The position numbers were made by a program, and so were the translations under genes. From Antedon bifida (Eukaryota; Echinodermata; Crinoidea; Comatulida; Antedonidae), in assembly GCA_963402885.1 (NCBI GenBank), contig OY727094.1:34908501-34972500 (forward strand): a DNA stretch of 64,000 bases, in the 5' to 3' direction. The notes below the pieces were generated by a model. It saw nothing but the letters and a program-made list of their open reading frames with translations, searched no databases and was not told the origin of the DNA. Positions 1-64,000 of this stretch are shown here, piece after piece (position 1 is the first letter of the stretch; each line of letters starts with the position of its first letter).

Positions 1-2309
1 AAAATTTAATTATATTGACTATTTTTGATAATCATCATGTCCTTATAAATTCATTTATATTTCTTTTGTGTAATACATTTCATATATTATGTATTAAATA
101 AATTGGTAAGGCCCTATACTGTTATTATTTAAGAAAAGTTTATATACACTATTATTTATATGCCTACCAATATTAGTATTAATTGTTTATGTAAATATTT
201 TGTCTAGTTGTCTTGATTTTTTGTATAGGCCAATGGCATCAATGTTTTTCTCAACGCAAATTAGCCTAATAATGCCACATTTAGACACATGATTCATTGA
301 TTTCTGATATTCTGTACTTGTGTTTGCATTACTAAGATAGTAGTTAATATATTTTATTTATAAAAAAAATAAACATATATTCATATTTTTTTAAACATTT
401 TTAATACCTATCTACCTTTCTGATATTGTTACTATTATATAACATTTTTTGAGGCAGCAATAAAAAAAAATTAAAACATTTAATTTGACCTATACTGTAA
501 TATGTTAGTTCAGGAGATAAAGTGTGTGTGGGCAGAAACTAGTTTGTTGGAAGTTGGTGGTGTGAGGTGTATAGTTGTCACTTTGAGACCTAAATTAGAT
601 GTTTTCTGAAGAAAAAAAGTAAGCGGATACGCTTTCAAACAACTCCAAGAAGATTCACACAAAAATAATTACTTTCCAATAAATTAGTATAACAGTGTAT
701 ATTACAGTAGGCCTCAATTAAATAAACTCGAGCGGAAAAATAACGCACATAAAAAAACATTCATTTTCTTGTCGAAAAGTGCCCTCTCTAGTTTTCTATT
801 AATTTATTAATAATTATTATTAATTAATGAGTAATATGAACCTGGAAGCTGCAGGTTCTACTTCTAACAAAGTTTCATACCTCCAAATTTCATCAACGTA
901 TTCAAAGCACTTCAATATTAAATATCACATTTAACATAAAAAATCGGGTTTTGGATAGAATTTTGCTTAAAAACATATACAAAAAACATCGATAAAAAAT
1001 ACTTTTCGTATTCAAAAACATTTGATACTAGGTATAAATGTTCAATATATGTTGCTCTATTCACAGAAACAAAATTGCATTCATGTAAGTTTTTTTTTGG
1101 TTGTTTTTTCAAAATAGTTATTAGCTTGAAAAACATGAGTTGGAATTGTATGGTCTTTCATAAGTGTACATTTTGTAAAAACGTAAATTAAAAAAATCAG
1201 TGAAATGGCTTGATAGTTATTTTTTTTTTTGCAATATGGATGGAGCAACCTATATTGAACATTTATACCAAGTATCAAATGTTTTTGAATACGAAAAGTA
1301 TTTTTTATCGATGTTTTTTGTATATGTTTTTAAGCAAAATTCTATCAAAAACTGAATTTGTAATGTTAAATGTGATATTTATTTAAGTGCTTTGAATACG
1401 TTGATGAAATTTGGAGGTATGAAACTTTGTTAGGAGTAGATACAGCTTCCAGCCTTAAATGTAAAAAATATATTCATATTACTCATTAATTAATAATAAT
1501 TATTAATAAATTAATAGAAAACTAGAGAGGGCACTTTTCGAAAAGAAAATGAATATTTTTTTATGTGCGTTATTATTCCGCTCGAGTTTATTCAATGTAC
1601 TGTAATATACACTGTTATACTATTTTATTGGAAAGTAATTATTTTTGTGTGAATCTTCTTGAAGTTGTTTGAAAGCATATCCTTTTACTTCTTTTCTTCA
1701 GAAACATCTAATTTAGGTCTTAAAGTGACAAATACACACCTCACACCAGATTCTGCCTACACACACTTCATCTCCTGAACTAACATAGTACAGTATAAGT
1801 CAAAATAATTGTTTAAAATTTTTTTTTATTGAAAACAATCTGTCTCAAAAAATATTATACAATAGTAACAATATCAGAAAGGTAGGTAGTGTAATAATGT
1901 TTAAATTTAAAAATGTGAAAAAAAAACTGAATGTTTATACATACATTACAAATGAAATATATTAACTACTAGCTTATTTTAGTAATGCATACACAAGTAC
2001 AGAATATCAGAAATCAATGAATCATGTTTCTAAATGTGGCATTATTAGGCTAATTTGCTTTGAGAAAAACATTGATGCCATTGGCCTATACAAAAAATCA
2101 AGGCAATTAGACAAAATATTTATATAAACAATTATACTAATATTGGTAGGCATAAAATAAGTGTATATAAACTTTTCTTAAATAATAACAGTATAGGGCC
2201 TTACCAATTTATTTAATACATAATATATGAACTATATTCCACAAAAGAAATATAAATGAATTTATATGGACATAATGATTATCAAAACTAGTCAATATAA
2301 TTAAATTTT
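1..2309. repeat. Large imperfect inverted repeat (foldback-like element)
   Basis: The first 19 bases are the exact reverse complement of 2291-2309, and the match continues inward with scattered mismatches and small indels to 1051-1057 against 1243-1249. The arms are therefore about 1.05 kb each around a loop of about 185 bp (1058-1242). The left arm may extend beyond the window start. No transposase-like reading frame is visible; the short frames in the arms are mirror images of each other and look incidental. Such a structure could be a foldback transposon or an inverted duplication. Confidence 0.9.
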
Positions 2310-3150
2310 AAACTCATTACCAGCATTATAAATAAAATTTTAAAAAGATGAGAATGCAAATAAATATAAGATTCATAGTCCTCATTATACACAATGATTT
2401 TCTACTATCACATATTAAAATATAAAACAATCATGTAGCCTTTAATGAATTTACATGGAGGTCTATTCAAATAAATGTAAATAAAAGGGTCATAATAATT
2501 ATGTCTTCGTCTCCAGTTCGTAGAAAATGAAGTTAGGATTCCATTCATTTCAACAATAAAAAATATTCAAAATATCCTGCCAGTTTGCGTTCAAGAGTAC
2601 AACCTGCTTAGTTTTTAATACGAGTACTGCTTTCTATACACATAACTTTGATTTCTGCAAAAAAAAAAAAAAATCTCTGTAATAATGTACTTTAATTACT
2701 GTAATAATCTAGGTATAGATTATGTTGACCGGGCCAGTGAGAGGGCGTTCGACTGTACTACCATAAGTCCTCTAGGTGTATACAACTTACTTCTTGTCTA
2801 CAAAGTGTATAGTAGTATGCTAATAGTACTATTATTAGATTAGGTAGTTGGGAGTAGATTGGAGAGATACATCTATTTATAAGAGAGTACTGTATATGGA
2901 ACTATCTGTGTTAGCCGCCTTTGTATTTTTAGATATAATACCAATAGGTACTATGTATTGGGATACAATTCAACAGTTATGAAAAAAAAGTCCTATGTAC
3001 TCTGTATGTTGGAGGAAATAAGCATAAGAGAAAATAAAGCCTTGACCACAGGGTGTAAGTCACTATTTTGAATCAGTAGTATGACTTCTTAGGAAATAAT
3101 TTTAAAATTATCATTGTATGATCGAAAAGAAATATTATAATATCTAACTT
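2310..3150. other. Intergenic, no gene seen
   Basis: AT-rich sequence with short A-runs. I see no long open frame, splice-flanked exon or recognisable repeat. Confidence 0.5.
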
Positions 3151-3179
3151 TCTCCTTTATATAAATATATTATTTTATC

Positions 3180-3366
3180 CAAGGGGTTGCAAACACAAGT
3201 GTTGTTATGTATTGCACCTTTGTCCTGTCTTTATGTTGTCTGTAATGTCACTGCACTAATGGGTGACCGGTAAACGAGCTTCGCTCTTACGGTTATCCAT
3301 CCATATAAGTTGTTCATCTCTTATGTTCAGAAATTGAAATGGTAAATAAACTGAAACTGAAACTGT
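3180..3366 (+). mobile_element. Probable 3' end of a 5'-truncated LINE
   Basis: The stretch ends in a short tandem tail of the hexamer AAACTG (about 3347-3366) after an AATAAA-like segment. Microsatellite-type tails of this kind are common at the 3' ends of CR1/L2-type LINEs. A second, shorter insertion with the same tail lies at 30127-30195. No coding part is left, so the family is not certain. Confidence 0.4.
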
Positions 3367-3954
3367 GCTTATGTGGTCCAGGTTGACGAGCCAGAAATGA
3401 TGGTAGTGCCAGTATACCGTGTAGTTTAGCCTCAAGGCAATACCATGTAGCTGGAGTAGCTTGGAGAAATACAGTAGAGATTTATGAGACTTGGTGTGTG
3501 ATGATTCAGTATGATAAATTTGTGCTGTGAAAGACAAAATTGTAGAATTATGAAGAAAATATTGTAAAATATAACAAGGAAATTATACTATAGTATAATT
3601 AAGGGGTAACCGTATTATATATAATTAATAATAATAAATGCAATGGCAATTACTTATATTATGTATACATTACAATATTACAAATAAATTCATATATTAT
3701 TTTATTATGATAAGGAAATCTGTTTTAGAATGAGAAAAAGCCATCCCAACCCAGATTTGAATCCAGCTATCAATAAAGCTATAAAACAAAATAAACCATA
3801 TTGTAGCCGGACTGGGTAGCGTAGACTTACTTGAGGCCTAGGCCTAGTACAATTAGCTAGAAGGATACAGGTCAACCCGTACCCATGCCAACTCGCTCGT
3901 ACGTACCCAAATTTTGGTTTACTTATCCAAAATTTTGGCTTACTCGTACCCATC

Positions 3955-4275
3955 ATGGGCTGACTGCCTAGTAGTAGTAGTAGTAGCCTAGCCTAAGGCA
4001 GCAGGCCCGGCCCTAGCCTACTACAACTTAAGTCTAGGCCTAGCCTAGTACTAGTAGGCCTAGGCCTAGTAGTTAACATCATACATACGCCCTAGACCCT
4101 AGTAGTAGCTACCTAGTACTCTACTAGCTAGGCCTAGGTAGTAGCAGTAGTAGTTATTGTAGTAGTATTATTGTATTGTAGTATTAGTTGTAGCTGTCCG
4201 GTGGTCCTTGGTCACTTGTCTAACTAGCTACGTCTAGGCTAGATCCCCTAGTAGGCCTAGGCCTAGTACGTAGTA
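3955..4275. repeat. CTAG/TAGGCC-rich simple sequence
   Basis: Dense run of overlapping CCTAG, TAGTAG and TAGGCCTAG words, many of them self-complementary. The TAGGCCTA word is frequent over the whole window but peaks here. No gene is seen. Confidence 0.6.
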
Positions 4276-4380
4276 AAGATAATTAGTTATTCTTCAACAG
4301 TCACACAATTCAGATTCTGCCGCTGATTGCTAGTGAACAGGGGGAGGGAGAGAAAGAGTTAGAAGAACTGAAATAAGTCG

Positions 4381-4735
4381 TGACGTATAATAAACATCAT
4401 ACAAAATAATAATATAACTAACGAATCCGTATAATATAATAATGTTGTATGTTATAAAGTAAGGTAAATGCGTTTAATATAATACAATTATATTATAATA
4501 TAATGTATTTTATTAATAATATAATAGTAAATGTTCATAATATAATGCCAAAACCGAATAATATAATACAAATAGTCAATAATTTGTTACATTTTTCACA
4601 TAATATATTAGAAATAGATATAATATAATGCTAAAACTAAGTAATATAATGCAAAACGTATATTTCATTACAATACAATATATAATATAATAAAAAAATG
4701 ATATAATAATATAATATTTTGAATACTTCAGACAG
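4381..4735. repeat. AT-rich tract of degenerate TAATATAA repeats
   Basis: Irregular tandem repetition of TAATATAA and AATATAATA words over about 350 bp. It abuts the 3' end of the LINE fragment at 4737-5062 and may be an expanded AT tail or an independent satellite. Confidence 0.65.
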
Positions 4736-4736
4736 C

Positions 4737-5062
4737 TGAGGCTTGCCATAATATTCACTAAGCCAGTTTCTTTTGACATTTAATTTTGATAAAATTTCAT
4801 GTGGGTTCATTAGTCTATTGATTCTTACTAAATCATTGATCTGATTGAAACCTACATTACTCCATGTTTTATAAAACAAAGTAGTGTTTTTACAAACAAT
4901 TTCCTTATTACCCCATAGGTTTTCTTGTATAACATTATTACAAGATTTTGCCTTACTGTTTATATTTGTATTAAATTCTGCACAACTTTTTATTACATTT
5001 GAATAAAATAAGGGCATCTTAGCTAACAAAAAACTGCCCTTTCTTATATTCAAGTTTGACAT
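4737..5062 (-). mobile_element. L1/Tx1-like LINE ORF2 C-terminal fragment
   Basis: The minus-strand frame beginning at 5062 carries the pattern typical of the C-terminal end of L1/Tx1-type reverse transcriptase proteins: a 'MPLFYSNVIKS' segment, 'ENLWGNKEIV' about 30 residues later, then 'LFYKTWSNVGFNQINDLV'. This block lies after the RT domain in intact elements, so only the end of ORF2 remains; the RT and endonuclease are missing. Past residue 110 the frame runs into AT-rich repeat and loses similarity. It is a dead insertion. The family call rests on motif spacing from knowledge of the family, not on a search. Confidence 0.65.
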
Positions 5063-5506
5063 TGGCGCACATTGTTACTACGAAATGAATATTGGAATAT
5101 TGAAATGAATATTTATAGTTCTTTAGCAATTTACACATTTGTATAATTTGTATAAATTGCCCTTTTAATATTACAAGTTTTAGTTTTAGTAAGTACCATA
5201 TAATTGTATTGCTATTTATTTTCTAATCTTTAATTGTAATTTGTAAAAGATACTTTGTTTCAGCTTTTGGCTACCACTGTATTTTAATGCTTTTGCAAAT
5301 AAAAAATACCATGAATATAATATATACTAAAAGTCGGATACAATATTCTGCAGTTTTTAAATACTATTCAAAAAGAATATAGTAGGTAATTTTCTGAAAA
5401 AACTTTCTAGGGAATTTTGAATAGAATATTTATAGATGATATAAGACGATATAATCGTGTACATTGTGTGTTTCAACAAAGACAGCTGGATCGTTGATAG
5501 CTTTTT

Positions 5507-5593
5507 TGACGTCACGGCCAAAGTTAATTATATGGCATACATTATTATACGTAGATTATGAATAATAATTATACAGTACTGTAGTTGACGTCA
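5507..5593. promoter_or_regulatory. Two TGACGTCA (CRE-type) palindromes
   Basis: Perfect 8-bp TGACGTCA sites at 5507-5514 and 5586-5593. This is the consensus bound by CREB/ATF bZIP proteins in animals. The sites come in two contexts, one followed by CGGCCAAAG and one followed by AAGGGAGTGG, and both contexts recur throughout the array. Binding is inference. Confidence 0.5.
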
Positions 5594-7156
5594 AAGGGAG
5601 TGGCGCAGTTGCTGCTACAAATCGTCACATTTGACTGTTATATAGGCCTACTGTCCATATACGAGATTCAGTCTTAAGCCAATTTGTAAGTTTACAATTA
5701 CATTTCATTTTAATTAGTTCGGAACATTTATTTTCGAAACAAATGAGAATATAGGCATAATGATGATGGTCAAACATATGGAAATAATTATAACCTTTCA
5801 TCGTTCACCAGCGGCCATTTTGTGCCATTTCGTTCATAAACATTCATTATTTTGTACTAGAGGGTTTAGGAAGTGTAGACGATGGTTCTCGGAATAATGT
5901 TTTCCTTGTACGTTTTCTGTCGGTTACCATTATTGAAAATTCTTGACATTCGTAAAACTAAACCTACTCTGTTTCACAGTGTCTTAGATGATTAACATTT
6001 TAAAGTAGAATAATAGTGTTTATTATTTGGTAGGGCCCTTATAGGGCTGAGGTGGGGAGGTGGAGGTCATTTGAGGGAGGTGCTTATTCGAGGGATATGT
6101 TTAATTTTTTAGTTTTAATAATATGGTAACATTTATAATCAAATAAAATCCTCTATAGATATATGGAAAGTGGTAAAAAAATAATAACAAATAATTGGTA
6201 AATTGTAGATAACAGTGCGATTAATTCTACTACAAATAGTATCATTGTGTTACTATAAATACAATATTGTGTTAGTATGTAAACGAGATATAAATATTCG
6301 GCAATACCGTACACGTAAATTATTAATGCAATACTGTATAAAGATTCGATAGTATGTAAATGAGATATAAATATTCGGCAATACCGTACACGTAAATTAT
6401 TAATGCAATACTGTATACAGATTCAATAGTATGTAAATGAGATATAAATATTCGAGGCCTAACTCTCTTTTTTTTAAATAGAAACCAAATAGCGCCATCA
6501 CCGTACAACATGAGACCGTACCACCATTGTTTTGATCCAATTCATCACAAGTTTTTGTTCGTATTGCTTTGTAAATGAACGGCTGATACAAAAGCGTTTG
6601 TTCAATCATAGTTTGAATAACATTTATCGTTTGTCACTACGTCGAGTCAGAGTGTTTCTATTCTAAATATAACCCAATTATTTTTACGACCAGCATTATA
6701 CAATAATGCAACATAACATTAATAAGACAAAGCACGGTACGTCTTGGAATATATAAATAGATTAGGACTAATAAAAATAAGTAACAACGCAGAACATAAC
6801 CATGATCATTATTATACAGTATCTACAAACATGATTCAAACGGAATTGCCTTCAATATTACTCGTGTCAATTGCATACAAGTAATTCCGGTATCTAGGCA
6901 ACTTCCGTCTTATCGCTATTGTGTTGCTGTTTATGAAATGTTGTATAGGTGTTTTGTAATTGTAAGTGTGTGTTTTAATAAACTCAACGATAGACACCAA
7001 ATTTTTTTCAAAAAGGCTGTTATAGGTATGATATTAATTATATATTTAAATCTATATTCAATAAATCATATCATTTTAGAAGGAAATTGGGAGTATTTTT
7101 CTCCAAATAGTTTCTGTGTAATTTTGAGTGAATAAGTATCTGTGGAAAGGCTTTTG

Positions 7157-8045
7157 TGACGTCACGGCCAAATCAATATAGCGCGGCATGTGATCGTGAT
7201 ATTAAAGTTGACCTCAAAGAGAATAGCGCGCAGTTGTTGCTACGAAATGAATATTGGAATATTGAAATGAATATTTATAGTTCTTTTGCAATTTACACAT
7301 TTGTATAAGTGTGTGTGGGTACAATATGCATATCAGAAAAATTATTATAAAAGAGTGTAGGTAATTTTCTAAAAATAATTTCTAGGGAATTTTGAATGGA
7401 ATATTTATAGAGACGTCGTACGACGATGCCGATATAATCGTGTACATTGTGTGTGTGACAGTCGGACCGTGGAAAAGTGTTTGTGACGTCACGGCCAAAG
7501 TCAATATAGCATACATATACGTGGATTACGAATAATAATTACGTTATGTCTAAAGATACGGTACCGTATCCATACTTTTAAAAACTAAAGGTACGATAAT
7601 TATAGGGGGCGCTATGTAATGTGCGGCGTAATAATTATACAGTAGTTGACGTCAAAGGGAGTGGCGCAGTTAATTTGGAGGTACAAATCGTCACATTTTG
7701 ACTGTTAGATAGGCCTACTGTCCATATACGAGATTCAGTCTTAAGCCAATTTGTAAGTTTACACTAATTACACAGTAGTTGACGTCAAAGGGAGTGGCGC
7801 AGTTGCTGCTACAAATCGTCACATTTAAGTCCAGATACGAGGAGATCCATGAGTTACAGTCCAGTCTTAAGCCAATTGTAAGTTTACACTAATTATACAG
7901 TAGTTGACGTCAAAGGGAGTGGCGCAGTTGCTGCTACAAATCGTCACATTTGACTGTATCGGTATATTGATAGAGTCCAGATACGAGGAGATCCATGAGT
8001 TACAGTCCAGTCTTAAGCCAATTGTAAGTTTACAATATTTCATTA
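7157..8045. promoter_or_regulatory. Cluster of five TGACGTCA boxes in tandem modules
   Basis: Perfect TGACGTCA occurs at 7157-7164, 7484-7491, 7647-7654, 7780-7787 and 7905-7912. The last three lie in consecutive copies of a module of roughly 125-135 bp that also contains GGCGCAGTTGCTGCTAC and the phrase CTTAAGCCAATT. The cluster sits about 4.6 kb or more upstream of the predicted NLR-A TATA box, so it could be a distal enhancer or simply part of an old repeat. The same modules recur in units B and C. Confidence 0.5.
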
Positions 8046-8210
8046 ATATAGTTCGGAACAATAATATGAGAATAATATAGGCATAGCTCTGATGGTTATG
8101 CTTCCATTGTTATTTGTAGTAGAGTGTGGGTTGTTATTATTGTGATAGGGGTGTGGTATGTTATGTTTTATGTATAGAAGGCGGGATAGAAGGGTCTATT
8201 GAAGGTTTAC

Positions 8211-8893
8211 GATGAAATCGGTCGCGTCTGAAATCGGTCGCGTTTGAAATCGGTCGCGATAAAATCAACTTCCGGTATTTTAACTTCCGTTAGAGCTATA
8301 CGTTTGAAATCGGTCGCGTTTGAAATCGGTCGCGCTATTTTGTATGGAGCGAGATGCATGCTAGCGGGATATACATTTTCTTCGATTATATAGTCTAGAT
8401 GATTTAATTGATATTTTTTAGGAACCAGATTATTTATGTGGATATTTTTTATTTTTGTTAATAAATATTTATCATCAATCATTTTTTTTAATTTCACAGG
8501 TCTCGGAGAAGGACTGTGTCTTTTCAAAATGGCCATTTCTAAACACGTTTAAATATTATTTTATTAGGCATAATAATAATATATAATAATTTACATCTAT
8601 TTTATTATGTACTGTAATTAATATATTATATAGAGAATATACGTCTGTGTCTTTTATTATGCAAACAATTACGTAAAAGATTTATAAATAATGAGATAAA
8701 TATTTATATTTACTGTAGGCCTACTAAAAAAATAATAACGATCGAGGTGAAAAAAATGTTAATAGTATTAGAAATTCTATATTCAAAATTAACTAAAAAC
8801 ATAATTAGCGTTTTCATTAAAAATATATCGACTGATTTCAAACGCGACCGATATCATTAAACGTATAGCTCTAGCGGCGCGCCATACAAAATA
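8211..8893. mobile_element. Iteron-ended DNA element, unit A copy (right end damaged)
   Basis: The left end is built of repeated GAAATCGGTCGCG motifs (five within 8213-8335). The inverse motif CGCGACCGAT appears at about 8842-8851. In unit C the matching right end is longer (to 57957) and ends in the mirror image of the left end; here about 60 bp of that end is missing. The interior contains a minus-strand open frame (8207-8536) whose N-terminal 70 residues do not resemble anything I recognise. Likely a non-autonomous DNA transposon that was present before A and C duplicated. Confidence 0.6.
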
Positions 8894-11468
8894 CCGGAAG
8901 ACAAGTATAGGGTAGGGGTGTGGTGTATTATGTTTTATGTAGAGAAGGGTGTCTATAGAATTGGAAGACAATACAATTGTTCTGTTATGTAACCTACAGT
9001 ACAAACTACAAGGAACAATACAGAACATCAAAAACTAGCAATGCATGTACTTTTTATAAGGCATGTTGTTATTAGGTACTGTGTTAGGGAATGCCAAGAT
9101 TTTGTAACAATTACTATATTAACTAGGCCCATGTATATTTACTATATATAAAAACTAACCTAAACACTACAGTATAATCACAATTAAAACATATTAAATA
9201 CATACTGTTATGCCTATCTTGATTTCAACACATTAAATTTTAGTACAATATCGGAATTAAAACATGTTAAACTACAAAACAACTAAACTAAATATCACAA
9301 TCGGAATTAAAAAATCTTAAATACTACAGTACAATCGTTATTAAAATATCCTAAATACTACATTACAATCGGTTAAATTACCTACACTCTAAATTGTTGT
9401 GAACGTAAAAGAATGTTGGCAAATGCATTCTAATTCTATTGGTAGATAAGTAAATATTTTGTATTTGCAAGGGATAAATCTCAACATCGTGGATTTGAAC
9501 CTAAGAACCTGGTATCGGTAGACGAACATAATTGAAGATTCATTGACATAATTATATGTTTTTTGTTTGTTTTACCATACATTTACATTTAATGCTAAGT
9601 GTAAAACGAATTGTAGATACAGAAACAAAATGGTAACAGATTCATTGACATAATAATTATTATATGTATTTTTGTTTTACGACGAATCGGCTATAGTTGA
9701 TACGATTATAATCAGTATGTGATAGATCTTATTAAATGTACTACTGTAATCTTTATTAAATATACTACTGTGTTATCTTTAGATAAATTATATTTTTTAT
9801 TTGTAACTGGAATAAAAACTAATTTCTTTATATACTTTCTGTATCTATAAATCCCTAAAAATTATTCAATATCCACCTTAGAGAATCCACCTAATATCCA
9901 TATTAGGGAAGGATACCTAAAAATTATATTGAAATAAAGAGCCATAATATACTGTATTAACTTGAAAACTGAAATTAATTCAACAGCGTGCAGGGCGTTA
10001 GTTGTTTTCCCTTTGTTGCTGAAACATTATGCACTAAACAAAAGAACAAAAGCAGCCGTATTTTAACACATTAACACACTCAAATAATAAATGGGACACC
10101 CCTATTTTCCCATCTTTGTATAATGGTATAGTCCATATTATAAGTCGAGGTAGCCGAAAACGGCACCTGATCCGAACCTTATCATAATCCTCGGGTGATT
10201 GCCGAACCTGATCATAATCCTCGGGTGATTACCGAACCTGATCATAATCCTCGGGTGATTACCGAACCTGATCATAATCATAAATGCAGCGGGTGTTCAC
10301 TCCTCTTGCGTTCTGCGCAATACTAGCACCGCCAACTACAATAATAATACATATGCTCGGCCGGACTCCATTTATAGCTCTGCTAGTTACTTTTTCGTTT
10401 ATGGTTATGTGGTTGTGGATCGGAAATGTTGACCTGTTCCTGTTAATTGAACGTATACACATGTTCTCGTCTCTCAATTCAGAATGTACGTGGCCATCAC
10501 AATAAACAAAACAGATACATAATTATATTTTAACATTTTTATATTTTAACTATGCTCAGGTGTAAATTTGTTTAGTTTTGACTAATATTTCATTTTGGTG
10601 ATGTTACTCATGTGTTCAGTAGTGTTACTGATTGCGCAACCTGTCGCCTGGCCAACATAATCCTAGTACGCTGCGGGTAGCAAAACATAAAGAACACAAT
10701 AATAATAGTAATGACATCAGAATAAGATGTTTGGTTCTTATTTTGTATTCCATCGATACTGTGTACTGTACGTTTACAAAAACAATTGTTGAAGTAAACA
10801 AACAGGTGGATTCAGATGAAATCTGATCGTCTATCCTCACCCGTTTGTAATGTTTTGCTTCTTAAAAAAATATTGATAAATATATTATTGCACAGTGTTG
10901 TAAATAAATACATTAAAAAACAATTAAGTTGAGATGAAAATGTAATCTATTATAAACAAGATAGCATAAGATGATATTGTGCTTAACTTCCTTAATGGTG
11001 ATGTAACAACAATCTAAAAATCAGATCTTGGAATTTGTTTCATTTTTCTTTAAAATAATAGTTTTATTTCCTTCACGAAAGACAACGTGTATACCAGTTT
11101 GGATTTCTTATTATCGGAATAGAACATTTTAATAACTTCCTTATAGCGTGCTGATAACAAGAACTCATTCTGGTTCTTAACTTAATGAGAAGAAAAACAA
11201 CTTAATTACACAGCAAAATACAATAGCAGATTATACAGATATTACAATAACAGAACAGATTTTTACTTCAATAAAAACGTTAATGTTAAAATAATACAAT
11301 GTACAACAACATTTATTTTTATCTCCGTGGTGCAAACTTTCTGCTGTTAGACTTCTAGCAGACGTTACGGTGTGTTTAAAATACGAACAAACCAACAAAA
11401 TTGTGTTGTAATATGTCTCGGCAAGGAATTTTGGTCGGAAGCAGCAAACTGAAATGGAAAAATAATAA

Positions 11469-11651
11469 ATGGAAAATCAGAACCAAACCCTAAATCTAAA
11501 CCAAACTCACAATCAGCACCAAACTCAAAATCAGAACCAAACCAAAACTAAAAATCAGAACCAATCTCAAAATCAGAACCAATCTCAAAATCAGAACGAA
11601 ACCCAAAATCAGAACCAAACCAAAAATCTAAACCAAACCCAAATTCAGTAG
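11469..11651 (+). repeat. Asn/Gln-coding short tandem repeat
   Basis: Degenerate 6- and 18-bp repetition of AATCAGAACCAA-type units. It reads as an ATG-initiated open frame of 60 residues, almost all N, Q and T, ending in TAG. The unit C copy (60520-60786) is open for 88 residues with a different number of repeats. Repeats of 6n bp without stops stay open by chance, so I treat it as a microsatellite-like repeat, not a gene. Confidence 0.7.
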
Positions 11652-11669
11652 TCTGAATCACGCATTCCA

Positions 11670-12070
11670 AAGATAATGGATATGCATGCTGATAGTGTAC
11701 AATAAGTTGCTGTGTTTTAAGATAACGGATATGCATGCTGATAGTGTACAATAAGTTGCTGTGTTTTAAGATAATGGATATGCATGCTGATAGTGTACAA
11801 TAAGTTGCTGTGTTTTAAGATAATGGATATGTATGCTGATAGTGTACAATAAGTTGCTGTGTTTTAAGATAATGGATATGTATGCTGATAGTGTACAATA
11901 AGTTGCTGTGTTTTAAGATAATGGATATGCATGCTGATAGTGTACAATAAGTTGCTGTGTTTTAAGATAATGGATATGTATGCTGATAGTGTACAATAAG
12001 TTGCTGTGTTTTAAGATAATGGATATGTATGCTGATAGTGTACAATAAGTTGCTGTGTTTTAAGATAATG
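11670..12070 (+). repeat. 49-bp minisatellite, about 8 copies
   Basis: Tandem unit of 49 bp starting ATAATGGATATGCATGCTGA and ending TTGCTGTGTTTTAAG, nearly identical between copies apart from GCATGC/GTATGC variation. It lies about 600 bp upstream of the NLR-A TATA box. Unit C has the same array at 60807-61200; unit B lacks it. Confidence 0.95.
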
Positions 12071-12672
12071 TTTATCAAAACTGTACACATTGTTGTTCAT
12101 CTGACCTTTGACATGACGACATTTTACAAAGGTTTTAGCATCCGCGCCTACATCAAATGCGTCTGTTACAGTTACAGCACTTTATAATAGGCCAAATAAA
12201 TCAACGTTGTTCCGTACACGTGTAGGCCTACAATAGTGACATTAAAAAAAGACACAAATTAACATAAATCATTAAATTTATGGTAAATGGTAAACTGTTA
12301 TAATACAGTAATAAAGAAACACATACGAAGTTATGAACTAACAAATCATGCGTTTTGTTTGAGTGATTATCACGTCATGCATGAATGCACAAAGGAAGCC
12401 GGTACTTCCTTCATGATGAAATATTAAAATCAAGAACCTTAGAATTCTTATATTATTGTGGTATCAGCTTCAACGGTCTACTCGTCATGACATAGGACTT
12501 GAACACTTTGTTGTTTGTTCATTTCATGTCGCTCATCATTGAACTTATGGTGATCACGATTAGGTTGATCCGGCTTTTTATAGTTAGCCGACTTTGCTTT
12601 AAAGTGAGAAAACAATTCAATCTGCATTACTGGTAAACCAGTGTGTATTTTTCATAATCACAATGAGAGCTG

Positions 12673-12680
12673 TATATAAA
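12673..12680 (+). promoter_or_regulatory. TATA box of NLR-A
   Basis: TATATAAA followed by GG, about 120 bp before a strong splice donor (GTAAGT at 12793) and conserved in unit C as TATAAA at 61805-61810. Transcription would be expected to begin around 12705. Experimental start data are absent. Confidence 0.55.
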
Positions 12681-12704
12681 GGAAACATAGCTGTTGCAGC
12701 AAAC

Positions 12705-12792
12705 ATTACAACAGTTGGTACTTAAGTGAAAAGGCCCTGACGACGAACTCAGAGGAAACATTGTTCATAGCAACAGACGACCTCGTTAACCT
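12705..12792 (+). other. Predicted non-coding 5' exon of NLR-A
   Basis: The stretch between the TATA box and the GTAAGT donor at 12793-12798 contains no in-frame start leading into the gene and would form a 5' UTR exon. The intron (12793-14669) ends in a pyrimidine-rich tract and CAG just ahead of the coding exon. Both the box and the donor are kept in unit C, which supports the model. The start is set only by distance from the TATA box. Confidence 0.45.
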
Positions 12793-14669
12793 GTAAGTAA
12801 TCTGTATTTGTTTCTGTTTTGTAGGTGAGAATCATCGAATTTGTCCATTCTTACCTTTCTTTGCTAATAATATAATGTATATACAGCCTCAACAACAACG
12901 CATGCATTTTCTCGTCTCTCAATTCAGAATGTGGCTATCACAATAAACACAATACAAAATACTTACATGTATTTATTTTTACTATGCTAGCTAGTGTAAT
13001 ACAGTAAATTCGTTTAATCTATTCCATTTTGGTGAGGTTACTCCAGTTTGTCGTCACTGGTTACCCAACCTATCCAATGTAATCCTAAGTACGCGTGCGC
13101 AACATAATTAGAACATTATAAATTACCCGGATGCTTGTCACTAAATTGACTATGAACAAACTGCACACATTGAACTTGATATGAAACGATCGTCACTTCA
13201 TACGTTTGACATATTTCACCAACCCTATTGATCTGATCCAACAGACTCATACAGAGGTAAATATGTTTCAAGACAAAACCTAAATTTATCCAAATTATAC
13301 CCTTAAGGGTCTTCTTGTTAAAGGGAAACATTACTACTAACTTGGCAGGTATCATTCAGGAAAGTCATTGTTAATTGAAAATTTTTTCTAGACAAATCGT
13401 GCAAATAAAATACGCTAAAAATGCTTTTTAGTCGAAAGAAAAGATACGGGACGCTGTTTGATGACATTGATAAATAATTGTGCAAACACATATGGTTTAG
13501 ATTTGTTTCAACTCCTCTATAATGTGGCGCGTAGATTTGTAAAAACTAGGGCTACAAAAAAGAATTGGGCCAATAGTGACATCCATAATGGCTTCTGATT
13601 CTGAATGAACGAGCAATAATAACCTTATAATACTGTATGTTTCGATGGAATGGTTAAACTTTTTTTTTTATTCTCTTTTTCAACTAAAGTACGTGGAAAA
13701 AATTACTATTCTATAAAAAAAATTTCTACAAATGAAATTACGAATCAATATTAAATATTTATGACCGTGTTCACATTTTTTCGCCGCACTTTATGGAATG
13801 AAAGGAAAGAAATTAAATTGTGATTTTTGATGTGTGCATTTAATTGTGTTTGTTTTGGAGATACCTTGATATAATTAATGCCTATAATACTGTACATAAG
13901 CGAGCATAGTGTAATAGTTGTAATCAATTAAATCACTTATTTTTTTTATTGTGTTTTTACTCTTGAATATTATTTTGATTCCTATTTCTTATAATATTAT
14001 GTTTTATGTATTTTATATTTGTTTTTTTGTGCCACTAATTTTAAAAGGTGATAACCAATGAATGAAACAATTTTATATAACACCTACATACATTCATGTC
14101 ATTTGATTGGACGATTGTATCACATGGCGTGAAATAATACGTACTATTTAACGATCGTGAAAAAGTACTTTTTTTTCATTTTTCGCGTATATCCAATACA
14201 GCACCGTCTGTTCTGTGACGCGCACCACGCGATCGCTCCTTTACAACGAGATCAGAACAATGACAGTGGCAATGACAAAAATCTATTTCGATGTTCTATA
14301 ACAAATACGATAATGAATGTTTTTATATTCGTTCTATTTCATATTTAAAAACTCAAGACGATGCTGCTAGATATGTTAAATAACGTACGCCTATGAAAAA
14401 CAAATGTACTGGTAATAATAATGAACTGTGCGAAATCAAATGACTTTGGACATTTTTGGTCCAACTGAATAAAACATAAAATGAGAGCATTACTTCTATA
14501 ATACAATAAAATAATGGTCTATTATGCTTATTAATAATATTCTGAAATTGTGTACAATTCAAAAAGTATTTTTAAAACGGTAGAAAAAAAAACACATTTC
14601 TATCGAAGTTGCTAAAATCAGTAAGAAAGTAAAATTCGACAAAATTAAATTAATTATTATTCTTTACAG

Positions 14670-15187
14670 ATTCAAAATGGATGAAAAAGATGTAGAATTC
14701 CAAACATTTCTGAAAGAACTAAGTGAACACTATTCTGGTGTAAAGATGCGATGGCTGAGAATGCTTCTATTTGGTATTTTACCCATTGGAACTCTTGATG
14801 AAAAATCAACCCTAGATTTATTTAATCAACTGACTGAACGTGGATGTATTTCCAAAACTGATGTTAAGCTGTTGTCGGACATTGCTGAAGTAACCATGAT
14901 GGTCTCAGCAACAAAACGCATAGACACATATAAGAACACTATCCAAAGTAGCGATACAGCAGGTGTAGGATTAACAGCATATCGCAGAGCAATGTTTAAT
15001 GTTCTAACTAACACTGACGAAGACGATTTGATGACGGTTATTGGTTTCTACAAACTGAGTGCCTACAACTATAACAATATATGGGATGTTGTATATCACA
15101 TTGAGAAAGCCGGACGCTTGAATTCACAAGACGACCGTGACACTTTTGTAAAGCTTATAAACCAACATGCACAAGGTTTTCTAAAAG
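14670..15187 (+). CDS. NLR-A exon 2: tandem death-effector-like domains
   Basis: First coding exon of NLR-A. The acceptor TTTACAG ends at 14669; the start codon is ATG at 14677, chosen because the phase-1 frame across the acceptor meets a stop at once, whereas this ATG opens 170 codons. The donor GT is at 15188 (phase 1). The product has two helical, death-fold-like halves, about residues 5-78 ('FLKELSEHY' ... 'GCISKTDVKLL') and 98-166 ('AYRRAMFNVL' ... 'AGRLNSQDD'), matching the size and hydrophobic pattern of tandem DEDs. In NLR proteins such modules recruit signalling partners after activation. The RxDL motif of classical DEDs is not evident, so 'DED-like' is as far as I would go. This exon does not align with the corresponding exon of NLR-B. 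Confidence 0.75.
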
Positions 15188-15576
15188 GTAGATCGCCACA
15201 TTATTATACATAATACACTTACTTGAGATCATTTGATTTAAATAGAACCTAATTATTACGTAATTTTGAAATGTGCATTTAACGAATAATAATATTATAA
15301 AACGAATCTCGGTTGGGCCGACTTTTTTTTCATTTTCAGATTTACTGATCTTTATATCGCTTTCAAAATTAATTAATAATAATAAACAAAATGACACCCA
15401 GGTTAAGTCCGAATAAAGGTGCATGTTATGAACATAAATATTTCTGTTATATTAGTTATATTTGAATGAAACATAATTTATGTTGAATTAATGCTCCCAA
15501 TAATTGAAATATTTGATGTAGGCCTATAGAACATTCATTATAAATTCACGTTTTTTTACTGTCATTTATTAAACAG

Positions 15577-15639
15577 TGGAAGTGGCAACCAGTAATAATG
15601 AAGAACAAGAAATGCCAAAAGAAGTTAAATCAGAAACAG
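15577..15639 (+). pseudogene. NLR-A linker exon 1, donor site damaged
   Basis: A 63-nt segment after TTTATTAAACAG, homologous to the linker exon of NLR-B at 38137-38202. It would encode 21 residues rich in E, S and K. In NLR-B the exon is followed by GTCAGT; here the bases GTCAG are missing, so the exon ends in AAACAG followed by TTAC. The only nearby GT is one base early and would shift the frame. Since the exon is a multiple of three with phase 1 at both ends, skipping it leaves the protein in frame, which is the likely outcome. Confidence 0.55.
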
Positions 15640-15741
15640 TTACTAATAATGTACTATTTTGCTCCCAATCAGTAGTTTTTTAGGTAAAATAATAATAATT
15701 GTCTTTAAATTGTTTTTCTTATTATTCTGTTATTAAAATAG

Positions 15742-15807
15742 GTCAAGTACTAGCAACCAGTAGCAATGAAGGACAAGGAATTCCAAAAGAGGATAAATCA
15801 GAAACAG
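15742..15807 (+). CDS. NLR-A linker exon 2
   Basis: A 66-nt phase 1-1 exon between an AAAATAG acceptor and a GTTAGT donor. It encodes 22 hydrophilic residues (…QVLATSSNEGQGIPKEDKSE…) and is a near repeat of linker exon 1 and of the NLR-B linker exons, so the linker evolved by exon duplication. It joins the death-fold module to the NACHT region and has no recognisable domain. Confidence 0.65.
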
Positions 15808-15856
15808 GTTAGTTGCTTTCAGAATAATAATAATATTTAAACAAAATCCTTTTTAG

Positions 15857-15957
15857 TCGTGGACGCGACTCTATAGTTCACTATGTCGGTCGGTCGGTCT
15901 GTCGGTCCGGTATCACTATGCGTTTTAGCACGCGACTTATGGCTGTTGGCCTTGTTG
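15857..15957. mobile_element. Short insertion in an NLR-A intron
   Basis: About 100 bp, including CGGTCGGTCGGT repeats, is present here but absent at the aligned place in NLR-B (near 38415). The sequence on both sides matches, so this is an insertion in A or a deletion in B. Its family is unknown. Confidence 0.5.
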
Positions 15958-16579
15958 ATGTTTAATTCCAATCCTGACCACATGTAGAATGATATGATAA
16001 TTAGGAAGCTTCATTATTTTAAAAACGAAATGTTGTTTTAACAAACATGTTAAAACATCATAATAAGTAAGACTCATATTACACATATTATTCTTTGAGA
16101 ACTAATAAGCTTAATTCTAATCCGCATTACAAAGTTTGTTTACTAAATACAAATAAATATAGGTCTACTTAAAAGCTAGATTTTCAGAGTAAATGTTTAT
16201 GTTTTATTAGTATTTTAATACACTAAAACTCTGAAAATGTTTTTTTCTGTTTGCTGCCCTCTGTTGAGCATATTTCGACGACCCCTGATGGATTAAAAAT
16301 TGTGTTTGCCGCCCTCTATAATTCCGCCTATACTACAATCAATGAAAATACGAAGTTTCTGTAACAATCAAATATTCTTATGCATTAACAACAATCATGA
16401 TAGTATATAGGCCTGAAAAAGCATAAATAAATAGTTAACTTGATTACATTCATATATTAATTTGGTAAAAATACTGCCTAATGGAACAATTGGTAATCGG
16501 CAATGTAATAATATTAATAATGTTTTCCAAATAAAATATATTCAGAAAAGATAGAATTAGTTATTTTTTCCTTAAACAG

Positions 16580-16714
16580 ATGAGGAAGTGTCGACGACTC
16601 TTAAAGAAGAACAAGGAAAGCGAAGAGAATATAATGACCCCGCCTCACAACGAAACAGAAAATCTTGGTTTGTTATCACTCTTGAAAGATTGGGCTTGAA
16701 AAAATCAGATTCAA
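16580..16714 (+). CDS. NLR-A linker exon 3 (absent from NLR-B)
   Basis: A 135-nt phase 1-1 exon between CTTAAACAG and GTGAGT. It encodes 45 residues, basic and serine/threonine-rich at first and ending 'TLERLGLKKSDS'. The NLR-B intron shows no counterpart although sequence on either side aligns, so the exon was lost in B or gained in A. Its symmetric phase keeps both genes in frame. Confidence 0.6.
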
Positions 16715-17409
16715 GTGAGTTACTTTAGTTATGTCGTATGCATTACATAATAATATGGTATTTAAAATTAATAATAGCACAAAAAAAAGATCTCCTATTC
16801 AGAAAGTATATTAAGTAAAACTTAGTTTGATGGGTTTAGATAGATATAATTTATGTTTGAAGAAATGTTTATCAAACAAAATCACATCGTCTTACTTTAA
16901 TTTTGCTCATTTAATCATAATTAATTTGAAAATAAAATGTATTCATAAAATAATTGATAAGATTTTGTAATCAAATTCAAATTAATAGTAATTGACCGTA
17001 ATATATATATTTTATTTGCCGCCCTCTATAATCCCCTTTACTGTACAGATTAATTAGGGCCTATAATGCACAAGTGTATGTCATTTGGCATACAATATTA
17101 TGGATGATCATTAATGAATGTAATTATGATGTAGATAATTGTGAGTTTAGTTTCAATCATAAACGTCCTCCGCAATAAATGGCCTTTTAACCTAATAACT
17201 TAAATGCATATATTGTTATTGCTGTCATAAGCAAAAGTTGTACTACTGATATACCTGAAAAATCTTTAATTTCTTATACTACAATTTAGTTTTTAATTAA
17301 CCTACAAATTTTAAAAGCTTTTATATCATATGAAAATGGTCGGTCAAAATCTGTGTAGTTTTCTCATCTTATTGTATTATTTTTGTTGTCAAAATTCAAT
17401 ACGATTTTT

Positions 17410-17615
17410 TCGGGTGGCCGTGTACGGGAGGTAATTTACCATACAAACAATTTCATTTTAGTAAAAAAAAAAGTGGCCGTGGCCGCTTACGGGAGAGGTG
17501 GCCGCTTATGAGAGGTACCAAATGCACTAATTAGATAGGAAGAACAAATAGGCTTTTGAAAGTGCGGCCGTTACAGGAGGTGGCCGTTAACGGAGGTGGC
17601 CGCTCACGGAGGAAA
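17410..17615. repeat. GTGGCCG(C/T)TTACGGGAGG-type degenerate tandem repeat
   Basis: About five degenerate copies of a GGTGGCCGCTTACGGAGG-like unit inside the intron just ahead of the NACHT exon. It is GC-rich against its surroundings and missing from the NLR-B intron, so it is probably part of an inserted element. Confidence 0.55.
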
Positions 17616-17693
17616 TTGTAGGCCTTTATTAATTAAAATTAACTTAAATCAAATATCTTTCTTGACATTTTTCTTAATTTTTTTTCTCATTAG

Positions 17694-19678
17694 AAAAAAT
17701 TCAAGAATACCTGGTTCAAAGACAAAAGAAATTGTGTAGACAGGCCAGTAGATTTACACCACCAACAATGCGTGGTAGATACACAGTTGACATTTCGAAG
17801 ATGTTTACCGATATGGAACTACTGAAAGAACGTGAAAACAATACAGAAACCAACAAACCAAAAACATTAACAGAAGTGGTAGATGTTATCAGCTCCACAC
17901 CTGGATGTAGAGCTCTTATAGATGGCGAGGGTGGGATAGGTAAAACTACCATATTAAGGCATTTATCATACAACTGGGCTACTGGGCAATCAATTATAGT
18001 ATTTAAAGATAAAATTGTATTTCTTTTAAGTTTAAGAGATTTAAAACAAGATGACGACATCTTGGATATGATTGTAAAGGAAATTGATATGATAGAGTTT
18101 AGCAGGCATACAAAATTAAATTCAGAGTTAATTCAAGATTTTCTAATAACCCATGACGATAAATTGGTATTTTTCTTAGACGGATTAGATGAATTGAGAT
18201 TTAATAATCCAAGCGTAATAAGTCTGTTCAAAAAGAACAACTTACAAAACAGTACCGTGATACTTACTTCACGAGCAGAAAACATAGATGAATTCGTAAA
18301 AGAGAGTGACGTACATGTGAGAGTTAAGGGGTTTAATGACGAGAACATAGGCGAGTACATTGACAAACATTTTGGAAAACTAGAATTGGGAAAATCCCTT
18401 CGAAACGAATTGGATATTGACACTTATCGGGCTGGGAGGAAACATCCTGAAGCGTATGCAATGTGCAAAAATCCAATGCTGCTTTTTTCAATCTGTTTGC
18501 TGTGGGAAGACAGTCAGAGCTTTCCTACAGATAAAGCTGAACTTTTTAAAGAAATATTTCGTAACATTTTAAATCAGTTCAACAAACAGGAACAATTCGC
18601 AAAGCTTTCTAAATTTGAAAACACACCAGCAAAATACGTAAATGCTATGATATTGCTAGGAAAATGTATGTATGATAGCTTGAAAGTAAATCAACTTTCA
18701 ATAAACATGACAGCTTTGAATGATAAACATACGAATAAAGGTTTGGTTGATATGTCCGTGAAACTTGGATTTGTTTATGAAGAAGCACCGATTTTAAAAT
18801 CGAATTTTGAAATCATTTTTATGCCTCCTCACAAGTTGATAGTAGAGTCATTGGTGGGATTTTACTTGTGCAAATTATGTGAAAGTGAAGGTATTGAGAA
18901 TGAGTGCTCAGATGTACGAACATTACTTACACCATTGGATGATGATGAGTGGAAGGTGATACGAGAGAGTGAGCATTTATACAGAGCGAGAGAGTTTGCA
19001 ATTGGTTTCCTTGATGATAAAGCTGGCGGTTTCCTCAAGCACTGGGTTACAAATAGTTTGTCAACATATCGCAATCTGCCGAGAAATTTAAACTTTGTTA
19101 AAAAACAACATAAAGATGCTGTGGTAAATGAATTAATTAATCACATGACAAGCAAAGATTTAGAAATAAATAATCATTTGGATGATATATCTACCTCCAT
19201 AAGAATGTTTATTGATTACAAAAGTCCAGGTGTACAATGTGACGGGCATTTCATACGTCTAATTATGCAATTGTATTGTATGCAATATCATCATGTTAGT
19301 GATTCTGATTGTACCTATTATGAGTATAGTGTCGATGACTTTTGTAGTAAGATGGCATTGGAGCGAAAGGGAAGAGTTATTGCACACATTTTAGGCATTG
19401 ATGATAGATGTGACGGTTTTGCGATTTGGAATCTATCACGTGATGTATTTAATGACTTTGTATCAGAATGTTCTCTCAAACAAGTTCAATTAGCATTACG
19501 TCATCTCGATATCTCTGATAGTAAACTTCACAACATTGATGTTAATACAATGTCTTCATTTCTCATTATGTGTCCTGAGCTGAGGGTGCTTTACATGATG
19601 GATTGCAATCTATCAGCTGACGACATTCGTCACGTGTCTGAAAAGTGTTCAATAAGAAATATTACATTTCGTCATTAG
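17694..19678 (+). CDS. NLR-A terminal exon: NACHT ATPase and leucine-rich C-terminus
   Basis: Large last exon, acceptor CTCATTAG ending at 17693, stop TAG at 19676-19678; with the other exons it gives about 898 residues if linker 1 is skipped. After a 'YTVDISKMFTDMEL' segment typical of invertebrate NLRs comes the NACHT domain: Walker A 'GEGGIGKTT' (about 17924-17950), Walker B 'FFLDGLDELRF' near 18172-18204 and a sensor-like 'STVILTSRAE'. NACHT proteins use ATP-driven oligomerisation in cytosolic innate sensing. A helical region follows, then a short leucine-rich end with 'LRHLDI' and 'LRVLYMMDCNL'. No membrane segment is seen. A candidate poly(A) signal AATAAA is at 20321. From about 18835 to the stop the gene matches NLR-B at every comparable silent site but differs at about 34 codons. 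Confidence 0.88.
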
Positions 19679-19917
19679 TTAGTTTTCACTGATAACGTAT
19701 GTTACTTCTACTATATAACAGACATATTTTTAAATCTCGCAGCAAGCAGGTGTCAATTTTTAATATCGCAAATAATTTCATTTCTAACATTAAATTTGTA
19801 TTCAATATAAAAACGACCTTTTATATATAAATCGTATAGTAGATTAAATCAATATGATGATCTAAAACATTATACAATGTTTTTAAACATTTTATTTTGA
19901 CATACTTACCTTCATCG

Positions 19918-20026
19918 ACGGAGCGCGCGCGCGTACTTCCGCACGCGGCACACTAGCAACGGAAGTAATAATTATTAACAGCTGTAGCATGCAGATAAAC
20001 AAGAATGTTTGTTTCTTATTCATTAT
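19918..20026. other. GC-rich insertion downstream of NLR-A
   Basis: About 105 bp including GCGCGCGCGCG sits in the 3' flank where unit B reads straight from CATCAACGGA into TTTATAAGCTG (near 42640). The rest of the flank aligns closely. No family is recognised. Confidence 0.5.
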
Positions 20027-21371
20027 AATCTTTATAAGCTGTGCTGCCATGTTTAATGACAATGATTCTTTTATAATAATGTAATGTTTTTTACTTGATA
20101 TATTGTATAGAATTGGTTGTGCGTGTTTTAAAGTAATTATGTGATAATATTATATTAAATGTAATTAATACAACTCTTTATAATTAGGTTGGATGGTTAA
20201 ATACTAAAAGTAAAGTGGTACAACTTGAAACTACAAAAAATAGCATGAACATGATCAAACGTAATTTGTTATCAAAAGCAGTTTTATTAAATGAAAACGT
20301 AATTAGAAATTATATTAACAAATAAACACATTATGAGATGTCTTTGGCACAGTAACAACAACAGAACAAAGTTGAAGTAGAATTTGTAAAACTAAAAATG
20401 ACAAAAATCAAACAATGAAGACATTATATAATATAGTTTGATATCAATGAATTTTGCATTTAGTTTCATTGCTGTGTTTTTTAATATATTTTTTGATGTA
20501 GAAATATTTTTTCTATATGATGTAGAAATAGTGAAATATAATTCTGTATAAAATAAATTTAAAGTTGATAAGTTATGGATTACCATTTATAGATTGGAAT
20601 AATTAAAGGTTCTACTTAATTTTGAGATATATTTGTGTACAGTCTTTGATTTTCTTTTGTTGTAAGAGTAATAACACTTTGGTGCTAACAATAGTTTAAA
20701 CCTGAACACTGTGCTGACTTGTAATAACACTTGGTGTTAACAATAGTTTAAACCTGAACACTGTGCTGACTTGTAATAACACTTGGTGTTAACAATAGTT
20801 TAAACCTGAACACTGTGCTGACTTGTAATAACACTTGGTGTTAACAATAGTTTAAACCTGAACACTGTGCTGACTTGTAATAACACTTGGTGTTAACAAT
20901 AGCTTAAACCTGAACACTGTGCTGACTTGTAATAACACTTGGTGTTAACAATAGTTTAAACCTGAACACTGTGCTGACTTGTAATAACACTTGGTGTTAA
21001 CAATAGTTTAAACCTGAACACTGTGCTGACTTGTAATAACACTTGGTGTTAACAATAGTTTAAACCTGAACACTGTGCTGACTTGTAATAACACTTGGTG
21101 TTAACAATAGTTTAAACCTGAACACTGTGCAGACTTGTAATAACACTTGGCGTTAACAATAGTTTAAACCTGAACACTGTGTTGACTTGTAATAACACTT
21201 GGTGTTAACAATAGTTTAAACCTGAACACTGTGCTGACTTGTAATAACACTTGGTGTTAACAATAGTTTAAACCTGAACACTGTGCTGACTTGTAATAAC
21301 ACTTGGTGTTAACAATAGTTTAAACCTGAACACTGTGCTGACTTGTAATAACACTTGGTGTTAACAATAGT

Positions 21372-25073
<3,702 letters not shown>

Positions 25074-25414
25074 CTAAAATAAACATAGTTGCATACAAAA
25101 TCAAACAATTTATCTTACCACCTTATAATTTAAATAGCTTGTATCAAGTTGGAGGCTAAGTTGTACTGCTATAAATTCATTACGAACATGTTAGGATATT
25201 TCTCTAAACATGATGGTGGTTTCCAAACAGTGAAAGTGGTAGGAAAGACTAGGTTAAGAACAGACTTAAGTTGGTATGTGAAATATAAGCTGGGTAGAAT
25301 TAGATTAGGCTCAACTTCACTCAGCACAAATACTTCTTTACATATGACACTCTGTGTGTAAATCGTATGGCATTATTGATCACGCTGTAATAAAATGTAG
25401 TAATTATTTATTTA

Positions 25415-25579
<165 letters not shown>

Positions 25580-26255
25580 TCATTGAAAAACAAATATATA
25601 TAACTGATATATTGTATTAAAAGGATAATTATTATTAATTGCTTTTGGATGTGTAAAAATTAAGACAAACACATTTGCCAACTGAATTAAGTTTTCTCTT
25701 TACTCTGTCGTATTTTTGAATGCTTACATGTTGTTTATCAGTAAGAACATTCTTGCACTCATTCTTAAAAAGAAAACAGAAACGTAATAAAACAGCAGTA
25801 GGCCTAGTTGCTGCTAAAATCAGAATGTGAAATGTCTATATCAACTGGCCATTAATTGTGCATTCACTATAATTTACATTTACAAATTGGTAAAAACAAC
25901 ATATAGTTGCTTCTTTACTCTGTATCCATGAGTGCTTACCTGTCAACAGCCATCTAGACGACAGTAGTTCTGTCTCTGTACATGGAGGTATCTGTAGGTC
26001 TACATGGTCGTATTGGAGGTATTATATTATAATATAATAACTCTATGGTCTGTGTAGCACTGTCATCCTGCTGTGAGAAGAGGAGGAAAATTCAGATCAG
26101 ACATTTCATGAGGTCATCTAGGTAGGGCCAGGCCTAGATAGTAGTAGGCTACTAAACTAGGCTTCGAATTCACACTCCTCTGACTCTCCAGTTTTTGTGG
26201 GCTAGAAGTAAGGGAGAAAAGTGTGGTGGCTGGCTGCTGTGGTGGTGGAGGGATA

Positions 26256-29200
26256 ATAGTCCAGGAGTATTAGACTTTGAGGTAGAAATAAATATGCTAA
26301 AGCTGAATTTTTCAGGATAGGTCCCTAATGTTGTCTGAAACAACATACTAAAAGTCCCCGGGTTTCCCCGTTGTGCTTCTACCCGATTGGGCCATTTTTC
26401 AAAATGGCGGCCATCTTAAAATTATTTACCATATGTTAACAACCAGTAGGTGTAAGTAAACAATCTTGGTGTCAAAATACTCAGAAGACCCATATTTATA
26501 TTCACTGTAATGGAAAAGTTTAACAAAAAATGGTCAGAAATGCCTGTTTTGACCTTTGACCCTAAATTTGGATTATCTCAATATCTCATCAACGACTGGC
26601 TGTAGAGACGTCAAAGTTGTCCCAAATTATTCAGAATGCCCAACTTTCTATTCACTTTAATGAAAGAAAAATACCAAATTCCTTTAGAAACCTTCTATTT
26701 TGACCTTTGAACTATTGACCTAGACATATTTTAATTTTATAGACATCTTGGTGATCGATAAGAGTACACAAGCGAAATTGGTGTCAAAATACTCAGAAGA
26801 CCCACATTTATATTCACTGTAATGGAAAAGTTTAACAAAAAATGGTCGGAAATGCCTGTTTTGACCTTTGACCATAAATTTGGATTATCTCAATATCTCA
26901 TCAACGACTGGCCGTAGGGACTTCAAAGTTGTCCCAAATTATTCAGAATGCCCAACTTTCTATTCACTTTAATGAAAGAAAAATACCAAATTCCTTTAGA
27001 AACCTTCTATTTTGACCTTTGAACCATTGATCTGGTCATATTTTATACCAAAATTGTATAGAAATCTTGGTGATCGATAGGAATACATAAGGGAATTTGG
27101 TGTCAAAATACTCCAAAACACCCATGTTTCTGTTTACTCTTATAGAAATAATGTACTGAATGCGATTGAAAGTGTTTTGACATTTGACCCTAATAATTAC
27201 ATTTTAATGAGAATTAGTCTATTTCGTGCCTAGCTTACCTGTATAAACCGACAATAGCCCGTGCTCTCCAGAGGGAGGGCTTAAATGCAAAAAGTTAAAT
27301 TTAAGTTGACATAAAGATAGACAGAATCTAACAATTCATCAGTATGGCCATTGCCATGAGAGGTAAAATTCATTCCAAATTGCTCAGATGCTAAACAGAC
27401 AAACCAAGCCCCAATTTTAAACTATATATATATGATACATTTTACTGTCTGTTTGGGCTTTAGCCTGTTTTCACTTCTTTTATTCATTAGTAACCAAACA
27501 AATTTTATTATTTATTTATTATTTAAGGTTAGAAATTAGTCCTCCAAAAAATGCCACGCCTTCTCTATATGGCTAATGTCCATGTTTAAACTTTGGAGCT
27601 ACACCAATTCTGAAATGTTTCCTCTTCGGCAGTGTCATTTAATATATAGCAGAGACCACTACTGGTTGATTTGACACACACTTATTGGTAAAATTGGTTT
27701 TTTTTTTCAATTGAGCTGCACTATTACATTTCTTTGTGTATATAGGTCTGGAGTACATAATTCATCTTATAACATTTTTTAAATTGTCTAAAACTGCACA
27801 CTGTACATAGTCACCCACCCAACCATTTATCAAGGTCTCAGTCTAAGTCTCATTTTAGGCTCTAGTCATACCTCCGATTCTTATCTGATATGATGCAATT
27901 TAATTTTAAAAGAATTATTGCATTTATCTTTAAGATGTGAACATTTTTCTCTGTTTTTTTCCAATCAAAATTCTCTAAAAATCGAAAATACTTCAGGACT
28001 ATAATTATGATGGTTAATAAAATAAGGGCATGAAAATCTGTTGAAGACCATAACAACTTTACAGTGACAATTTCTTTATAATTCATCTTGATAGATTTGT
28101 AAGAGTTTCATATTGTATTTTATTATTTAGGTGATTTGTCAAATGACACATTGTGACCCTTTGATACCTGAAATTATGGCCTCATATCTATATTGATGAA
28201 TAGTATTATTCGTCCATCGGACATTTTTTTCTGGGCTGTTTCGGATAAATTTGACATCTCATGGCATGATGAATGGTGTGATATGTCCATCATGCTATTT
28301 TGGACTTAAATTATTAAATTATAATGTAGTGATTAAAGTCAAAGGTAAAAAAACATGGGTGTTTAGGAATATTTTGACAACAAATTCGCTTATGTATTCC
28401 TATCGATCACCAAGATTTCTATATATTTATGATATAAAATACTGTATTGGCCAGATCAATAGTTCAAATGGCAAAATAGGTGGTTTCTAAAGGCTTTTAG
28501 TATTTTTCTTTAACTACAGTGAATAGAGAGTTGGGCACTCTTCTTAATTTAGGACAATTTTGAAGTCTCTACGGCCAGCAGTTGATGCGGTATTGAGATA
28601 ACCCAAATTTAGGGTCAAAGTTATAAATTTTTAAACCAATTTCGTATCCTATCGATCACCAAGATGTCTATAAAAATAAATATGCCTACGTCAATAGTTC
28701 AAAGGTCAAAATAGAAGGTTTCTAAAGGTTTTTAGTATTTTTCTTTCATTAAAGTAAATAGAAAGTTGGGCATTCTGAATAATTTGGGACAACTTTGAAG
28801 TCTCTACGGCCAGTCGTTGATGAGATATTGAGATAATCCAAATTTAGGGTCAAAGTTCAAAACATGCATTTCCGGTCATTTTTTTAAAAACTTTTCCATT
28901 ATAGTGAATATAAATATGGGTCTTCTGAGTATTTTGACACCAATTTCGCTTATGCACTCCTATCGATCACCAAGATGTCTATAAAATTAAAATATGCTTA
29001 GGTCAATAGTTCAAAGGTCAGAATAGAAGGTTTCTAAAGGAATTTAGTGTTTTTCTTTCATTAGAGTGAATAGAAAGTTGGGCATTCTGAATAATTTGGG
29101 ACAATTTTGAACTCTCTACGGCCAGTCGTTGATAAGATATTGAGATAATCCAAATTGATGGTCAAAGGTCAAAACAGGCATTTCCGGTCATTTTTTTAAA

Positions 29201-29476
29201 AACTTCTCCATTACAGTGAATATAAATATTGGTCTTCTGAGTATTTTGACACCAAAATTGTTTACTTACACCTACTGGTTGTCAAAATATGGTAAATAAT
29301 TGTTAAGATGGCCGCCATTTTGAAAAATGGCCCAATCAGGTTGAAGCACAACGGGGAAACCCGGGGACTTTTGGTATGTTGTTCCAGACAACATTGGGGA
29401 CCTATCCTGAAAAATTCAGCTTTAGCATATTTATTTCTACCTTTGGCCCTTTTTTTGTCTAATACTCCTGGACTAT
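26256..29476. mobile_element. 3.2-kb inverted-repeat element with internal 310-bp repeats
   Basis: The ends are inverted copies of ATAGTCCAGGAGTATTAGA (26256 onward and up to 29476). The arms (about 26256-27150 and 28350-29476) are built from two to three tandem units of about 310-316 bp with a recurring 'TCAACGACTGGCCGTAG' segment. Unit B lacks the whole element at the aligned place (near 49745-49775), so it is an insertion. The central 1.2 kb encodes nothing recognisable. Likely a non-autonomous foldback-type DNA transposon. Confidence 0.8.
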
Positions 29477-29513
29477 AATTGATGAGTTCATTATTTTCAC
29501 GTTAGTTAGGTGC

Positions 29514-30102
29514 GGGACGGGACGATTCGGCCCTGAGACGATTCGGATTCGGCCCTGGGACGATTCGGCCCGGGACTATTCGGCCCGGGACGATTCGGCC
29601 CTGAGACGATTCGGCACACTTACATTTATCGGCTTTGATATGCATTTATAAGCATAAAATAAGCTTTTTTCCCCAAACTTTATTTTCAGAGAGACTATGG
29701 GGTAGCACTACTAGGGATAAAGATGCAATAAAGCAAACATTTTGAAAACATTGTCGAAAATAATCATTTTTTAGTCACGCGCGCGATGTAAATAAGTTAC
29801 GCGCTCTGTTGGCCGCTTGGCGAATGCACGAAATAAACAAGGTTTTCGAAGTAATAAATTGAATATAAAATTACGTTTTTTTAGTAATTTATTATATACA
29901 TTATATCAACTTTGTCAATATCAATAAAATACGGATTGTTAAACACCTTTAAAAACTTGATAAATAAAAAAAAAATGAATATGAATTTGGTCTAAAGTGA
30001 GACGTTTCGGCCCACAAAGTGGGATGTTTCGGCCCAAAAGTGGGCCGAATCGTCCCACCAAAAGTGGGCCGAATAGTCCCGGGCCGAATCGTCCCTGAAC
30101 CA
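29514..30102. mobile_element. 589-bp insertion with GGGACGATTCGGCCC ends and 10-bp target duplication
   Basis: Both sides carry AGTTAGGTGC (29504-29513 and 30103-30112); unit B has a single AGTTAGGTGC at the empty site 49785-49794. The left end has repeated GGGACGATTCGGCCC motifs and the right end their inverse. A target duplication of 9-10 bp is typical of Mutator-like elements, but no transposase is present, so the superfamily is only suggested. Confidence 0.85.
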
Positions 30103-30126
30103 GTTAGGTGCCAGGCAGGCTGCGGC

Positions 30127-30195
30127 ACCAGTATATTCCATTTCGCTTATCATTATTATATTGGAAAATAAAAACTGAAACTGAAACTGAGTAGA
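30127..30195 (+). mobile_element. Very short LINE 3' end
   Basis: About 65 bp ending in the (AAACTG)n tail interrupts GGCACCAG/TAG where unit B is continuous (near 49800-49812). Same tail as the fragment ending at 3366. A heavily 5'-truncated LINE insertion is likely. Confidence 0.55.
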
Positions 30196-30243
30196 GTCTA
30201 GCGCAATACCAAATAAGAAACAAACTATAAACACCCAGCTTAC

Positions 30244-30313
30244 CTAAGTTTTGTGTGTCTTAGAAGAAACAAACTACAAACGGCCTAGGCCTAGGCCTTC
30301 TACACCTTTTATA
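30244..30313 (-). promoter_or_regulatory. Possible minus-strand TATA box and 5' exon of HELLS-like copy A
   Basis: On the minus strand TATAAAA (30313-30307) is followed about 60 bp later by ACTTAG and a GTAAGCTG donor (exon end 30244). The same pair exists in unit B (TATAAAA 49893-49887, donor after 49847). Conservation of both elements at the edge of the unit suggests a promoter for the HELLS-like copies, but the exon would be short and non-coding and no transcript evidence is available. Confidence 0.3.
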
Positions 30314-31123
30314 TTAATTATTATTCATAAAGGCCGCGCTGTGTGGATTGATACCAAACCATTAACCACCTGCTCTATAGAAACCAAAGAGCGCCTTCAA
30401 CGGACAACATGAGACCGTACTAGTTTTTGAAAAATAATTTATATTACCAATTTAATTTTTCCTCACTATGTCGATCGATGTGTCAAAATATAACCCAATT
30501 CGTTTATTTTTTGTTCAATCAGCATTAAATACAATGCAACAACAATTGTTTTGTAATATTGTCGGCACAGTGACGATGCGATAATGCTGAGTCATCATGA
30601 GGACGGTACAAAGATGCAACAGCATAGCATAAAAACAATATCAAATGTAAAAGGTATAAAAATGATGAATGCCGACTGGACAAAGAAAGACAATGGAAGA
30701 ATATGAGAATTGTTTGAAGGTTTGCATGAAGAAATCAAATGTTTATATAAAGTTTGCAGTACATCTCCAATTAGTTCTGAAATGAATGAATTGAGTTTTT
30801 CGACGTTTCAATCAATAATTTACTTTGATGATCGTCCAGTCTGAGAAAACAAACTCCTCACTCCTATTAAGGACGATCATAATATTTATGGATGGGACGA
30901 TAAAAGCATATAATTGATCGAAACGTCAGTTATTTTCAGAAGCAAAAATTATTTAAAAATTCTATTACATGTATTTATCCTCTTATACATTTAAACCGAG
31001 GGTTAATTCTGTGTGTTTTTCTAAAAATAGTATCTATGTAATTTTGAGTGAATAAGTATAGACTTCAGTAATCCTATTGTGCTTCTACAGAAAGACCTAC
31101 ACTAAACTGTTGAACAGCTTTTG

Positions 31124-31131
31124 TGACGTCA
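31124..31131. promoter_or_regulatory. TGACGTCA box, unit B
   Basis: Perfect palindrome in the same context (TGACGTCACGGCCAAAGTC) as in units A and C. Confidence 0.45.
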
Positions 31132-31489
31132 CGGCCAAAGTCAATAGCGGCATGTGATCGTGATATTAAAGTTGACCTAAGTAAAAGGGTGAAGTTGCTT
31201 CCAAATGAATATTGGAATAATTGATAGTTCTTTTGCAATTTATATTTATATAAGTGTGTTTGGGTAAAATCATCAGAATACCTACCAGAAAAATCACAAA
31301 TTGCAATTTTAATATTAGTATAAGTCGGACGGATACATTTGTTTGTTTGTTTGTTTTATTTGGTGCAATCAACATACCAAGGATTACCCATAGAGCTAAG
31401 CTTTCCAATGGGGTACAATCAACATACCAAGGATTACCCTTAGATCTAGAAGAGCTTTCCAATGGGGTACAATCAACATACCAAGCAGG

Positions 31490-34105
31490 CCCGTAGTCAG
31501 GGGGGCGGGGGTTATGGTTCTGGCGAACCCCCCCTTTACAGCGACCCCCCCCCCCCCCTTAACCGACTGCGAACCCCCATCCCCGACATCCCCAATACCT
31601 CACCACCCTCATCTCTGAAAATCCTCCAAATACGTGCCCCACAATACAAAAGGTTATTTGTAAATTGAAAAATTCGTTAACTCGTTCGTGAATAACTCAT
31701 ACCTTATTGTTAAACAAATGAATTGGTTGCCGAAAAATAATACGAATTTTTGGTCCCAGGATGTAACATGATATTGACGTGAGCTTGGGCACGAACGAAT
31801 CGTACAAAGGACACCGCTAGACAACCGCGTATACATATTGTTTCGATCACTGGCAGTCAGCATGCATATATAGCCTTCCGACGTACATCAAAAAATGGAA
31901 CGCTGCGGTTACCTACAATATGTATGTGTGGCTATGAAGTATAGTGGATTATAGTAATTTTAATATATTACACTATAATATCTATGGTATCATGTACTGT
32001 AGTTTACACCTACAGCATTCGATTATTTTTTTCTAGACCACCAGCCGATACGTAGGCCTACTCAACTGTATCAATACCACCTATTTACATTGATTATATT
32101 TAGTTTCCTCAACAAATTGCTGTAAATAAATATAGATAGAGCTATCAGGGGCGGTCGCAGGACTATTTTAAGAGGGTTGCCCAAAGACTCCAGTCTGTAG
32201 ACACTGAGTATTTGAGCAAGAAAATTGTTAAATGACACCCCTAGATGGCCGCAAATGGTACTCTCGCACGTAAAATTCATGATAATTTTTTTTTCGTTCA
32301 ATGCGAACGTCACGGGGAGGTCCTCGATGAAGGTACTTTTGGTACGGTAATACATTCTAATAACTGTACTCAATTAATGTAAATTAATTATCAATTAATA
32401 ATTTTAAAAAGTTATACAAAAAATATGAAGCTGTTGCTATAAATATATTGAGCAAAAGGTTAAATTTATAATTTGGAATTTTAATTCATTTAAAAATGCT
32501 AAATAAAGTCAGATGTTAAAACCACTATTTCCAAAAATTCATTTTTATTTATCCACTATAAACTTTACAAAAGCGTTGTTTTAAACCACACTCCAAATAA
32601 AACATAGAAAAGAATGATAGGACATTTGCAGAAAGAAGCAAACTTTGCTCTGCTACCGGTATAACACGGTTCAAATTTCGGAACGTCTATAAATTACTAC
32701 GGAAATTCGGCCTAATATTTACGAACGTACGGAAATGAAGATAAATATGGTACTACACGCATCGGAAATACAGAATACGCACAATTATGATTTGGCCTAA
32801 AAATTATGGAAAACCCCCGGCAAAACGCAATAATTATGGACAAATCGATTATTAGCCTTGGCAATATGCCTAATATTTAAAAGGAATGAATATAGGCTAT
32901 ATTTCGTTTGTCGATGAATTTTTGAATTCATGTATGAATGATTGATCCATTAGAGGTAATCTGTGATGGCTCTAGTAACACTGCTATGCGTGGGTAATTT
33001 GTGAATAACGTAGTAGGCTACATACACGAGCCTAGATAGGGAAGATCTGTACTGTCGTTCATTGCGAGAGGAGGGAGAAGTCCGGTAATGTGTCATGAAA
33101 AATGTAACAAGCCAGAGATGAAATAAAATCACTAACATTTAGCTGATTGTCGTTGTTTTAGTCGTCGTCAGAAGTTTATCGACCGACATCTATTTCTCAT
33201 GTGTTGAGCGTTTCTTTAATTGAATAATTTTGGATTTTCAGTAAATTGCCAATGGTTTATTCAAAGTCAAACTGTAACTAATCCCTCACTATTCAATCAA
33301 AATGTTATTGTTATACTACTATATTGTTGAAAAATGGATTGCGTGACATGAAAATGGATTGATAGTAAAACGTAACAAAGATACGTTCTTGTCTGGTTAT
33401 TAGGTATTCATGCTCCGATGAAGCAGAGGATTATTTTTGTAGCGTTCCATTTAAAATGAAAAGAAATATTTTGGTTGTGAAGGTCGTTTTAACAATAAAA
33501 ATATCAAAACATTCAACAATAATAAAATGCCCTGCAACTCTGTAACTACTTTATGACTAAGCCTATCAAGTTCCGGGTCCGGATGGATATTGTATACGAT
33601 GAAATGGAACTCAATTTTAATTTAGTGGCAGAAACAACATTTAGTATGAAATTAAGGCTGTTGCCCGGGCCACAAGGGAAACACCCCTGGGTCCTCCCCT
33701 GGCTATAATAAGCATTGAATTTGCCTTCTCACCCAAATTGTGCTTTTTTTGGGGGGCTTGTAACTTGAACGCAAAACAAAATACCGAGTGAATGATCAAA
33801 CAATCGGCGGTGGTTCCGCACACAGAGCACGCGCATCTAACATACGGCGGCAACAAATGTTATCGTGAGGAGGAGGAAAAAAGTACGATCGTTTTGTTCA
33901 ATCGTAGCATGCTGCATGAGAGTGTTTTTCCGGCCAATTAGAGGTGCCATTTATCATGAATGTTATGTACGAGAGTACCATTTCCGGCCATCAAGGGGTG
34001 TCACTAAATTCGCCTCAGACCCCACCCGCGGCGCAGTGACCCAAATACTTATTGTCCGAACCCCCCCCCCCCCCCCCCCCCTTGACAGATCCTGGCTACG
34101 GCCCT
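31490..34105. mobile_element. 2.6-kb DNA element nested in the LINE 3' UTR
   Basis: Bounded by CAGGCCCGTAGTCAGG on the left and CCTGGCTACGGCCCTG on the right, which are inverted copies of a CAGGGCCGTAGCCAGG-type terminus. It interrupts a tandem repeat whose neighbours read ATACCAAGGATTACC without a break, leaving a likely CCAAG target duplication. Poly-C tracts of about 18-20 bases lie just inside each end, both on the + strand. Several short open frames inside resemble nothing known to me. Non-autonomous; superfamily undetermined. Confidence 0.75.
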
Positions 34106-34654
34106 GCCAAGGATTACCCTTAGATCTAGAAGAGCTTTCCAATGGGGGACAATCAACATACCAAGGATTACCCATAGAGCTAAGCTATCCAATGGGGTAC
34201 AATCAACATACCAAGGATTACCCATAGAGCTAAGCTATCCAATGGGGTCCTTATAACAAAAACATAGAAATATTCACAAAAATATAACAACCGTTCACAA
34301 TACATCAGTCTGGCTATGCACATTACTAACATAAAGCTTTATAACACGTTTATACTCATTAGGTGTTTTTATACCTTTTATGTTTGATGGAAGATTATTC
34401 CAATCTTTAATATAGTATGATAATAAAATGTTTTCGAAGCTAACACTTATATTAGGAATTACAAAATGTTCATTAATTTCCTCGTACAGTACGTTGTTGT
34501 TTAGAAATATTTGTAAAATTGTCTGCTAAAAAAGTGGAATTTACATCACGGTATATTTTATAGGCGTCACGTGGGCCTATAATACCTGAAGTCTATCTTA
34601 GAAATTTAACTATGTTGTTTATGTTCAGATAACCAACAGCTTTTAGTTGTTCGT

Positions 34655-34952
34655 GACTAATGTGTGCCCTAGGGGCAATGTGTGCCCTAGGGGCAATGTG
34701 TGCCCTAGGGGAAATGTGTGCCCTAGGAGCAATGTGTGCCCTAGGGGCAATGTGTGCCCTAGGAGCAACGTGTGCCCTAAGGGCAATGTGTGCCCTAGGA
34801 GCAACGTGTGCCCTAGGGGAAATGTGTGCCCTAGGGTCAATGTGTGCCCTAGGGTCAATGTGTGCCCTAGGGTCAATGTGTGCCCTAGGGTCAATGTGTG
34901 CCCTAGGGGAAATGTGTGCCCTAGGGGCAATGTGTGCCCTAGGGCACACATT
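34655..34952. repeat. 18-bp minisatellite ending in a perfect palindrome
   Basis: About 16 copies of an 18-bp unit, GTGTGCCCTAGGGGCAAT with variants. The array ends in a perfect 24-bp palindrome (34929-34952) made by the last unit meeting its own inverse. Because 18 is a multiple of three and the unit has no stop in several frames, it yields long open frames on both strands; these are not genes. Confidence 0.95.
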
Positions 34953-35319
34953 TCCCCAATTTGTAAACCAATGTGCTTATGGAATCATGACTAAGGATAT
35001 ATCATTATAAAAGTTATTTTGAAATTCTCAATATTTTAAACTTTTCTTTCAACAAAATGCATTCTGTTTTTTGTGGGTGCATGGACAACTTATTGTAACT
35101 ACCACTTGTAACATAATTCCATACCATGACCTAGTTAATGTGAAATGTATAATGGATCACGATGAGCCACCAATAAGGCACTGTCATTGGCATATAATAA
35201 TAGTTTGCAATCATTATCAATACAAATAGACATATCGATAATATAACAAATAAAAAGAAGCGGGCCTAAAATACTGCCCTGTGAGTACATTGTAATGTTG
35301 GGGTAAAGTGTTATCAATA

Positions 35320-36010
35320 CAACGTCATGAGGTTATTTCCCGATTGATCGTAATCAAAACGGTACTGGAGTCTGGGTTTGGTCTACTAGCGTTCCTGCGC
35401 CTTAACTCGTCATCCATTCATAGAAGCCTTGATCAGGGAGGTATTATACCTCCCTGCCTTGATGAAGTAAGCCTACGTGGTGGTAACCATAGAACGGTCC
35501 CGAGATAACGATTATACTTCGGCTTTACAGTAGTCGATAGAAGATTGAAATATTGTTAGAGATAGAGTATACGATGTTTGATTATGTGTAGATGTGTGAC
35601 TTGTTCTTGTTCTATTATTCAAATGATGTTCCGCATAAGGAGATGAAGATAGTAGTTGGGTGTAATGATTTTGTATATCATTTAATTATCCTAGACTGTA
35701 TATTATGCGATAAATATTACTTTATATATATTTTTCAAATATTTATTGTTATGATTATAATATTAATAAAAAGATATTTGTTAGTAAAAATTAAAAAGCT
35801 AAAAAAAAAAAAATTTAAAAAAAATAGATATAAGAGGTGTAAAATGATTAAATACATTTAGAGTCAGTATATGAATACAGATACCAGATCAGAAGCAATA
35901 TTACAAAAATAGTTATTAAAATGATTAGATATAATACAAGTATTAAAACAGTTAATGCCGTCTATATTTATACAAAAATGTGAATTCTCATTTCTTAAAC
36001 CATAACATTC
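35320..36010. other. Intergenic, no gene seen
   Basis: AT-rich stretch between the LINE remnant and the part of unit B that realigns with unit A. A short open frame at 35592-35861 is made of low-complexity hydrophobic then lysine-rich residues and has no support. Confidence 0.5.
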
Positions 36011-37305
36011 ATTTTGCAGTTTTTAAATATTATTTAAAAAGATTCTAGGTAATTTTCTAAAACTACTTTCTATGGAATTTTGAATGGAATATTAAGTCGT
36101 ACGACGCTGCCGATATAATCGTGTACATTGTGTTTCAACAGAAAGACAGATAGACCGTGGAAAAGTTTTTGTGACGTCACGGACAAAGTAAATATAGCAT
36201 ACATATACGTGGATTATGAATAATAATTACACAGTAGTTGACGTCAAAGGGAGTGGTGCAGTTGCTGCTACAAATCGTCACATTTAACTGTATCGGTATA
36301 TTGATAGTCCAGATACGAGATCCAGTTACAGTCCAGTCTTAAGCCAATTTGTAAGTTTACAATATTTCATTAATATAGTTCGGAACAATAATATGAGAAT
36401 ATAAGTATAATTCTGATGGTTATGCTTCCATGGTTATTTGGAGGAGAGTGTGGGTTGTGGTAAATGTCTTGTTAATATCACTGAACGTACTATCTGTGTG
36501 CCACGTCACATAAACAGCGAGTTCTCTGAAGAATTCCATCACCATAATAATCACAATATATCCTATTATAATACTTATGTATGTTTTTTATATTTACATT
36601 CAATCTCTTTGCCAGTGATTGCCGAACCTGATCATAATCCTAAATGTAGCGGGTGTTCACTCCTCTTGCGTTCTGAGCAATACTAGCACCGCCAACTACA
36701 ATAATATTAAATTTACTCGGCTTACTATAGTTATTTTTACGTTTAATGGGAGGGAGCGAGTATGTGGTTGTGAATCGAAAATGACATGTTCCTGTTAATT
36801 GAACGTACACCCTATAAAGAACAAACACACATTTTCTCGTCTCTCTCAATCCAGAATGTGGCCATCACAATAAACAGATACAATACTTATCTTTCAGTTT
36901 TTATATTTTAACTATACTAGTGTAATACAGTAAATTCGTTTAATTTTGACTAATATTCCATTGTGTGAAGTTAGTTTGTGTTCAGTTTGTCACTGATGGT
37001 CAACCTGTCCTGTCCAATCCTAAAGTACGCGTGTTACTCACACGTGTTCAGTTTGTCACTGATGCCCAACCTGTCCTGTCCAATCCTAAAGTACGCACGG
37101 GTAGCAAGACATAAAGAACATTATATAAATTGCCCGGATGCACCACACTAATTGACTATAAACAAACTGCAGACAGTTCAATCATTGATCTTATCGTTAC
37201 ATTGAACTTAGTATCAAACGATCATCACTTCATAAGTATACATCATAGCCTATCGCAAGTAGATATATTTATGAATTATGATCCGATTTAACCCTTATTT
37301 TTCAG
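36010..37305 (+). promoter_or_regulatory. Upstream region of NLR-B, diverged copy of the unit A upstream block
   Basis: Pieces of unit A are recognisable in order: 36172-36179 and 36239-36246 are TGACGTCA boxes in the usual contexts, 36300-36440 matches 7970-8110, 36610-36700 matches 10265-10345, and 37120-37230 matches 13115-13200. The iteron element, Asn/Gln repeat and 49-bp minisatellite are missing. A TATATAA lies near 37122 and CCTATAAAG near 36811, but I cannot fix the transcription start or the first donor. Confidence 0.5.
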
Positions 37306-37339
37306 AAATGAAGACAGAAATTTGAAAAAATGGCAACAG
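37306..37339 (+). CDS. NLR-B exon with start codon
   Basis: Small exon after a pyrimidine-rich CTTATTTTTCAG acceptor. ATG at 37330 lies in a strong context (AAAAAATGG) and gives only M-A-T plus one base before a GTACAC donor at 37340; phase 1 then joins the death-fold exon in frame. An earlier ATG at 37308 opens a five-codon upstream frame ending at TGA 37323-37325, which could dampen translation. The acceptor implies at least one more upstream, non-coding exon. Total coding length of the model is 2868 nt, an exact multiple of three, which supports it. Confidence 0.5.
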
Positions 37340-37525
37340 GTACACTGATAATGTATTCACTCATAAAGACTTAATACAATATTATAAACAATATTAGTAT
37401 AATAAGTACCGACATAAAAAAAGATTAGTCCGCTTTACATATATGATTATATATACAGTAATCCTAGTGTTGCATTAAATAATAATACACTTTTTAAAAA
37501 TTGTTCTGTTTCCACCATTTTATAG

Positions 37526-38026
37526 ATTTTGATCTTGATTTAGTAAATGTTTCAACTTGGTATGATGAACATAATCTCGTCACAAAGCTGAAAGTTTTGT
37601 ACAAAGATTTGATTGCAGTAACGAACATGGACAGCGCCACCAACACAATACACTTACTACAGGAATTAAGGGCAAATGGACGTTTAAGTTCAGACAATCG
37701 TATATTGCTATACGATACAATAAAAGTAACTGAACAGTTTGGTGTCATAGATCGTCTCAAACATTCTTTTCTTGAAGTTCAAGAAATTACTAAGTTCACT
37801 CGATATCGACTACAAATTGTAGCATTCGGAAATGGACTTAGACAGGCTGATGTGGACAGAATCGATGCATTGTACAATGGTAGTGCGTTAAAGAATTATA
37901 AAGATGCCTGGAGTATGATTCTGGATTTGGAAGAGAGACGAATAATCTGTGAAGAAAAAATTGAAGAATTCATTAACAATTTAAGACAAGTTGGACTGGA
38001 ATCAAGAGTAACACTTCTGACTGAAG
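37526..38026 (+). CDS. NLR-B exon: tandem death-effector-like domains, second type
   Basis: 501-nt phase 1-1 exon between CATTTTATAG and GTAAGT. It encodes two death-fold-like halves: the first with 'LLQELRANGRLSSDNRILLY', the second from about 'FTRYRLQIVAF' to 'EEFINNLRQVG'. The hydrophobic spacing and the 'G-R-L-S-x-D-N' segment fit a DED better than a CARD or DEATH domain, but the call is by eye. Its sequence is not alignable with the NLR-A exon, although introns and linker exons downstream are clearly homologous, so the N-terminal signalling module has been exchanged. Confidence 0.7.
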
Positions 38027-38136
38027 GTAAGTTAGTGCGAAAAGCTAAAGAAACATTAATTAATTTTTAAAGAATTACCAGTATAGAATATCATTGTAGC
38101 CTAAATTCATGTTTTGTCATGTCATTTATTAAACAG

Positions 38137-38202
38137 GGCAAGTGGCGACCAGACGTAGTAATGAAGAACAGGGAATGCGAAAAAGATTTAAATCAGAAAC
38201 AG
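38137..38202 (+). CDS. NLR-B linker exon 1
   Basis: 66-nt phase 1-1 exon, acceptor ATTAAACAG, donor GTCAGT. It encodes 22 basic, polar residues (…VATRRSNEEQGMRKRF…). It is the intact counterpart of the NLR-A exon whose donor is damaged and a near repeat of the next exon. Confidence 0.65.
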
Positions 38203-38305
38203 GTCAGTTACTAATAATGAACCGTATAATTTTGCTCGCAATCGGTAGTTTTTTAGGTAAAATAAGTATTTCATTTTGTTTCTTACTATTCTGTTATTAA
38301 AATAG

Positions 38306-38368
38306 GACAAGTGGCAACCAGTAGTAATGAAGGACAAGGAATGCCAAAAGAGGGTAAATCAGAAACAG
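38306..38368 (+). CDS. NLR-B linker exon 2
   Basis: 63-nt phase 1-1 exon, acceptor AAAATAG, donor GTTAGT, encoding 21 residues (…QVATSSNEGQGMPKEGKSE…). It is a close homologue of NLR-A exon 15742-15807, which is one codon longer. Confidence 0.65.
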
Positions 38369-40162
38369 GTTAGTTGCTTCAGAATAATAATACAGTATTT
38401 AAACAAAATCCTTTTTGATGTTTAATTCCAATCCTGACCACACAGAGAATGATATAATAATTAGGAAGCTTCATTGTTTTAAAAACGAAATGTTGTTAAC
38501 ATCATAATAAGTAAGACTCATATTACACATATTATTATTCTTAGAGATCCAATAAGCTTAATTCTAATCCGCATGACAAAGTTTGTTTACTGAATACAAA
38601 TAAAAATAGGTCTTCTAAAAAGTTAGATTTCAGAGTAGGCCCTAAATAATATGTTTTATCAATTTGGATGAATTAAAAAGTGTGTTTGCCGCCCTCTATA
38701 TTTCCGCCTGCGCTACAATTCAATGAAAAACCGAAAGTTGCAACAATAACTTCATTAACCATCAAGTGTGTGATTAAAGTTTATGATACTGGCGAAAAAA
38801 TAAACAACAATAATATATATATACATTGGCAAATTTGAAGGTGTATACTTGGCCTCGTACTACATTTCTGTAACAATCAAACATTCTTAAAGCATTAAAA
38901 ATATGAGATAAGTAGTAGTAATTAGTACGGTCTATTTTTTTTAATTTTTAATTCATTTATATGTAATTTTACTTTCTATGGACCAGAGATTCCAAGATAA
39001 AAGATTGAATGAATGATAAAATCACATCGTCTTACTTTAATTTTGCTAATTTAATAATAATTAATTTGATAAAATGTCTTCGTAAAACAATTGATGAGAT
39101 TTTGTAATCAAATTCAAAAATAGTAATTCACCGAAATATTTCATGTACTGTAGTTACAATCATCTTAGTTCAAATAACATTGTTAAAATTAATGCTATAT
39201 TCTGTTTGCCGCCTTCTATAATCCCTTTTATTTTCATGGATACAGAATTAAGGCCTATAAATGCACAATTGTGTATGCCAATTGGCATAAAATTGAGGAT
39301 AATCATAAATAAATGTGATTATGACGTAGATAATTGTTAATTCAGTTTCAATCATAAACATCTTACGTAACCTTTTAACCTAATAATAATTATAAATAAA
39401 AAACATGTCACACGCAGTGGTGGTGTATTCTCTTTTCACGAAAAACCAAAGAATAGAATACGTAAAATCAATACATTTAATATAGCAAACGCGTGTTTAC
39501 AACAGCAGCTCCCCGATATTACCAGTTAGTTTTAATTTAGAATAAATGGCAAGGTTTTAAATTAAATTAATTCGTACACGAGTGCATGATTTCAATTTTG
39601 AATAAAAGAAAATGTATTTACAGTTTTAACTTTTCCTATTAAAATTAATTGTCAAAACTATCACTTTGAACGCAATTTATATTATTTCTGTTATTTGTTA
39701 TTGCTTTCGTATTAAGAAAAAACGTTGTACCGAGATGCCTGAAAAATCTTTAATTTGTTATACTGGTAGTATTTGTAATACTTTTTTATTTCACCTACAA
39801 GAAAGTGATACATGCGTGTTACAAAGCTAATGTCGTAAAAAGTGAATGTATAAAAATCAGCTCTCATCATCAATGACCACATTAGCACTAGCACGTCACA
39901 TTAGGTTTTACCAAATAAGCGGTGGATTGCTCTACATTTTAACGGTTGTTACGATTTGCTGGCGACCACCAGTCGTTTAACAGAGTTTTCTTTCTGATTG
40001 ATAATAAATTGTGTTTGTCGCCCTCTATATTATTTACTCGGTTTACTACTTCGACGGGGCTCCAGTACTACCTATTGTATTACAGTACTAGAAATTGCAA
40101 GGCCCTTATTAAATAAAATTTAATTTACTAAATATTGTTTTTGCATTTTTCTTCGCATCTAG

Positions 40163-42390
40163 ACAAAATTGAAGAATATCTGCTTCAAAGACAAAGGGAA
40201 TTGTGTATTCAGGCCAGTATATTTACACCAGCAACAATGCGTGATAGATACTGTGTTGACATTTCGCAGATGTTCACTGATTTGGAACTACGCAAAGAAG
40301 CTAAAAATAATAAAGGCTGCAAACCAACAACATTAACAGAAGTGGTAGATGTTATCAGTTCCACACCTGGATGTAGAGCTCTTATAGATGGGGAGGGTGG
40401 GATAGGTAAAACTACCTTATTAAGGCATTTATCATACAACTGGGCTACGGCTACTCAATCAATGAAATCATTTGAAGGTAAAATTGTATTTCTTTTAAGT
40501 GTAAGGGATTTAAAAAAGGATGATAACATTTCCGATCTAATTGTAAAGCAACTGGATATGGAAGACTTTAATTTAGAAACAGATCTCCCAGATGATCCAC
40601 GGTTAATTAAGAAATTCATGAAGAAGAATGACAATAAAGTTGTACTGCTACTAGATGGGTTAGATGAATTAAGGTTTAATAATCCAAGCGTACTTAGTCT
40701 TTTCAAAAAGAACAACTTAAAAAACAGTACTGTGATACTTACTTCACGATCAGAAAACGTAGACCAATTCGTAAAAGCATGTGACGTACATGTAAGAGTT
40801 AATGGGTTTAACAACGAGAACATAGGAAAGTACATTGACAAACATTTTGAGTATTTTGAACAACCACAATTGGCAAAATCCCTTAGAAACGAATTGGGTA
40901 TTGACACTTATAAGTCGTCGTCGTTGGTGGTGGATGAGGAGTCGTCGTCGTCGGATGAGGAGGAGGAGGATGATGATGATGAGGAGGAGTCGTCGTCGTC
41001 GTCGTCGTCGGAGGAGGAGGAGGAGGAGGAGGACGAGGAGGATGGGGAGGAGGACGAGGAGGACGAGGAGGAGGAGGAGGAGGAGGAGGAGGAGGAGGAG
41101 GAGGAGGAGGAGGAGGAGGAGGAGGAGGAGGAGGAGGAGGAGGAGGAGGAGGAGAAGGATGAGGGGTTGGAGGAGGAGGATAGAAAACATCCCGAAGCGT
41201 ATGCAATGTGCAAAAACCCGATGCTACTTCTTTCACTCTGTATATTGTGGGAAGATAATCAAAGCCTCCCCGAAGATACAACTGACCTCTTTAAAGAACT
41301 ATTTCGTAGTATTTTAAATCAGTGTATCAAACAAGAAAATGAACCAAAGATTTCTGATTTTGAAAAAACACCAGCGAAGTACGTAAATGCTATGGTTTTA
41401 TTAGGGAAATTTATGTATGATAGCTTAAAAGTAAACCAACTTTCAATCAACAAAACGGATTTGACTGAACATTCGAACAAAGATATGGTTGATATGGCCT
41501 TAAAACTCGGGTTTGTTTACGAAGAAGCACCAACTTCAAAATCTAAATTTAATAAAATTTTTATGCCTCCTCACAAATTGATAGTAGAGTCATTGGTGGG
41601 ATTTTACTTTTGCAAATTATGTGAAAATGATGGTATGGAGAATGAGTGCTCAGATGTACGAACATTACTTACACCATTGGATGATAATGAGAGGGAGGTG
41701 ATACGAGAGAGTGAGCATTTATACAGAGCGACAGAGTTTGCAACTGGTTTCCTTGGTGATAAAGCTGGCGGTTTCCTCAAGCACTGGGTTACAAATAGTT
41801 TGTCAACATATCGCTCTCTGCCGAGAAATTTAAACTTTGTTAAAAAACAACATAGAGATGCTGTGGTAAATGAATTAATTAATCACATGACAAGCAAAGA
41901 TTTAGAAATAAATAATCATTTGGATGATATATCTACCTCCATAAGAATGTTTATTGATTACATTAGTCCAGGTGTACAATGTGACGGGCATTTCATACGT
42001 CTAATTATGCAATTGTCTTGTATGCAATATGATCGTCATAGTGTCAGTACCTTTTGTAGTAAGATGGCATTGGAGCGAAAGGGAAGAGTTATTGCACACA
42101 TTTTAGGCATTCAAGATAGAAGTGTCGTTGTTGTGATTCACAATCTATCACGTGATGTATTTAATGACATTGTATCAGAATGTTCTCTCAAACAAGTTCA
42201 ATTAGCATTACGTATTCTCGATATCCGTGATAGTAAACTTCACAACATTGATGTTAATACATTGTCTTCATTTCTCAGTATGTGTCCTAAGCTGTATTGG
42301 CTTGGCATGAATGATTGCAATCTATCAGATGACGACATTCGTCACGTGTCTGAAAAGTGTTCAATAAGAAATATTACATTTGTTCTTTAG
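40163..42390 (+). CDS. NLR-B terminal exon: NACHT ATPase with poly-Glu insertion and leucine-rich C-terminus
   Basis: Last exon, acceptor CGCATCTAG ending at 40162, stop TAG 42388-42390; the full model is about 955 residues. 'YCVDISQMFTDLEL' leads into NACHT: Walker A 'GEGGIGKTT' (about 40390-40416), Walker B 'VLLLDGLDELRF' (near 40642-40677), sensor-like 'STVILTSRSE'. Between 'IDTY' and 'RKHPEAYAMCKNP' a 90-residue Ser/Asp/Glu insert replaces three residues of NLR-A. The C-terminal 280 residues are almost the NLR-A scaffold with clustered replacements, ending in short leucine-rich repeats. A cytosolic innate immune sensor is the expected role; the acidic insert makes folding of this copy uncertain. 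AATAAA lies at 42960. Confidence 0.87.
40912..41181 (+). repeat. In-frame trinucleotide expansion (TCG/GAT/GAG)n in NLR-B
   Basis: 270 nt of TCG, GAT, GAC and GAG codons, with an uninterrupted run of 30 GAG codons at 41065-41154. It encodes serine runs, then aspartate, then a long glutamate run. NLR-A has only nine bases here, so the insert arose by repeat growth after the split. The antisense and shifted frames are also open (poly-Pro, poly-Leu, poly-Arg, poly-Ser) for purely compositional reasons. Confidence 0.97.
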
Positions 42391-43282
42391 TTAGTTTTCA
42401 CTGATAACGTATGTTACTTCTACTATATAACAAACACATTTTTAAATCTCGCAGCAAGCAGGTGTCAATTTTTAATATCGCAAATAATTGCATTTCTAAC
42501 ATTAAATTTGTATTCAATATAAAAACGACCTTTTATATATAAATCGTATAGTAGATTAAATCAATATGATAATCTAAAACATTAGCTTTTATAAAATGTT
42601 TTTAAACCTTTTATTTTGACATACTTACCTTCATCAACGGATTTATAAGCTGTGCTGCCATATTTATTGAAAATGATTCTTTTATAATAATGCAATGTTT
42701 TTTACTTGATATATTGTATAGAATTGGTTGTGCGTGTTTTAAAGAAATTATGTGATAATATTATGTGATAAAATAATATTAAATCATAAATGTAATTTCA
42801 CTCTTTATAATTAGGTTGGATGGTTTTAACCATCCAATACTAAAAGTAAAGTGGTACAACTTGAAACTACAAAACATAACATGAACATAATGATGAAACG
42901 TAATTAGTTATCAAAAGCAGTTTTATTAAATGAAAACGTAATTAGAAATTAAATTAACAAATAAACACATTATAAGATGTCTTTGGCACAGTAACAACAA
43001 CAGAACAAAGTTGTAGTAGAATTTGTAAAACTAAAAATGACAAAAATCAAACAATGAAGACATTATATAATATAGTTTGATATCAATGATTAGTTTCATG
43101 TTCATGTTTTTAAATATATTTTTTGATGTAGACTTATTTTTTATGTTATGATGTAGAAATAGTGAAATATAATCCTGTATAAAATAAATTTAAGGGTGAA
43201 AATATATAGATTGGAATAATTAAAAGTTCTACTTAATGTTCAGATATATTTGTATACAGTCTTTGATTTTCTTTATGTTGTA

Positions 43283-43752
43283 AGAGTAATAACACTTGGT
43301 GTTAACAATAGTTTAAACCTGAACACTGTGCTGACTTGTAATAACACTTGGTGTTGACAATAGTTTAAACCTGAACACTATGCTGACTTGTAATAACACT
43401 TGGTGTTAACAATAGTTTAAACCTGAACACTGTGCTGACTTGTAATAACACTTGGTGTTAACAATAGTTTAAAGCTGAACACTGTGCTGACTTGTAATAA
43501 CACTTGGTGTTAACAATAGTTTAAACCTGAACACTGTGCTGACTTGTAATAACACTTGGTGTTAACAATAGTTTAAACCTGAACACTGTGCAGACTTGTA
43601 ATAACACTTGGTGTTAACAATAGTTTAAACCTGAACACTGTGCAGACTTGTAATAACACTTGGTGTTAACAATAGTTTAAACCTGAACACTGTGCTGACT
43701 TGTAATAACAATTGGTGTTAACAATAGTTTAAACCTGAACACTGTGCTGTGC
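43283..43752 (+). repeat. 52-bp minisatellite downstream of NLR-B, about 9 copies
   Basis: Same unit as at 20663-21443, with fewer copies. Position relative to the NLR stop codon and the HELLS-like copy is conserved. Confidence 0.97.
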
Positions 43753-44943
43753 CGAAAACAACAGTAACTACTTGCATAGAAATAAATGTCATAAATACCA
43801 TTAACAATCCCAGATTTCAATTGGTGCAATATTGGGTAACAGTATGTGAACCCAGTACTGTAGTAAATTTAAAGCCAGGAGCCATGGATTTGATGTGGAT
43901 ATCTTGATGGAGAATTGAATGAATATGCAGAGATCAAACTTGCAGTAGGTTGTTTGAAGACAGGTTAGTTATCCTTCTCTAGCTGAGATCTTAACTCCAT
44001 GACATTCTCATCGCAGGATTCCAGAACCTTAAACGCTTCATTCTCCTTTACTGGTTTCAATTTCTTTCCCGCGTTCTAGGTGTAAAAAACATTACTGATT
44101 AACGTTAAATAATATTATAGTTAGTTATAATATAGTTTTAACAACCAGGTCGCTGCGATCCAATAGGAGCTCAAGATCGGCGTCGCTGATGACTTGTTCT
44201 TCACAGTTTTTGATAATGCCAGAGTGATCAGTGGAGCGTAACACTTTTAGTAGTTCCATGGGATCCATCACAGCTTTTGAGTCTCTCACCATAGTTTTAC
44301 TGCCTTTTAATTTACCTAAAGAACAAAATAAGATAATGAATTTTTTAAATGAATGAGAACAATCAATGCCTAGAAGTTTGCATACTACTGTAGAAGTGTA
44401 TAAAACAATATGATTAATTTAACGTATTTATTTGAATAAAACGCCCCGGGCGTTTATTGTTCAGGAGGGTTTTTAGGGAGGTGTGAAAGACAAAACTGAC
44501 CTTGATGAATGACCATCTTCTCCAGCTTCCTCTTTGCAGCTGCTCTCTCCACTATCTTCTGGTCAATGGTGTTAATGGTCACTAACCTGTACACAATCAC
44601 TGGCTTTTCTTGACCAATTCTGTGGCATCTATCTTATCTTGGGCTTGTAGATCTGACTGTGGGTTCTATAATATAACTATAAATGCTACTTTACAATGTA
44701 TTGAAAGTCACTACACTAAAACAAACATTACACCACAAGCTTGTGACTAATTATTATAACATGGGTTCAAGGATGTAGCCAATCAGACGTGCTGAAATGA
44801 GTCACATGTGCGCTCTTTATTCTTTCACTATCATGCACTTGAGTGCACAAAGTGCGCAGCAAAAAAGCATATTGCACTCTGTGTGTAAATCGTATGGCAG
44901 ATTATTGATCACGCTGTAATAAAATGTAGTCATTATTTATTTA

Positions 44944-45156
<213 letters not shown>

Positions 45157-45469
45157 TTAAAGATAATTAGCATTAGGTGGACATTTGGTACAAATTAAGA
45201 CAAACATATTTTTCATCTTTTCTCTATCAGTAAAAATATTCATAATACTAATTAACACAATACAGCAGAAGTTGCTAAAATCAGAATGTGTGTATCAACT
45301 TAATTCAGTATCATTTATATTTACAAGTTATTCCAAATAATTTTAAATTTCTTCTTCTTCACCATGCAGATGTTTACCTGTTGTTGTTTCTCAGCGAAAG
45401 CCATGCTGCCATCTAGACGACAGTAGTTGTGGTTTCTTAGGTGGCAGTAATCTTCAAGTATGTCAAGCA

Positions 45470-45722
45470 TTGAGGTCATCTGGGAAAAGATGAGGACCTA
45501 CAGACAAACAGATCAGACATTGAGGTCATCTGGGAAAAGACGAGGACCTACAGACGACCAGACAAACAGATGAGACATTGAGGTCATCTGGGGAAAGATG
45601 AGGACCTACAAACAAACAGACAAACATATCAGACATTGAGGTCATCTGGGAAAAGACGAGGACCTACAAACAGATCAGACATGGAGGTCATCTGGGAAAA
45701 GATCAGGACCTACAGACAAACT
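45470..45722 (-). repeat. Tandem repeat of a HELLS exon 5' edge, unit B
   Basis: About five copies of the GAGGTCATCTGGGAAAAGA / ACAGACAAACAG unit, matching the shorter array in unit A. Confidence 0.8.
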
Positions 45723-47327
45723 GACATATAATTCAGATGTTTTTATAAAATAATCTGGTACCAATTGCCAATTTCATTAACTTATTACATTCTTTTAAAC
45801 TAACATGAATATTTAAGATTGATACCTTGTGTCCACGCTTCTTTAGTTCAGGTAACATTCTCTCCAACACTAAAAGCTTTCCGCATGACAAGATCCTTGT
45901 CAACTTTGAACTGTTGCGTGACCGGGTCAAGTGGATATTCCAGTAGGTAAGGATGGTTACAGCATTTTCTTAGTTGCATTACAATGTTTTAAAGCTTAAT
46001 ATTAACTGCTGATTCTGTATTTGATGGGGTCTCACCAGGTGCAGTTGGTTCTCTGAAATAAATAATAAAGGGGTATAAAGTAATGTACTCATGGATGTCG
46101 TGCTGGTGGACAGGGACACCCTCTTACAGAATATTATAAGATATAGCACTAACCAACACCATACTACAAAGACTAATTTCAATTTCCAACCAAAACCCCA
46201 TGCCACCTGAATACAACAAAATATTTTTCCTATTCAATCTTTTTGGTACTCACGCCTAGACTTCTCTACTACATCTATTGTAAACTCACTTGGCAAATGT
46301 GTCTCTAATCTTTTTGTACCAATCTTCAACATCATCAGATTCCTCATTTTCATTAAATACAATGGAGTAGTTTTTTTTAGAGCATCCTCTCTTGGGTCGA
46401 CCTTTTGGGGTCAATGTTACCTCTTCTTTTTTCTGTGGAACAAAAGGATGGCAGGTGACAACAACATTCTTTTTATATACGTTTCAATAGTTTGGAACTT
46501 AATAACATAAGGCTCCTAAACAAACTATAGAAAGTATGGCTACAGGACTCGATTTTTTAACTTTTAGTTATCAACCAATCATTGGCTAATTCTTACTGCA
46601 ATTTCTCAGCTGCAGAATCACGCCTCATTTATTTTCTAATTTCATGTTAACTACCCCTAGACACTCTGGCTTGTAGGCAGCTAGGTTGATTAAAACAGAG
46701 CCATGGCACGTGATACACTGTTCTTACCTTGGGTTTGACCTTATCAATAATTGACCTGTCTAGAGTTGATGCGTAGAATTCTTGTTGAATACTCGTCATT
46801 GGTGCGTTTACAATGATCTCTTTCTTTGTAGGTATTGTCAGGTCAACATCTGTCTTTAAGCGTCGTAATAGAAATGGCGTCAAGATCTGTAAGATACAGT
46901 TTTGATACAGAATAAAATTACAAACAGAAAATATCAACATTAATCTGTGCATGCATTTAAGCCCAGTATAATCTGTTCCATTCTCATCGGCACTATAATT
47001 GGTCGATTTTTTTAACGTTTGGTCCGATAGACGGAGCAAAGTTTATGGCGTCTCACTCTGTTAATTACCGTTCCCTTCGTTTTTGATTTAAGAAACTGTT
47101 AACTGATTTGTTGGCAGTACCTGGTGCATCATGGATATAACATGTTGTTCTCTCTCCTTAGCTACAATGGCTTCTTCATCTTCATGACTTGTAAAGGAAT
47201 TAAAATCAAACCAGGATTCAAACGTGAAAAATAAGATAAAGAAAATTTATATCCACATCAGTTTTGTTCTTATACAGAGGGAAATTGTTTGGTGGGCAGT
47301 GATTGACATGTTTGTCTTTCACACCTG

Positions 47328-48143
47328 GGTTGGCATTTATCAATATTTGCTTATATTTTTGCTTAAGGTGAAATATTTAAGAAGTGCTTAAGCAAATAAC
47401 TTAATCTTATTTATCAAACCGTCTTAGCAATGTCTTAGCAGAAAAATTGTCTTAGGTAAATTTTACTTTGCACATGCGCAAAATTAAACTCTAGAGGGCA
47501 GCAAATTATGTCTTAAGACGAAAAATTCTTGCTTACGCATGCGTATTAGCTTTTTTCTCTTAGCGATGGCGGCGCTATAACATTTTATCTCCGTATTTTC
47601 ACTCCCAACAAGAGAGGGTGCATTCTGGCTACTATTGTTTTTATTACTTGAAATAGAGAAAGAGCACAACAGTCGGAAATACATACGAAAATCATTCGCT
47701 CTAAACTTAAATCAAATCAACATTTATTTATTTTTATCAATGACAGCGACCCTTGGCAGCCGATACAGTTTTCTAAAAGTTAGTCAATTGGGTCGTACCT
47801 ATCCCGAAAATTTTAGTTTTGCTCGTCCAATTTCTAGGCCATCTTTATGAAGATCGATATCATTATTTTAGCGTCCGTAGTACAGCGGAAAACGCACTAG
47901 CGTAGCCTTTCCGAATGTTCATTGTTCCGGCCTAGCGCGCTCGCGTTGTCAAAAAAGAATGTTTCTGTTGCAGAAATGAGATAAGACGAAATTTTTCATC
48001 TTAAGGCAGGGTGTTGTTCGTCTTAGATTTAAGACAAAATTAAGCAAATTTTATATATTGATAAATCTGACTTAGGCAAAATCAAGGATTTAAGGCAAAG
48101 TTAAGACGATTTTTTTGCTAAGCAAGTTTGATAAAATCCGGCC
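47328..48143. mobile_element. 816-bp MITE-like insertion with ATTTATCAA-containing ends
   Basis: Inserted into TTCACACCTGCTCCGG, which is intact in unit A (24761-24776). CCTG flanks both sides (47324-47327 and 48144-48147). The ends are inverted: GGGTTGGCATTTATCAA on the left, and the inverse of GGCCGGATTTTATCAA on the right. Subterminal regions are rich in CTTAG and TTAAGAC. The two short internal open frames are unrecognised. Superfamily not determined. Confidence 0.82.
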
Positions 48144-48798
48144 CCTGCTCCGGAAAATAAAAATTGCGTTGCATTTTGTTTTCACAACACGCCACGTGCC
48201 AATCTTATGTAACTGCATGACGCATCATGAAAACAAAAAGTAACTAATGCTGTATGACGAACAATCTGTTGCGAACCTCAACTGGAGCAGGACCGGATTC
48301 AAATTGATAACAATTAATACTTACGTTTGTAGATCATCAAACACTTCTGGTAGTAAGAAGTTTAGCATAGACCACAACTCAGACAGGTTGTTTTGAAGTG
48401 GGGTACCAGTAAGTAGAAGTCTGTTGGCAGATTGATACGTCTTCAGTTCTCTAAAATAAACATAGTTGCATACAAAATCAAACAATTTATCTTACCACCT
48501 TATAATTTAAATAGCTTGTATCAAGTTGGAGGCTAAGTTGTACTGCTATAAATTCATTACAAACATGTTGGGATATTTCTATAAACATGATGGTGGTTTC
48601 CAAACAGTGAAAGTGGTAGGTAAGACTAGGTTATGAACAGACTTAAGTTGGTATGTGAAATATAAGCTGGGTAGAATCAATTTAGGTTAGGCTCAACTTC
48701 ACTCAGCACAAATACTTCTTTACATATGACACTCTGTGTGTAAATCGTATGGCAGATTATTGATCACGCTGTAATAAAATGTAGTAATTATTTATTTA

Positions 48799-48939
<141 letters not shown>

Positions 48940-49846
48940 TTACAATATTTTGTAATCATTGAAAAACAAATTAACATGATTCATGGCTGGTATTATTATG
49001 AAAAAACAAAACATGGTCTGTGGCCTGCTACAAGTCCAACTGATATTATTGTATTAAAAAAGCTATAGTCAAGTCATTACTTGGACGTGTAAAAATTAAG
49101 ACAAACACATTTTCCAACTGAATTAAGTTTTCTCTTTACTCTGACGTATTCTGAAATATTTACATATTGTCTATCAGTAAAAACATTCTTGCACTCATTC
49201 TTAAAAAAAACCACAGAAACGTAATAATACAGCATGCATGCAGTAGGCCTAGTGGCTGCTAAAATCTGAATGAATGAAATGTCTATATCAACTGGCCATT
49301 AATTGTGCATTCACTATAATTTACATTTACAAATTGGCAAAAACATTTTTCCTTACTCTGTATCTACGAGTGCTTACCTGTCAACAGCCATCTAGACGAC
49401 AGTAGTTCTGTCTCTGTACATGGAGGTATATGTAGGTCTACATGGTCATGGTGGAGGTATTTAATAACTCCATTGTTTGTGTGTAGCAGCTGTAATCTTC
49501 ACGTATGTCACGCACTGTCATCCTGCTGTGAGAAGATGAAGACAATTCTGATCAGACATTGAGGTCACCTACGTTAATTAGGCCTAGTAGTAGACTACTA
49601 AACTAGGCTAGTTAAAAGTAGAATTCACACTTCCCTCCTCCGACTCTCCAGAGTTGTTTGTGGGCTAGGCCTAGGGGAGAAAAGAGTGTGGTAGGCCTAC
49701 AGTGTAGGCCTACCACATTCTTTAGGCTACACCCTGCTGGCTGGCTGGCTGTGTGTGATGAATCTGTGTGATAATTGTCACGTTAGTTAGGTGCCAGGCA
49801 GGCACCAGTAGGCCTAGCATAATACCAAAACAGAAAAACAGCTTAC

Positions 49847-49893
49847 CTAAGTTTTGTGGCTCTGAAGAACAGGCTAGGCCTACACCTTTTATA
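49847..49893 (-). promoter_or_regulatory. Possible minus-strand TATA box and donor, unit B
   Basis: Counterpart of 30244-30313: TATAAAA on the minus strand at 49893-49887 and ACTTAG followed by GTAAGCTG with exon end 49847. Conserved between the units, but the implied first exon is only about 15 nt. Confidence 0.28.
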
Positions 49894-52400
49894 TTATTCA
49901 TAAACGCCGCGCTGTGTGAATTGATACCACCAAACCATTCCACCTGCTCTCTACTCGTTTTAAATAAAAAAAAACCAAAGAGCGCCTTCAACGGACAATG
50001 AGACAGTTTTTGAAAAATAATTTATTTTACCAATTTAATTTTTCATCACTATTTCGATATCAAAATATAACTCAATTCGTTTATTTTTTTCGTACCCAGA
50101 ATTTAAATACAATACAACAACAATTGTTTTGTAATATTGCCGGCGCAGTGACGATGCGATAATGCTGAGTCATCATGATGACGGTAAAGATGCCATGTTT
50201 TAGCATAAAAAACACTATAGCAAATATGTAAAAGGTATAGATGATAAATGCCGACTGGACAAAGAAAGACAATGGAAGAATATGAGAATTGTTTTAAGGT
50301 TTGCATGAAGAAATCAAATGTTTATATAAAGTTTGCAGTAACTGTAAACCACGCGTATATATACCGTTGTTCTGAAATGAATGATTGTTAAGTTTCTCGA
50401 CGTTTCAATCAAATAAAATTATACTTTGATCGACCTCAGGAGAATCAGAAAACACTACTCCTCGCTCCTAAGGACGATCATAATATCTATGGATGGGACG
50501 ATCAAAGCATAATACTGATCGAAACGTTAAGAAACTCACAGTTTTTTTCAGAACTAAATATAGGCCTACGTGCACGGGGCCGCAAACTTTATAATATGAG
50601 AATTCACAAATCATCAATAAACAATTCCTGACATCATCCCTGACTACCTTTATTATATTCCACACGCACCAATGCATTATGGGAAGGTCCAAATTCATTG
50701 ATCAACGCGCGCATCATCAACAAACTACAAACACGATTCAACCGGAATTGCCTTCAAATTACTCGTGTCAATTGCATACAAATTACAAGTAATTCCGCTA
50801 TTGTGTTGCTGTTTATGAAATGTTTTATAGGTGTTTTGTAATTTTGTCACCAAATACATTTTATTTAAAAAGTCTATTATTGATATTATACAATATTTAA
50901 ATCGAGGATCATGTGTGTTTTCGTATAGTTATATTTACTATGCGCGAGTTGTTATGGTAAAATCGAACGACCAAATTTCAATTTCAAATGTTCAAATTTC
51001 GATATTTTCATTATGAAATTATTATGCAGTACGGTACTATATTGATGATGACTCAAGAGTGACGCACAGTAATATGCTATACTCATGTTGATGCAATGTT
51101 ACCACAATAAACAATTTAACTAACCTAAATTATTTAAAAATGTTTTAATCATAATCATAAGTCAATCAAAGGTAAGTATTTTGTTTAGGGAGGATCGAGA
51201 GTGAAATCAGATACCAAATAAAACGTATTGTGATATTATTCAAAATCAATAGGCATGAGAAGAAACAAAATTGCTATAATAATTATTAATTTTTTTCGCG
51301 TGATAACTTTATTTGTTTTCGCGTGTTGTTATTTCGCGTTATTTTTCGTGTGGAATCTACTCCATCGATACAAAATCAATTGTTCTAGGTAGAGTAAGGG
51401 GTGGATTCAGACATATTCATTTTCACTGTTCGCTAGTATTAAACCAAAATGGGTATTGTAGCGCACAGTGCTAAACTTCTCACTGATTTGAATCGTATCC
51501 TATTCATTATCACTGTGCGCGAGTACAACCAACATGGGTATTGTAGCGCACAGTGGTAAGCTTCTCACTGATTTTAATCGTATCCTATTCATTATCACTG
51601 TGCGCGAGTACAACCAAAATGCAATGACCATCGCATGATCCTCAGCAGTTACAGGACTAATGTTTTGCTTCCAGAAAATATTGATAAATAGAATACCGTT
51701 ATGATTATTGCACATTGATTCTTATAGATAAACATACTGTTGTAAACAAATACATCGGGAAAACAATTAAGTTGAGAAATGTTTTATATATTATAAACAA
51801 GATGGCTATATAAGTATTGTGCTTATCTTCCTTATGTTATGATAGACCTCTATGTGTGATGTAACAATAATCTGAAGATCTGATCTTGCAATTTGTTTCA
51901 TTTTTCTTTTTAATATTAGTTTTATTTCCATTCACCAGAAAGACAACATCTGCCAGTTTGGGTTTATAAGAAAAGAGATCGGAAAAGAGATCGTTTTGAT
52001 AACTTCCTGATAGCGTGCTGGTAACAAGAACCCATTGTGACTGTCACGAACTCCTTTTAAGTATGTTTCCGATTGAAAATACTTTAGGAACCCTAGTGAC
52101 ATAAAAGTATACACACAAAATCCACAAAGTTGTAAAATAACTCAAAATAAAGATTTAATTTCAATCAACTTCAACTTTCAATAATCCAGTTAGCACTTTA
52201 ACACAATAACTTTACAATACCCAACAAACTATAGTTTTACATCCCTTTATATACAAGATGTATATAACAATAACAATAACAGGATTTGTAAACGCAGAAA
52301 ACAGTTACATTTTAATGCAGTTACAAAACTAATGAAGAAACTAGATAAAAATAGGAAGGCTCTGACATTTTAAACGAAACCAAGAAGTACAAATCGTCAC
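49850..52400. repeat. Diverged start of unit C
   Basis: 49855-50600 aligns with 30245-31000 (start of unit B), 50735-50850 with 6836-6965, and 51655-52080 with 10850-11170, all in order. This marks 49.85 kb as the unit B/C boundary. 51411-51620 also contains about two and a half copies of an 88-bp repeat around TCATTATCACTGTGCGCGAG. No gene is seen. Confidence 0.7.
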
Positions 52401-54612
52401 ATTTGACTGTTAGATAGGCATATACTGTCCATATACGAGATTCAGTCTTCTTAAGCCAAATTGTAAGTTTACACTAATTATACAGTAGTTGACGTCAAAA
52501 GGAGTGGCGCAGTTGCTGCTACAAATCGTCACATTTGACTGTTAGATAGGCCTACTGTCCATATACGAGATTCGGTCTTAAGCCAATTTGTAAGTTTACA
52601 ATTACATTTCATTTTAATTAGTTCGGAACATTTATTTTCGAAACAATAATATGAGAATATAGGCATAATGATGATGGTCAAACATATGGAAATAATTATA
52701 ACCTTTCATCGTTCACCAGCGGCCATTTTGTGCCATTTCGTTCATAAACATTCATTATTTTGTACTAGAGGGTTTAGGAAATGTAGACGATGGTTCTCGG
52801 AATAATGTTTTCCTTGTACGTTTTCTGTCGGTTACCATTATTGAAAATTCTTGACATTCGTAAAACTAAACCTACTCTGTTTCACAGTGTCTTAGATGAT
52901 TAATAACATTTTAAAGTAGGCCTATAGTGTGTATTGTTTGGTAGGGCCCTTATAGGGCTGAGGTGGGGAGGTGGAGGTCATTTGAGGGAGGTGATTATTC
53001 AAGGGATATGTTTAATTTTTTAGTTTTAATAATATGGTAACATTTATAATCAAATAAAATCCTCTATAGATATATGAAAAGTGGTAAAAAAAGAATAACA
53101 AATAATTGGTAAATTGTAGATAACAGTGCGATTAATTCTACTACAAATAGTATCATTGTGTTACTATAAATACAATATTGTGTTAGTATGTAAACGAGAT
53201 ATAAATATTCGGCAATACCGTACACGTAAATTATTAATGCAATACTGTATAAAGATTCGATAGTATGTAAATGAGATATAAATATTCGGCAATACCGTAC
53301 ACGTAAATTATTAATGCAATACTGTATACAGATTCAATAGTATGTAAATGAGATATAAATATTCGAGGCCTAACTCTCTTTTTTTTAAATAGAAACCAAA
53401 TAGCGCCATCACCGTACAACATGAGACCGTACCACCATTGTTTTGATCCAATTCATCACAAGTTTTTGTTCGTATTGCTTTGTAAATGAACGGCTGATAC
53501 AAAAGCGTTTGTTCAATCATAGTTTGAATAACATTTATCGTTTGTCACTACGTCGAGTCAGAGTGTTTCTATTCTAAATATAACCCAATTATTTTTACGA
53601 CCAGCATTATACAATAATGCAACATAACATTAATAAGACAAAGCATATAAATAGATTAGGACTAATAAAAATAAGTAACAACGCAGAACATAACCATGAT
53701 CATTATTATACAGTATCTACAAACATGATTCAAACGGAATTGCCTTCAATATTACTCGTGTCAATTGCATACAAGTAATTCCGGTATCTAGGCAACTTCC
53801 GTCTTATCGCTATTGTGTTGCTGTTTATGAAATGTTGTATAGGTGTTTTGTAATTGTAAGTGTGTGTTTTAATAAACTCAACGATAGACACCAAATTTTT
53901 TTCAAAAAGTCTGTTATAGGTATGATATTAATTATATATTGAAATCTATATTCAATAAATCATCATTTCAGAAGGAAATTGGGACTATTTTTCTCCAAAT
54001 AGTTTCTGTGTAATTTTGAGTGAATAAGTATCTGTGGAACAGCTTTTGTGACGTCACGGCAAAAGTCAATATATAGCGCGGCATTGACCTCAAAGAGAAT
54101 GGCGCGCAGTTGTTGCTACGAAATGAATATTGAAATGAATATTTATAGTTCTTCTGCAATTTACACATTTGTATAAGTGTGTGTGGGTACAATATGCATA
54201 TCAGAAAAATTATTATAAAAGAGTGTAGGTAATTTTCTAAAAATAATTTCTAGGGAATTTTGAATGGAATATTTATAGAGACGTCGTACGACGATGCCGA
54301 TATAATCGTGTACATTGTGTGTGTGGCAGTTGGACCGTGGAAAAGTGTTTGTGACGTCACGGCCAAAGTCAATATAGCATACATATACGTGGATTACGAA
54401 TAATAATTACGTTATGTCTAAAGATACGGTACCGTATCCATACTTTTAAAAACTAAAGGTACGATAATTATAGGGGGCGCTATGTAATGTGCGGCGTAAT
54501 AATTATACAGTAGTTGACGTCAAAGGGAGTGGCGCAGTTAATTTGGAGGTACAAATCGTCACATTTTGACTGTTAGATAGGCCTACTGTCCATATACGAG
54601 ATTCAGTCTTAA

Positions 54613-55479
54613 CCCCTTCTCTGCGTATACCCGGTACTACCGGGTATAAACAAACGTCGTTGAAATACGTATACCCGGTAATACCGGGTATGGGCAAAAC
54701 AATTATTTAATCGTATTTGCCTATAATATATAGCACCCTCTATATTCTTTCGATGAACTTGAATATTTTTGCAAGTCATTAAAAAAAATTTCCAGCAAAA
54801 AAAACGGCCCTCTATAGTTGTATTATCGTCTTGAAAATAATGCGCCCTCTATAGTTAATTAATTAATTAATTATATATAGTATAGTATATATAATAGTAT
54901 TTCTATCTTGGAAAGTTGTTTTGAGTAGCGTAATGGCGGCAATTTTGAAAGTAACAAAAATGTACCAGCCCCAATAGGGCAACATCGTGTTTATCACAAC
55001 ACCCAAAAAAAAAATTCTGAAACAATAGTTAGATTTTGTACTATAGTGAATTTTTGGAAACTGTCATTATTTTCACGATTTTGCCCCAAAACTTTGATTT
55101 GTGCATAATTTTTATAAAACAATCAAAATAATTCAATTTTTTTTTATATTTTTATTTGTTATACGTATCTTCATCAATATCCAGTTGGAAAAACGTATTC
55201 CATAAGAATTCTTATAAAAAATATAGTTTTTATCATTGATTCGATAAAAAACAAGAAATTTAAAATACCTGTAATGACGTCACATGACAATCCATCAATA
55301 TGCAAATTACTTTTTTTTTTATACCTAACTGTAGACTAACCCTTTGCCCATCACACACAACAAAAATAATTACACAATTATCTCAATTAGTATTTTTTTG
55401 CAATTTATTAAAATATCATATGTTTTTCTTAAATATATATTACGCACAGAGGTAGGAATAATGCTCCGCAGTGAAAGGG
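54613..55479. mobile_element. piggyBac-like non-autonomous element, 867 bp
   Basis: Flanked on both sides by TTAA (54609-54612 and 55480-55483); unit A has one TTAA at the empty site 7741-7744. The terminal inverted repeats read CCCCTTCTCTGCG and, inverted, CCCTTTCACTGCG. TTAA duplication with CCC-starting ends is the hallmark of piggyBac. Near the left end are two copies of a self-complementary TACCCGGTA(C/A)TACCGGGTA motif. No transposase is encoded. Confidence 0.92.
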
Positions 55480-55968
55480 TTAAGCCAATTTGTAAGTTTA
55501 CACTAATTACACAGTAGTTGACGTCAAAGGGAGTGGCGCAGTTGCTGCTACAAATCGTCACATTTAACTGTATCGGTATATTGATAGTCCAGATACGAGG
55601 AGATCCATGAGTTACAGTCCAGTCTTAAGCCAATTGTAAGTTTACACTAATTATACAGTAGTTGACGTCAAAGGGAGTGGCGCAGTTGCTGCTACAAATC
55701 GTCACATTTGACTGTATCGGTATATTGATAGAGTCCAGATACGAGGAGATCCATGAGTTACAGTCCAGTCTTAAGCCAATTGTAAGTTTACAATATTTCA
55801 TTAATATAGTTCGGAACAATAATATGAGAATAATATAGGCATAGCTCTGATGGTTATGCTTCCATTGTTATTTGTAGTAGAGTGTGGGTTGTTATTATTG
55901 TGATAGGGGTGTGGTATGTTATGTTTTATGTATAGAAGGCGGGATAGAAGGGTCTATTGAAGGTTTAC

Positions 55969-57957
55969 GATGAAATCGGTCGCGTCTGAAATCGGTCGCG
56001 TTTGAAATCGGTCGCGATAAAATCAACTTCCGGTATTTTAACTTCCGTTAGAGCTATACGTTTGAAATCGGTCGCGTTTGAAATCGGTCGCGCTATTTTG
56101 TATGGAGCGAGATGCATGCTAGCGGGATATACATTTTCTTCGATTATATAGTCTAGATGATTTAATTGATATTTTTTAGGAACCAGATTATTTATGTGGA
56201 TATTTTTTATTTTTGTTAATAAATATTTATTGTAATTGTAGTTTTTGCGTCAGGGAGTTGAGTAATTAGATGTTTTTGCCCTACTCTGACGTAATTTGTA
56301 CCCGAGAACAACTTGCGAATTTTTTCGCAAGTATTCTCAAATGTACTTAGTATAAAGTACAAATTACGTCAGAGTAGGGCAAAAACATCTAAATATTTAT
56401 TATCAATCATTTTTTTTTATTTCACAGGTCTCGAAGAAGGCCTGTATCTTTTCAAAATGGCCATTTCTAATCACGTTTAAATATTATTTTATTAGGCATA
56501 ATAATAATATATAATAATTTACATCTATTTTATTATGTACTGTAATTAATATATTATATAGAGAATATACGTCTGTGTCTTTTATTATGCAAACAATTAC
56601 GTAAAAGAGAACAATTTATTTAAAAACAATAATTGTTACATTGTATAGCCCGTAAAGCCAGCGTATCCATTTTTATACTTATGCATACTGTGGCAGATAT
56701 ATCATATCCATGTCGTTAATAACTTACTATTGGATCACCTTATTTTAATTTCTATTTTATTTATGTCCGTACGTTATGTAGGATAATATTAAGTATAGGC
56801 CTATAATGATTATTGTTGAGGCAAATCACGTGTATATTTTTATTTCTAATGTTTAGGCCTAATAGTTTCTAGTAAAAATGATTATTATATGCGGATCGTT
56901 AAAAGGCGAGTTACTGAAATAAACCCCGAAATAGGCCATATAGTGGATGCGCCTTCTATGATCGTGCAGACGTTAACTGCACGTTATTTTGCTGACGGGG
57001 ATTCCCTTAAAAAAAACACGCACTACGGTGTCAAATCATGGAAAAAACACGTACGATCGTTGTTCATGGCCATGTAAAGATGACGTATAGGCCTATTACT
57101 AATAACCATACGTTTGAAACATCTAGGCCTGCACGTCTTTTTGTGAAACATAGTTCCATGGTGAAACGATGTATATAATGTACGTATATACGTCGGTGAT
57201 ACTAGGCCTATAGTTTTTAATTTTAATATCTTTTATTTCTTCATTTAGGCCTATAATAATCACTTAATGTAAATAATTAAGTAGGCCTACCGTATCATTG
57301 TACACCATAGTCCACTGTATAGGCCCGGTAGATTGATTTATAACAGCATATTATTTTATTAGTAGGCCTATTATCCTAAAACCATGCTCACGTAAGAGTG
57401 ACGGATATCGAACGTAAAAATCATCGTCATACATCATCTTCCTTTTTATTGCATAAACCTCATTGAGCTGGTATCCACTTGCAGGTATAGAACTAGTGAT
57501 TTAAAAATACGCAATAGGCGCGTCTACTTGTTTAATATTAAATTATTTTCAACATTTTTAAAACTTTAAACAGTGGCATGCTAATCTTTTCAAAAACTTA
57601 AAACAATATTCAATAACACTTTTAACAACGATTTTCTAAACGAACACATTACAATTATTCATTGACATCTGTAAGATAAAATGAAAACACAAATTATTTA
57701 TAAATAATGAGATAAATATTTATATTTACTGTAGGCCTACTAAAAAATAATAACGATCGAGGTGAAAAAAATGTTAATAGTATTAGAAATTCTATATTCA
57801 AAATTAACTAAAAACATAATTAGCGTTTTCATTAAAAATATATCGACCGATTTCAAACGCGACCGATATCATTAAACGTATAGCTCTAGCGGCGCGCCAT
57901 ACAAAATACCGGAAGTTGATTTTATCGCGACCGATTTCAGACGCGACCGATTTCATC
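55969..57957. mobile_element. Iteron-ended DNA element, unit C copy (both ends present)
   Basis: Left end GATGAAATCGGTCGCG and right end CGCGACCGATTTCATC are exact inverses, each followed by further GAAATCGGTCGCG copies and the shared phrase AAAATCAACTTCCGGTATTTT. Contains about 1.09 kb (56606-57692) that unit A lacks, with an unrecognised plus-strand open frame of 62 residues (56889-57077). Most likely A suffered internal deletion. No target duplication is clear. Confidence 0.7.
56231..56390. mobile_element. 160-bp hairpin MITE
   Basis: Absent from unit A, where TAAATATTTAT is followed directly by CATCAATC. In C, AAATATTTAT is present on both sides (56221-56230 and 56391-56400). Within it, 56268-56301 and 56357-56390 are perfect 34-bp inverse complements around a 55-bp loop. 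A 9-10 bp target duplication is indicated. Confidence 0.85.
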
Positions 57958-60519
57958 TGACACCATATTGGTTGGGAAGACAATAGTATAGGGTAGGGGT
58001 GTGGTGTATTATGTTTTATGTAGAGAAGGGTGTCTACTGAATGGGAAGACAATACAATTGTTCTGTTATGTAACCTACAGTACAAACTACAAGGAACAAT
58101 ACAGAACATCAAAAACTAGCAATGCATGTACTTTTATAAGGCATGTTATTATTAGGTATATTGTGTTAGGGAATGCCAAGATTTTGTAACAATATTACTA
58201 TATTAACTAGGCCTATGTATATTTACTATATATAAAAACTAACCTAAAACACTACAGTATAATCACAATTAAAACATATTAAATACATACTGTTATGCCT
58301 ATCTTGATTTCAACACATTAAATTTTAGTACAATATCGGAATTAAAACATGTTAAACTACAAAACAACTAAACTAAATATCACAATCGGAATTAAGAAAT
58401 CTTAAATACTACAGTACAATCGTTATTAAAATATCCTAAATACTACATTACAATCGGTTAAATTACCTACACTCTAAATTGTTGTGAACGTAAAAGAATG
58501 TTGGCAAATGCATTCTAATCCTATTGGTAGATAAATAAATATTTTGTATTTGCAAGGGATAAATCTCAACATCGTGGATTTGAACCTAAGAACCTGGTAT
58601 CGGTAGACGAACATAATTCATTGACATAATTATATGTTTTTTGTTTGTTTTACCATACATTTACATTTAATGCTAAGTGTAAAACGAATTGTAGATACAG
58701 AAACAAAATGGTAACAGATTCATTGACATAATAATTATTATATGTATTTTTGTTTTACGACGAATCGGCTATTTTGATGGATTATAATCAGTATGTGATA
58801 GATCTTATTAAATGTACTACTGTCATCTTTATTAAATATACTACTGTGTTATCGTTAGATAAATTATATTTTTTATTTGTAACTGGAATAAAAACTAATT
58901 TCTTTATATACTTTCTGTATCTATAAATCCCTAAAAATTATTCAATATCCACCTTAGGGAATCCACCTAATATCCATATTAGGGAAGGATACCTAAAAAT
59001 TATATTGAAATAAAGAGCCTTAATATACTGTATTAACTTGAAAACTTAAATTAATTCAACAGCGTGCAGGGCGTTAGTTGTTTTCCCTTTGTTGCTGAAA
59101 CATTATGCACTAAACAAAAGAACAAAAGCAGCCGTATTTTAACACATTAACACACTCAAATAATAAATGGGACACCCCTATTTTCCCATCTTTGTATAAT
59201 GGTATAGTCCATATTATAAGTCGAGGTAGCCGAAAACGGCACCTGATCCGAACCTGATCATAATCCTCGGGTGATTACCGAACCTGATCATAATCCTCGG
59301 GTGATTACCGAACCTGATCATAATCATAAATGCAGCGGGTGTTCACTCCTCTTGCGTTCTGCGCAATACTAGCACCGCCAACTACAATAATAATACATTT
59401 GCTCGGCCGGACTCCATTTATAGCTCTGCTAGTTACTTTTTCGTTTATGGTTATGTGGTTGTGGATCGGAAATGTTGACCTGTTCCTGTTAATTGAACGT
59501 ATACACATGTTCTCGTCTCTCAATTCAGAATGTACGTGGCCATAAACAAAACAGATACATAATTATATTTTAACATTTTTATATTTTAACTATGCTAGTG
59601 TAAATTTGTTTAGTTTTGACTAATATTTCATTTTGGTGATGTTACTCATGTGTTCAGTAGTGTTACTGATTGCGCAACCTGTCGCCTGGCCAACATAATC
59701 CTAGTACGCTGCGGGTAGCAAAACATAAAGAATACAATAATAATAGTAATGACATCAGAATAAGATGTTTGGTTCTTATTTTGTATTCCATCGATACTGT
59801 GTACTGTACGTTTACAAAAACAATTGTTGAGGTAAACAAACAGGTGGATTCAGATGAAATCTGATCGTCTATCTTCACCCGTTTGTATTGTTTTGCTTCT
59901 TAAAAAAATATTGATAAATATAATATATTATTGCACAAACAGTGTTGTAAATAAATACATTAAAAAACAATTAAGTTGAGATGAAAATGTAATCTATTAT
60001 AAACAAGATAGCTATAAGATGATATTGTGCTTAACTTCCTTAATGGTGATGTAACAACAATCTAAAAATCAGATGTTGGAATTTGTTTCATTTTTCTTTA
60101 AAATAATAGTTTTATTTCCTTCACGAAAGACAACGTTTATACCAGTTTGGATTTCTTGTTATCGGAATAGAACATTTTAATAACTTCCTTATAGCGTGCT
60201 GATAACAAGAACTCATTGTGGTTCTTAACTTAATGAGAAGAAAAACAACTCAATTACACAGCAAAATACAATAGCAGATTATACAGATATTACAATAACA
60301 GAACAGATTTTTACTTCAATAAAAACGTTAATGTTAAAATAATACAATGTACAACAACATTTATTTTTATCTCCGTGGTGCAAACTTTCTGCTGTTAGAC
60401 TTCTAGAGCAGACGTTACGGTGTGTTTAAAATACGAACAAACCAACAAAATTGTGTTGTAATATGTTAAGGCAAAGAATTTTGGTCGGAAGCAGCAAAAC
60501 TGAAATGGAAAAATAATAA

Positions 60520-60786
60520 ATGGAAAATCAGAACCAAACCCTAAATCTAAACCAAACTCACAATCAGCACCAAACTAAAAATCAGAACCAATCTCAAAAT
60601 CAGAACAAAACCCAAAATCAGAACGAAACCCTAAATCTAAACCAAACCCAATTTCAAAACCAAACTCACAATCAGCACCAAACTAAAAATCAGCACCAAA
60701 CTAAAAATCAGAACCAATCTCAAAATCAGAACGAAACCCAAAATCAGAACCAAGCCAAAAAACTAAACCAAACCCAAATTCAGTAG
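60520..60786 (+). repeat. Asn/Gln-coding short tandem repeat, unit C
   Basis: Expanded counterpart of 11469-11651 with a different repeat number; open for 88 codons. Considered a repeat rather than a gene. Confidence 0.7.
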
Positions 60787-60806
60787 TCTGAATCACGCAA
60801 TCCAAA

Positions 60807-61203
60807 GATAATGGATATGCATGATGATAGTGTACAATAAGTTGCTGTGTTTTAAGATAATGGATATGCATGATGATAGTGTACAATCAGTTGCTGTGTT
60901 TTAAGATAATGGATATGCATGCTGATAGTGTACAATAAGTTGCTGTGTTTTAAGATAATGGATATGTATGCTGATAGTGTACAATAAGTTGCTGTGTTTT
61001 AAGATAATGGATATGTATGCTGATAGTGTACAATAAGTTGCTGTTTTAAGATAATGGATATGTATGCTGATAGTGTACAATAAGTTGCTGTGTTTTAAGA
61101 TAGTGGATATGTATGCTGATAGTGTACAATAAGTTGCTGTGTTTTAAGATAATGGATATGTATGCTGATAGTGTACAATAAGTTGCTGTGTTTTAAGATA
61201 ATG
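60807..61203 (+). repeat. 49-bp minisatellite, unit C, about 8 copies
   Basis: Same unit as 11670-12070, with private variants (GCATGATG in the first two copies, a 2-base loss in one copy). Confidence 0.95.
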
Positions 61204-61804
61204 TTTATCAACTGTACACATTGTTGTTCATCTGACCTTTGACATGACGAAATTTTACAAAGGTTTTAGCATCCGCGCCTACATCAAATGCGTCTGTTAC
61301 AGTTACAGCACTTTATAATAGGCCAAATAAATCAACGTTGTTCCGTACACGTGTAGGCCTACAATAGTGACATAAAAAAAAGACAAAAATTAACATAAAT
61401 CATTAAATTTAGCTCTATGGTAAACTGTTATAAATAAATAATAAAGAAACACATACGAAGTTATGAACTAACAAATCATGCGTTTTGTTTGAGTGATTAT
61501 CACGTCATGCATGAATGCACAAAGGAAGCCGGTACTTCCTTCATGATGAAATATTAAAATCAAGAACCTAGAATTCTTATATTATTATTGTGGTATCAGC
61601 TTCAATGGTCTACTCGTCATGACATAGCACTTGAGCACTTTGTTGTTTGTTCATTTCATGTCGCTCATCATTGAACTTATGGTGATCACGATTAGGTTGA
61701 TCCGGCTTTTTATAGTTAGCCGACTTTGCTTTAAAGTGAGAAAACAATTCAATCTGCATTACTGGTAAACCAATGTGTATTTTTCATAATCACAGTGAGA
61801 GCTG

Positions 61805-61810
61805 TATAAA
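61805..61810 (+). promoter_or_regulatory. TATA box of NLR-C
   Basis: TATAAA followed by GG at the place of the unit A TATATAAA; the downstream donor AACCA/GTAAGT (exon end 61928) is also kept. Supports a third, separately transcribed NLR gene. Confidence 0.5.
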
Positions 61811-63787
61811 GGAAACATAGCTGTTGCAACATAAGGAAACATTACAACAGTTGGTACTTAAGTGAAAAGGCCCTGACGACGAACTCAGAGGAAACATTGT
61901 TCATAGCAACAGACGACCTCGTTAACCAGTAAGTAATCTGTATTTGTTTCTGTTTTGTAGGTAAGAATCATCGAATTTGTCCATTCTTACCTTTCTTTGC
62001 TAATAATATAATGTATATACAGCCTCAACAACAACGCATGTATTTTCTCGTCTCTCAATTCAGAATGTGGCTATCACAATAAACACAATACAAAATACTT
62101 ACATTTATTTATTTTTACTATGCTAGCTAAGTGTAATACAGTAAATTCGTTTAATCTTGACTATTCCATTTTGGTGAGGTTACTCCAGTTTGTCGTCACT
62201 GATTACCCAACCTATCCAATGTAATCCTAAGTACGCGTGCGAAACATAAAGAACATTATAAATTACCCGGATGCTCGTCACTAAATGAACAAACTGCACA
62301 CATTGAACTTGATATGAAACGATCGTCACTTCATAAGTTTGACATATTTCACCAACCCTATTGATCTGATCCAACAGACTCATACAGAGGTAAATATGTT
62401 TCAAGATAAAACCTAAATTTATCCAAATTATACCAAATGGTCTTCTTGTTAGAACATTACTACTAACTTAGCAGGTATCATTCAGGAAAGTCATTGTTAA
62501 TTGAACATTTTTTCTAGACAAATCGTGCAAATAAAATACGCTAAAAATGCTTTTTAGTCGAAAGAAAAGATACGGGACGCTGTTTGATGACATTTATAAA
62601 TAATAATTGTGCAAACACATATGGTTTAAATTTGTTTCAACTCCTCTATAATGTGGCGCGTAGATTTGTAAAAACTAGGGCTACAAAAAAGAACTGGGCA
62701 AATGGGTGACATCCATAATGGCTTCTGATTCTGAATGAACGATCAATAATAACCTTATACTGTATGTTTCGATGGAATGGTTAAACTTTTTTTTGAATTC
62801 TCTTTTTCAACTAAAGTACGTGGAAAAAATTACTATTCTATAACAAATGTCTACAAACGAAAATACGAATCAATATAAAATATTTATGACCGTGTTCACA
62901 TTTTTCGCCGCACTTTATGGAATGAAAGGAAAGAAATTAAATTGTGATTCCTGATGTGTGCATTTAATTGTGTTTGTTTTGGAGATACCTTGATATAATT
63001 AATGCCTATAATACTGTACATAAGCGAGCATAGCATAATAGCTGTAATCAATCAAAACACCTATTTTTTTTTATTGTGTTTTCACTCTTGAATATTATTT
63101 TGATTCCTACTTCTTATAATATTATGTTTTATGTATTTTATATTTGTTTTTTTGTGCCACTAATTTTAAAAGTAATAACCAATGAATTAAACAATTTTAT
63201 ATAACACCTACATACATTCATGTCATTTGATTGGACGATTGTATCACATGGCGTGATAATACGTACTATTTAACGATCGTGAAAAAGTACTTTTTTTTTC
63301 ATTTTTCGCGTATATCCAATACAGCACCGTCTGTTCTGTGACGCGCACCACGCGATCGCTCCTTCACAACGAGATCAGAACAATGACAGTGGCAATGACA
63401 AGAATCTATTTCGATGTTCTATAACAAATACGATAATGAATGTTTTTATATTCGTTCTATTTCATATTTAAAAACTCAAGACGATGCTGCTAGGTATGTT
63501 AAATAACGTACGCCTATGAAAAACAAATGTACTGGTATAATGAACTGTGCGAAATCAAATGACTTTTGACATTTTTGGTCCAACTGAATAAAACATAAAA
63601 TGAGAGCATTATTTCTATAATACAATCAAATAATGTTCTATTATGCTTATTAATAATATTCTGAAATTGTGTACAATTCAAAAACTATTTTTAAAACGGT
63701 AGACAAAAAAAACATTTCTATCGACGTTGCTAAAATCAGTAAGAAAGTAAAATTCGACAAAATTAAATTTATTATTATTCTTTACAG

Positions 63788-64000
63788 ATTCAAAATGGAT
63801 GAAAAAGATGTAGAATTCCAAACATTTCTGAAAGAACTAAATGAACACTATTCTGGTGTAAAGATGCGATGGCTGAGAATGCTTCTATTTGGTATTATAC
63901 CCATTGGAACTCTTGATGAAAAATCAGCCCTAGATTTATTTAATCATCTGACTGACCGTGGATTTATTTCCAAAACTGATGTGAAGCTGTTGTCGGACAT
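63788..64000 (+). CDS. NLR-C exon 2, partial: death-effector-like domain
   Basis: Acceptor TTTACAG ends at 63787; ATG at 63795; 206 coding bases remain before the window ends. It is the close paralogue of NLR-A residues 1-69. Seven base differences are seen, six of them replacing an amino acid (S16N, L to I and T to A near residues 35-45, Q to H, E to D, C to F) and one silent. The frame is open to the end. The rest of the gene lies outside the window. Confidence 0.75.

Follow-up and report, generated by a model that had tools for sequence, protein, structure and literature searches.

The C-terminal coding tract of a family of NLR genes in Antedon bifida, together with about 380 bp of 3' flank, is one homogenised block with common edges, set on gene bodies that diverged much earlier. 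Within this young backbone a small set of codons has accumulated replacement changes almost to saturation, while silent change at the same codons stays at the backbone level. The pattern is probably the product of exchange between copies, which would keep the block young, and of extreme diversifying selection, which would rewrite the recognition surface. Two members of the family, NLR-A and NLR-B, lie on the forward strand of the window, the stretch of 64,000 nucleotides at C7:34908501-34972500 that was analysed.

The tract of NLR-A, a homogenised backbone with hypervariable codons, spans 18836-19678 and ends with the stop codon, and the same block recurs as the tract of NLR-B at 41578-42390. 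The upstream part of each tract's open frame, in stop-to-stop coordinates, holds a NACHT domain (70.7 and 79.5 bits in a domain profile search with a cut-off of 26.7). This part covers 17678-18835 in NLR-A, where silent and replacement change are mixed as in ordinary divergence, and 40132-41577 in NLR-B, which also carries an acidic insertion. Open frames at 14584-15213 and 37498-38070 are, by position only, candidate N-terminal exons of NLR-A and NLR-B, respectively; both are separate from the NACHT frames, and their death-effector-domain matches of 24.9 and 26.4 bits lie under the cut-off of 35.9. An LRR_4 match in NLR-A reached 15.8 bits, under the cut-off of 27, and the same search gave no LRR match for NLR-B; signs of LRRs in the family are the LxxLxLxx pattern and the 59-aa tandem units in sister genes. 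Judging from these sequence features, the tract appears to be the recognition end of a clustered NACHT-LRR receptor family. The part of the 3' flank inside the homogenised block is 19679-20058 in NLR-A, with a right edge that is approximate because it was taken from 100-column bins. About 1 kb 3' of each NLR there is a 52-bp minisatellite (20668-21444 with 14.9 copies and 43286-43749 with 8.9 copies), and between NACHT and tract NLR-B has an in-frame GGA/GAG microsatellite (40913-41180), absent from NLR-A, which encodes a long Ser/Asp/Glu-rich stretch, mostly poly-Glu. The window also contains an inverted repeat with arms of 624 nt, 92% complementary, at 26420-27043 and 28678-29301.

The original prediction held that the two C-termini differ at about 34 codons and share every silent position. 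In the codon alignment of the tracts, 39 of 271 aligned codons encode different residues and none differs synonymously; realignment had been proposed as the check that might bring out several synonymous differences, and it brought out none. The prediction holds, in a slightly stronger form than it was given. With a silent share of one-step mutations of about 0.19-0.20, the chance of 0 silent among 39 was estimated by hand as about 0.8^39, near 2e-4. We counted 14 codons changed at two or three bases, where at least 11 had been claimed, and the segment described as differing by indels corresponds to one 10-codon length difference, next to which the placement of a few changes depends on the alignment. 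At 18600-18700, about eight silent differences in some 35 codons had been reported, and the alignment gives seven silent and five replacement differences in 33 codons; over the longer upstream region 17800-18835, 50 silent and 94 replacement codons were found in 343. Past the stop, where a few changes had been noted, 6 of 220 aligned bases of the 3' flank are mismatched between the two genes. The prediction had offered two readings. A conversion tract followed by diversifying selection is supported by the common edges, by a history separate from that of the gene body and by changes at LRR-type codons that are mostly replacements. There is no need to invoke codon-level, replacement-targeted diversification: the silent third bases of the variable codons are at backbone level, and in a recent triplet of genes with a related tract, silent change was at an ordinary level and the members of each pair differed by one surface change.

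The pattern is a property of the whole family and not of one pair. A search of 315.6 Mb of genome with the tract returned 127 first-look candidates, 40 of which were scored; the 39 scored copies other than NLR-A were 87-92% identical to NLR-A. All 40 scored places were examined, as 39 genomic stretches and NLR-B from the window. The tract was open in 36 of the 40, and the broken copies L042, L051, L055 and L059 were excluded from the counts. At the variable codons, the broken copies carry 20-26 replacement differences from the consensus and the intact ones a mean of 25.6 (n = 36); the two resemble each other, and the comparison therefore favors neither mutation nor selection. Twenty further stretches were examined and 11 of them added, giving a set of 47 copies, in which L069, frame-shifted near its start, was counted only downstream of the shift. 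The other nine were excluded, L065 as broken and L070, L071, L073, L074, L076, L077, L080 and L081 for another architecture or poor register, and six further stretches with repeat arrays were also examined. Among the 1081 pairs of the 47 copies, the median was 36 replacement versus 3 silent codons per pair, and 75 pairs had no silent difference. A conserved 36-base piece of the tract occurs at 105 genomic places with at most three mismatches, against 0 for the control, and many of these places are tandem units or other sister genes. For the NACHT family, the genome yielded 229 candidates, of which 103 were scored.

Over the 271 columns, 36 copies showed 876 replacement versus 68 silent minor alleles. 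Most of the residue variety is carried by about 24-26 codons, with up to 14 amino acids per codon, and many of these are x sites of LxxLxLxx in LxxLxI and LxxLxM strands. On the forward strand of NLR-A they include the x sites around L and I of the strand LRHLDISD (19502-19519), codons of the strand LRVLYMMD (19583-19603) and of the segment DDRCDGFAIW (19400-19429), and the C-terminus (19664-19675). The x sites of LxxLxLxx are expected on the concave, ligand-facing side of LRRs; based on this motif geometry, the variable codons may touch ligand. In the sister NLR genes L082-L087 (C7:33.6-33.9 and 34.1 Mb), double-LRR units of 59 aa are repeated in tandem. Among 33 distinct in-register units of the 38 found, at least six residues occur at each of positions 13, 14, 16, 41, 42, 44, 46 and 47, which are LRR positions equivalent to the variable codons of the tract. 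The number of units differs among paralogues in this one assembly, and L083 has a pair of units with the same amino-acid sequence, as unequal crossing-over would give. Small in-frame insertions lie near variable codons of L028 (a 15-bp tandem duplication), L058 (12 codons) and L021 (10 codons), which suggests slippage or unequal exchange.

The edges of the block were located using 21 long copies, in which silent divergence is 0.252 over 380 codons upstream versus 0.018 inside the tract and drops within some 15 codons on either side of the tract start. In the 3' flank, divergence is 0.02-0.05 up to about 380 bp past the stop and beyond that mostly 0.07-0.18, in an alignment whose distal part is gap-rich. 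Across 19 copies, after removal of two sister copies, distances in the tract backbone are not correlated with those upstream (Mantel r 0.06, p 0.33), whereas two upstream parts compared with each other as a control gave r 0.51 (p 0.0005). Nor is there agreement between one half of the tract backbone and the other (r -0.15, p 0.82). L056 and L057 are identical over 865 bp, and their differences start within the tract and continue for about 3 kb; this identity ending inside the tract is a direct recombination break in it. Tract similarity was the criterion by which copies were retrieved, so the low divergence of the tract is partly a product of the query; this does not apply to the edges that the copies have in common, nor to the decoupling of tract and gene body.

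The silent sites of the variable codons provide a clock by which the sources of this variation can be weighed. General hypermutation of the LRR region, by AID-like deamination, an error-prone polymerase or a RIP-like process in germline or soma and followed by selection, fits the restriction of high replacement diversity to the tract. However, the codons with extreme replacement show no rise in silent change. Among 44 copies, after removal of three sister copies, minor third bases at fourfold codons number 3 of 343 at variable sites versus 32 of 3457 for the backbone, with pairwise fourfold divergences of 0.0142 and 0.0162, respectively; pairs with the same residue use different codons in 21 of 6198 cases at variable codons versus 2861 of 204585 elsewhere; and the one-step types among variable codons are 0 silent versus 104 replacement. 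A path-averaged count gave pS of 0.060 at variable codons versus 0.0215 elsewhere, in favor of raised mutation, and we ascribe this to averaging over multi-step codon paths because the direct counts show no rise. General hypermutation was therefore rejected and is extremely improbable; a blind mutator is insufficient for the pattern. Adenine-templated mutagenesis was also rejected: some variable columns, for example 295, have an unchanging third-base A, and the A-rich backbone between variable codons is invariant. Alternatively, the silent sites could be held by constraint on the nucleotide sequence itself, with surface variation that is old and not fast. Backbone pN (0.030) is close to backbone pS (0.0215) and the 3' flank is conserved too, as such constraint would have it, but tract divergence is independent of gene-body divergence and the break in L056/L057 is an exchange in the tract itself. 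An overlapping antisense gene as the cause of silent conservation is unlikely, because among closed stop-to-stop frames no antisense frame of at least 150 aa lies over either tract. Overall, we consider nucleotide constraint improbable. The bases within variable codons raise another possibility, namely that a dedicated germline process, template-guided or codon-position-aware, alters bases 1 and 2 of set codons and leaves selection as a filter only. Heterozygosity at bases 1, 2 and 3 is 0.47, 0.50 and 0.09 in variable codons and 0.043, 0.032 and 0.023 in the backbone (44 copies), so that bases 1-2 exceed fourfold divergence about 30-fold, or about 50-fold after saturation correction (by hand), and minimum replacement to silent events are 198:6 and 193:42, respectively. 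The near-frozen third bases lie below the 0.18-0.25 obtained in matched replacement-only simulations, and third bases account for 6 of 104 one-step replacement types at variable codons, rarer than the 12.3% expected (p 0.02), compared with 21 of 185 in the backbone, where 13.6% was expected (p 0.22). While this deficit favors a dedicated process, it can be explained by site-specific amino-acid preference, which is inseparable here from a codon-position-aware process. Moreover, bases 1 and 2 of a codon depend on each other to a degree reached in 0 of 500 shuffles, which is the behaviour predicted for a filter on amino acids. The adenine signature that diversity-generating retroelements leave is lacking as well.

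Recent pairs bear both on such a process and on the remaining rival, in which surface codons are reshuffled by frequent gene conversion from resident donors with little new mutation. L022 and L023, 205 kb apart, have no substitution in 5782 and a further 9128 aligned flanking bases (about 14.9 kb), which differ in a few lengths, one of 868 bp. Their tracts nevertheless differ by 14 substitutions, 13 of them replacement, although a neutral divergence of at most about 2e-4 and a ratio of 50 lead us, by hand, to expect less than one surface change. All 14 lie within one 263-bp patch (clustering p 0.02-0.04), and 7 of 16 variable sites are unchanged, which is compatible with one random donor (p 0.25). 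These features support reshuffling, as does the real break in L056/L057. On the other hand, no resident donor for the patch was found in the loci examined, where the best single-piece match covered 3 of the 14 differences, so that import from an unsampled allele or copy must be assumed. We prefer to read the patch as an import from an allele or copy absent from the assembly; the pair is possibly an assembly duplicate with allelic tracts. L022, L023, L088 and window positions 54873-64000 belong to a segmental or assembly duplicate. In L028/L035, 2 of 3968 bases differ upstream and 8 of 1895 downstream, and a more distal upstream stretch of about 4 kb has 21 mismatches; the tracts differ by four bases, all replacement, and a 15-bp insertion. 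Here 11 of 14 variable sites are unchanged (one random donor, p 4.5e-6) and the differences are scattered, against reshuffling, and they look like point changes. They include a third-base replacement, TTG to TTC, of a kind that counts against a process confined to bases 1 and 2. L025/L029, 49 of 3923 bases apart upstream with 34 replacement codons in the tract, was dropped as a clock for the speed of change, since 370 of 1903 aligned bases differ downstream and a recombination break is likely in that flank. Common runs of variable codons equal column shuffles: among 33 copies there were 179 runs of at least three against 184.9 shuffled and 7 of at least five against 7.8, and among 44 copies 408 against 406.4, with 0 runs of at least six against 2.6. 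Tract copies thus behave as independent draws at variable codons. Such behaviour is compatible with a star-like spread after which each copy changed on its own, and it leaves frequent exchange among present copies unsupported. Reshuffling from resident donors is very unlikely. The unlinked neighbouring codons and the tract changes of L022/L023 on an unsubstituted background speak for a dedicated process, whereas the three-unit genes L070, L071 and L076 count against any automatic one: 9-11 base differences per pair include 2-3 silent ones and one changed surface codon (in L070/L071, two differences are past the stop and one is beside a gap). The dedicated germline process is unlikely. In its strong form, an animal diversifier would rewrite bases 1 and 2 of set LRR codons, spare third bases and nearly everything else, and re-randomise a copy faster than one neutral substitution per 15 kb, and for this too we see little likelihood.

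We therefore return to exchange plus diversifying selection as the likely explanation. Gene conversion and unequal crossing-over would have repeatedly spread one version of the roughly 1.2-kb block to paralogues located on two or more contigs (C7 and C8 among them), keeping silent sites and 3' flank about 2-5% apart on much older gene bodies. After each spread, selection would fix amino-acid changes at about 24 codons at some 30-50 times the silent rate and would continue until many of them are near saturation. The exchange is presumably germline gene conversion, the variable sites presumably contact ligand, and pathogens would be the driver of selection. What stands against this explanation is the L022/L023 contrast between flank and tract with its missing donor, the lack of a trace of frequent exchange in the runs of variable codons, and the scattered changes in L028/L035 along with the rarity of third-base replacements. 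A further point against it is that, to our knowledge, the replacement to silent rate ratio of the tract is far above that of other known receptors. With a young common backbone, dozens of copies in a single genome, near-saturated surface codons and, in those very codons, silent sites that serve as a clock (about 1.4-1.6% divergence at fourfold positions), the family is a clean natural experiment on the speed at which the recognition face of an innate immune receptor changes.

Plant NLR clusters such as RPP8 combine copy exchange with diversifying selection in LRRs; these are plant receptors and ours are animal NLRs, and the likeness drawn here is one of process. The Podospora NWD receptors (het-d, het-e) contain NACHT and repeats homogenised within and between loci; in each repeat, a few codons of the interaction surface are under diversifying selection, and RIP has been proposed as an added source of mutation (PMC1805685, PMC4986451). 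The Antedon tract likewise has a backbone homogenised across loci and a replacement excess at set codons, but the fungal repeats are WD, ANK and TPR, whereas here they are animal LRRs without sign of raised mutation. The zebrafish NLR-B30.2 genes form a large family, mostly on one chromosome, in which exchange differs between NACHT and C-terminal module and dN/dS is high in the recognition module, the authors arguing against LRRs (PMC4852459). Those NLRs are also clustered, with split histories of NACHT and C-terminal module; the diverse module is B30.2 in the fish and LRRs in the crinoid. In conotoxins, position-specific codon conservation, with silent conservation beside hypervariable codons, has been debated as a codon-level mechanism versus amino-acid selection (PMC3823881, citing Conticello 2000). 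Conserved cysteine codons are at issue there, while here conservation is seen within the hypervariable codons, at their third bases. In jawless fish, the variable lymphocyte receptors owe their LRR diversity to somatic assembly from cassettes (PMC13428168); in contrast, each tract copy counted here has its open frame in the germline, and no cassette that could serve as a donor came to light. The tract also differs from diversity-generating retroelements, having no adenine-specific variation (A is fixed at column 295), and from deaminase somatic hypermutation, as silent change in its variable codons is not raised. With this family, the pattern known from fungi and fish is found in the LRRs of an echinoderm as well; the family differs from known cases in its LRRs, its block of about 1.2 kb including 3' flank, its rate contrast and the lack of a sign of raised mutation. 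In the available portion of a paper on a 575-Mb sponge genome (PMC12909245), the term hypervariable is absent, and we recognised no description of a homogenised hypervariable NLR block in the literature searched, a partial coverage that leaves absence unproven.

Apart from the NLR family, the mitochondrial contig C27 (L091) was found to carry COX1. A neighbouring frame on it is ND1-like and speaks for an echinoderm genetic code: taking it to be ND1 and using its conserved sites, we found that it reads best with AAA as Asn.
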